The notes under the pieces were generated by a model, which ran no database searches, was not told where the DNA came from, and worked only from the letters and a program-made list of their open reading frames with translations. The translations under genes and the position numbers were made by a program. From positions 1 through 35,200 of the IMG/VR virus record IMGVR_UViG_3300029258_001691: DNA of 35,200 bases; one strand, given 5' to 3'. The stretch comes from a virus. Within the stretch, counting starts at the first letter, position 1, and every line of letters begins with the position of its first letter. Shown piece by piece: positions 1-35,200 of this stretch.

Positions 1-448
1 ATGCTGCCTGCATGCGTTGCACGAACAGGGTACGGACACGACCGAGCATTCCCGACCACGAACCGCCGATCACGTAGTGCCCGTTGCAGAATTCGACGTA
101 GAGAGCGTACTCCATCCCGGCATACACGATCACGGTGATGGTGTCTCCCGACTTGGTGTGCGGGGCGTGATATATGGTTTGCTCGACCGGCCGGCCGTTG
201 ATGTCTTCCTTCGTTTGGCTCGTTGCTCGCACGTCGTCTCTCTTACCGTAGAACGCAGGGACGTAGCCGATGCTGTTCCGCAGGTTCGACGTCCAGTCTT
301 TGAATCCGCCGGGGTCGTTCTTGGCTTCGTTCACGATGTCGATAGCGATGCTGTCCATGACTCGCATGGCAAGCGCGATCTTGGTTTCCGACCAGCGCAC
401 GAGCCGCTGCTTCGCTGCTGTGATTTGGGCTTCGTTGAACTTAAGCAT
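1..448 (-). CDS. HK97 gp10-like neck / tail-completion protein (partial)
   Basis: The first 149 codons are open and the gene runs off the left edge. The start is an ATG at 446-448 that overlaps the stop of the preceding reading frame by 8 bases. The product begins with an amphipathic helical segment and then has a strand pattern with YAGMEYALYVEF. That glycine/aromatic stretch followed by an acidic phenylalanine motif is typical of HK97 gp10-type proteins, which sit at the head-tail interface of siphoviruses. Its place after the capsid, connector and adhesin genes fits this role. The family call rests on pattern recognition and position only. Confidence 0.7.
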   Translation of the reverse strand, partial: MLKFNEAQITAAKQRLVRWSETKIALAMRVMDSIAIDIVNEAKNDPGGFKDWTSNLRNSIGYVPAFYGKRDDVRATSQTKEDINGRPVEQTIYHAPHTKSGDTITVIVYAGMEYALYVEFCNGHYVIGGSWSGMLGRVRTLFVQRMQAA

Positions 449-818
449 CGTTGACCTTGGTGACTACGATTTCTTGGTGGTCGTCGTACTCCTCGACGTA
501 CTCGACATAAAATCGTTCGTCGCTGCTGACAACGACGATCCCGTATTTGATGCCGCTCATTTTTCGTTCAGGGAACAGCCGGTACCGCTCCACTCGCGTC
601 CCTCTGCCCTCTTGCTCACTCCTGCGAACAGTCTCTACCTGCTTCTCACAATAGATGTCTGAGTACAGGGCGGTGAAGGTCAGAACCTTGTTCGAAGTCG
701 ACGCCACCGAGTAGAAGCTCCACTCGTTGTCGTCCGTGGGAGCGGTCATGGTGGAGCTGGCGTAGGTCACAGCATCCGTGAGCGTGTCCTGAGAACCGCC
801 ATCTGTGACCAACTTCAC
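441..818 (-). pseudogene. C-terminal part of the beta-helix/IPT adhesin, out of frame
   Basis: This frame can start at a GTG (816-818) overlapping the previous stop as GTGA, which would give 125 residues. However, reading it upstream of that GTG gives APAQVAGAYDVKLVTDGG, the usual end of an IPT/TIG immunoglobulin-like domain. The first half of that domain lies in the preceding gene in another frame. It is therefore better read as the continuation of that gene after a one-base shift near 844-847. The remaining roughly 100 residues are mixed charged and aromatic and match no family I recognise. Translation as a separate coupled protein is possible but would leave half a domain on each side. Confidence 0.7.
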
Positions 819-2278
819 GTCGTAGGCCCCTGCGACCTGAGCCGGGGCTGAAACTGCACATACGTGTCCGTCCAGGCGGTCGCGGTCATTGCTACCAGAG
901 TCCCGTCGGCGTCTTCCAGATAGACCTCTCCGGTCCCTTGGTCGTCGCCTGCGTTCCGGCAGTGAACCGTCACCGTGGTCCCACCGTCAACGCTGACCGA
1001 GGTAGGCTGTACCCGCGCAATAGCGACGGGAGTCACCGCTCCGATCAGCACAGCGTTCGGAGCGGTGTGGGTGTTCCCATTGGCGTCGGTCACAACCACG
1101 TCCTGATTTGTTCCGGCTTCGAGGCCGACCGGAACTGCTACCTGAATTTCCGACACATCCTGAGAGCCGATAGTGGCAGAGATTCCGCCGACTGTCACGG
1201 TGCTGGCCCCGTCGAACATTCCTGTGATGGTCAGGGTGTCGCCTGCGTTCGCCTCTGCCGGGGAAACGTCCGAGATACGCGGGTCAATCACTGCCGGGAT
1301 ACCCATGTGTAGCCAGTTGGCGACCGACTCGCGGACACCGAGATTGACCAGCATTTCCATGCGTTCCGCGTTAACGAAGTCGTCTGCGTCGAAGTCCTCA
1401 TATCCATCAGTGACAAGATCAACAATGGTGCTGAAGTAGTCGTTCGGCGCGTTCGTCTGATACTGTGCGTCATTCCCGTACAGGCTCAACCCAAGTACTT
1501 CAAACCCGTATGTCGAGCCTGATTCAAGGGCCGCAGTGTTGTTCGTGGCCTTGCACCCGATGAGGAAGCAATAACCACCCGAGTACCCGTACTGGTTGTT
1601 GTCGGAGACGCAGTGAATCAGGCGACCGTGGCTGGTGCCATTGTCGTATCCAGAGTTCCCGTTCCTGAAGAAAGCGCACCCATAGAAAATCGTGATATAC
1701 GAGGAATAGCAGCCATCAAGAGCGTTGTCATAGAAATTGCAGAACACCCACAGCCCGTAGGTACACGCCCTCTGAACCCCATACTTGCGATTGTCGTGGA
1801 AGTCGCAACACACGTACAGGCCAGCGGTCGAGTTGTTAGGAGTCTCGACCAGTCCGTGGTAGGCGTTGTCCATCTCACAATTGAACATCCTGAAATGGTC
1901 CCCGCTATCCTCCAGCTTCATAGCGTAGCCAGAACCCGAGGTATTCGTAAACCGGATATTCTCGAATGATATGTGTTGAATGTCAACTTCGACTATGTTA
2001 ATTGCCGCTCCGCCAGCATCCAGAACCAGCCGCGACATATCAGCCACACCAGCCGCGTTGCACCCGATAATCCGAATCTTGGACAGGTACGTCCCGGCGA
2101 TAGTATCAACACGAAGAGGAGCCGTGACCGTGATCGCTCCGCCCCCGCTCTTTCGAATGTAGAGAGGGCCGGTTTCTTTTGTCACGGTGTCAAAGGCTGT
2201 CTGGACGTCCTCGATTGCGTCGGTCCAGCTTCCGCCGTTGTTCGCACCGCTTGCGTCGGGGTCGCAGTAAAGGGCCAT
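815..2278 (-). CDS. Right-handed beta-helix protein with IPT/TIG domains (adhesin or head fibre)
   Basis: The 487-residue frame opens with a GANNGGSWTDA motif typical of secreted or viral parallel beta-helix proteins. Repeating short strands rich in N, D, G and C follow to about residue 270 (for example CDFHDN, CNFYDN and CAFFRNGNSG). An IPT/TIG domain spans about 333-413, and a second begins at about 420 but breaks off at residue 478. The start has an AAGGTGAAG ribosome site. Such proteins bind or depolymerise surface sugars. The location between the connector and the neck gene suggests a virion-surface or neck/head fibre. No catalytic residues can be assigned. The C-terminus PRLRSQGPTT is likely a frameshift artefact or lesion. 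Confidence 0.75.
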   Translation of the reverse strand: MALYCDPDASGANNGGSWTDAIEDVQTAFDTVTKETGPLYIRKSGGGAITVTAPLRVDTIAGTYLSKIRIIGCNAAGVADMSRLVLDAGGAAINIVEVDIQHISFENIRFTNTSGSGYAMKLEDSGDHFRMFNCEMDNAYHGLVETPNNSTAGLYVCCDFHDNRKYGVQRACTYGLWVFCNFYDNALDGCYSSYITIFYGCAFFRNGNSGYDNGTSHGRLIHCVSDNNQYGYSGGYCFLIGCKATNNTAALESGSTYGFEVLGLSLYGNDAQYQTNAPNDYFSTIVDLVTDGYEDFDADDFVNAERMEMLVNLGVRESVANWLHMGIPAVIDPRISDVSPAEANAGDTLTITGMFDGASTVTVGGISATIGSQDVSEIQVAVPVGLEAGTNQDVVVTDANGNTHTAPNAVLIGAVTPVAIARVQPTSVSVDGGTTVTVHCRNAGDDQGTGEVYLEDADGTLVAMTATAWTDTYVQFQPRLRSQGPTT

Positions 2279-2279
2279 G

Positions 2280-2660
2280 CTACTTCACCTTCTCCATGTC
2301 GGGGATGTCCACAACAGTCTTCGCTTCCAGCTTCAGATCCGCTTTCACAACCTTCTCGACAGTGGCTTCGCCGTACTCCTTCTGGAGCCGCTTGATTTCG
2401 TAGCTCATTTCCTCTTCGGGGTCAATCGTCTTACCCGGTATGGGCAAGTGATTCCCGAGCTGAGGGCAGTCCTCGAACGTCGCTTCCGGCCATTCCTCAA
2501 CTCTGGCGACGTTGCAATGAATAAAGTGAACCTTGCGCCCGAAACACTTGAGCCGGGTGTGCGGGGCTTCCTGCGCCACATTGCAAAACCGGAGGACGTC
2601 GCCGTCCTTCAGTTGGGCGCAGTCCTTCCGGTTGAAATTCACGCTCACGTATTCTGCCAT
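2280..2660 (-). CDS. Hypothetical head-module protein
   Basis: This is a 126-residue protein with a GAGGTAGCT ribosome site before the ATG. The N-terminal half holds several Cys and His residues (CAQLKDGD, CFGRKVHFIHC, CPQL). The C-terminal third is a charged, probably helical segment rich in K and E. It sits directly between the connector gene and the beta-helix gene, the place where many phages encode a head-closure protein, but I do not recognise a family. The Cys/His spacing is irregular, so metal binding is only a possibility. Confidence 0.8.
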   Translation of the reverse strand: MAEYVSVNFNRKDCAQLKDGDVLRFCNVAQEAPHTRLKCFGRKVHFIHCNVARVEEWPEATFEDCPQLGNHLPIPGKTIDPEEEMSYEIKRLQKEYGEATVEKVVKADLKLEAKTVVDIPDMEKVK

Positions 2661-2662
2661 AG

Positions 2663-3025
2663 CTACCTCAGTCCAATGTCTTTGCGGGAGAAGTGAGCCG
2701 GGGAGAATGTACCCTGAGAACCGCCTGTGTATTTCTTGAGCAGCATCGAGACGGTTGCAGGAAGGTCGTCGATCGTAAAGTCCTTACTGACACGCCCCTG
2801 CGTCGACGACTTGAGTGACGTGGGGTTGTCCGCCAGCCAATCGAAAAGGGCTACCACCGCGCTGTTGTAGGCGTCGCCGTACCCGTCCTGCGTGGTGTCG
2901 AGGTCGAGGTTCGTGAGAATGCTCTCGGCCGTCTGCTGGAAAAGCAGAATCTTGTCGTCAGACCACGACTTGACGGCAGGGACGCTCGTATAGTCTTTCA
3001 GCTCCGTGGCGGTGTAAGTAGCCAT
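2663..3025 (-). CDS. Head-tail connector (gp6-like)
   Basis: This is a 120-residue, mostly helical protein with a GAAAGGATAG ribosome site. The N-terminus (TATELKDYTSVPAVKSWSD), the helix with AVVALFDWLADNP and the ending LPATVSMLLKKY resemble the small helical connector proteins of the HK97 gp6 type. These form a ring under the portal and complete DNA-filled heads. Its order after the capsid gene and before the neck gene supports this. The sequence match is by shape and length rather than by a diagnostic motif. Confidence 0.6.
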   Translation of the reverse strand: MATYTATELKDYTSVPAVKSWSDDKILLFQQTAESILTNLDLDTTQDGYGDAYNSAVVALFDWLADNPTSLKSSTQGRVSKDFTIDDLPATVSMLLKKYTGGSQGTFSPAHFSRKDIGLR

Positions 3026-3030
3026 GATGC

Positions 3031-3435
3031 CTATCCTTTCAGGTGCTCGACGATTGCTTCGGCTGCGTCGGCCAGCCTCTCAAGTGCCTGCTGTTTCCGG
3101 TACTCGACGAGAAGACGGATGCCCTCACGGTCGTATGCCCCGGCCATCCTCGTGATGTGAAGCTCAACAGGGTCGTTTCCCTGATAGTCCGCCGGCTCCT
3201 GTGAGGGGAACACCTTGAACCCCCTACACCGCCGGCACATGATCTTGCCCTTCCACGTTTTGCTGAGTGGACGTTGCCCACCGAAATCCGGCTTCTCACA
3301 GGTGCACAGCTCGACATCCGGTTCTTCAACTACAGTTGTCTCGCCGCTTCCTGCGGTCTCCGCTTCCTGCTGTAGTGCATCGACCTGCTGCTCGGTGTCC
3401 TGCTGCTCTTCGCTCTTTGCTTTGCCTCTCGCCAT
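3031..3435 (-). CDS. Zinc-ribbon-like head-module protein
   Basis: The ATG at 3433-3435 is preferred because AAAGGAGAG lies eight bases upstream. The in-frame upstream TTG would put that ribosome site inside the gene. The 134-residue product starts with a Q/E-rich low-complexity stretch. It then has CTCEKPDF and CRRCRGF, which could bind one zinc, followed by a helical charged C-terminus. Proteins like this occur next to phage capsid genes and may help head completion. I cannot name a family. Confidence 0.8.
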   Translation of the reverse strand: MARGKAKSEEQQDTEQQVDALQQEAETAGSGETTVVEEPDVELCTCEKPDFGGQRPLSKTWKGKIMCRRCRGFKVFPSQEPADYQGNDPVELHITRMAGAYDREGIRLLVEYRKQQALERLADAAEAIVEHLKG

Positions 3436-3451
3436 TGTCTCTCTCCTTTGC

Positions 3452-3482
3452 AAAAGGGCGCGGAGCGTAACACCCCGCGCCC
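3452..3482 (-). terminator. Rho-independent terminator behind the capsid gene
   Basis: On the minus strand GGGCGCGG and CCGCGCCC form an eight-base perfect stem around an 11-base loop, followed at once by TTTT. It lies between the major capsid gene (stop at 3516) and the ribosome site of the next gene. A partial terminator here would keep capsid expression higher than that of the connector genes. Confidence 0.7.
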
Positions 3483-3515
3483 CTCCATTATGTCTATGTC
3501 ACGATGTCGCTACGC

Positions 3516-4640
3516 TCAGACGAATGTCGGGTCTGCGTAGGTTGTGTCGCCGGTGTACAGCACTGCGCCGGCATCGCGGTTGTTCACGTGACCACTCAGG
3601 TAACGCCGGTACTGCGCGTTGTGCCCGATGATCGGGTTCTCGTTCGTCGGAGACGCCATGATGAGACCCTTGAACTGCGGGTGCTCACGCCATCCGATGG
3701 GAGCGAACGGGCTGTTGTCACCGAGGTACGCGGTTGCCAGAATGTAGTCGTCGGGAATGTCCGGCGTCTGCATCACAATGGCTTCCTTGAACGTACCCAC
3801 CGCCTGAGCAGTGCGACCGAAATGCTTCTTCGCGTTGATGAGAGCCTGCGCGATTCCGCTCTGCTCGTAGGCAGGGTTCACCGCACCGATGAGAGCAGCA
3901 TAGCCCTCAATCTGGCGGAAACCACTGAGATCCCGAAGGTCGCTCATGGACTCGCCGCCCTGACGCGCCCAGAGTATGATCTGCGCATCGCCCATTCCCT
4001 CATGCTCCAGAATGGTTGTGATGAGCGCCGTCACCTCTGCTGCGGTCGGAGCATCGCCGGTTGACACTGCTGTGTAGTGGTTGTGGTCGCCGTCGAACGT
4101 GATCTGACCGTTCGAACGCGGCGTGTCCTGAGACGCTTCGTCGTTCCAGAAGGCCTTCGGGGTTGCAGCCTTGGCGGTGAGACAGTCGACGGTGCTGTCG
4201 GGAGTGCTCTTGAGCATGCTCTCGAAGAACTGCCGACGAATCTTCGCCTTGTCTGCGCGGAACACCGAGTTCTGATACTCGATGATCTGCTTGCTGGTCA
4301 TCTGGACGATAACCTCCATGGTCATCTTGTTACCCGAACCGAAACGGTGGAGCGGCTGAGGTGTGTTCCAGCTCTCCATGTCCGGCCCCATCGGCGGAAC
4401 CTCATGCTCCGAGATTTCCGCGAATGAGTTGTCGGCGAACAGACGCTTGACGTTTGCCGCCTTGTCTTCGTGTTTGTAAGCGAGCAGCCGTGACAGCACT
4501 TCCACGTCGGCGTTGTATATCGACAAGGCCGGGAACACCTGCTGTTCCAGAAGATCCTTGAGGTACACATCGTCGTCCGTTTTCAGCTGCAGGAACTCGT
4601 TACTGAACACGCCCTGTACGAAATCGTACTTTTCTGCCAT
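3516..4640 (-). CDS. Major capsid protein, HK97-like fold
   Basis: The 374-residue product is the main shell protein. Its length, its position two genes after the scaffold, and its segments fit the phage HK97-fold capsid family. The segments are an N-arm (VFSNEFLQLKTDDDVYLKDLL), a long middle helix around AKIRRQFFESML, and a late domain with LIMASPTNENPIIGHNAQYRRY. No long N-terminal delta domain is seen, which agrees with a separate scaffold gene. The ribosome site is AAAGGACACG. A terminator follows the gene. The capsid subfamily is not clear from the sequence alone. Confidence 0.85.
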   Translation of the reverse strand: MAEKYDFVQGVFSNEFLQLKTDDDVYLKDLLEQQVFPALSIYNADVEVLSRLLAYKHEDKAANVKRLFADNSFAEISEHEVPPMGPDMESWNTPQPLHRFGSGNKMTMEVIVQMTSKQIIEYQNSVFRADKAKIRRQFFESMLKSTPDSTVDCLTAKAATPKAFWNDEASQDTPRSNGQITFDGDHNHYTAVSTGDAPTAAEVTALITTILEHEGMGDAQIILWARQGGESMSDLRDLSGFRQIEGYAALIGAVNPAYEQSGIAQALINAKKHFGRTAQAVGTFKEAIVMQTPDIPDDYILATAYLGDNSPFAPIGWREHPQFKGLIMASPTNENPIIGHNAQYRRYLSGHVNNRDAGAVLYTGDTTYADPTFV

Positions 4641-4643
4641 TGA

Positions 4644-4868
4644 TTACGTGTCCTTTCCGTCGTGAGAATCGGTATCTTCCTCGACCGGAGAACTCAAGAG
4701 AAAGGTCAGTGCTTGGATGCCACCTTTGATACCGTACTCTGTGGCTTCCAAGTTCTTCAGCGCATTTCGAAGCGTGACCTGCTTCTTCTGGTTCTGCGCC
4801 AAATCGCTTTCCAGACGGCTCTTGTAGTCCTCCAGCCGCTTTGTTTCTACAGATGTGCTTTCGCTCAT
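4644..4868 (-). CDS. Small coiled-coil protein in the head module
   Basis: This 74-residue protein lies between the decoration and capsid genes. It is highly charged and predicted helical. A heptad-like pattern runs through ETKRLEDYKSRLESDLAQ and the following residues, followed by a short hydrophobic patch (GIQALTFLL) and an acidic tail. It may be a capsid accessory or assembly factor. I do not recognise it. Confidence 0.75.
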   Translation of the reverse strand: MSESTSVETKRLEDYKSRLESDLAQNQKKQVTLRNALKNLEATEYGIKGGIQALTFLLSSPVEEDTDSHDGKDT

Positions 4869-4905
4869 TGCTCTTTCTTTCTTGTCCTTGTCGGCGGACT
4901 ACCGA

Positions 4906-6093
4906 TTACGACGTGGCGATCAGTCCAAGGGCTTCGAGCTCGTCCAGAAGTGTGTTGAACGGAGCCTTCTGGTCGGTTGCGCTTGTGTCGGTCATGTCCG
5001 CGATGTGCGCCTGCTGCACAACTGGAGTCGCACCGAAGAACCCGAGTTTCTGATTAGCCGCAGTGCCAATCATGGAGCCAGTGCTCGTGTTGAGCACGAT
5101 GTCAACGCTGTCTGCCAGTGTCACGAGACCGGAAGCGAAACGAATGACCTCACCCGGCGTAGCCGAACCGTCAGGCGTACACAGGATCACGATACGACCG
5201 GGCATGTCGTTTGTTGCACCCGGCGTCCCGTTCACCTCACCGACGATAGCCGCTGCCGTGTCGAAGGTGGTGCCGTTGCTACCCTTGAAGTTGATGCCCC
5301 CAAGGTCGTCATTGTCCTGCACGATTGCCGCAGCACGCGCCTTTTTGAAGCTGATGGTTGAGTCAACAGCATCTTCTGTGACGCTGGTGATAGCCATGTC
5401 TGCGGCAGTGAACTCAGCAACCGTTGCCACAGCCTCAGCACCGTCAGGGGAAATCTTGACAGATATCTTTCCGGGCATGTCGCCATCACCCGGGGTTCCA
5501 CCGACCTCGGCGAGGATCTGAGCTGCCTCGGCATAGGAATCGCCGTCGTAGCCCTTGAAGCTGATCATACCGAGATCGTCACCGCTCTGCACGACCGCAG
5601 CGGCACGAATCTTCTTCATGGTGAGCACTGCGCTCGTAGCGTCTGCATCGTCCTCGAACATTTCGATGTCGTTGAACGACATGTCTCCGCCAACATCCAT
5701 CCCGCCGGCGTTGGCTCCGCCAATGTCGAAGCGGATGATCGAGGCGCTGCGTGCGAACCCGACAACCTGCTGGATTGTCGCGGTGGGTGCGGTCGTGGTA
5801 GCTTCACCAGCGGTCGCACTGAGGTAGACCTTCGCGCCGACGGTCATACCCGAGTAACCACGGATGTCTGCCACCTTGACCGGGCTCACCATCTGGTACT
5901 GGAGAGCTGTCTGGACGATAACACCCTGCGCATCTTTGCGAGTGGTGTCACCAACTGCGACAGAATCCGCTTTCTGCCACTGCCCGTTGGAATCCATGTA
6001 GACAAGGTCTCCAACAGCCAGCGCGACTCCGGCCTTCCCTGACGGAAGAATATTCGACGCTTCCGTGCTGTATCGGTCGGTGTAGTACGGCAT
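4906..6093 (-). CDS. Capsid decoration protein with fibre-type repeats
   Basis: The 395-residue product has two parts. Residues 1-125 look like a capsid-decoration domain (GVALAVGDLVYMDSNG, then VYLSATAGEATTTAPT, then QVVGFARS). Residues 157-232 and 247-322 are two copies of a repeat common in phage tail and head fibres (KKxRAAAxVQxxDDLG, FKGxxG, GTPGxxxDMPGxI, SPDG or TPDG). The C-terminus has KLGFFGATPVVQQ, a motif also frequent in fibre proteins. The gene lies between scaffold and capsid genes, so the likely role is a fibre-bearing head decoration. The fusion of the two module types is my inference. Confidence 0.75.
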   Translation of the reverse strand: MPYYTDRYSTEASNILPSGKAGVALAVGDLVYMDSNGQWQKADSVAVGDTTRKDAQGVIVQTALQYQMVSPVKVADIRGYSGMTVGAKVYLSATAGEATTTAPTATIQQVVGFARSASIIRFDIGGANAGGMDVGGDMSFNDIEMFEDDADATSAVLTMKKIRAAAVVQSGDDLGMISFKGYDGDSYAEAAQILAEVGGTPGDGDMPGKISVKISPDGAEAVATVAEFTAADMAITSVTEDAVDSTISFKKARAAAIVQDNDDLGGINFKGSNGTTFDTAAAIVGEVNGTPGATNDMPGRIVILCTPDGSATPGEVIRFASGLVTLADSVDIVLNTSTGSMIGTAANQKLGFFGATPVVQQAHIADMTDTSATDQKAPFNTLLDELEALGLIATS

Positions 6094-6126
6094 TGTTGTT
6101 CCCTTTCGTGAATATTGCTACGGCTG

Positions 6127-6882
6127 TTACAGTTCGGAGAAACCAGCTTCGCGCAGCCGCTCGCGAACTTCATCCGGTTTCTCGCTCTTTTTGGGTTTCT
6201 TCCCCGGAGTGCGATTCCGGAACTTGTCTTCGGGGAACTGAGGTTCGTTGTTCCCGCTCTCGCCCGTGAACAGGAAATCGTTGTCCTCCTTGAACCCCTT
6301 GACAAGATCGCTGACATCATCCAGCTCGTATTCGAATGAGTCCTCGTCCTTCCATTCGAACTCGACATCTTCGAGATCGAACAGTTTGAGAGCCTTTTTC
6401 ATCCGAGCGGATCTCTTGCTCTCATCCACACCGTCAAGGATGCCGGCTGCAATAAGCCCGGTTGTGACAGCGTTGCGGATGGCGTTGGTCTTCACCTTTT
6501 CACGAGCGGCGGTGAGGGCCGTTTGTGCCTTCTCCAGTTTGGTGTTGGCGTCGGTGAGCAGTTCCTCCGTCTTGCCGGCTTCCTTCTTCTTCTCGGCTTC
6601 ACGTTTGGTCTGCCCATCCGTGATTTCCTTGAGTTTTCTGCGTGCCTCGTCGCGCTCCTCGCGAGCCTTGTTCCGCTGGCCTGCCAACTTGCTGACCCGC
6701 TTCTTCATGCCGGCGGTGAGGTTGTCGTCGTCGTCCTCGTCCTCGTCCTCCTCGTCGTCACCGGCCCCGGCCTCCTTGGTCGGCAGGATACCCAACGTGA
6801 GGTGCGCAGAAATCTGTTCCTCGCTCAGCTCGATTCCAAGCTCTTTACCCTTCGCTTCAATCTCTTCTCTCTTGACTGCCAT
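6127..6882 (-). CDS. Capsid scaffolding protein
   Basis: The product has 251 residues and a GGAGG ribosome site. It has an acidic run (DDEEDEDEDDDD, about residues 42-53). A long charged coiled coil covers about 57-135, and the C-terminal segment is basic (KKPKKSEKPDEVRERLREAG). This architecture matches phage scaffold proteins, which line the procapsid and bind capsid subunits through a basic C-terminal helix-turn-helix. Its position between the minor head gene and the capsid gene is the standard one. There is no sign of a protease domain. Confidence 0.8.
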   Translation of the reverse strand: MAVKREEIEAKGKELGIELSEEQISAHLTLGILPTKEAGAGDDEEDEDEDDDDNLTAGMKKRVSKLAGQRNKAREERDEARRKLKEITDGQTKREAEKKKEAGKTEELLTDANTKLEKAQTALTAAREKVKTNAIRNAVTTGLIAAGILDGVDESKRSARMKKALKLFDLEDVEFEWKDEDSFEYELDDVSDLVKGFKEDNDFLFTGESGNNEPQFPEDKFRNRTPGKKPKKSEKPDEVRERLREAGFSEL

Positions 6883-6897
6883 TCTGTTCCTCCGTTG

Positions 6898-7050
6898 TTA
6901 CGGGCACGACCCGGTTGCGTTCTGAGGCTCTGAGTCCTCGATGGTTTCTGGAGCGTATACCTCGACTCCGTTTATGAATAGTCTCGGCTCGGGTTCAGTT
7001 TGGATGAGCCCTGCCGGGTGCTCAATCGTCGTTAGTATTGGGTATTCCAA
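6898..7050 (-). CDS. Possible 50-residue protein with TTG start
   Basis: A short frame begins at TTG (7048-7050) with a perfect GGAGG six bases upstream and runs to TAA at 6898. It overlaps the end of the previous gene by 29 bases. The product has a protein-like middle (EPRLFINGVEVYAPE) and fills an otherwise empty gap before the scaffold gene. The TTG start and short length keep this tentative. Confidence 0.45.
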   Translation of the reverse strand: MEYPILTTIEHPAGLIQTEPEPRLFINGVEVYAPETIEDSEPQNATGSCP

Positions 7051-7243
7051 CGACGTCCTCCGGTGTCACTTCTTCCCTCTGGATCCAACGCCGACTGACA
7101 CGAGACACCTTCACGCCTTTGGGGCCGATGTCGAATTCGTACTTCCCCGGTGCAAGGTTCTGCAGGATGATGGTTGCCTGTGATACGGTGAACTCATCCT
7201 GTGAGAATGCCCCGAGCTTCTTGCCTCCTACTCCTCCTGCCAT
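7022..7243 (-). CDS. Small hypothetical head-module protein
   Basis: The ATG at 7241-7243 has AAGGAGACC upstream and is chosen over an upstream in-frame start. The 73-residue product begins with a glycine-rich stretch (AGGVGGKKLGAF). It continues with alternating strands (ATIILQNLAPGKYEFDIG) and ends acidic. It lies between the minor head gene and the scaffold gene. I do not recognise a family. Confidence 0.75.
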   Translation of the reverse strand: MAGGVGGKKLGAFSQDEFTVSQATIILQNLAPGKYEFDIGPKGVKVSRVSRRWIQREEVTPEDVVGIPNTNDD

Positions 7244-7272
7244 GTGTGGTCTCCTTGCTCGAATGGCTCTGG

Positions 7273-8307
7273 CTATGCTGCTTTTGGATACGCCTTCTTG
7301 ACGAGATCCTGAGTGTTCTGATAGACCTTCCACGCGGCGTTAAGCATTCCCGGTGTAACGCCTTTCTTCGACGACAGCGGAGCGAGAATCGACTCCCTCG
7401 CATGAAGTCTGACCGCCGGTTCCGGTTTTGGCATACTCCACTGGTTCGCCGGCCGAAGAACGTCCGTGAAATAGCACTTCCCGCCCGGATGGTCAATCGG
7501 TATTGCTGCCGACGGATAGACGCCCGGCCCCATACCGTAAAGGTCGGAATCCGCCCACACGTCGCAGATGTCAAGTATTGGGTGTGACGCAGACAGGTGC
7601 CACTTGAGACCGTAGGTGACAGGACTGCGGCCGTTGAGCAACGCCATCGACTCGCGGTATGCGTTGTTGATTTCGGTCGCTGCCAGACGCAGAGCGTTGT
7701 AGTGGATGGTTCCGCGCCCGGTGACTGACTTGGTGGCGTGGGTTGTCCACGTGGTGCCCGGCTGCAGGCTCGGATCGTACAGGTAGCGCCGCAGCTCACG
7801 GCTCATTTTAACGGCACTCTGGCCCCTCGCGATTCCCTTGGTGATGATTTGGTTGACCCCTCGACGAGAGGTCCTATCCAGCCGCCATATGCGCTGTGAG
7901 AAGCTGCGACCGTCCGGGTAGATCCGGTGAATCTCGTTCGCCACCGCGTCGATGGGCACCGTGGAGAATGCGCCCTGCATGGCGCGGATGATAGCGGGGT
8001 CTCCGGCGTACCTGCTCGCCAGCTCCTTGTAGAGCCCCGTAACTTGGCTTGAGGCGTACCGCATGCCGAATCGGGTGTTGCTGTTGATGTCGAGTGCCAT
8101 CTGGTGTAGGATGCCCTCTATCTCGGCTTTGCGCCCGAGGTAGTAAGCGTGTGTGAGCGTCCCCGGCGATTTGAGGGCCAGAATGTCGGCGATCTCGTTG
8201 TAGGCGGCTTGGAGAGCTTCGCGGATATATCGCTGCGTCCGAACCTGCGCGATATTCGTCGCAGTCCGCGCATCGATAAGCCGAGTAAGATACTCCCGCT
8301 GGTTCAT
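7273..8307 (-). CDS. MuF-like minor head protein (head morphogenesis)
   Basis: The product has 344 residues. The C-terminal region contains the hallmarks of the Mu gpF / SPP1 gp7 family: LAATEINNAYRES, a following strand with KWHLSASHP, an Asp-containing loop DICDVWAD, and a late IDHPGGKCYF with conserved His and Cys. The N-terminal half is helical, as in portal-bound minor head proteins. It follows the portal gene with an ATGA overlap. Members of this family enter the capsid with the portal and sometimes leave the head with DNA. No toxin domain is attached. Confidence 0.85.
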   Translation of the reverse strand: MNQREYLTRLIDARTATNIAQVRTQRYIREALQAAYNEIADILALKSPGTLTHAYYLGRKAEIEGILHQMALDINSNTRFGMRYASSQVTGLYKELASRYAGDPAIIRAMQGAFSTVPIDAVANEIHRIYPDGRSFSQRIWRLDRTSRRGVNQIITKGIARGQSAVKMSRELRRYLYDPSLQPGTTWTTHATKSVTGRGTIHYNALRLAATEINNAYRESMALLNGRSPVTYGLKWHLSASHPILDICDVWADSDLYGMGPGVYPSAAIPIDHPGGKCYFTDVLRPANQWSMPKPEPAVRLHARESILAPLSSKKGVTPGMLNAAWKVYQNTQDLVKKAYPKAA

Positions 8308-9908
8308 TCGTCGTCGCCCTCGCCCGTATCCTCACGCCTTCCGGCGTTGAACATTTCGCGTTCCATTTTGAGCTGGTCTTCGGCTGCTTTCTTGGCAGCA
8401 TCCTTGATGGCCTGAATGTCGATATCCATTCCCTCCTCCTTGGCAATCCGCAGCATTTCGTCAATGCCAAAGAGGTCTTTGATGATCAGGTATTCTTTGA
8501 GCTTCGTCTCGCGGTCTGCCGGGACAATTTCACCGAACACCATATCGACATCGTAGAGCGTACCGGCGAACACTGCTTTCTGCTCCGGGGTTCCCTCCAT
8601 GAGATAGAACTGCTGCACCATCCAGAACAGCTCTGTGTATGCGACCCGGCGCTGCTCGCGCATCGGCTTCACCTTGTCGATGAGCGGCTGCATCATGATT
8701 CGCAGCGCGATACCGCTTGGAAGGTCGCTGCCCTTCATCATGCCGGCTCCGACTTCGGTTATGCCGGTGTTTCGAATCAGCTTCTCGTTGAGGTAGTCTT
8801 TTGTGTCCAGCAATGCCTTCTGCATCGTGGAGGTGTCGAGGACATGCAGCCGGCCGTCTTTGCCGAGCACATACAGGCTTCCGGGCTGAATCTCCACCGC
8901 GACATATTCCCCGGTGGTTGAGTCACGCGGGATGCTGATGCTGTCCCCGGATACGAAACACGTCACGCCGCCGAGCTTGGTGCTGTTCTTCGACAGGTCG
9001 GTGTCCGTGTTTATGATGCTGTCGATGTTGTGGAGGTGGTGCGTGAGATTCGAGAGCCCGTACATTTCGCCCTGCAGGCGGAAGTTGGGAACGTGCACGA
9101 CCGGCATGAAAGCGATACCGAGATCCACCCACGTTTCCGACTCGTCGTATGTGAGGTCGCTTTCTTCCAGCTCCTCGATGGTCTTGGTGTCCTGAGTCGA
9201 GGACGAGTAGTAGGCACTCTGGCGATAGCACCGCGTGTCGTTTTCTCCGAACCTGCGCAGCTCGTAGACGTCGCGGTAAATCAGAAATGAGTCGTCTTCG
9301 TCGGTTTCTTCTTCCCACGCGAACATGACCCGGCTGAGAACTTTGCCGCCGCCCTCCTCCCATGAGTCTTCGTATATCTCGCCGCTTGGGAAGTAGAAGC
9401 CGGGGTCGTATGTGGTGATGGCCGGCTCGTGGTCTTCGCCTCTCCACCCCACGACGTATACGCAGTCCCCGAGGTAGCTGCACTTGGTCTCGTTCTCATC
9501 GACTGCTGCTGAGATGTTCTGGCTGTCCCACCAATCCTGCAGCACAGCTTCGCGCCGGGCCAGTATTTCGGCTTCCTGCTCGTTGTCCTTGAGCACACGC
9601 GGGAGCGGAATACTGAGACGAACACGCTCGCCAAGCACCTTATCCTTGAGCTTGTTGCACAGCCATGCAGCGTCACCCATTTCGAGAATGTCGTCGTTGT
9701 CCCCGTCGTCTCCGCTCTCAGGCGACTTCCGATAATCCCGGCTGTAGTTCATGTAGAACGCAGCGAGAATCTCGTATGCCTGCAACCGGCGCTGGTGTGC
9801 TTCCGGCACCCACGAGTAACTGCGGTAGGGATGGCTGAACGCCGTGACTTCCTCTTTGAAATTAAGGACGGCTGCGTAGATGTCGTACTGCTTAGTGGGT
9901 TGCGACAT
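8304..9908 (-). CDS. Portal protein
   Basis: The product has 534 residues, a normal portal length. It is acidic, with a helical N-terminus, a central mixed region (YLGDCVYVVGWRGEDHEP) and a long helical stem and crown region towards the end. The C-terminal tail is rich in K, E and D. It lies directly between the terminase large subunit block and the MuF-type gene, which is the standard order. The protein forms the dodecameric DNA entry channel of the head. No lone motif proves the fold, but order, size and composition agree. Confidence 0.85.
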   Translation of the reverse strand: MSQPTKQYDIYAAVLNFKEEVTAFSHPYRSYSWVPEAHQRRLQAYEILAAFYMNYSRDYRKSPESGDDGDNDDILEMGDAAWLCNKLKDKVLGERVRLSIPLPRVLKDNEQEAEILARREAVLQDWWDSQNISAAVDENETKCSYLGDCVYVVGWRGEDHEPAITTYDPGFYFPSGEIYEDSWEEGGGKVLSRVMFAWEEETDEDDSFLIYRDVYELRRFGENDTRCYRQSAYYSSSTQDTKTIEELEESDLTYDESETWVDLGIAFMPVVHVPNFRLQGEMYGLSNLTHHLHNIDSIINTDTDLSKNSTKLGGVTCFVSGDSISIPRDSTTGEYVAVEIQPGSLYVLGKDGRLHVLDTSTMQKALLDTKDYLNEKLIRNTGITEVGAGMMKGSDLPSGIALRIMMQPLIDKVKPMREQRRVAYTELFWMVQQFYLMEGTPEQKAVFAGTLYDVDMVFGEIVPADRETKLKEYLIIKDLFGIDEMLRIAKEEGMDIDIQAIKDAAKKAAEDQLKMEREMFNAGRREDTGEGDDE

Positions 9909-9913
9909 GGGGC

Positions 9914-10105
9914 TCAGTCACCGTTGGGGTCTGCGGGTGCGACGCCGTCCTCTTCCTTGGTCTCTTCTTTGCCGCCTGTGCGCTTGGCAGGCTTCGACTT
10001 CTTCTGTTCCGCCGGCCAGCACTTGGGACACTCCTCGCGTTGGCGTTTGTATACGTTGACGTGCTTCCCGTGACACACCGGGCAGTTTGGATTCGGTGCT
10101 CTCAT
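9914..10105 (-). CDS. Small zinc-finger-like protein
   Basis: The ATG at 10103-10105 has an AGGAG ribosome site. The 63-residue product has NCPVCHGK and ECPKCWP, a compact CxxC...CxxC zinc ribbon at residues 8-30, followed by a K/E-rich disordered tail. It sits between terminase and portal. Similar tiny zinc-ribbon proteins are common in phages, and their role is unknown. Confidence 0.75.
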   Translation of the reverse strand: MRAPNPNCPVCHGKHVNVYKRQREECPKCWPAEQKKSKPAKRTGGKEETKEEDGVAPADPNGD

Positions 10106-10130
10106 GGCGGTTCTCCTGTTCGGTTGTGAA

Positions 10131-10157
10131 GGGCCGGGACGGCCAATGCCCCGGCCC
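10131..10157 (-). terminator. GC-rich hairpin, possible weak terminator
   Basis: GGGCCGGG and CCCGGCCC form an eight-base perfect stem with an 11-base loop. The minus strand continues with TTCACAACC, which is a poor T-tract. The hairpin may slow or partly stop transcription between the terminase and portal genes. The surrounding 10106-10266 interval otherwise holds only a TATACT box (10208-10213, minus strand) without a good -35 element. Confidence 0.35.
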
Positions 10158-10266
10158 CGCAAGCAAAGGAGGTGGATCGTGACAGCACGAAGGCCATCGC
10201 TACACACAGTATAGCGTGCGCGAGGCTGCTCACATACACAGCATGTAGCGTTTTTTCCTGTGGGGT

Positions 10267-10428
10267 CTACCGTCGGGCGTAGCGGCGGGTAGCGGATCGG
10301 CGCTGGTAGTCGAGTAGCTCCTGCTTGAGCAAAAGCCGTCTCTCCATAGCGTCGATGGGGCCTCCCTCGGGTTTCTTGCGGCTTTTCTTACCGCCGCGAG
10401 AACGGTCGGCTCGTTCGAATTTGGCCAC
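10267..10428 (-). CDS. Small basic protein overlapping the terminase 3' end
   Basis: A GTG at 10426-10428 follows AGGAG at seven bases and opens a 53-codon frame that ends at 10267. It overlaps the last 41 bases of the terminase large subunit gene. The product is very basic (ERADRSRGGKKSRKKPEGG, then RRSATRRYARR) and could bind nucleic acid. The good ribosome site and the extension into otherwise empty sequence support it. No family is recognised. Confidence 0.55.
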   Translation of the reverse strand: MAKFERADRSRGGKKSRKKPEGGPIDAMERRLLLKQELLDYQRRSATRRYARR

Positions 10429-11737
10429 TGGTCAGCTCCTGTTGCGCATTTTCCGTGTGGACATGGTACCGGAGTGCGTCGCACGCATGGTCTTTGTCCT
10501 TTACCGGCTTGTCTTTGTCGGCCCACATATAGCCGGGAATCTCCTCTTGTAGACACGTGGGCGCGTTGATTTCTTCGAGGAGCGGGTCGCTGTCCATGAG
10601 TCCATACCAGAAGCCCTCGCGCTCGCTCCAATCGTTGTTGAAAATGTACAGCATCGGCAGGCCGTCGTCGCCGTCGAGAAACAGCTCTGCCACATCCTGA
10701 ATGCCTGAGAGCACGGTTTTGTTTGCTGGCTCCGTCTTCCTCCAGTCCTGCTCGAACTGCGCACGGTTCTCAGCGTCGTGGTCAGCGACTATCTCCTCCA
10801 GCTGCTCGTTGCACTTCTCGGTGACGCCGCGCACCACCGGGATAACGTCACGCACGAGTCGGTGCGTCATGTAGAACTGTCTGTAAACGTACCGCTTCCC
10901 GGTGCCGGGGTCAATGGCTATCCACAGCATCACGAATGGATCCACGTACCCGAAGTCCACAGCCGCGTACTTGGGCCAGTTGGCGGGGATGGGGAACGGC
11001 TCTATTAGATGCTTCTCGGGTTCGTACTGATCCCATACCATACCCTCGAACGCTGTCCACTTTGAGAGCACGTACCGCTCGTAGTAGCGCGTTCCTTTCC
11101 ACTTGTCGAGCCGCTTGAAATACGACGCCGGGTTGTGGAAGTTCTCGTAGCTGGTCGCCGCGAAGTATCGGTAGTCCGGGTCGCGCTCCTTGTCGCTTTT
11201 CTTCTCGTTGATGGGGAATAGCGTGTGCTGGTAGCTTCCGGGCGCACCGGGGTTGGTGGAGTAGAGCTGGAAGGGAACCTCAAGATGCTGGCCTCTGAGG
11301 CGGCTTTCCATCATTTTCAGCTCGTCTTCTTCGAACTCGATACTCTCGTCTACCAGATTCACGTCGAACCAGTATGAGCCCTTGCCCTGAATGTTGTCCA
11401 TCCCGAGCCAATCCAGACGACTCCCGTTCTTCATGATTGTGAGCATGCTGCTGCGGTTGTAGTAGCCGAGGTACTCCGTGGGGCACGCCTGCTCGATGAA
11501 CAGTCGGTGAGTGGTACCGCGTAGGCTCACCATCGTTTTTCGCCATACGCCTATCTCGATTCCGGGGACGGCACACGCCAGATTGAACGCCAGCTCCGCG
11601 AGGTATCGTGACTTCCCGCAGCCGAAGCCACCGCAGTACATGAGGTTGGGTATCTGCTCCCGGAGCACAGTGTTTAAGGCTGCCTGAGTGGGCAGCCATT
11701 CGCATTTGTACTTCCCGTCTATGACAGTGCGGCTCAT
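10388..11737 (-). CDS. terL: Terminase large subunit
   Basis: The 449-residue product is the packaging motor ATPase and nuclease. Walker A is GGFGCGKS (36-43). Walker B is FDVNLVDE (124-131), and the coupling motif is STNP (160-163). The C-terminal RNase H-like nuclease shows AAVDFGYVD (catalytic Asp about 261), an Asp in ADHDAEN (about 319) and KDHACDAL (Asp about 420). The start overlaps the stop of the Lar-like gene as ATGA. The small subunit gene lies 3 kb upstream, an unusually long separation filled with small genes. Confidence 0.95.
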   Translation of the reverse strand: MSRTVIDGKYKCEWLPTQAALNTVLREQIPNLMYCGGFGCGKSRYLAELAFNLACAVPGIEIGVWRKTMVSLRGTTHRLFIEQACPTEYLGYYNRSSMLTIMKNGSRLDWLGMDNIQGKGSYWFDVNLVDESIEFEEDELKMMESRLRGQHLEVPFQLYSTNPGAPGSYQHTLFPINEKKSDKERDPDYRYFAATSYENFHNPASYFKRLDKWKGTRYYERYVLSKWTAFEGMVWDQYEPEKHLIEPFPIPANWPKYAAVDFGYVDPFVMLWIAIDPGTGKRYVYRQFYMTHRLVRDVIPVVRGVTEKCNEQLEEIVADHDAENRAQFEQDWRKTEPANKTVLSGIQDVAELFLDGDDGLPMLYIFNNDWSEREGFWYGLMDSDPLLEEINAPTCLQEEIPGYMWADKDKPVKDKDHACDALRYHVHTENAQQELTSGQIRTSRPFSRR

Positions 11738-12108
11738 TGTCGTTTCCGGGGGCAGTTCTGTTCACGGCAAGGGTGAATGTATCTGCTCTCTGTGGTCGGC
11801 ACGCACATTGGCTCCGGGTAGTCCGGGTGTCGCTTGTGGAGAACGCAATGTTTGGAGAACATATCGAATGACTCGCCGGGGTTGTCCGGCACGAAAGTAA
11901 CGGTTGCCCTTCCCTGCTGAACCGGCGCTCTCGCGTTCCACGCCAAGATCGCCAGCTCACGGCTCGACAGCATCGGGCCGGTTGCGTAGCAGCTGTGACA
12001 CCACACTCCCCATTTGCCAACGCCCTTGTGCTCCGTGATATACGTCTCGGCTCCACCACAGAACGGACAGGGGTTCGCGTCGATTTTCGTACCGGGTTCG
12101 TATGGCAT
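11734..12108 (-). CDS. Lar-like restriction alleviation zinc-ribbon protein
   Basis: The 124-residue product starts at the ATG at 12106-12108. Residues 11-60 match the Lar pattern: NPCPFCGG, a WCHSC pair about 25 residues later, then ILAWNAR. Rac prophage Lar modulates type I restriction. Many phage proteins of this family have no tested function. The C-terminal half is extra and holds further Cys and His residues (CVLHKRH, PCREQNCPRK), which may form a second metal site. It overlaps the terminase start as ATGA. Confidence 0.7.
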   Translation of the reverse strand: MPYEPGTKIDANPCPFCGGAETYITEHKGVGKWGVWCHSCYATGPMLSSRELAILAWNARAPVQQGRATVTFVPDNPGESFDMFSKHCVLHKRHPDYPEPMCVPTTESRYIHPCREQNCPRKRQ

Positions 12109-12110
12109 GA

Positions 12111-12860
12111 CTACTCCCTTGCTGCTTCCGCGAGGTCGTCTTTGATTTTGTACGCGACTCCATGACGGATACAGCGGTTCGTCGCCCGGAGCAGGTAGTC
12201 GGCCCAATCCACCTTCCGCTCGATCGCGCCGTGATGGTTCAGCTTCCCGAGCCTGAACTCGTCGGTATACTCCGCGGCGTAGTCGATGCATTCGAGTGAC
12301 TCCTCGGGATCTATGACCGGCTCGATGCTCACCCACGTAGGTATGCCGAGCGACTTCGCCTTCGAGAGAGCAGCCACCCGGTCGGATGGGCGCGAGGCTC
12401 CCGGTTCCCATTTCTGGTACATGGTCGGATGCATGTGCGTGAGCGTAACGCCGAATCTGCAGTTGGGGCGCTGGAGTAAAGGCATGTCCGCCATTGCCGC
12501 GAGGGTGTCGCCCTTGGTGAGAACCGCGACGCCGATCTCGTGGTCACGCATGAGCATGAGCGCCTGTGTGGTCACTCGGTCAAGCATGGAGTGGTAATGG
12601 GTAGGGTAGGGGTCGCAACCGAAGCAGAAGAGTACCTGCCGTGTGTCGTGCCGCAGCTGGCGGCAGTCTTGAGCCAGCCGGCCAATGATGTCCTTCCGGG
12701 CGACGGCAGGCTGCTTGAACGCCTCGGGTTTCTTGTGCATGGCACCGGGGACATAGCAGTAGGTGCATGCGTGTGGACAGGTCTCGTAGAGGTTGACCGC
12801 CAGCTCCGCGTATTCACGCGCCCGGCCCTTCGGTTCGTATACCACAGACAGTCTCGACAT
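12111..12860 (-). CDS. Radical SAM protein (spore photoproduct lyase-like family)
   Basis: The ATG at 12858-12860 follows GGAGGAGTAGG. The 249-residue product has the radical SAM cysteine motif CPHACTYC (C28, C32, C35), followed by TIM-barrel-type strands (VLFCFGCDPY, VAVLTKGD, FGVTLTH, TWVSIEPVI). The pattern resembles the SplB-like group of radical SAM proteins that precede GCDPY. These use a 4Fe-4S cluster and S-adenosylmethionine to make a radical. The substrate is unknown. Its neighbours handle DNA, so a DNA-repair or base-modifying role is an inference. Confidence 0.85.
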   Translation of the reverse strand: MSRLSVVYEPKGRAREYAELAVNLYETCPHACTYCYVPGAMHKKPEAFKQPAVARKDIIGRLAQDCRQLRHDTRQVLFCFGCDPYPTHYHSMLDRVTTQALMLMRDHEIGVAVLTKGDTLAAMADMPLLQRPNCRFGVTLTHMHPTMYQKWEPGASRPSDRVAALSKAKSLGIPTWVSIEPVIDPEESLECIDYAAEYTDEFRLGKLNHHGAIERKVDWADYLLRATNRCIRHGVAYKIKDDLAEAARE

Positions 12861-12861
12861 C

Positions 12862-13101
12862 CTACTCCTCCTTCGATTCTTGTTCAACCCATTGGACAAT
12901 CTGACCGTATTGAGCGAACCAGTTTCCGCCCCCCCAATCGCAGCTCATGGTGCCGGCCATGTTCGGCTTGTCGCGGGTGCAGAAGATGCGCACCGAGTCG
13001 AAGCGTTTTCGCAGCTCCACCACGTGGGCCTTGAGCGTCTCCATGTCGGTTTCTTGTTCGCTCTTGCTGTTGAGCAGTTCTTCGATCTCGTGGTCGTCCA
13101 T
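12862..13101 (-). CDS. Hypothetical protein
   Basis: The ATG at 13099-13101 shares one base with the previous stop (TAATG), so the gene is translationally coupled. The 79-residue product has an acidic coiled-coil N-terminus (DDHEIEELLNSK). A strand-loop C-terminus follows, with FCTRDKPN, CDWGGGNWFAQYG and a final acidic tail. It is not recognised. Confidence 0.7.
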   Translation of the reverse strand: MDDHEIEELLNSKSEQETDMETLKAHVVELRKRFDSVRIFCTRDKPNMAGTMSCDWGGGNWFAQYGQIVQWVEQESKEE

Positions 13102-13298
13102 TACGCTACTCGCTTGGCTACGTATTTGCCATCCGGCGACTTGCCTCTCCAGATGGTGAGTGTGCCGCCCTCTCGACGGCGTATCCGTGAGGCTTCTCTG
13201 CACAGCGCAGCGGCTTCCTTGCGCGAGAGCTTGGTGACGTACTCCCCCACCTGCATGCGCCGGGCGATGAAGGCCGGTTGCCAGTTACCGATTGACAT
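13101..13298 (-). CDS. Small basic hypothetical protein
   Basis: Of two nearby ATGs, the second (13296-13298) has GGAG at a normal spacing, while the first (13302-13304) is too close. The 65-residue product is basic, with a helical middle (LSRKEAAALCREASRIRRR) and a strand-rich end (LTIWRGKSPDGKYVAKRV). It overlaps the upstream nuclease-like gene by 14 bases. The family is unknown. Confidence 0.7.
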   Translation of the reverse strand: MSIGNWQPAFIARRMQVGEYVTKLSRKEAAALCREASRIRRREGGTLTIWRGKSPDGKYVAKRVA

Positions 13299-13941
13299 AC
13301 GCATTCTCCATTCGCTGCAGCCGTTCCTTTTCGTGTTTGATTCGGAATGACCAGTATCGATACATCATCGACGTGGCTATGGTCTGGAGCTGCTTGGCCG
13401 TCGCCTTTTCCTTGTGGAGCAGCTTGGCTGGTTTGACGTTCTTCACGTGCCCGAGCCAGTTCGAAACCTGCAACGCGGGTGAGATAGTAACGAGCCCGGC
13501 GTAGTCAGGAACTTCGTCTGTACCAACCATGCCATCGGGCACGACATAGAAAAACCGGGCGGGACGCTTGCACCGTCGAAACCAGATACCGTCCTCGCAA
13601 TACAACGAGTCGCCGTAGTGTTCGAGATCCCACTTGCGCGGAACAACTTCGGTGCGATCCCGGTAGCGATAGCGATACCGCACACCGCCACTCCTCAGTG
13701 CTTCGTGCTTCTCTGTCTTCTTGGCGTCCGCGAGAAAGTCGGAGCGAGTGACCTTGATTTCGTACTCGCAGATGTAGCCGCTCGATGTGAGAGCCAGCAT
13801 ATCGGCTTCCCAACCGAACAGGCAACAGTTGGGTGCGACGGGGTGATACTTTCTGGTAGCCAAGTCCTGATAGAGAGCGTCCTGCATCAGCTTCTCGTCG
13901 TATGGGACTGTCCAGCGGTCGGTGTTGCGGACGACTGCCAT
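13285..13941 (-). CDS. PD-(D/E)XK nuclease-like protein (MmcB/DUF-type)
   Basis: The 218-residue product carries a short PD-(D/E)XK-type core: WEADMLALT (Asp 47), then EYEIKV with Glu 61 and Lys 63, then SDFLAD. After the core come a strand with RPARFFYVVPDGMV and VPDYAGLVTI, the usual late core of proteins related to MmcB-like repair nucleases. It probably binds or cuts DNA, for example in repair or in attacking foreign or host DNA. The C-terminal helices are basic. It shares a TAATG junction with the neighbour upstream. Confidence 0.7.
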   Translation of the reverse strand: MAVVRNTDRWTVPYDEKLMQDALYQDLATRKYHPVAPNCCLFGWEADMLALTSSGYICEYEIKVTRSDFLADAKKTEKHEALRSGGVRYRYRYRDRTEVVPRKWDLEHYGDSLYCEDGIWFRRCKRPARFFYVVPDGMVGTDEVPDYAGLVTISPALQVSNWLGHVKNVKPAKLLHKEKATAKQLQTIATSMMYRYWSFRIKHEKERLQRMENAYVNR

Positions 13942-14174
13942 TACTTTCTCTCAATCAATTCGCGGTGGTAGGGGTTGGTGCCTTTCTGACCGCTCAGGTG
14001 CCACATGCCGCAGTAGGGACAGTGATACGGGTAGAGCCTCTGCGGCTTCTCGTTGCGCTTCTTGAACTGACGCCGGCTTGCGAGATACCGACCGTACTTC
14101 GTAGCCGACGCCTTGCTTCGAAACCGCCGCTTACGCGTGCAGGTGTATTGCCGAGCGGAGAACGTGAGCAGCAC
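13941..14174 (-). CDS. Small basic zinc-finger-like protein
   Basis: A GTG at 14172-14174 begins a 77-residue, strongly basic product right after the stop of the upstream gene (TAGCGTG). The N-terminal half is rich in R and K (CTRKRRFRSKASATKYG). The C-terminal half has CPYCGMWHLSG with a later His (HRE), a likely CCHH zinc site. Such proteins occur widely in phages. Nucleic acid binding is likely. Confidence 0.7.
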   Translation of the reverse strand: MLLTFSARQYTCTRKRRFRSKASATKYGRYLASRRQFKKRNEKPQRLYPYHCPYCGMWHLSGQKGTNPYHRELIERK

Positions 14175-14175
14175 G

Positions 14176-14349
14176 CTACTTCTTCGCCAGTCTCAAGAAC
14201 TGCGTTCCGAGGATGGCCCAACAGATGGCTGAGATTTCGTGCACCACCGTTGCGCCTGCGGTCTCGTGAGCCATGCCCAAGGCTATGACTCCGTACAACA
14301 GAACACCTACCCCGATGAACGCTGAAACAGTTCTCAGTATCGCTTCCAT
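14176..14349 (-). CDS. Small membrane protein
   Basis: The ATG at 14347-14349 gives 57 residues. Two hydrophobic stretches (AFIGVGVLLYGVIALGM and EISAICWAILGTQFL) can span the membrane, joined by a short polar loop, and the end is basic. The size would suit a holin or superinfection-exclusion protein. However, it lies in the terminase/DNA-processing block and not beside the lysin, so no function is assigned. The ribosome site is weak (GTGGGG). Confidence 0.6.
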   Translation of the reverse strand: MEAILRTVSAFIGVGVLLYGVIALGMAHETAGATVVHEISAICWAILGTQFLRLAKK

Positions 14350-14383
14350 GACTACCCCACTTGATAGTTGACGGTGAACAGTA

Positions 14384-14539
14384 TCAGAACTTCCGACGAC
14401 CGTGTTTGTAAGGACGGCCGGCGTTGTACCACATCTTCTTGTCAATGGCTTCGGGAATCCTGAGACCGTGACGCTCTGCCATGTCGCTGTAGAGCATCAC
14501 GTAGAATAGGTCTTCGATTGTCCACCAAAACTCACGCAT
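14384..14539 (-). CDS. Small hypothetical protein
   Basis: The ATG at 14537-14539 follows CTGGAGTG. The 51-residue product is aromatic at the N-terminus (REFWWTIEDLFYVMLYSD) and basic at the end (GRPYKHGRRKF). It lies just downstream of an inverted-repeat intergenic region that could control it. It is not recognised. Confidence 0.7.
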   Translation of the reverse strand: MREFWWTIEDLFYVMLYSDMAERHGLRIPEAIDKKMWYNAGRPYKHGRRKF

Positions 14540-14551
14540 ATTCACTCCAGA

Positions 14552-14635
14552 AAGGGCCGCTCCCGGTACAGTAATCGAGGCCCTTAAACTCAATCACAAC
14601 CCACAAGGTTCCACCCTCGGGGAGCCGGGAGCGGC
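14552..14635 (-). promoter_or_regulatory. Two competing inverted repeats, possible attenuator
   Basis: An 11-base perfect inverted repeat (GCCGCTCCCGG at 14556-14566, CCGGGAGCGGC at 14625-14635) encloses 58 bases. A second, shorter repeat (AAGGGCC at 14552-14558 and GGCCCTT at 14579-14585) uses part of the same left arm, so the two hairpins exclude each other. A short frame starting at TTG or GTG inside the loop would end across the ATG of the next gene. This is the layout of a leader-peptide attenuator or structured RNA, but no ligand or function can be read from it. Confidence 0.45.
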
Positions 14636-14641
14636 TTGAGA

Positions 14642-14851
14642 TTACAGCTCTCCGACGACCAACAGCTCGTCTTTGTAGAAGTGGTCATCTGTCACCGTGT
14701 CGTATCCCGGCGTCATGATTTCTACATCGACCTCATATTGCGTTGCCGATCTGGTCGACTTAACGACACCAATCAGCCCGTTGCACTCAGCTCCGAAGTC
14801 TCCGAGCACATCGTCGGTTGGCAGGACTGCTACGACATCACCCTTTTTCAC
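14642..14851 (-). CDS. Small beta-rich hypothetical protein
   Basis: A GTG at 14849-14851 follows GAGGAGGAGAACC and overlaps the end of the terminase small subunit gene by 14 bases. The 69-residue acidic product starts KKGDVVAVLPTDD and has CNGLIGVVKS. This is the pattern of an SH3-like barrel (two strands, a glycine turn and a further strand). It is likely a small structural or regulatory protein. The family is not identified. Confidence 0.75.
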   Translation of the reverse strand: MKKGDVVAVLPTDDVLGDFGAECNGLIGVVKSTRSATQYEVDVEIMTPGYDTVTDDHFYKDELLVVGEL

Positions 14852-15410
14852 GGTTCTCCTCCTCTGCGGGTTTGGTGCGAGCTGCCGGCGGTTCGAAGTC
14901 CAGCGAGACCGGAATCTGTTCGCTCGTGTCGATAGGACGCTTGACCTTCGCTGGTACCGCCCACTTGGCAGCTGCCCGGTTGTCGAGATAGTATTCGATT
15001 GCTGCTACCGACGGGAGAACGCGCTTCGTATGCTCCCGCTTCGATACTACTGCTTTCCCGTCGGCTGTGACTCTCCGGCTGGTTGTGACCTCCTTGTAGC
15101 TGTAGCCGAGACACGCCTTGAGGAGCGCACTCTCGACCTTCTTGGTGGCAATGGCAGCGGCAGCAGATTCCTTCCCACGTGCGATATGGGGTAGAAATTG
15201 CTCCTTATGGTTCTTGAAGCAGCTATACGAAATGCCGAGCAAATCGGCGATTTCCCTATGTGAGCACCCGGCTGCTGCGGCCTCACGTACCTTGGCGAAG
15301 TGTTGTTCTTTTGGAGTAAATGACGGCCTGCCACGCTTGGCCTTGGGGGCCTGCTTGGGTTTCTTTTTCGCAGGGGCGGATTTCTTCGACTTCGCGGGTT
15401 GCTTCGCCAC
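14838..15410 (-). CDS. terS: Terminase small subunit (putative)
   Basis: A GTG at 15408-15410 with GGAG upstream starts a 190-residue product; a stop codon lies just upstream in the frame. A lysine/alanine/proline-rich tail comes first. It is followed by an HTH (AGCSHREIADLLGISYSCFKNHK, about residues 48-70). A C-terminal region then has ALLKACLGYSYKEV and a later AAIEYYLDNRAAAKW, the pattern by which phage small terminases end in a helix before the NR...KW motif. It would bind the packaging site and load the large subunit. The large subunit gene is 3 kb downstream. Confidence 0.8.
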   Translation of the reverse strand: MAKQPAKSKKSAPAKKKPKQAPKAKRGRPSFTPKEQHFAKVREAAAAGCSHREIADLLGISYSCFKNHKEQFLPHIARGKESAAAAIATKKVESALLKACLGYSYKEVTTSRRVTADGKAVVSKREHTKRVLPSVAAIEYYLDNRAAAKWAVPAKVKRPIDTSEQIPVSLDFEPPAARTKPAEEENREKG

Positions 15411-15512
15411 GTGTTCTCCACCGGCCTACTCGCTGTCGGTAAGGGGAGGTGCCGGGCCATCCCCTCGCGGTTTTCAGACATCATGTCACCTCTCGCTCAA
15501 GCTCAGGTGCTC

Positions 15513-16046
15513 TCAGTGCCTCTTCAGTCCCCACATGTACAGGTCGTGGTGGGCGTCGTTCACTTCCCAACCGAAACGACGGAACGAAGCACAGAACCCC
15601 TCCAGAGAGAGTATATCATTCGGGGTTCTGTTCTCGTAGTATCCGGGTGTGGGGCTCATATTCCCGCCCTCGGTTGTTGGGGTACCGTGTTCCGCTCTCC
15701 CGGTGGTCGCGCATGTGAGAAGGAAGAACCCGCCGGGCTTGAGCAGGTACACCATGTTATCAACAGTCGCGCCCCAATGCGGATCGTGCTCCAGAGTCTC
15801 GCAACTGATTACAACGTCGTACCTTATGTCGTCTCCGGGGTCGAATTCGTCTCCCCTGCACACAATATCCACACCCGGCCCCTCTGATACGTCGACTCCG
15901 GTATACTCAGCATCGGGTGAGAAGGCGCTGCGCACGGTGCCGTTGATGTCGAGGCTTCCTATCTCAAGCACACGCTCTGCCCCGGAGAAGTGCGCCGGCA
16001 TGAATTCACGGACTCTCGCAAGGAACTCAATCTGTTCCAGATGCAT
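15513..16046 (-). CDS. Class I SAM-dependent methyltransferase
   Basis: The ATG at 16044-16046 has CGGAGGCTGAGG in front, which is better than the in-frame ATG 21 bases further upstream. The 177-residue product has motif I VLEIGS (26-31), an acidic VDVSEG (51-56), a DVVISCETLEH segment (77-87) and a later GGFFLLTCATTG strand. This is a UbiE/BioC-type Rossmann fold without the DPPY/NPPY motif of DNA adenine methylases. The substrate is unknown. The gene overlaps the ParB-like gene by 20 bases, which suggests a joint pathway with the DNA-modification candidates. Confidence 0.8.
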   Translation of the reverse strand: MHLEQIEFLARVREFMPAHFSGAERVLEIGSLDINGTVRSAFSPDAEYTGVDVSEGPGVDIVCRGDEFDPGDDIRYDVVISCETLEHDPHWGATVDNMVYLLKPGGFFLLTCATTGRAEHGTPTTEGGNMSPTPGYYENRTPNDILSLEGFCASFRRFGWEVNDAHHDLYMWGLKRH

Positions 16047-16788
16047 CCTCAGCCTCCGATTCTGCATCCTGAGCTGCGTAGTGCGCGGTGACTATCTCGC
16101 ACATCCGTAGCAGAATGCTATTGACGTTTCGTATCCCGCCCTTGGTGCTGGTGAGGCGCATGGCCTTGATGAACGGCTCGAATGCTTCGATGGACGCGAG
16201 ACAGTTCTTCTCGGCTTCCATGAACTCGAACGTCCGCTCTACCTTGTCCATGTTCGCGGGGAGGAACACAAACTGCATCACCTTGAAGTCATACTGCAGG
16301 TTGATGTGGTCGAGCTTGGCGCTTTCCAGTGAGGTGTATACCCCGAGGCTCTCCGGGTCGATTCCGGTCTCCGCCTGCAGCTTGAGGTTGTCGATTTCCT
16401 CGAACAGCTCCCGGAGCAGATTCTTGTCGTCCTCTCCGCGTATGGCGTTGTGGGCGAGCTGCTTGGTGACTACCTGAGCCTTGGTCAGCTGATTGGTCTC
16501 TACCAGCGCGAAGATATGAGTCTTGTCTGCCATCCGTGACGCTCTGACCCGGTGATGGCCGCTGATGATTTCGAGCTGTTCCTTCTTGGCGTTGAACATG
16601 CAGAAGGGCAGCTGCTCCAGCCGGCCGTCGCGCTTGATGGTCTTCATGAGCAGATCGAAATGCTTCTTGCTCATGACGTTGGCGTTGCGATCCTGCTCGC
16701 GCAGGCTGTCGATATTGACCCGCCACAACTCGAGTCCGTTCTCCAGTTCTGCTACCTTCTCATAGTCCTTCTCACTTGGCTTCGCCAC
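16027..16788 (-). CDS. ParB/Srx-like protein
   Basis: A GTG at 16786-16788 follows TGGAGG and overlaps the previous gene by 17 bases. Residues 20-100 form a ParB N-terminal-like domain: a strand with WRVNIDSLR, then NANVMS, a helix, then LEIISGHHRVRASR (motif at 76-83). This fold includes partition CTPases, nucleases and phosphotransferases. The C-terminal 150 residues are helical and acidic, unlike a standard HTH ParB. Phage ParB-like proteins often sit beside DNA-modifying enzymes, as here. Whether it cuts DNA, hydrolyses nucleotide or activates a base is unknown. Confidence 0.8.
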   Translation of the reverse strand: MAKPSEKDYEKVAELENGLELWRVNIDSLREQDRNANVMSKKHFDLLMKTIKRDGRLEQLPFCMFNAKKEQLEIISGHHRVRASRMADKTHIFALVETNQLTKAQVVTKQLAHNAIRGEDDKNLLRELFEEIDNLKLQAETGIDPESLGVYTSLESAKLDHINLQYDFKVMQFVFLPANMDKVERTFEFMEAEKNCLASIEAFEPFIKAMRLTSTKGGIRNVNSILLRMCEIVTAHYAAQDAESEAEDASGTD

Positions 16789-18193
16789 TCTTGGCCTCCA
16801 CTTCGGCTATGTACTCCTTCACGCAGTCAGAGTACGTTTTGTCGCGGAACGGAGCTTCGTACATGAGACGATACATGCCGTTGGGAAGCCGCTCTCGCAG
16901 GGTGATGTCGAGTATCCCGGTGTTCAGACGTACCTTCCGGTATAGGCTGAGACACGCGGTCTTGAGTCCGTTGAGCTGGTAGAGCTTGTTCTTGCGCATT
17001 TGCGGGAGCGCCATGAGCCGATCCTTCGTCTCCTTGGTGCAAAGGCAGTTCATGAGCAGCCGCACGAGGTTGGTGTATTTGGGGTGCCAGACACCGAAAC
17101 CGAAGTTCTCGAATATCATGTCGGTCTTGAGCAAGAACAGATCCATAAGGTGAAATCCGCAGGTGGCGAACAGCTTACCGTCGATGAACCACAGCGTATA
17201 CAGCTCGGCGTTCGTGTTCCCGAGACGGTGCGCCCACAGGGAGCGGTAGTAATGAGCGTGCTCCGCCTTGGTGTGAATCCATGTCACTTCGCTGTCCGGT
17301 CGAATCACGTCGCTCTTGCTGAAAATCGGCACATCCAACGGCTTCATTTCCAGCTCCTTACGCGATATGATGCGCTTGAGCCGCTTGGGAATTTCCGCCG
17401 GCCGGTTGCAGATGATGTGCTCGTGCTTCTCGACGGACTTCTCGATGAGACACACTACGGATTTCGTCATGTGGGGCTTGGGTTCGGCTACCAGATACCA
17501 GAGGTGAAGCGGGGCGCTTCCGCGAAACTGCGATTGTAGCAGCGAATCGTATTCGGCTTTCCAGTTGAACTCCTCGACTTGAGCCGACGCCCACGGTATC
17601 ACGTCGCGGAACGAGAACATTTTCTGGTAGCCCTTCGAGTACACCGGGGGATTGAAATACACGGCGGCTTCCGGGTCTTCGTGGCAGCGGTACAGCTCGT
17701 CGCGGAGATCGGCAACCTTGTATCTCATGGTCTTCAATTCCTTGCGGAGAGCCTCGATGCGTGCCGTGATACTCCTCTTGTACTTCCGTGGTTGTTCCAG
17801 TAGGGCGTTGATGTAGTCGGCCTCATACTGCATGTCTTCGCGCAGCTGCAGAGCTTTCATGAGAATGAACAGCTCCTCGATGCCGCGCACCTTCGTCTTT
17901 TTGCAAATCCGATCCCAATACTCGTGCTCGATGGTGAGCCCGAGGCTGTCCAGCGGTTCGCCTTTGATGGCTGCAACGAGCGCGGTGGTGTAGGTGCTGA
18001 CGTCACTCGCGTAGATATTGCCGGCCGGCCATCCGGCCTTCACTGCTATCTGTGGGATCGTGAGATTGCCGACGCACGGTACGATGAGACGCTTATACTT
18101 GCCGGTCTCTCTGAGGTGCTTGAATGTGGCGAGAAGGAAGGGCCGGAATGGCGCGGGGGTCGCCCCGAGGAAGATTGTCGATAGACCTTGCAT
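16772..18193 (-). CDS. Rossmann/NPP protein with Mom-like C-terminal half (DNA-modification candidate)
   Basis: The product has 473 residues and an AGGAGC ribosome site. The N-terminal 200 residues look like a methyltransferase-type Rossmann fold: a strand with RLIVPCVGN, an acidic YASDVS (Asp 64), and AAVYFNPPVYSKG. The NPPVY at 181-185 resembles motif IV of DNA methylases. Residues about 310-400 recall the Mu Mom acyltransferase: a HAHYY motif, then LYTLWFIDGKL, then a TNLVRLL helix. The reading is a two-domain base-modifying enzyme, coupled to the ParB-like gene by a 17-base overlap. This is a family-level hunch and not a match I could confirm. Confidence 0.6.
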   Translation of the reverse strand: MQGLSTIFLGATPAPFRPFLLATFKHLRETGKYKRLIVPCVGNLTIPQIAVKAGWPAGNIYASDVSTYTTALVAAIKGEPLDSLGLTIEHEYWDRICKKTKVRGIEELFILMKALQLREDMQYEADYINALLEQPRKYKRSITARIEALRKELKTMRYKVADLRDELYRCHEDPEAAVYFNPPVYSKGYQKMFSFRDVIPWASAQVEEFNWKAEYDSLLQSQFRGSAPLHLWYLVAEPKPHMTKSVVCLIEKSVEKHEHIICNRPAEIPKRLKRIISRKELEMKPLDVPIFSKSDVIRPDSEVTWIHTKAEHAHYYRSLWAHRLGNTNAELYTLWFIDGKLFATCGFHLMDLFLLKTDMIFENFGFGVWHPKYTNLVRLLMNCLCTKETKDRLMALPQMRKNKLYQLNGLKTACLSLYRKVRLNTGILDITLRERLPNGMYRLMYEAPFRDKTYSDCVKEYIAEVEAKSGEAK

Positions 18194-18206
18194 GGCTCTC
18201 GCTCCT

Positions 18207-18242
18207 GAAAAAGAGAAAGCCGCTGGCAGGATGCCAACGGCT
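18207..18242 (-). terminator. Rho-independent terminator after the tRNA
   Basis: On the minus strand AGCCGTTGGCA and TGCCAGCGGCT form an 11-base stem with one G-U pair and a three-base loop. TTCTCTTTTTC follows at once. It lies between the tRNA and the ribosome site of the Mom-like gene and should end most transcripts coming from the block to the right. No separate promoter for the downstream module was identified, so read-through or antitermination may be involved. Confidence 0.8.
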
Positions 18243-18248
18243 CTGATA

Positions 18249-18338
18249 TGGGTGCCGGGAAGGGAGTCGAACCCAAGTCTCCGCGCTGAGAACGCGGTAT
18301 CCTATGTCCCCGAGGGGACGCCACTAGACGACCCGGCA
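18249..18338 (-). tRNA. tRNA-Glu (CTC) with a 14-nt hairpin inserted in the D-loop
   Basis: The 90-base gene shows a perfect seven-base acceptor stem (TGCCGGG with CCCGGCA), an encoded CCA end, an anticodon stem CCGCG/CGCGG with loop TTCTCAG (anticodon CTC), and a T-loop TTCGACT. The D-stem is GTCT with GGAT. The D-loop is 23 bases and not about 9, because GTCCCCTCGGGGAC (18306-18319) sits after the invariant GG. This insert can form its own stem. The T-stem has only three GC pairs plus two U-U mismatches. It may be an unusual functional tRNA or a decaying one. Confidence 0.7.
18306..18319 (-). repeat. Palindromic insert within the tRNA D-loop
   Basis: The 14 bases GTCCCCTCGGGGAC read the same on both strands except for the central two bases. 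Removing them leaves a 76-base tRNA of normal length with a nine-base D-loop. This agrees with insertion of a small palindrome into a standard tRNA-Glu. Confidence 0.7.
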
Positions 18339-18341
18339 GCG

Positions 18342-18932
18342 TTACGCGAATTTTCTTTCTACCAGCTCAACATACCTCATGTGGCGTTCGGGTGCAATGG
18401 CTCCTGCTGTGAGGGCCTCCCGAATCTGCCGTATGATGGACATGATCTCACCTCGCGGGGCGAAGATGGAATGTATAGGGTGCTCAAGCAATCGCTCGTA
18501 GCAACGCTGGAGCTTGTCTTGCGGAGACGCAAACTCTTGGGGTTTGGAGTAGGTCACCGGAGCTGCCTTGCTGGCACGCTTGGTGCGGGGACGGCCCTTG
18601 TCGAGTTCGGTGCAGTCGAATCCTGCATCGCGCAGCCACTCGGCGACGTAGTGCCGATGGCAGGGTTTTCCTGCGCCCTCGAAGCAAAGCATGATCACGC
18701 CCGGCCCCAACTCGGAAACCACGACCGTCGGATCCAGCTTGTCGAGAACCTGCTCCACGTATGCCTGCTTCCAGCCCTCGGTGGTGAGTTCGTTCTTCCT
18801 GCCTTGTCGCAGCAACTCGCTCGACGGCGCCAGCTTCTTGTAGACCTGACCCTTGAACCAGTGTGGGGGACGCCGGCAAATCGCTACCGCGTTCGGGTCC
18901 CCTCCGTGCTTGGCGAAATTGCTCGTGTTCAT
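18342..18932 (-). CDS. DUF488-like protein
   Basis: The 196-residue product starts at an ATG that overlaps the previous stop as ATGA. The N-terminus (TSNFAKHGGDPNAVAICRRPP) and the middle segment LCFEGAGKPCHRHYVAEWL are typical of the DUF488 family, in which the conserved CHR follows an acidic strand. The biochemical role of DUF488 is not established. The extra C-terminal 70 residues are helical, with a tandem pair of short helices (KLQRCYERLLEH and IIRQIREALTAG). It is the last protein gene before the tRNA. Confidence 0.75.
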   Translation of the reverse strand: MNTSNFAKHGGDPNAVAICRRPPHWFKGQVYKKLAPSSELLRQGRKNELTTEGWKQAYVEQVLDKLDPTVVVSELGPGVIMLCFEGAGKPCHRHYVAEWLRDAGFDCTELDKGRPRTKRASKAAPVTYSKPQEFASPQDKLQRCYERLLEHPIHSIFAPRGEIMSIIRQIREALTAGAIAPERHMRYVELVERKFA

Positions 18933-19105
18933 ACGACGGGCTCTGTCTCCTCCAGAGATTCGACGATCCTCCGGACGGCCTTGTTGACTACGCTGTTTTG
19001 CCGGACAGAATGCCGCTCACACTGAGCGTCGAGACGTTCCTTCACGTCGGCGTCAATGTCGACCGAAAGGCGTTTCTGTTTGGGCTCTGCTGCTTGCCTT
19101 GCCAT
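18929..19105 (-). CDS. Ribbon-helix-helix DNA-binding protein
   Basis: The ATG at 19103-19105 follows AAGGAGCG. The 58-residue product has KQKRLSVDIDADVKERLDAQ and then VRQNSVVNKAVRRIVESL. That is a short strand followed by two helices of the Arc/CopG type, which binds DNA as a dimer. A small palindrome and a TATTAT box lie 30-60 bases upstream, so it may regulate itself and the DUF488 gene after it. The two genes share an ATGA junction. Confidence 0.75.
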   Translation of the reverse strand: MARQAAEPKQKRLSVDIDADVKERLDAQCERHSVRQNSVVNKAVRRIVESLEETEPVV

Positions 19106-19136
19106 TGTTGGCGCTCCTTGTTGTTGCATGAGTAAG

Positions 19137-19164
19137 ATAATACATACTGGTTGCTACCGCAACC
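19137..19164 (-). promoter_or_regulatory. Candidate promoter and operator upstream of the RHH gene
   Basis: On the minus strand TATTAT (19137-19142) lies 32 bases before the RHH start. A perfect inverted repeat GGTTGC-4-GCAACC (19149-19164) occupies the -35 region. The -35 element itself is poor, so if real the promoter may need an activator or be switched by the RHH protein binding the palindrome. Confidence 0.35.
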
Positions 19165-19174
19165 CCCTACCTGC

Positions 19175-19363
19175 TTACGGCTCCCTCGGGTCTGAAACAG
19201 CTCCGCACGCAATAGGGTCATGCCAGTGATGGCAGTTGTCCACGTTGTCGCACTCCTCGCATGGCTCCGGCATGCTCCGGCTGGCTTCTTCGTCGGCGCG
19301 GATGGTGTGGATGCAGGGGAGCCGTCCCCGGTACGAATGCAGCTTCCGACGTGGTATGCTCAT
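19175..19363 (-). CDS. Small Cys/His-rich protein
   Basis: The ATG at 19361-19363 follows GAAGGGAAG. The 62-residue product has a basic N-terminus (SIPRRKLHSYRGRLPC) and a late cluster CEECDNVDNCHHWHDPIAC that could hold one or two metals. A possible 14-codon leader frame with its own ribosome site (ATG at 19402-19404) ends across this start as ATGA, which may couple translation. The function is unknown. Confidence 0.7.
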   Translation of the reverse strand: MSIPRRKLHSYRGRLPCIHTIRADEEASRSMPEPCEECDNVDNCHHWHDPIACGAVSDPREP

Positions 19364-19407
19364 TGTGACTTCCCTTCGGCTATGTTGACCGCAGGCGAAT
19401 GCATGGC

Positions 19408-19893
19408 TTATCCCTCCACCTGTTCGAGTACGATGTCGATTGCGTTGGCGACGCTCTCCCAATGCTCCTGAGCGCGTTTCGAGGTACGAATCAGGCTGAC
19501 GTCTATCGACTTCCGGGCCAGCTTGACCACCGAGAGAAGGGCAATCATGTTCGACTGCTCCTTCTCGCCTACCCCGTCGAGTGAGACGAATTTCGACATC
19601 CGGGCGAGAGACATGATCTCATATGCCTCCTTGTAGATGCAGCCCTCGTCGTGCAAATCCTCTCCCCACTCCTTCTTGGAGCAGAACGGACAGCGTTTGT
19701 CGTCGTCCGAAGCGATGAGCGCCCGAACGAGATTCATAGTGCGGGGCATGATACTGGTCGCGCTGAGGATACCCCGGAGATCCTCGGGCTTCATCCTGCT
19801 TGGGACGATGCCCGTTACCGGCTTGCCGTCCGCGTCCACGACAATGCGATCCTGATACTTCCACGGTGCTCTGCTGCGGTCTGACTTTGACAT
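19408..19893 (-). CDS. Hypothetical protein with a Cys/His site
   Basis: The ATG at 19891-19893 has CTAGGAGGAG upstream. The 161-residue product has RCPFCSKKEWGEDLHDEGC (a CCHC zinc-like site in the middle). Helical flanks follow, and the C-terminal helix is long and acidic (KRAQEHWESVANAIDIVLEQVEG). It lies in the block of unknown early or middle genes. It is not recognised. Confidence 0.8.
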   Translation of the reverse strand: MSKSDRSRAPWKYQDRIVVDADGKPVTGIVPSRMKPEDLRGILSATSIMPRTMNLVRALIASDDDKRCPFCSKKEWGEDLHDEGCIYKEAYEIMSLARMSKFVSLDGVGEKEQSNMIALLSVVKLARKSIDVSLIRTSKRAQEHWESVANAIDIVLEQVEG

Positions 19894-19901
19894 GACTCCT
19901 C

Positions 19902-20387
19902 CTAGTTTCCGTCTTCTTCGTTGGTGGTGGCGAGTGAATCGTATGCGGCTCCTACCACGGCCCAAAGGATTCTGCGGCCGCGCCTCGCGTTGTCTTCGGA
20001 CTTGTACCTCAGCATCACGTGACTGTGCTTCTCGTCTGCGGTGTCGAGGGTGATCGATATGGCGTGCGTCCGGTCGTCGATCGGATTGGACAGCTCGAAT
20101 ACGCTACCGATGGAGACCACTCTGGCCGGGTCGAACATCGCGAGATCGTGCGTGTACATATTCGGCATTGCCTCGCGCATCATCGCATAGAGTGCGCCCC
20201 GCGCCTTCCGGGCTGCTTCGAGTGAGTAGTAGCGGCAGTAGGTTGCTCCGAGCGACGTGACGATCTTGAACATGTGGGTGTTGAGGTCGGCTCGTTTCTC
20301 CTTCGGTATCACCCACAAGGGACTGACGTAGACGATGTGGCTCACGTTGATCGCGTCGTTTCTCGTGCTGAAAATTGAGCTATGCAT
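19902..20387 (-). CDS. Hypothetical protein with an internal duplication
   Basis: The ATG at 20385-20387 follows AAGGAGAACG. The 161-residue product seems to be two copies of a roughly 60-residue unit. Each has a strand with a hydrophobic core (INVSHIVYVSPLW and ARVVSIGSVFEL), a THxxxI strand, and a helix with an A-x-(R)-A-R-(R/K) pattern (AARKARGALYAMM and NARRGRRILWAVV). The repeat suggests a pseudo-dimer of a small beta-alpha module common in phages. The function is unknown. Confidence 0.8.
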   Translation of the reverse strand: MHSSIFSTRNDAINVSHIVYVSPLWVIPKEKRADLNTHMFKIVTSLGATYCRYYSLEAARKARGALYAMMREAMPNMYTHDLAMFDPARVVSIGSVFELSNPIDDRTHAISITLDTADEKHSHVMLRYKSEDNARRGRRILWAVVGAAYDSLATTNEEDGN

Positions 20388-20398
20388 TTTCGTTCTCC

Positions 20399-20749
20399 TT
20401 AGTCGCGCGAGAGAGCGTCGTAGGTTTCCCACGACTCTGTACGGTCATGGAGTGGGATAGGATAGGTGCCGGGAAAACGAGAGTCGCTCACCCAGATGAA
20501 TGTTCCGCCCATCATGTAGCTCGTGTGACCGGGCTTGGTCGGTTCGTCGGCCGGCTCTGCGTGAACGTAGTCGCGTCCAGCGATTTTCCGACGTACCAGC
20601 TTGACCGCCGGGGCATCCGGGCGCACCTCGAAAGGCCCCTGAATGTCGTCCCCGACGAGTGTGACACGGCGATACCGCGAGGAGATACCGCCGTTGCTGC
20701 AGTCCTGTTCCTCTCTGCGGACGATGTCGCATCTGAGGCCCTTACGCAT
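20399..20749 (-). CDS. Hypothetical protein
   Basis: The 116-residue product starts at an ATG preceded by GAGGAGAACG. It is basic, strand-rich and has only two Cys (CDIVRREEQDCS). A strand pattern VKLVRRKIAGRDYVHAEP is followed by MMGGTFIWVSDSRFPGTYP. No family is recognised. The interval just before its start carries REP-like repeats. Confidence 0.75.
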   Translation of the reverse strand: MRKGLRCDIVRREEQDCSNGGISSRYRRVTLVGDDIQGPFEVRPDAPAVKLVRRKIAGRDYVHAEPADEPTKPGHTSYMMGGTFIWVSDSRFPGTYPIPLHDRTESWETYDALSRD

Positions 20750-20811
20750 TGTCGTTCTCCTCGGTCTGTGACACGTCGAAAACCGTGCCCATGAAGAAAC
20801 GCGTTTTGTCT

Positions 20812-20869
20812 GGGGCCTGACTCCGGGCGCAGGGGGGGGTCTGACTCCGAGACTCCGGGGGGCCTGACT
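20812..20869. repeat. REP-like short tandem units, copy 1
   Basis: Three near-palindromic units lie in the gap before the 20749 gene. Each has a run of four to eight G followed by TCTGACTCCG or CCTGACT. The related array at 22983-23066 uses the same unit, so the sequence is repeated in the genome. Confidence 0.75.
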
Positions 20870-21116
20870 ACCTGCAGCAAACCCCGAAGAACTGGCGCAG
20901 CTGGTCGTTGTCTCGGTCGTACTTGAGTTCGGTGACGATGGCTTCCCGTACCATGGGGCGTCTAAGGATGTGGGCGACGTATGACTGCATTTCTCCGAGC
21001 GTCCCGCGATTCAGCTCCGGCTGCGAACTGGTGATGTCCGCGATAGCAGCGTATACGGCGTCTCGCAGCTTGGTGCGTCCTTCTTCCCCGGTTGCGATTG
21101 GGTATGGTGCTGGCAT
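20868..21116 (-). CDS. Hypothetical protein
   Basis: The ATG at 21114-21116 follows AAAGGAATC. The 82-residue product is helical, with EEGRTKLRDAVYAAIADI and then EMQSYVAHILRRPMVREAIVTEL, and a short end with two adjacent Cys. Its stop lies inside the edge of a REP-like unit. It is not recognised. Confidence 0.75.
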   Translation of the reverse strand: MPAPYPIATGEEGRTKLRDAVYAAIADITSSQPELNRGTLGEMQSYVAHILRRPMVREAIVTELKYDRDNDQLRQFFGVCCR

Positions 21117-21127
21117 GGTGATTCCTT

Positions 21128-21583
21128 TCAGCGCGGCCACCTCGGTAGCTCGCGCATGGATTTGATGAAGTCGGGATCCGGCCCGACGATGATGTGATCG
21201 AGCAGTGCAATATCGAACAGTCGACACGCCTCCTTCATTCTGGTGGTGAGAATCCAATCTGCTTCGCTCGCGTGAGGCGTGCCGGCCGGGTGGTTGTGAA
21301 CCAGAATGAGCCCGGTGGCGTTCGCCAGTAGCAGCGCCTTGGTTATCGAGGCGGGGGAGCACCCGCAGTTGTCCGCTCCCCCGATCCCGGCACGGTAGAT
21401 GATGGTCGGCACGTTGGCGTTGTCCATTCCGATTGCGACTACGTGCTCCACTGCTGCCCCGTCGAATATCCGCCATAGCAGCTGCTGAACGTCTCGCTTG
21501 CTGCTGATGGTGTGGTAGGGTACCCGCTGCTCTCGAACCATCTTGAGCCGCACGATAGGCACCGTCTTCGGCGTTCTAGACAT
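21128..21583 (-). CDS. RadC-like JAB/MPN metalloprotein
   Basis: The ATG at 21581-21583 follows GGAGGG. The 151-residue product has the JAMM motif HNHPAGTPHASEAD (H96, H98, S106, D109) followed by a LFDIALLDHIIVG strand. This is the catalytic region of RadC-type proteins without the N-terminal HhH DNA-binding domain. Bacterial RadC homologues of this short form occur in phages and plasmids. Their activity is unsettled, with suggested roles in recombination or in evading defence. The overlap with the upstream gene is eight bases. Confidence 0.85.
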   Translation of the reverse strand: MSRTPKTVPIVRLKMVREQRVPYHTISSKRDVQQLLWRIFDGAAVEHVVAIGMDNANVPTIIYRAGIGGADNCGCSPASITKALLLANATGLILVHNHPAGTPHASEADWILTTRMKEACRLFDIALLDHIIVGPDPDFIKSMRELPRWPR

Positions 21584-21974
21584 ACTCGACACCCTCCAGA
21601 CCGGGGGTGATGCAAAGGGCGTCCAAATCCGTGCGCATGTCGATGCCCTCCATGGCTGCTTCGAGCGACTGCTCGATTGAGACGCGGTAGGCACCTTTGA
21701 TGCGCTTGCTCACGTCGGCTTCGGCGAACAGCGGCGGCAGGTGATACCCGGCATACCAAACCTTGCCCTCGCTCGTCGCGAGTCGGAGCACGAACTTCCG
21801 AGCGAGACAGGGGTTGACCGTGTAGTCGTCGGGGCATCCGGGCAGTTTCTTCGGTGCGCAGTTCGGGCACTCGACGACGCCCCTGCTCTCCGGCTTCACA
21901 TCGAATTCTTCCGGGTGAGCAAGTATGTAGTTTCCGCTCCACGCTTCTCCGCAATTCTGACAGGTATGCAGCAT
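21576..21974 (-). CDS. Zinc-ribbon-like hypothetical protein
   Basis: The ATG at 21972-21974 follows CTAGGAGGTG. The 132-residue product begins CQNCGEAW and has CPNCAPKKLPGC about 30 residues later, a likely four-Cys zinc site. The rest is mixed, with a conserved-looking VWYAGYHLPPLF segment and an acidic helical C-terminus. It is translated with the RadC-like gene (eight-base overlap). The function is unknown. Confidence 0.75.
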   Translation of the reverse strand: MLHTCQNCGEAWSGNYILAHPEEFDVKPESRGVVECPNCAPKKLPGCPDDYTVNPCLARKFVLRLATSEGKVWYAGYHLPPLFAEADVSKRIKGAYRVSIEQSLEAAMEGIDMRTDLDALCITPGLEGVEYV

Positions 21975-22006
21975 TTGACACCTCCTAGTATTGGTTGCTG
22001 TTGGCC

Positions 22007-22636
22007 TCAGTCTACGCGCTGCAGCTCGTCGCGGTACTTGTCGAGCATCTGCAGACCGCGTCCCGTTATCCACACCTTGTCGTCTTCCGTGATCCAGACA
22101 AATCCCTTGAGCTGAACCTGCTCCTGAAAGTACCGGACGTACTTCGGGCGAGCATCCTCGACGTATCGCTCCGCGCCGGCAGCTGCGATCCAGTCGACCT
22201 CGACTGCATCCGACTGGTAGACGCCCACGCCGTCTTCTACCAGCTTCGCCAGAAATCTCAGCTCCCGCATGTCGGGGAGTGCGATGAACGACAGACCGCC
22301 GTTGCTGTAGTCCGTGCGGTTCGACAGGCGAATCTCGAAACGATTGCCCTCGATGTTCGCCACGTCGCCGTCTTCGAGCAACACACAGTTGCGATAGCAC
22401 TCACGCTCTGCTGCCAGCTGTGCGGCCTTGCCCGGATAGTCGGCGGTGATAATGCCGGGGGCCTTGATTGCGAAAGCCAGCTGGTCGCGGTGGCGGTTGC
22501 GGATCGTGTTGTCGATGATCTCCTGACGTGTCCTGTAGGTCTCCCCGGCGAACAGCGTGTGTACCTTGATCTCCTGAGTGTACTTGTCGACTGTTGTGCG
22601 AACCTGCTGCCCTGCTACGAGATTGTGCATTCTCAT
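22007..22636 (-). CDS. Hypothetical protein
   Basis: The 209-residue product starts at an ATG with GGAGTCG upstream. It is mostly polar and mixed. The N-terminal half is strand-rich (VRTTVDKYTQEIKVHTLFAG). It has a central FEIRLSNRTDYSNGG and a C-terminal WITGRGLQMLDKYRDE that could be a winged-helix-like end. I do not recognise a family. It is the first sizeable gene after the strong promoter at 22889. Confidence 0.75.
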   Translation of the reverse strand: MRMHNLVAGQQVRTTVDKYTQEIKVHTLFAGETYRTRQEIIDNTIRNRHRDQLAFAIKAPGIITADYPGKAAQLAAERECYRNCVLLEDGDVANIEGNRFEIRLSNRTDYSNGGLSFIALPDMRELRFLAKLVEDGVGVYQSDAVEVDWIAAAGAERYVEDARPKYVRYFQEQVQLKGFVWITEDDKVWITGRGLQMLDKYRDELQRVD

Positions 22637-22734
22637 GGCTACGACTCCTTCGATTCGACTGCGGTGTACAGTGAGATAGTACCTTCGTGATCAAACTTGG
22701 GGGAGCGCCACCGAGGACCATACGCTTTGTAACA

Positions 22735-22851
22735 CTAATCGATAATTGCGCCGCGCTCGGTTTCAGAAATGCACTGAGGGCGAAACTCAACCGGCTTCCC
22801 TGTCTTCTTTGAATGAATGGTAAACAGCTTGCGTCCGTTTACGTATCTCAT
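22735..22851 (-). CDS. Short protein behind the strong promoter
   Basis: An ATG at 22849-22851 follows AGGAGCAAGG and opens a 38-codon frame ending at 22735. The product (RYVNGRKLFTIHSKKTGKP near the start) is basic and compact. It lies directly after the best promoter of the window, so it would be highly transcribed. The following 98 bases to the next stop hold nothing I recognise. Confidence 0.6.
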   Translation of the reverse strand: MRYVNGRKLFTIHSKKTGKPVEFRPQCISETERGAIID

Positions 22852-22888
22852 TTCCTTGCTCCTTGTTGGTGTTTGTTGTTGTATCTGT

Positions 22889-22916
22889 ATTATACCACAA
22901 ACAGGGTGAAGTACAA
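22889..22916 (-). promoter_or_regulatory. Strong sigma70-type promoter
   Basis: On the minus strand a consensus TATAAT (22889-22894) is 16 bases from TTGTAC (22911-22916). It follows two terminators and precedes a 38-codon gene and the 22636 gene, so it should start a fresh leftward transcript. Confidence 0.7.
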
Positions 22917-22918
22917 GG

Positions 22919-22957
22919 AAAAAATGGGGAAATCCGCATTTTTTTTCGGATTCCCCC
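22919..22957 (-). terminator. Second rho-independent terminator before the promoter
   Basis: The minus strand has GGGGAATCCG, a ten-base A-rich loop (AAAAAAAATG), and CGGATTTCCCC with one bulged base. ATTTTTTCC follows. The T-tract touches the -35 region of the next promoter. Together with the terminator at 23061-23098 it insulates the two transcription units. Confidence 0.7.
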
Positions 22958-22982
22958 TAAGCGGATGCATGCGCGTTCTTTT

Positions 22983-23066
22983 GGGGGTCTGACTCCGAGC
23001 GCAGGGGGGTCTGACTCCGGGCGCAGGGGGGTCTGACTCCGAGCGCAGGGGGGCCTGACTCCGAAA
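22983..23066. repeat. REP-like short tandem units, copy 2
   Basis: Four direct units of 22 bases share a G-run, then TCTGACTCCG (or CCTGACTCCG), then an AGCGCA or GGCGCA end. The core GGGGTCTGACTCC is near-palindromic and could form a short hairpin with one G-U pair. A related set lies at 20812-20869. The array sits between two terminators in non-coding DNA. Confidence 0.8.
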
Positions 23067-23098
23067 GAGAAAGGGCCAGACGCCGAAGCGCCTGACCC
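23061..23098 (-). terminator. Rho-independent terminator with UUCG loop
   Basis: On the minus strand GGGTCAGGCGC, a TTCG tetraloop and GCGTCTGGCCC form an 11-base stem with two G-U pairs. TTTCTCTTTC follows. It lies 36 bases after the stop of the 23134 gene and should end the long transcript from the right-hand block. Confidence 0.85.
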
Positions 23099-23133
23099 TC
23101 CCTGAACCCATATTTACCGGCTGTGTGTTCAGT

Positions 23134-23583
23134 TCACTCGATCACCCTCCCCTTCTGCACGCGGCGCATTGATACCGGGTTGACCCCCCACTGGCCGGTA
23201 GGGCTGCACTCCCCCTCGGGGGTTTCCCTGACCAATCGGAATCGCACCTTGTGCTTTGCTATCCGGCCGTCTCCAAATCTCCAGTTGAGAAGCGCGATAA
23301 GGTCGATCGCCACGGAGCCCTGCAGCCCCGGTATGTCGCGGCGGTCGATGGCGAAGACGCGCTCCACGTCGTAGGCACCGAACATCGACTGCATCGTTGC
23401 CGGCACGCTGTCAAGTCCCTGCGCGTAGCTCACCTGCATGAAGTCTTCCATGAGCCGCCACTCTCGCACCTGAATGCACCCGAGGAATCCGGCGAGCTGA
23501 TACTCCGGGCTCCCCTCCTCCCACCTCTCCATATCGACGCCCTGCTTGAACAGCGGCGGTCGCTTCTTCACGAGATTAGTCAC
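23134..23583 (-). CDS. Hypothetical protein
   Basis: A GTG at 23581-23583 overlaps the stop of the membrane-protein gene as GTGA and has GAGGAC upstream. The 149-residue product has helical ends and a central region with DVERVFAIDRRDIPGLQGSVAIDLIALLNW, with an acidic/basic pattern but no clear motif. It is the last gene before the terminator. The family is not recognised. Confidence 0.75.
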   Translation of the reverse strand: MTNLVKKRPPLFKQGVDMERWEEGSPEYQLAGFLGCIQVREWRLMEDFMQVSYAQGLDSVPATMQSMFGAYDVERVFAIDRRDIPGLQGSVAIDLIALLNWRFGDGRIAKHKVRFRLVRETPEGECSPTGQWGVNPVSMRRVQKGRVIE

Positions 23584-23789
23584 CAGCGAGTCCTCTCGAA
23601 CGCAGTCCAGATTGTGATCACCACTAGCGCGACTGCGACTATCGCCAGCAGTGCGAGAAAATCCTGCCACGTAGCAGTTCTCTCAAAGAACATGATGGCC
23701 GCTTGGAATCCTCCGAGCACAGCGAGTGCAATGAGCACGACCATGAGAAACAGATGTACAAATATCCGCCCGACCGTCGACCACTTCAC
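23580..23789 (-). CDS. Two-helix membrane protein
   Basis: A GTG at 23787-23789 follows AAGGAGGAATC and overlaps the stop of the glycosyltransferase gene as GTGA. The 69-residue product has two hydrophobic segments (FVHLFLMVVLIALAVLGGF and LLAIVAVALVVITIW) joined by a loop with FFERTATWQD. The pairing with a glycosyltransferase suggests a membrane anchor or flippase-like partner. A small holin or an inhibitor is another reading. Confidence 0.75.
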   Translation of the reverse strand: MKWSTVGRIFVHLFLMVVLIALAVLGGFQAAIMFFERTATWQDFLALLAIVAVALVVITIWTAFERTRW

Positions 23790-24457
23790 GATTCCTCCTT
23801 TATCCCATGCTCTGAGAACATGTGCTGGACGTAATACTTGCGATGGCCGGGCCATCGAGTGAGGTCTGTAGCTCCGGGATTGTGGAAGCCGAATTGACCG
23901 GCCCACACCTTGGGGTGATTGATGATACCCTCCACGCTGAACTGCATGGCGACATTGACCGGCGCGAACCGGATACCGCACGCCAACAGGTCGTGGTAGT
24001 GATCCCGGCAGATGAAGCAATCCTCGGCGTCGATACGCATGCCCGGCTGTACGAGTCCGTCCGCGTGATAGAGCAGGTTCCAGCTCCGCAGCGAGAATCC
24101 GCCGTTGCCTACCCGGTTGCCGTCTTCGAACTGAGACCACGGCGCACCGATGTAGTCGTATTCGAGCCAAGCCGGATTCCACGCTTCCCCATTCAACACG
24201 AAGCCGTCGTGCTGGATAATGAGCGCGTGAGTAGTAGGGACATGACGCCACAACTCTCTGAGCAACCACGTGCTGTAGTCGGTTCGCGTGGTGAGTTCTG
24301 GTATCGCAACCCAATCCGGCGAGCCCACCTCTCGGCTCGAGAAAATCCTGATGTGAGGGAAGTCACACTCGCTGAGCGTCTGCCGGACAGCGTACATGAT
24401 ACGCTTTGTATCCACGCAGTCGATAGCAACCAGCGTGACGTTATTCAGCTTGACCAA
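23786..24457 (-). CDS. DUF5672-family glycosyltransferase-like protein
   Basis: A TTG at 24455-24457 with GGAGAC upstream starts the 223-residue product, overlapping the HTH gene by 17 bases. The motifs fit the DUF5672 family: NVTLVAIDC, YSTWLLREL, HALIIQHDGFVLN, YDYIGAPW (100-107), GNGGFSLRS (117-125), AEDCFIC and MQFSVE. This is a GT-A-like fold whose members transfer sugars, often in capsule or O-antigen loci. In a phage it may modify virion proteins, DNA or the host surface. The acceptor is unknown. Confidence 0.85.
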   Translation of the reverse strand: MVKLNNVTLVAIDCVDTKRIMYAVRQTLSECDFPHIRIFSSREVGSPDWVAIPELTTRTDYSTWLLRELWRHVPTTHALIIQHDGFVLNGEAWNPAWLEYDYIGAPWSQFEDGNRVGNGGFSLRSWNLLYHADGLVQPGMRIDAEDCFICRDHYHDLLACGIRFAPVNVAMQFSVEGIINHPKVWAGQFGFHNPGATDLTRWPGHRKYYVQHMFSEHGIKEES

Positions 24458-24749
24458 TGCTCAGTCTCCTTCGCATGAGTTCCACGGCTGCGCTCATTGG
24501 GATCCGCCAGCTTCCGCCCACCTTCTGTGCTTCGCTCAACGTCCCGTCGATACACATGCGCCGTATGAGTTGGGTGGACACGTTCATGGCGTCGGCGAGG
24601 GCCTTGACAGTGAACACATGCTCGCCGAACACCGGCGCTATGTCCCACACTCCATTCCGTTTGCAGGCATTAAGCCCTCCGGTTCTGCATAGGTGGAGCA
24701 CGGTCTTTTGAGTCATGCGCAGCTGTCGTGCGGCCCTCGCGACATTCAT
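24441..24749 (-). CDS. Tandem excisionase/MerR-type HTH protein
   Basis: The 102-residue product starts at an ATG with GGAGGGAAG upstream. It has two similar DNA-binding units. The first is about 1-38 (NVARAARQLRMTQKTVLHLC, then a GG turn and a strand). The second is about 46-95 (FTVKALADAMNVSTQLIRRMC, DGTL, SWRIP). Each is a winged HTH of the excisionase type. The two copies suggest it binds two half-sites. It could be a recombination directionality factor or a regulator. No integrase is visible in the window. Confidence 0.75.
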   Translation of the reverse strand: MNVARAARQLRMTQKTVLHLCRTGGLNACKRNGVWDIAPVFGEHVFTVKALADAMNVSTQLIRRMCIDGTLSEAQKVGGSWRIPMSAAVELMRRRLSIGQAE

Positions 24750-24753
24750 GTTT

Positions 24754-25032
24754 CTACTTCCCTCCGTGGATAATGGTATCAGCCTTGTTCAACCAGTCGT
24801 GCCACTCTCCGGTTGTGGTCTGTGGGCCGACACGTTGAATCACCCACTCGATGAGCACTGTGCGACGGGAGCAGGCTTCCCGCGCTGCGTCGAGCATCCG
24901 ACGGAGTGACCGGCACTCCATGACAAGCCGCTCCTTGGGCATATTCATGTACCGCTCCCGCTCATTTGCCCCGCTCTCGGGTTCCTGCTGCGGTACCAGC
25001 TCCTCACTGAATGAACTTGCACCTCCGATCAA
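24754..25032 (-). CDS. Hypothetical helical protein
   Basis: A TTG at 25030-25032 with GGGAGGG upstream overlaps the stop of the SbcC-like gene. The 92-residue product has an acidic N-terminus and then a long helical segment (LVMECRSLRRMLDAAREAC) and a Trp-rich end. An inner ATG start is possible. The function is not recognised. Confidence 0.6.
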   Translation of the reverse strand: MIGGASSFSEELVPQQEPESGANERERYMNMPKERLVMECRSLRRMLDAAREACSRRTVLIEWVIQRVGPQTTTGEWHDWLNKADTIIHGGK

Positions 25033-26240
25033 GTTGCCCTCCCATCACGAATGAAGATAGTGTTGTTTCCCTGATCGTCGGCGTCGCGCACCAGCTCCAA
25101 CCAGACCTGTACCTTGTTCAGCTCGGCGAGCTTCTCGATGGTCTCCATGCCCACGGAGTCGATAAGGCTTGCATCCTTGACCCGCAGCACCCGTAGCCCG
25201 TCCTCCGGTATGAGCTTGCTAACGACCGCTACCCCGACCATGATCTTCTCACTGGCACTGATTTGGTTGATGGGGACCCCCTTGTAACAGACGCCGTGCT
25301 CGTCGTCTACGGAGATACCTACTATTGGCATGTCAGCGGATTCGATGGCGGATTTCTTCGCCGCTACAGCTTCGTCAATCGCACTGGACAGCTCTTCGAG
25401 TTTGGCGGTTTCAGACTCAACCTTCTTCCGTGTGTTCTCGTAGCCAACCCGCACACGGATCTTTTCGTTGAGCGAGTTGGCCGCTCGCAGCTGCCGGTCG
25501 AGTTCTTCCATGTCGACAGGCTCAGGCAATTCGTCGAGAACCTTGAGATAGTTGGCTCTCTCCTGCTCGCGTTGAGCAATCTCCTCCTGCAGTGATTTGA
25601 GTTCTCGCTCTACCTGCGAGAGATCCTCCTCTGCCGCCCGACGTTTTCGGCGGGCGTGAAACGCTTGGTTCTGTTTCTCACGCAGTTCCGCGATGTCGAT
25701 TTCTTCGTCGGGCGTGTCCGGGTCGGGGCGCTCGAATGCGTTGAGGGTCGCCCGGCTTGCCGAAAGGTCTGCTCGTGCCAGCTTGGCGTCTGCTCGTAAT
25801 TCCTCGATCTGCTCGTCGAAGAACGCAAGATCCACACCGGCTACCTTGCCGATGATATTGGACTGCTCCTTGACCGTCTTCTGAAAGAAGTACATGGCGT
25901 CGGTAGCCGCCCCGGCGAGTAGTCCGTCGATGAACTTTTGCGGACTCGCCACCTTCCCGTCTTCGGTTTTCACCGTAACGGTCGTGCCCTTCTGCGTGAT
26001 GCTCCGGGTGATTTCAAACTCCCCGAAGTCACAGACAATCTTCGCCTTCTGCTGGCCGTCGCGGATCGGCATTTCATCCATGGCCGACCGCCCCTCCAGC
26101 GTGTAGCGTATGGCGTCGATGAGACTCGACTTCCCGGCAGCGTTTGGCCCCGCTACCTTGACCGCGTATCCGCGAGGTGAGACAACCACCTTCTCGATAC
26201 GCTTGACGTTCTCTACCTGCAAACTTTTCACTGTTGCCAC
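25029..26240 (-). CDS. SbcC/Rad50-like coiled-coil ATPase
   Basis: The GTG at 26238-26240, with GGAG seven bases upstream, gives 403 residues. Walker A is GPNAAGKS (31-38). A long charged coiled coil spans about 145-300. An ISASEK signature and a Walker B-like LRVLRVKDASLID follow near 340-375. The molecule is short compared with SbcC and lacks a visible zinc hook, so it resembles phage Rad50/RecN-type ATPases. It likely works with a nuclease in end processing. The neighbouring VRR-NUC protein is a candidate partner, and no SbcD-like gene is in view. Confidence 0.8.
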   Translation of the reverse strand: MATVKSLQVENVKRIEKVVVSPRGYAVKVAGPNAAGKSSLIDAIRYTLEGRSAMDEMPIRDGQQKAKIVCDFGEFEITRSITQKGTTVTVKTEDGKVASPQKFIDGLLAGAATDAMYFFQKTVKEQSNIIGKVAGVDLAFFDEQIEELRADAKLARADLSASRATLNAFERPDPDTPDEEIDIAELREKQNQAFHARRKRRAAEEDLSQVERELKSLQEEIAQREQERANYLKVLDELPEPVDMEELDRQLRAANSLNEKIRVRVGYENTRKKVESETAKLEELSSAIDEAVAAKKSAIESADMPIVGISVDDEHGVCYKGVPINQISASEKIMVGVAVVSKLIPEDGLRVLRVKDASLIDSVGMETIEKLAELNKVQVWLELVRDADDQGNNTIFIRDGRAT

Positions 26241-26254
26241 GGTCACTCTCCTTG

Positions 26255-26659
26255 TTAGAACAGCATGACGCTGCTCGGGTTGATACCCAAATACCAGCAT
26301 ACCGATTTCGCGGCCTCCTCCCACGAATAGAACGGGTCGGGTAAGTAGTGGTTCGAGTGCTCCACCATTCGTTCGCGGAACTCGATTTGTGCTTTGCTCA
26401 GCTTGTCCGGCTTGACCTTGAACTCAATCCACATACCGTGGAATCTGCCGCTCATTGGGTCGTCTGTGATTGAGCCATGTCGGACGTAACTGATAATAGG
26501 CAAGTGGACATCCCACACCCCGGCGACGACGCCCTCGGCCTTGAATTTCCGGGCTTCGGTTTTCCCCCTGCTTCCGCCGTTGGGGATCGCGTAGGCCGTG
26601 AGCAGCTCCGGGAACTTGCCGCCCATGAGACTGAGCCACTGGAAAAACGTGCGCTGCAT
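26255..26659 (-). CDS. VRR-NUC domain nuclease
   Basis: The 134-residue product has the VRR-NUC core: AIPNGGSRGK, then FKAEGVVAGVWDVHLP (Asp 50), then GMWIEFKVKPDKLSKAQIEF with Glu 79, Lys 81 and Gln 91. This is a single PD-(D/E)XK nuclease fold found in phages and in FAN1, acting on branched DNA. It is placed directly before the SbcC-like gene. The ribosome site is weak. Confidence 0.85.
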   Translation of the reverse strand: MQRTFFQWLSLMGGKFPELLTAYAIPNGGSRGKTEARKFKAEGVVAGVWDVHLPIISYVRHGSITDDPMSGRFHGMWIEFKVKPDKLSKAQIEFRERMVEHSNHYLPDPFYSWEEAAKSVCWYLGINPSSVMLF

Positions 26660-26685
26660 GATGTGGTGGTTTTCGCGGCGTCGGG

Positions 26686-26925
26686 TTATTGCTGCGCCCT
26701 TCTCACTGCGATGTCGAAGGCGTTCTCACCCATCTCACGACGAAGAGCTGTGAAATCAAACTCACCACGGAAGTATGCATCCGTGATCTTCCGATACCCC
26801 TGATCGCCAGTACCGAATCGACTCTTGTATTCAGCCTCTACCTCGTCGTCTTCGAGCAAGTCAAGAACCTCGTCCGGGTAAATCGTCACATACTCAGAGA
26901 CCTCAAACTGTATTCCTCGTTTCAT
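26686..26925 (-). CDS. Small acidic hypothetical protein
   Basis: The 79-residue product starts at an ATG with GGAGCGG upstream. It is acidic, with VLDLLEDDEVEAEYK and then RKITDAYFRGEFDF and a C-terminal helix. It may bind a basic partner in the replication block. Its start overlaps the end of the 27206 gene as ATGA. It is not recognised. Confidence 0.75.
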   Translation of the reverse strand: MKRGIQFEVSEYVTIYPDEVLDLLEDDEVEAEYKSRFGTGDQGYRKITDAYFRGEFDFTALRREMGENAFDIAVRRAQQ

Positions 26926-27206
26926 AGCAACCGCTCCTGCTCAACCGGCACCCCGTCGCTGTTGAATGCATCCGGGAGCCAGAACTGCCACATTGGCGCA
27001 GTGATCTGCTTCCGGTTCTGGACCTCTACCGGGAGGCACGGCATGATAAGGTGATCCATGTCGTCCTTCCACCAGTAGTCGTGCGGGATCGTGCTGTTCC
27101 CGTTCGGCACCATCCGCAGGTGCGCGTCGCGCTTGAACGCGATCCTCGCCGTTGCCTTGTGTCGCTTCGCAATATCGAGCGACCGCTCCTTGATACTTTT
27201 GCTCAT
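26922..27206 (-). CDS. Small basic hypothetical protein
   Basis: The ATG at 27204-27206 follows GAGGTGCC. The 94-residue product has a basic N-terminal half (SKSIKERSLDIAKRHKATAR), a Trp-rich middle (DYWWKDDMDHLIMPC) and a polar end. It lies after the replication-type gene with an overlap. The function is not recognised. Confidence 0.7.
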   Translation of the reverse strand: MSKSIKERSLDIAKRHKATARIAFKRDAHLRMVPNGNSTIPHDYWWKDDMDHLIMPCLPVEVQNRKQITAPMWQFWLPDAFNSDGVPVEQERLL

Positions 27207-27904
27207 TGGCACCTCGCTTGGTTGAACCAATCCTCGATTGTGAGACCGTTTACTTCTTCGTCTCCTTGTGGTGGAGTGAGGGCGTACCCGCCCTTGATAG
27301 CCTTCTCTATGTACCCTCGCGGCGTTTGTGCGTTTCGGGCGTAGTAGCACGCTCTCATTGCATCCCATGAACCGAGCTTCGATGTGAGGCGTTTCCAGTA
27401 CCCTGCTGAGATCGAATCGTTTCCAATCCGCATGAACACAGACCCCGCGCCAGCGGGTTCTTTTCTTTCTTCTCTCTTCTCTACTCTACTTTGTGCATTT
27501 TCTGGAACAGAAATACTATTAACTGCACCAGAAATAGGAGCTACCGGGACTTCCCGCCCCCGCTTTTTGTACACCGGCTCTAATCCGTCGACGAAATTCT
27601 GTGACCAGACCAGACCTTCCGAGAGCATCCGGTCGTCGATAACGCCAATCCTGCTCATGAGTTCGAGTACCTCTCGGAGCTGCGACTCGTCCACCCGGCA
27701 GTATGCCGCGAGGTCGAGTATGGTCTCGTCGTTTGTGAGGTCGATCACGTGTCCGTCGGAGTCTCCCAACGTCTCGAATACCTTGAACACAATCGCGTAT
27801 CCGTCGTTCCCGTACTTGGCTTCGACGATGCGAATGGATTTCCCATGCCGCACCTGATGGGGGAAGTAGTCAACGCGGTTGCTCTTGGGGCGTCCTCTTG
27901 GCAT
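27203..27904 (-). CDS. Lin1244/DUF4373-type replication-associated protein
   Basis: The 233-residue product has an N-terminal domain with YFPHQVRHGKSIRIVEAK, then GYAIVFKVFETLGDSDGHVI. This is the Lin1244/Lin1753 (DUF4373-like) pattern found in phage replication-initiation modules, often fused to or beside DnaD-type domains. A flexible polar linker (about 125-165) leads to a C-terminal helical region (WKRLTSKLGSWDAMRACYYAR). It could load a helicase or bind the origin. No helicase loader motif is visible. Confidence 0.7.
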   Translation of the reverse strand: MPRGRPKSNRVDYFPHQVRHGKSIRIVEAKYGNDGYAIVFKVFETLGDSDGHVIDLTNDETILDLAAYCRVDESQLREVLELMSRIGVIDDRMLSEGLVWSQNFVDGLEPVYKKRGREVPVAPISGAVNSISVPENAQSRVEKREERKEPAGAGSVFMRIGNDSISAGYWKRLTSKLGSWDAMRACYYARNAQTPRGYIEKAIKGGYALTPPQGDEEVNGLTIEDWFNQARCQ

Positions 27905-27911
27905 GGTTATC

Positions 27912-27998
27912 TCAAATAGAGGGCCGACCCGCCAGCTTGGGAGAACTGGACGACGCGTGGTCGAAGGGGCACACGTCTCGGGCCGGCTTGATTGTCAT
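27912..27998 (-). CDS. Possible 28-residue leader peptide
   Basis: An ATG at 27996-27998 follows GGAGGAACTACC and reads 28 codons to a TGA at 27912. It lies 56 bases after a promoter-like sequence and just before the Lin1244-type gene. A short frame with a perfect ribosome site is likely to be translated. The product contains CPFDH and no clear domain. Confidence 0.45.
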   Translation of the reverse strand: MTIKPARDVCPFDHASSSSPKLAGRPSI

Positions 27999-28048
27999 GG
28001 TAGTTCCTCCGACTTGGGGACACCGGTTCCCATACCGATGTTGAGAGT

Positions 28049-28077
28049 AAAGTAGTAACGGCGCTCTCACGTGTCAA
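28049..28077 (-). promoter_or_regulatory. Candidate promoter upstream of the Lin1244-type gene
   Basis: On the minus strand a perfect TTGACA (28072-28077) is 17 bases from TACTTT (28049-28054). The -10 element is imperfect. It sits over the stop of the 28067 gene and could start transcription of the 27904 gene and its leader. Confidence 0.45.
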
Positions 28078-28507
28078 TGTCTGTCCGCTTCTGGATTGCT
28101 GTCTTCGGTTGCCACTCGACTACCCGGCGGTGATTCGCCGCAGCTGCTCCGCTCGTCGGTACCCGGCCGGTGCGGGAAAAGTGCTTGCGCCACTCACGAG
28201 TTGCGGTGATGCCTCCCCACCAATTCTGGCTGAGGGGTTGGACGTTGTAGGCGGCACGCACCCGCTCCATGGTGAAGGGAACGCCGAACTGCAGCGCCGT
28301 CTCGACAGCCCCCGCCATGAACCGCCCCTTGTCGTTTTCTCGGAAAAGGTGAGTGGGGTCAGCTTCCTTGACACGCTTCCGTCTGTGTCGCCAGAGGGGG
28401 CACTTCTTGTTCTCGCAGGTGTCCACCATCCCCGGCGGTACACACTCACAGCAGAAACGGCGGATGTCACGCAGTATATCGTCCTTCGTTGCGCTGTGTG
28501 AAATCAC
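28067..28507 (-). CDS. Cys-rich phage protein with zinc-like site
   Basis: A GTG at 28505-28507 overlaps the stop of the small gene before it as GTGA, with GGGAGGAC upstream. The 146-residue product has RFCCECVPPGMVDTCENKKC near residue 20. It is an N-terminal metal site followed by helices and a later WGGITATREWRKHF that could be a winged-helix segment. Proteins with this Cys block occur next to replication or HNH genes in many phages. Its exact role is not known. Confidence 0.7.
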   Translation of the reverse strand: MISHSATKDDILRDIRRFCCECVPPGMVDTCENKKCPLWRHRRKRVKEADPTHLFRENDKGRFMAGAVETALQFGVPFTMERVRAAYNVQPLSQNWWGGITATREWRKHFSRTGRVPTSGAAAANHRRVVEWQPKTAIQKRTDIDT

Positions 28508-28650
28508 CAGTCCTCCCGTCTCTCGATGCCAACCTTAATCCACCAACGACAACGCCATATTAACCAGTACCTCGGGCGTGCGACGGTGATGTAGAATCGG
28601 CCAACTTGCATTTCGTATCGAGTTGCTCCAACAAAGGCGATGAACCGCAT
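28504..28650 (-). CDS. Short cationic aromatic protein
   Basis: The ATG at 28648-28650 follows GGAGGGATAA and begins a 48-codon frame that ends in a GTGA overlap with the next gene. The product is rich in R, W, I and Y (RFYITVARPRYWLIWRC) and is strongly basic, so it may bind membrane or nucleic acid. The gene fills the gap between the RecQ and Cys-rich genes and has a good ribosome site. No family is recognised. Confidence 0.7.
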   Translation of the reverse strand: MRFIAFVGATRYEMQVGRFYITVARPRYWLIWRCRWWIKVGIERREDW

Positions 28651-29841
28651 TTATCCCTCCTTCCCGCACAGGTCGCAGTTGCCGCAGGGCTCGATGATCT
28701 CACCGAAGTAGCGCAGGAGATACCGGCGACGACACTTTTTGTCGTTCGCATAGCCTATGAGACAGCGGATCCGGTCGTATGCCTGCTCACGGTACGCGGG
28801 GTTCTCCATCCGGTCAGCGAACGCACGCACCTTGGGTATGTCGCCGTTACTCCAGAGCATGTAGCATGTGGCGGGTCTCCCGTCCCGGCCGGCGCGTCCG
28901 GCTTCCTGAAAGTATCCCTCGACTGACGACGGCATGTCCGCGTGGATAACCCACCGAATATCCGGCTTGTCGATACCCATTCCGAACGCGATGGTAGCCA
29001 CAATGACGTTGCACTTGCCGGTGAGGAACATTCCCTGATTGTAGCTGCGCAGCTCCGGCTGCAGCCCGGCGTGGTACGGCAGACAGTTGACGTTGTTGGC
29101 AACGAGCATGCGCCATGTGTCTTCGACTTCCTGCCGCGTTGTTCGGTAAATGACCCCCGCCCCGCCCGGCGTTGTGTACTTGAGCAGCGACAAGATGTGG
29201 TCTCCTACTCGGGGCCACTTCTTGATCACTTCGTACCGAAGATTCGGACGGTCGAACGAACCGATATGAGCACCGCACGGCTCCATGCGGAGCGAGGCTT
29301 TGATAAGGTTTCTCGTGCGACGTGAGGCCGTGGCAGTGAAGGCCGAAACCGGAACACCGAGCGACTCCACGATAGCGCCTATCTCTGAGTAGGCCGGGCG
29401 GTATTCGATCCACTGGTCGATGCAGTGAGCTTCGTCGACGACTATACGCCTGATTGGCATTCGGCTTAGGACGTCAGCAAACCCCTCTGAAATCAACCGC
29501 TCCGGCGCGACATAGAGAAGGTGTGGCGGCTGCTTAATCGAGTCTGAGCACCGCACGAACACCTCTCCCTTCCCGAGTGTGTGGCTGATGTAGGTTGCCC
29601 GGAGACCGCGCTCACGCGCACGCCTGTCTTGGTCTTCCATGAGAGCAATCAGCGGGGTCACAACAATCGTGGCCCCGCCGTCGGCGATTGCCGCCGGGAG
29701 CTGGAAGCACAACGACTTCCCGGCCCCCGTTGGCAGTATTCCGAGAATGTTCCGGCCCTCAAGGTCTTCGCGCACCATCTGCTCCTGTCCCTGACGGAAC
29801 GCGTCGTGACCGAATATCCGCTTGAGAGCATTCTCGTACAC
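28651..29841 (-). CDS. recQ: RecQ-type helicase, short form
   Basis: A GTG at 29839-29841 with GGAGGTACAG upstream starts the 396-residue product. Walker A is LPTGAGKS (36-43), the DEAH box is at 136-139, TATAS and HAGL occur at 170-173 and 257-260, and motif VI is QEAGRAGRDG. A zinc subdomain closes the protein with C370, C386, C389 and C392 (CGNCDLC). It stops there, so it lacks the winged-helix and HRDC domains of E. coli RecQ. It likely unwinds 3'-tailed DNA and works with the Cas4-like nuclease, whose gene overlaps it by 83 bases. Confidence 0.9.
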   Translation of the reverse strand: MYENALKRIFGHDAFRQGQEQMVREDLEGRNILGILPTGAGKSLCFQLPAAIADGGATIVVTPLIALMEDQDRRARERGLRATYISHTLGKGEVFVRCSDSIKQPPHLLYVAPERLISEGFADVLSRMPIRRIVVDEAHCIDQWIEYRPAYSEIGAIVESLGVPVSAFTATASRRTRNLIKASLRMEPCGAHIGSFDRPNLRYEVIKKWPRVGDHILSLLKYTTPGGAGVIYRTTRQEVEDTWRMLVANNVNCLPYHAGLQPELRSYNQGMFLTGKCNVIVATIAFGMGIDKPDIRWVIHADMPSSVEGYFQEAGRAGRDGRPATCYMLWSNGDIPKVRAFADRMENPAYREQAYDRIRCLIGYANDKKCRRRYLLRYFGEIIEPCGNCDLCGKEG

Positions 29842-30967
29842 TCTGTACCTCCGGCTTGAATTCGAGTGTCGCCTTTGGCTCTGGCGTTTTCAGTAGCTCG
29901 AACAGCGTCCCTTCCATTTCTTCTCTCGCTGCTTTGAGCGTCCCGCCGGCACGTTGCTGGTACGCTTTCGCCAGCTTCGGCAACGAGATTTTCGCGGCTG
30001 AGAGAAACTCCTCGGGGGATAGTTCGAGCAGCTTCATGGCTTCGGCCGGGCGCTCCAGCACCTTCACTCCGGTTTTGACCTTCTTGACGAAATACGGAAT
30101 GGTCACGTTATTCTCCACCATCCGCAATCCGCATTCGATGATCAGGCTTCGGAGTGCGTTGATACGGTCTGCCATTGGCCCGAGCTGATCCATGGCAAAG
30201 AGCAGGAGCGACGACATCTGATCTGGCTCGACGACTTCCTCGGGGTTGAGTACCGTCTCCGGGTCGAGGTCGCGGAAACCGGCGTGTATCAGCTTCGTGC
30301 TGTTGTTCACAGCCGGGCACCACATGAGCCGAGAGCAGTACCGGCACCATTGACAGCGACGGGCATATGCGTTCTCGTCTGCTCGCCGGGCCAGCACACA
30401 ATCCGCGACTGCCGACGCCTGAGCGTAGTCGGTATAGCTGACCTTCACGATCCCCGGCATGATGTAGCCAATGATAATGACGGCCTTCTCCAAACCGAGT
30501 TCGCGCATCTTCGACAGCGCGTAGCATTCGAGCTGCGGGGTGTGGTCGTATCGGTTGACGTTGAACGAGAGACCGGACTTCCAATCGAGAACAACCAGCA
30601 CCGTCTCGTTGTGCGTGTTCACGTCGAGGGTTCCGTATGTAACCACCTCTCCATTGTCGTCTCGCAGTACCGTCCGCTCCTCGGTTATCAGCTCTCCGTG
30701 GCCCGGACATTCTTGGTCGACGATTCGCTTCGCACGCTCCCACACTTCGAGACACCGCTCGATGTGATCCTTCTCCGCGTGTTTCAGCTCGGGGATCGGC
30801 TGCTTGTGAGCAAGGCATTCCATGACCTTGTGAAGCTCCGTCCCGATGCTGTCGTAGTTGTGGCCGTCGTCTCCACCAGACTTGAACTTGGCGCATTGCA
30901 TGATCGCCGGCCAGCTCGACGGGGCGAGTGTCGGGTGGTGAGCAGGTAGGGCCTTGGTTTCTGACAC
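29759..30967 (-). CDS. Cas4/RecB-family nuclease with Fe-S cluster (PD-(D/E)XK)
   Basis: A GTG at 30965-30967 follows AAAGGAGAACTC and gives 402 residues. The RecB-nuclease core has H46 (GTELHKVME), D115 (YGTLDVN), D128 and K130 (VLDWKSG) and then QLECYAL. Four cysteines (C25, C208, C211, C217) can hold a 4Fe-4S cluster as in Cas4 and AddB. It would process DNA ends for the Bet annealase. The N-terminus SSWPAIMQC is typical. The C-terminus is long and helical and continues over the start of the RecQ gene. Confidence 0.85.
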   Translation of the reverse strand: MSETKALPAHHPTLAPSSWPAIMQCAKFKSGGDDGHNYDSIGTELHKVMECLAHKQPIPELKHAEKDHIERCLEVWERAKRIVDQECPGHGELITEERTVLRDDNGEVVTYGTLDVNTHNETVLVVLDWKSGLSFNVNRYDHTPQLECYALSKMRELGLEKAVIIIGYIMPGIVKVSYTDYAQASAVADCVLARRADENAYARRCQWCRYCSRLMWCPAVNNSTKLIHAGFRDLDPETVLNPEEVVEPDQMSSLLLFAMDQLGPMADRINALRSLIIECGLRMVENNVTIPYFVKKVKTGVKVLERPAEAMKLLELSPEEFLSAAKISLPKLAKAYQQRAGGTLKAAREEMEGTLFELLKTPEPKATLEFKPEVQSVRECSQADIRSRRVPSGTGADGARRP

Positions 30968-31025
30968 GAGTTCTCCTTTCGCTTGAAATATCAGTAACTT
31001 ACCACGTACTACTACTGATGCAACC

Positions 31026-32048
31026 CTAGCCGTGTTTCTTCTTCCACACCCCGAATATCTGGAGACAGGCGGCACCGTTCTTGACTACCTTCTCGGAGTG
31101 CTCCAAGTCCATGTCGTCGAGACATTCGTTCTCCCCGATGTAACGCTTTGATATGAAGAACTTTGTAACGGTGTTCTCGTCCTCCTGAGCAAACAGACTG
31201 CGGATGGTAGCGATATGCCCGAGGCGCGTTCCGCTGTTCGTCTGAGGCGGCTTCGTGTCGCGTTCCGGCTGATTGAACAGCGTCGGGTTCTCGGGATCCT
31301 TAGCCGGTGGCGGCGGGTCTGCCGGTTTGTCCGGTTTCGGGTCGGCCGCGAATGGGTCTGGCTTGGCTTCGTCAGACGCATTTTGAGGGGTATTTGAGGC
31401 CGGCTGCTGCTCGGGGGTGGTTTGGGTAGGGGTGTCTGATTCAAAGACCACAGCCTCAGTCTCGCGTGGCTGTGCTTTGCCCTGAGCGAATCGGTGAGGC
31501 TGCGCCTGCGGTTCGACGAGATCCAGCTCCTCGGCGATGTAGGGCAGCTTCCCACACTCGTTGGGGAACGCAAGGCGGAATCCCTGAGCGATTACGACCT
31601 TCTTGAGCATTGTCCGGGGCTTGGCCCTCCACAGCGGCTTGTCCCCGGTGTACTCACTGAGATACACCTCGTGGACGAAGGGCTTGTCCCACCCCTCGAT
31701 CGCTATCTCAATGCACGCCCGGATGTCCGGCCGACCGTCCAGCGTCTTCGCCTCCTCGAACCACGTGCGCCATCCGCGCATCCTGCCGCTGTTCTCTGCG
31801 CGTCGCAGGAACACCTCGTATGCAATGATGATGCTGAATGTGCGCTTGACCGGGTTCTCGTAGGCGTAGGGGACTGCGTAGATTTCCCGCTTGAGCGGGT
31901 TGAGCCCGTAGGCAAGACACGTCGCGGCGAACTGCTCTTTGTGGACAGGTACCAGCTTGGCCGCGCTGCTCCCGAGCCACAGTGAATCGAGATAGACCGC
32001 AATCTGGTTCTCGTTCACCTCCTGTGTAGCGATGGCCGTCGTTGTCAT
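31026..32048 (-). CDS. bet: Bet/RecT-type single-strand annealing protein
   Basis: The 340-residue product has the Bet family region: GLNPLKREIYAVPY, then IIIAYEVFLRRAENSG, then GDKPLWRAKPRTMLKKVVIAQGFRLAFP (about 35-180). It then has a long proline- and acid-rich linker and a helical C-terminus that may bind partners. The ATG has AAAGGAGCG upstream. These proteins anneal complementary single strands in phage recombination. With the nuclease next door it forms a Red-like pair. No single-stranded DNA-binding protein is visible in the window. Confidence 0.9.
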   Translation of the reverse strand: MTTTAIATQEVNENQIAVYLDSLWLGSSAAKLVPVHKEQFAATCLAYGLNPLKREIYAVPYAYENPVKRTFSIIIAYEVFLRRAENSGRMRGWRTWFEEAKTLDGRPDIRACIEIAIEGWDKPFVHEVYLSEYTGDKPLWRAKPRTMLKKVVIAQGFRLAFPNECGKLPYIAEELDLVEPQAQPHRFAQGKAQPRETEAVVFESDTPTQTTPEQQPASNTPQNASDEAKPDPFAADPKPDKPADPPPPAKDPENPTLFNQPERDTKPPQTNSGTRLGHIATIRSLFAQEDENTVTKFFISKRYIGENECLDDMDLEHSEKVVKNGAACLQIFGVWKKKHG

Positions 32049-32209
32049 CGTTTCCGCGCTCCTTTCTGCGCTCGCTCGTGTTCGTCGAGCAACAGCGCAA
32101 CTACTCCAGCGTGTGTTGAGAATCTGTCTTCGGCAATCGCGTCCAGCTTGGCCTTCTGTGACGGCGTTACCGCGATGCGCTCACTGGCGCGTTCCTTCTC
32201 ACCTGCCAT
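32045..32209 (-). CDS. Ribbon-helix-helix-like small protein
   Basis: The ATG at 32207-32209 follows AAAGGAGG. The 54-residue product has SERIAVTPSQKAKLDAIAEDRF and then a THAGVVALLLDEHE helix. That is the strand-helix-helix pattern of an RHH regulator. It is the first gene after the promoter of the recombination block and may autoregulate it. The stop overlaps the Bet start as ATGA. Confidence 0.7.
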   Translation of the reverse strand: MAGEKERASERIAVTPSQKAKLDAIAEDRFSTHAGVVALLLDEHERAQKGARKR

Positions 32210-32250
32210 ACAGCCTCCTTTGGTGAATGAATAGGCGTGAATCCAAATGA

Positions 32251-32279
32251 AATATAATGACAGGACGTGAACTGTGCAA
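32251..32279 (-). promoter_or_regulatory. Promoter of the recombination block
   Basis: On the minus strand TATATT (32251-32256) is 17 bases from TTGCAC (32274-32279). It lies 42 bases before the RHH start and just behind the terminator of the lysis cassette. The spacing and -10 element are good and the -35 is weak. Confidence 0.55.
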
Positions 32280-32317
32280 TAGGAAAGCCCCGGAAATGCG
32301 CGAGGCACTCCGGGGCT
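32278..32317 (-). terminator. Terminator of the lysis cassette
   Basis: AGCCCCGGA and TCCGGGGCT form a nine-base perfect stem with a 14-base loop. The minus strand then reads TTTCCTATT. It lies 28 bases behind the stop of the lysin gene and separates it from the early promoter. The T-tract is short and interrupted. Confidence 0.65.
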
Positions 32318-32344
32318 GCTGGCAGGACGTAGGCGGCTGTGATC

Positions 32345-33649
32345 TTAGGTAGGTATATCCACCTGTCCGGCCAAACCCATTCCGATTTTCTCGTATTCTC
32401 TGAGGTGCTTCACACCGTCGATGCAGTCGAGTTTCTTCGGCAGCTCCACGTCGATATTCTGGAAGGTGAGATTCGGCAGAGCGCCGGCGACACCCTCCAC
32501 GTAGTCGATGCGCGATCGCCGGGCTTGGTTCCGGGCGAGTCCCCCGTCTGCGGGATCCATGTACATGAACACCTGACGGAGATTCCGCATCCATCGACGA
32601 CGTGCTTTCTTGAACGACATCCCCTCCGGCCGGTGTCCGGTTCCGATGTGGAGAACGTGCACCCGGCCGCGCTGTAACCACCCGAGCCGCACGGCTTCCA
32701 CGAGACCGTAGGCGAGTGGCGAGTTCTCGTTCCCGGTACCGCCATCCATCCACACTGCGTTGCGGTCTACGTCGATGAGTCCACCGAAGTACATTGGAGC
32801 GGCGTAGCTGCGCTCGATGCACGAGAGCACACTTAGCCGGCCGTCCTTCGCGTCGTGGCTCTTAAAGAAGTGCGTTCGACCGCTGACCATGTTGACGGAC
32901 GTAATGATCGTTTTGAACCGGAGTTCTTGCATCTGCAGTGGGCCGACGTTCTGCTCCCACACCTTGGCGAACGGCTTGCGGCTGTACTTCGGCATCCATC
33001 CGGTGCGCTCGAATATCTCGGGTACCGAACGCATGAACAGCTCGTGATGCTGCGCCGGGCTGAACTTCCCGCAGGCAATCAGCGCCGCGTTGATAGCACC
33101 GACCGACGACCCGATGAGCAGCGAGGGCTCGACGGTCTTGCCCTGCCGCGCCATTTCTGCGAGACACGCAGTCTGAATAGCGCCCTTCACCCCTCCACCC
33201 GAGAGCGCGAGAACCAGCTTGGGCGGGGGTAGGCCAGTGTCAATAGGTGTGTTGATGTAGACCGGGACGAACGCTTGCACCTCGGCAGCACCTTCGAGGA
33301 GATTGTACAGGTCGCGCCCGTCGGTTTCGAGCAGGCCGATACAACCCTTGGTGCCGGGCTTGTGGCCGTCCGGGTGAATGAGGTACCGACTCCACTTGCC
33401 CTCGGGTGTCCACATCCGCCACTTCCAGCCTTTGCCGGGAGTGATGGTCATGCTGACTTCCGTGGTGTCGGTCGGTGGCCCAAAACCTTTCCAGATACCG
33501 GGCCGGATTGCGTTGACCAGCTCGCCCCGCGTATTGATTGAGCCGGTGCGCGAGCGTCGCTCGTAGACGTTCACACCATCGTGGAACAGTTTCAGCGGCC
33601 CGTATCCACGCTCGTCGTAGTTGAAGGAGACGTAAAACCCTCTGCCCAT
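32345..33649 (-). CDS. Fusion of an L,D-transpeptidase-like domain and a patatin-like phospholipase (putative lysin)
   Basis: The ATG at 33647-33649, with AGAGGTAC upstream, gives 434 residues. Residues 10-130 match the L,D-transpeptidase-like (DUF2778/YkuD-type) pattern: RYLIHPDGHKPGTKGCIGL with His 92 and Cys 103. Residues 145-310 are a patatin lipase: oxyanion SGGGVKGA (150-157), GSSVG with Ser 182, and MDGG with Asp 302. The gene starts inside the end of a holin-like gene. The likely action is on peptidoglycan peptides plus phospholipid. The fusion is not one I know as a phage lysin. Confidence 0.8.
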   Translation of the reverse strand: MGRGFYVSFNYDERGYGPLKLFHDGVNVYERRSRTGSINTRGELVNAIRPGIWKGFGPPTDTTEVSMTITPGKGWKWRMWTPEGKWSRYLIHPDGHKPGTKGCIGLLETDGRDLYNLLEGAAEVQAFVPVYINTPIDTGLPPPKLVLALSGGGVKGAIQTACLAEMARQGKTVEPSLLIGSSVGAINAALIACGKFSPAQHHELFMRSVPEIFERTGWMPKYSRKPFAKVWEQNVGPLQMQELRFKTIITSVNMVSGRTHFFKSHDAKDGRLSVLSCIERSYAAPMYFGGLIDVDRNAVWMDGGTGNENSPLAYGLVEAVRLGWLQRGRVHVLHIGTGHRPEGMSFKKARRRWMRNLRQVFMYMDPADGGLARNQARRSRIDYVEGVAGALPNLTFQNIDVELPKKLDCIDGVKHLREYEKIGMGLAGQVDIPT

Positions 33650-33987
33650 GGGCGTACCTCTCTTTCGACGTTCTCCTGAAATGATGGTTGCCGGGTCAGG
33701 AACTCGTTGACCCTGAACCCGACGTATGTAGTGATACCCGACACGGTTGCGATGGACGCAATCCAAACTGCTACTCTCGCAAGCACGCGCCGGGTGCTCT
33801 CAAGGGATTCTATGCGGCGGTCGTGCGCTTCGTGAGTCGCGATGCATTTCGTGATGCGTCCCGGCTCCTCAGCAGTGCCAATCAGAGCGACAGACAGCTC
33901 CTTCACAATGGTGTGGGTCTCGTCGAGCTTCTTCTCTACGTTCTCCAGTCGCACGTCGGTTGCGCTCTTCCCGCCGCTTGGTGACAT
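33592..33987 (-). CDS. Holin-like membrane protein
   Basis: The 131-residue product starts at an ATG with GAGAGGATAG upstream. Residues 10-65 are a charged, coiled-coil-like helix. A single hydrophobic segment at about 70-90 (LARVAVWIASIATVSGITTY) can span the membrane. A polar tail of about 40 residues follows. Soluble coil plus one transmembrane helix resembles XhlA-type haemolysin/holin proteins. It overlaps the lysin gene by 58 bases, so it is probably the pore-forming or export part of a lysis cassette. Confidence 0.6.
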   Translation of the reverse strand: MSPSGGKSATDVRLENVEKKLDETHTIVKELSVALIGTAEEPGRITKCIATHEAHDRRIESLESTRRVLARVAVWIASIATVSGITTYVGFRVNEFLTRQPSFQENVEREVRPWAEGFTSPSTTTSVDTGR

Positions 33988-33990
33988 TGG

Positions 33991-34380
33991 CTATCCTCTC
34001 AGCAAGTTGATCAGATTCAGAGTTTGCGCTGTTACTTCGCCTTCCTCGTCACACTTTTTCGCTCGCTCGTTGAGTAGATCCCATTCGGTTTTGTCAAACG
34101 TGACCGATTTCAGCTTCTTGAGAGCAGGGGAGATCGGCCAGTTGTAGTTCACACCCACTCCGTTTTTCGATGGCCCGGCAGTGATTTGCCAACGCTTCAT
34201 GTCTGCAGCATCGAAGGACACTTTCTGGCGAATGCCGTCTACCAGATTCATGATGATTCGGTTGCCCTTCTCCGGCATGAGTTCTTGCACGGCCAACATG
34301 TCCATTGGGCCGAGCTTGAGGTTGCGCGATTCCGTCGTTGGGGTTGTTCTTGGTCTTTTGACCCTTGGCTTGTTGCTCAT
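33991..34380 (-). CDS. Hypothetical protein upstream of the lysis cassette
   Basis: The 129-residue product starts at an ATG with AAGGAGCTAG upstream. A basic, polar N-terminal tail (RVKRPRTTPTTESRN) leads to a compact domain: GPMDMLAVQELMPEK, then a GNRIIMNLVDGIRQ strand/turn, and a C-terminal helix. It resembles no family I know. It lies between the GT32-like gene and the holin. Confidence 0.75.
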   Translation of the reverse strand: MSNKPRVKRPRTTPTTESRNLKLGPMDMLAVQELMPEKGNRIIMNLVDGIRQKVSFDAADMKRWQITAGPSKNGVGVNYNWPISPALKKLKSVTFDKTEWDLLNERAKKCDEEGEVTAQTLNLINLLRG

Positions 34381-34392
34381 GCGTCTAGCTCC

Positions 34393-34938
34393 TTACTTGT
34401 GTCTGAATATTCGCTGTGAGATTGCTCCCACGTTCTCCTGATGGTTAACGACCGAATAGAGACTCCTCCTTGTGATTTGGGGCTGGTCGCATAGCTCCCG
34501 CAGTATATCGGCAACCTGTTCGGTCTGACCGTTGACGGCGAACAGGCAGTGGTCTATTCTCGGGCCGTGGTACTCCGCGAACATGAGTCTCGTATCCGCC
34601 GGCACCTTCGTGTACAGCTTCACATCGCAATCGACGTACACCATGTTTTTGATGAACAGAGCAAGGAACAGACGGAGGAAGTCAGATAGCGCAATCTCCT
34701 CACCGAACCGCTCCGACGGCCAGTGGTGTGCCATGAACCTCACGAACCACACTGACCACTCCGGGTCGCGCATGATGTCCTCGACCACTTCCCACACGTC
34801 ACGCACCTCGACTTCCGGTAGGCTCACCAACTGGTCGGTAAACAGCACAAGCCCACCGACTCGGTGAGCGTTCGCCGCGATCCGCTTCTGCCACTTCAGC
34901 GGGATCGGTCCGCCTGTCCAGATACTTACGTAGGTCAT
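34393..34938 (-). CDS. GT32-like glycosyltransferase (DXD type)
   Basis: The 181-residue product starts at an ATG with CTGGAGG upstream, and this start overlaps the end of the fibre gene as ATGA. The N-terminus VSIWTGGPIPLKWQKRI, then SDFLRLFLALF (from 85) and MVYVDCDVKLYT (DxD at 103-105) are the signature of the sugar-binding glycosyltransferase group related to GT32/OCH1. It would use a nucleotide sugar and a metal. Placed after a tail-fibre gene, it may glycosylate virion or host-surface molecules. Confidence 0.8.
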   Translation of the reverse strand: MTYVSIWTGGPIPLKWQKRIAANAHRVGGLVLFTDQLVSLPEVEVRDVWEVVEDIMRDPEWSVWFVRFMAHHWPSERFGEEIALSDFLRLFLALFIKNMVYVDCDVKLYTKVPADTRLMFAEYHGPRIDHCLFAVNGQTEQVADILRELCDQPQITRRSLYSVVNHQENVGAISQRIFRHK

Positions 34939-35200
34939 ACTGCCTCCAGCTCCTCGACTCGAGTTCTCAACTTCTTCACCTCAGCAATCAGCGGGGCAAT
35001 GAGATGCTGGTACTGCACCCAATCCGGCTTGCCGTCTGCGTCCCGCGTGACTGCTTCCGGGAACACCTCGGCCACTTCCTCGGCGATCAGTCCGATGTGT
35101 TTGCCGGGGTGTAGCTCGTTGGTGATCTTCAGCTTCACTTCTCCGCAGTCCACGTCGTTCATTCCGCCCTTGTCGTTCCTCCACGGCTTCTTCTTCACGA
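34935..35200 (-). CDS. Tail fibre/spike C-terminus with S74 chaperone domain (partial)
   Basis: The frame is open to the right edge and ends at 34935, so only about 88 residues are seen. They read as the intramolecular chaperone (peptidase S74) domain: HIGLIAEEVAEVFPEAV, then DGKPDWVQYQHLIAPLIAEV, then a leucine-zipper-like end KKLRTRVEELE. This domain trimerises fibre shafts and usually cuts itself off at a Ser-Lys dyad located upstream, outside the window. The fibre presumably binds the host. Confidence 0.85.
   Translation of the reverse strand, partial: VKKKPWRNDKGGMNDVDCGEVKLKITNELHPGKHIGLIAEEVAEVFPEAVTRDADGKPDWVQYQHLIAPLIAEVKKLRTRVEELEAV

Follow-up and report, generated by a model that had tools for sequence, protein, structure and literature searches.

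Genomic context of the tRNA-Glu gene

The window, which is the whole 35,200-nt stretch of DNA analysed here, is an IMG/VR virus record in which the recognisable phage genes (head, portal, terminase, RecT-like annealing protein, exonuclease and helicase) all lie on the minus strand. A 90-nt tRNA-Glu(CUC) gene occupies positions 18249–18338 of this strand. Immediately upstream is a gene of the DUF488-N3a family (18342–18932, minus strand), whose stop codon falls 3 nt before the tRNA, making it probable that the two share one transcript. A strong predicted intrinsic terminator (18216–18244, minus strand), with a 13-pair stem, a 3-nt loop and a T-rich tail, follows 4 nt after the tRNA and, taken together with the position of the DUF488 stop codon, indicates that the tRNA most likely ends a transcript. 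Downstream, past the terminator, lies a gene combining phage DAM-like and phage GNAT-like domains (16772–18193, minus strand), perhaps encoding a DNA-modification enzyme, while a Lar-like restriction-alleviation protein is encoded farther along the window; the presence of these two proteins suggests a virus that counters host defences. The terminase is nearest to those of phages of Thermobifida and Streptomyces (26–35% identity), a similarity that would be compatible with a high-GC Gram-positive host.

Protein searches for viral relatives recovered a single contig, IMGVR_UViG_3300017987_000237, which is identical over 4 kb and possibly derives from the same virus population, and no diverged relative. 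An assembly or sequencing error is unlikely given this second identical record, though the two may sample one population. A pattern search for tRNA-Glu in IMG/VR found, within the limits of that pattern, no other tRNA-Glu with a D-loop insert of at least about 8 nt, and three of its matches (L003–L005) were normal tRNA-Glu genes.

Structure of the tRNA and its D-loop insert

Numbered from U1 (18338) to A76 (18249), the minus strand reads TGCCGGG-TC-GTCT-AGTGGC-GTCCCCTCGGGGAC-ATA-GGAT-A-CCGCG-TTCTCAG-CGCGG-AGAC-TTGGG-TTCGACT-CCCTT-CCCGGCA-C-CCA. The Rfam tRNA model RF00005 matched this sequence end to end at 36.2 bits (cut-off 29; E = 2.9e-6 in a 301-base stretch), aligning the insert as unmodelled D-loop bases and flagging two mispaired positions in the T-stem. 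The acceptor stem is paired at 7/7 positions, beginning with U1-A72 (18338/18253), and is followed by C73 as discriminator (18252) and an encoded CCA (18251–18249). The anticodon CUC (18288–18290, minus strand), assigned by both the Rfam alignment and ARAGORN, sits in the loop UUCUCAG, which is closed by a 5-bp stem free of mismatches (CCGCG/CGCGG), and the D- and T-loop consensus bases are all present. Rfam, the predicted fold and ARAGORN agree on the T-arm, UUGGG-UUCGACU-CCCUU (18260–18276, minus strand), where three G-C pairs (G51-C63, G52-C62 and G53-C61) are joined by two adjacent mismatches, U49.U65 and U50.U64, so that the T-stem falls short of five pairs. The minimum free energy fold contained the acceptor stem, a hairpin formed by the insert, the anticodon stem and the 3-bp T-stem, with a modest z-score for the whole RNA of −1.9.

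The insert, GTCCCCTCGGGGAC (18306–18319, minus strand), is a 14-nt palindrome placed after G18, G19 and C20, and folds into a 5-bp stem with a CUCG loop or, alternatively, 6 bp with a UC loop. The 18-nt D-loop stretch has a folding energy of −8.1 kcal/mol against a shuffle mean of −2.2 (p = 0.003); a chance palindrome was rejected on this result and on the membership of the insert in the wider class described below. A dispersed repeat was likewise rejected, as no further copy of the palindrome occurs in the 35,200-nt window. D-loop positions 20a and 20b, on the outer elbow, are the normal site of length variation in tRNAs, and a hairpin placed there can therefore spare the G18-U55 and G19-C56 contacts while adding a knob to the molecule.

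The locus almost certainly holds a genuine tRNA gene bearing a D-loop hairpin. The earlier note had described a tRNA-Glu with acceptor, anticodon and T-loop positions in place, an encoded CCA, only three GC pairs in the T-stem and an insert that follows the D-loop GG, forms its own stem and leaves exactly 76 bases on removal; its sequence, coordinates and each of these readings hold, the tRNA lying on the minus strand. In the relaxed ARAGORN search that it proposed, with a lowered score threshold, the intact gene gave nothing except a spurious tRNA-Pro(ggg). The gene with GTCCCCTCGGGGAC deleted was called as a tRNA-Glu(ctc) of 76 bases. At default settings ARAGORN called no tRNA in the whole window, and the tRNA was also absent from a fast, gathering-mode Rfam scan of the window. 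Given this blind spot of ARAGORN, some tRNAs with D-loop hairpins are probably missing from phage annotations.

The regular 76-nt tRNA that remains upon removal of the 14 nt could also be taken to mean that these are spliced out as an intron, and in phage phiEcoM-GJ1 a tRNA-Arg whose D-arm carries an insert is annotated in GenBank as one that 'may contain an intron'. However, in the minimum free energy fold the insert pairs only with itself and its ends lie directly opposite each other, leaving neither a bulge-helix-bulge nor an exon-intron helix, and 14 nt is far below the size of group I or II introns. Archaeal tRNA introns are marked by a bulge-helix-bulge with exon pairing, and an intron of this type was rejected because no such structure occurs at the borders. 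Bacteria are not known to have such a tRNA splicing endonuclease, and none was found among the proteins tested. Splicing is thus scarcely credible as an explanation of the insert.

D-loop inserts in bacterial tRNAs

The tRNA-Glu pattern gave 41 matches in approximately 85,000 species genomes, two of which (L026 and L028) contain N, and nearly all were chance occurrences of TCTARNGG upstream of a normal tRNA-Glu. Inserts were found in three cases (L019, L043 and L020), and only L019 carries a hairpin. In this contig, positions 3117–3986 and 5360–7102 hold a Lachnospiraceae tRNA array (Lys, Glu, Glu, His, Tyr, Ser) and, a little over 1 kb past it, genes for a release-factor-domain protein and an RtcB ligase. 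The D-loop sequence AAGGAACTTTAGTTCCTT is present in two tRNA-Glu genes of the array. In related arrays (L053, L056) these tRNAs recur, the D-loop hairpin being present in some copies and absent from others. Three of the four Lachnospiraceae hairpin tRNA-Glu copies have one extra base 5' of the anticodon stem, and these may therefore be altered in function.

The remaining inserts are of other kinds. A Nocardioidaceae tRNA-Glu (L043, 6785–6859) has eight extra, unstructured D-loop bases and adjoins a normal copy, while a Pseudomonas tRNA-Glu (L020, 277–360) is a partial tandem duplication in which the anticodon arm is doubled. In addition, a Bacteroidota genome encodes a tRNA-Thr(CGT) with a long D-loop hairpin insert of 11 bp (L157, G769:C87:34249-34335), and in L067 (6423–6525) a large internal insert occurs in a phage tRNA.

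Hairpin inserts recur in phage tRNAs

A generic D-loop-insert pattern for isoacceptors other than Glu, first tried on known tRNAs, matched 89 IMG/VR contigs; the listing covered 80 of these. Among these listed matches, and after exclusion of tandem tRNAs and gaps, approximately 26 distinct phage tRNAs had an intact acceptor stem and a D-loop insert, with tRNA-Lys(UUU) accounting for 12–13 of them. The same pattern was matched in 1 of 1191 bacterial genomes of three phyla, the phage figure being a count of matches and not a rate. A BLAST search of named phages with two hairpin tRNA-Lys sequences returned only match lengths that fit normal tRNA-Lys.

As a class, the D-loop inserts of phage tRNAs are hairpins. 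In a set of 31 inserts, which includes the window, L019, L043, L157 and one repeated sequence, the summed folding energy (repeat omitted) was −87 kcal/mol versus a shuffle mean of −29 and a best shuffle of −53. Hairpins capped by a GNRA loop made up 15 of the 31; the expected number was 0.65, and none of 500 shuffles gave more than 3. For example, the tRNA-Lys inserts include GGA-GAAA-UCC, GGC-GAAA-GCC, GUC-GAAA-GAC, CC-GCAA-GG and GC-GUAA-GC, in which the letters of the stem differ while the hairpin and the type of cap are retained. Of 31 insert tRNAs, 12 were Lys(UUU), compared with 4/39 tRNA-Lys among the normal tRNAs found by the same pattern on the same contigs (Fisher p = 0.009, from few and partly related phages); anticodon parsing was one base off in L111, L115, L129 and L139, and L111, tallied as Phe in this comparison, reads as His. 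Normal and hairpin-bearing tRNA-Lys(UUU) genes occur together in three phages.

The insert in the window is likewise structured and directly follows G18-G19 in an otherwise regular tRNA, though its CUCG loop is without the GNRA cap that is the commonest form in the class. The window tRNA is one case of a recurrent and apparently undescribed type of phage tRNA, and a search of open-access papers found no description of the class. The earlier note knew of no phage tRNAs with such an insertion, a statement overtaken both by the IMG/VR examples and by a 95-nt tRNA-Arg in GenBank. T-stems are intact in 20/23 of the D-loop-insert tRNAs versus 37/41 normal ones, and their other stems are also intact; the class as a whole thus does not consist of pseudogenes.

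Aminoacylation and possible decay of the window copy

The E. coli glutamyl-tRNA synthetase (GluRS) reads the anticodon bases, A37, the U11-A24 pair, the triple formed by U13-G22 and A46, and the lack of base 47 (PMC9976931). Measured against this list, the window tRNA keeps U11-A24, C9 with C12-G23, U13-G22 with A46, the missing base 47, and U35, C36 and A37, while its wobble base C34 departs from the list and fits a tRNA reading GAG. It has U1-A72 in place of G1-C72, a weak determinant in E. coli tRNA-Glu, and U1-A72 characterises tRNA-Gln where the host relies on the amidotransferase (PMC9976931). In many bacteria this pair marks a tRNA-Gln as an amidotransferase substrate, so the window tRNA, once charged, might be misamidated.

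With its GluRS determinants preserved beyond the acceptor stem, but with U1-A72, C73 and T-stem mismatches that a tRNA-Glu would not be expected to carry, the RNA is a plausible GluRS substrate whose performance in translation may be poor. Judged from the sequence, the gene would probably yield a stable RNA, and the chance that this RNA can be charged is about even.

The same oddities may instead reflect decay, in which case the hairpin and the T-stem mismatches would both be damage and a working tRNA would no longer be made. The two adjacent U.U mismatches, U1-A72 and C73 are consistent with such a pseudogene, as are the failure of ARAGORN at default settings and an Rfam score of 36.2 bits, well under the 48–67 bits of most tRNAs in L019, L020 and L043. 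Against this, all pairs of the acceptor and anticodon stems, the D- and T-loop consensus, the CCA and the GluRS determinants are intact, the insert is a perfect palindrome and not random sequence, and the T-stems of most other D-loop-insert tRNAs are undamaged. Decay is rather unlikely for the window copy.

A possible role in evading tRNA-targeting defences

Why phages carry tRNAs is an old question, and recent work points to defences that target tRNA. The reading we tentatively favour, though somewhat short of an even chance, is that the window encodes a variant phage tRNA whose elbow hairpin is retained against a tRNA-cutting defence. The tRNA would be transcribed with the DUF488 gene and then processed, and would still be chargeable with the hairpin in place, as the features that GluRS reads beyond the acceptor stem are preserved. 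Host nucleases or quality-control factors that read the body of the tRNA would recognise it less well with a hairpin projecting from the elbow. While the host destroys its own tRNA, the phage would then still have a tRNA that resists cleavage or keeps the nuclease busy. The Lys(UUU) bias, the doubled tRNA-Lys genes, the neighbouring DNA-modification-like and restriction-alleviation genes and the similar tRNA-Glu hairpin of a bacterial array near RtcB are all in keeping with a link to defence, and a D-loop knob that blocks or holds a nuclease fits both the bias and the doubled genes. The earlier note had likewise raised a decoy or a variant tRNA that avoids tRNA-cleaving defences, and the bias and the doubled genes are compatible with that idea. 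By analogy, a function in conflict over tRNA is conceivable, if somewhat doubtful.

An ordinary supplementary tRNA-Glu reading GAG, with a harmless hairpin at a point tolerant of length, is a rival reading of somewhat lower probability. GAG makes up 62% of the Glu codons, D-loop length varies naturally at the insertion point, and the Lachnospiraceae arrays hold the same tRNA with and without the hairpin; compact hairpins would persist because unstructured inserts would cause misfolding. Such tolerance leaves unexplained, however, the excess of Lys(UUU) and GNRA loops among phage D-loop inserts and the rewriting of stems that preserves the hairpin. For the window's own copy, tolerated insertion and decay are serious rivals to a role against tRNA-cutting defences.

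More speculatively, and again by analogy, D-loop-hairpin tRNAs may be a convergent phage counter-defence in which an elbow knob, often GNRA-capped, protects tRNA-Lys, tRNA-Glu and some other isoacceptors from host nucleases that recognise the tRNA body, or turns them into inhibitors of these nucleases; we consider this broader proposal improbable as it stands. If true, phages and the mobile tRNA arrays beside RtcB repair genes would share one device. The hairpin behind G18-G19, with its enrichment in tRNA-Lys, would offer a searchable mark for tRNAs that are likely specialised, so that the idea could be tested isoacceptor by isoacceptor.

Comparison with known systems

The window tRNA shares with bacterial tRNA-Glu (RF00005) the cloverleaf, the CUC anticodon, the determinants of the augmented D-helix, the missing base 47 and the CCA, and differs from it in the 14-nt D-loop hairpin, the three-pair T-stem, U1-A72 and C73. 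The Lachnospiraceae tRNA-Glu genes near RtcB (L019, L053 and L056) carry a hairpin where the window tRNA has its D-loop insert, but its sequence is unrelated and the genes lie in an array on bacterial contigs. Non-standard arm lengths that remain functional are also known from tRNA-Sec, allo-tRNA and tRNA-Pyl; in the passages of PMC7609411 on non-canonical tRNAs, the only hairpin mentioned is SECIS, and neither phages nor D-loop hairpins appear.

Defence-evading phage tRNAs are discussed in passages of PMC10264068 and PMC11555353. Phage tRNA-Lys is reported there to rescue phage from PrrC, one target of which is tRNA-Lys(UUU), and phage tRNA-Tyr from retron-Eco7 (PMC11555353), while escape through the anticodon loop has been proposed for phage tRNAs (PMC10264068). 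The window tRNA is also a phage tRNA gene, and belongs to a hairpin type that is richest in tRNA-Lys(UUU), a PrrC target. The published examples in those passages, however, rely on anticodon-loop changes or high expression, and the passages on phage tRNAs and defence mention neither the D-loop nor the D-arm. A precedent for steric exclusion by the D-loop comes from the report that an extended D-loop excludes the ribosome-bound factor CNOT3 (PMC11583848).

The 95-nt tRNA-Arg of the Chaseviridae phages phiEcoM-GJ1 and ST32, described as 'without an intron' (PMC6266442), is conserved in 36 records, and its carriers are cultured E. coli phages. Among close relatives (L158–L167, e.g. EF460875.1 14456–14550) a shared backbone carries the anticodon TCG, AAG or TAG. 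This variation, as if decoding were beside the point, agrees with a further reading of the window tRNA, also consistent with its weak T-stem and strong hairpin, in which the tRNA-like fold acts as a decoy or regulator, or binds a protein, and does not carry an amino acid. The window tRNA keeps its anticodon loop and GluRS determinants, however, and such a non-translational role is very improbable for it. Like the window tRNA, the Chaseviridae tRNA-Arg is a phage tRNA with extra D-arm nucleotides (approximately 20), but it is a different isoacceptor and its insert resembles a partial duplication of the D-arm and not one clean hairpin. It is the nearest precedent for the tRNA described here.
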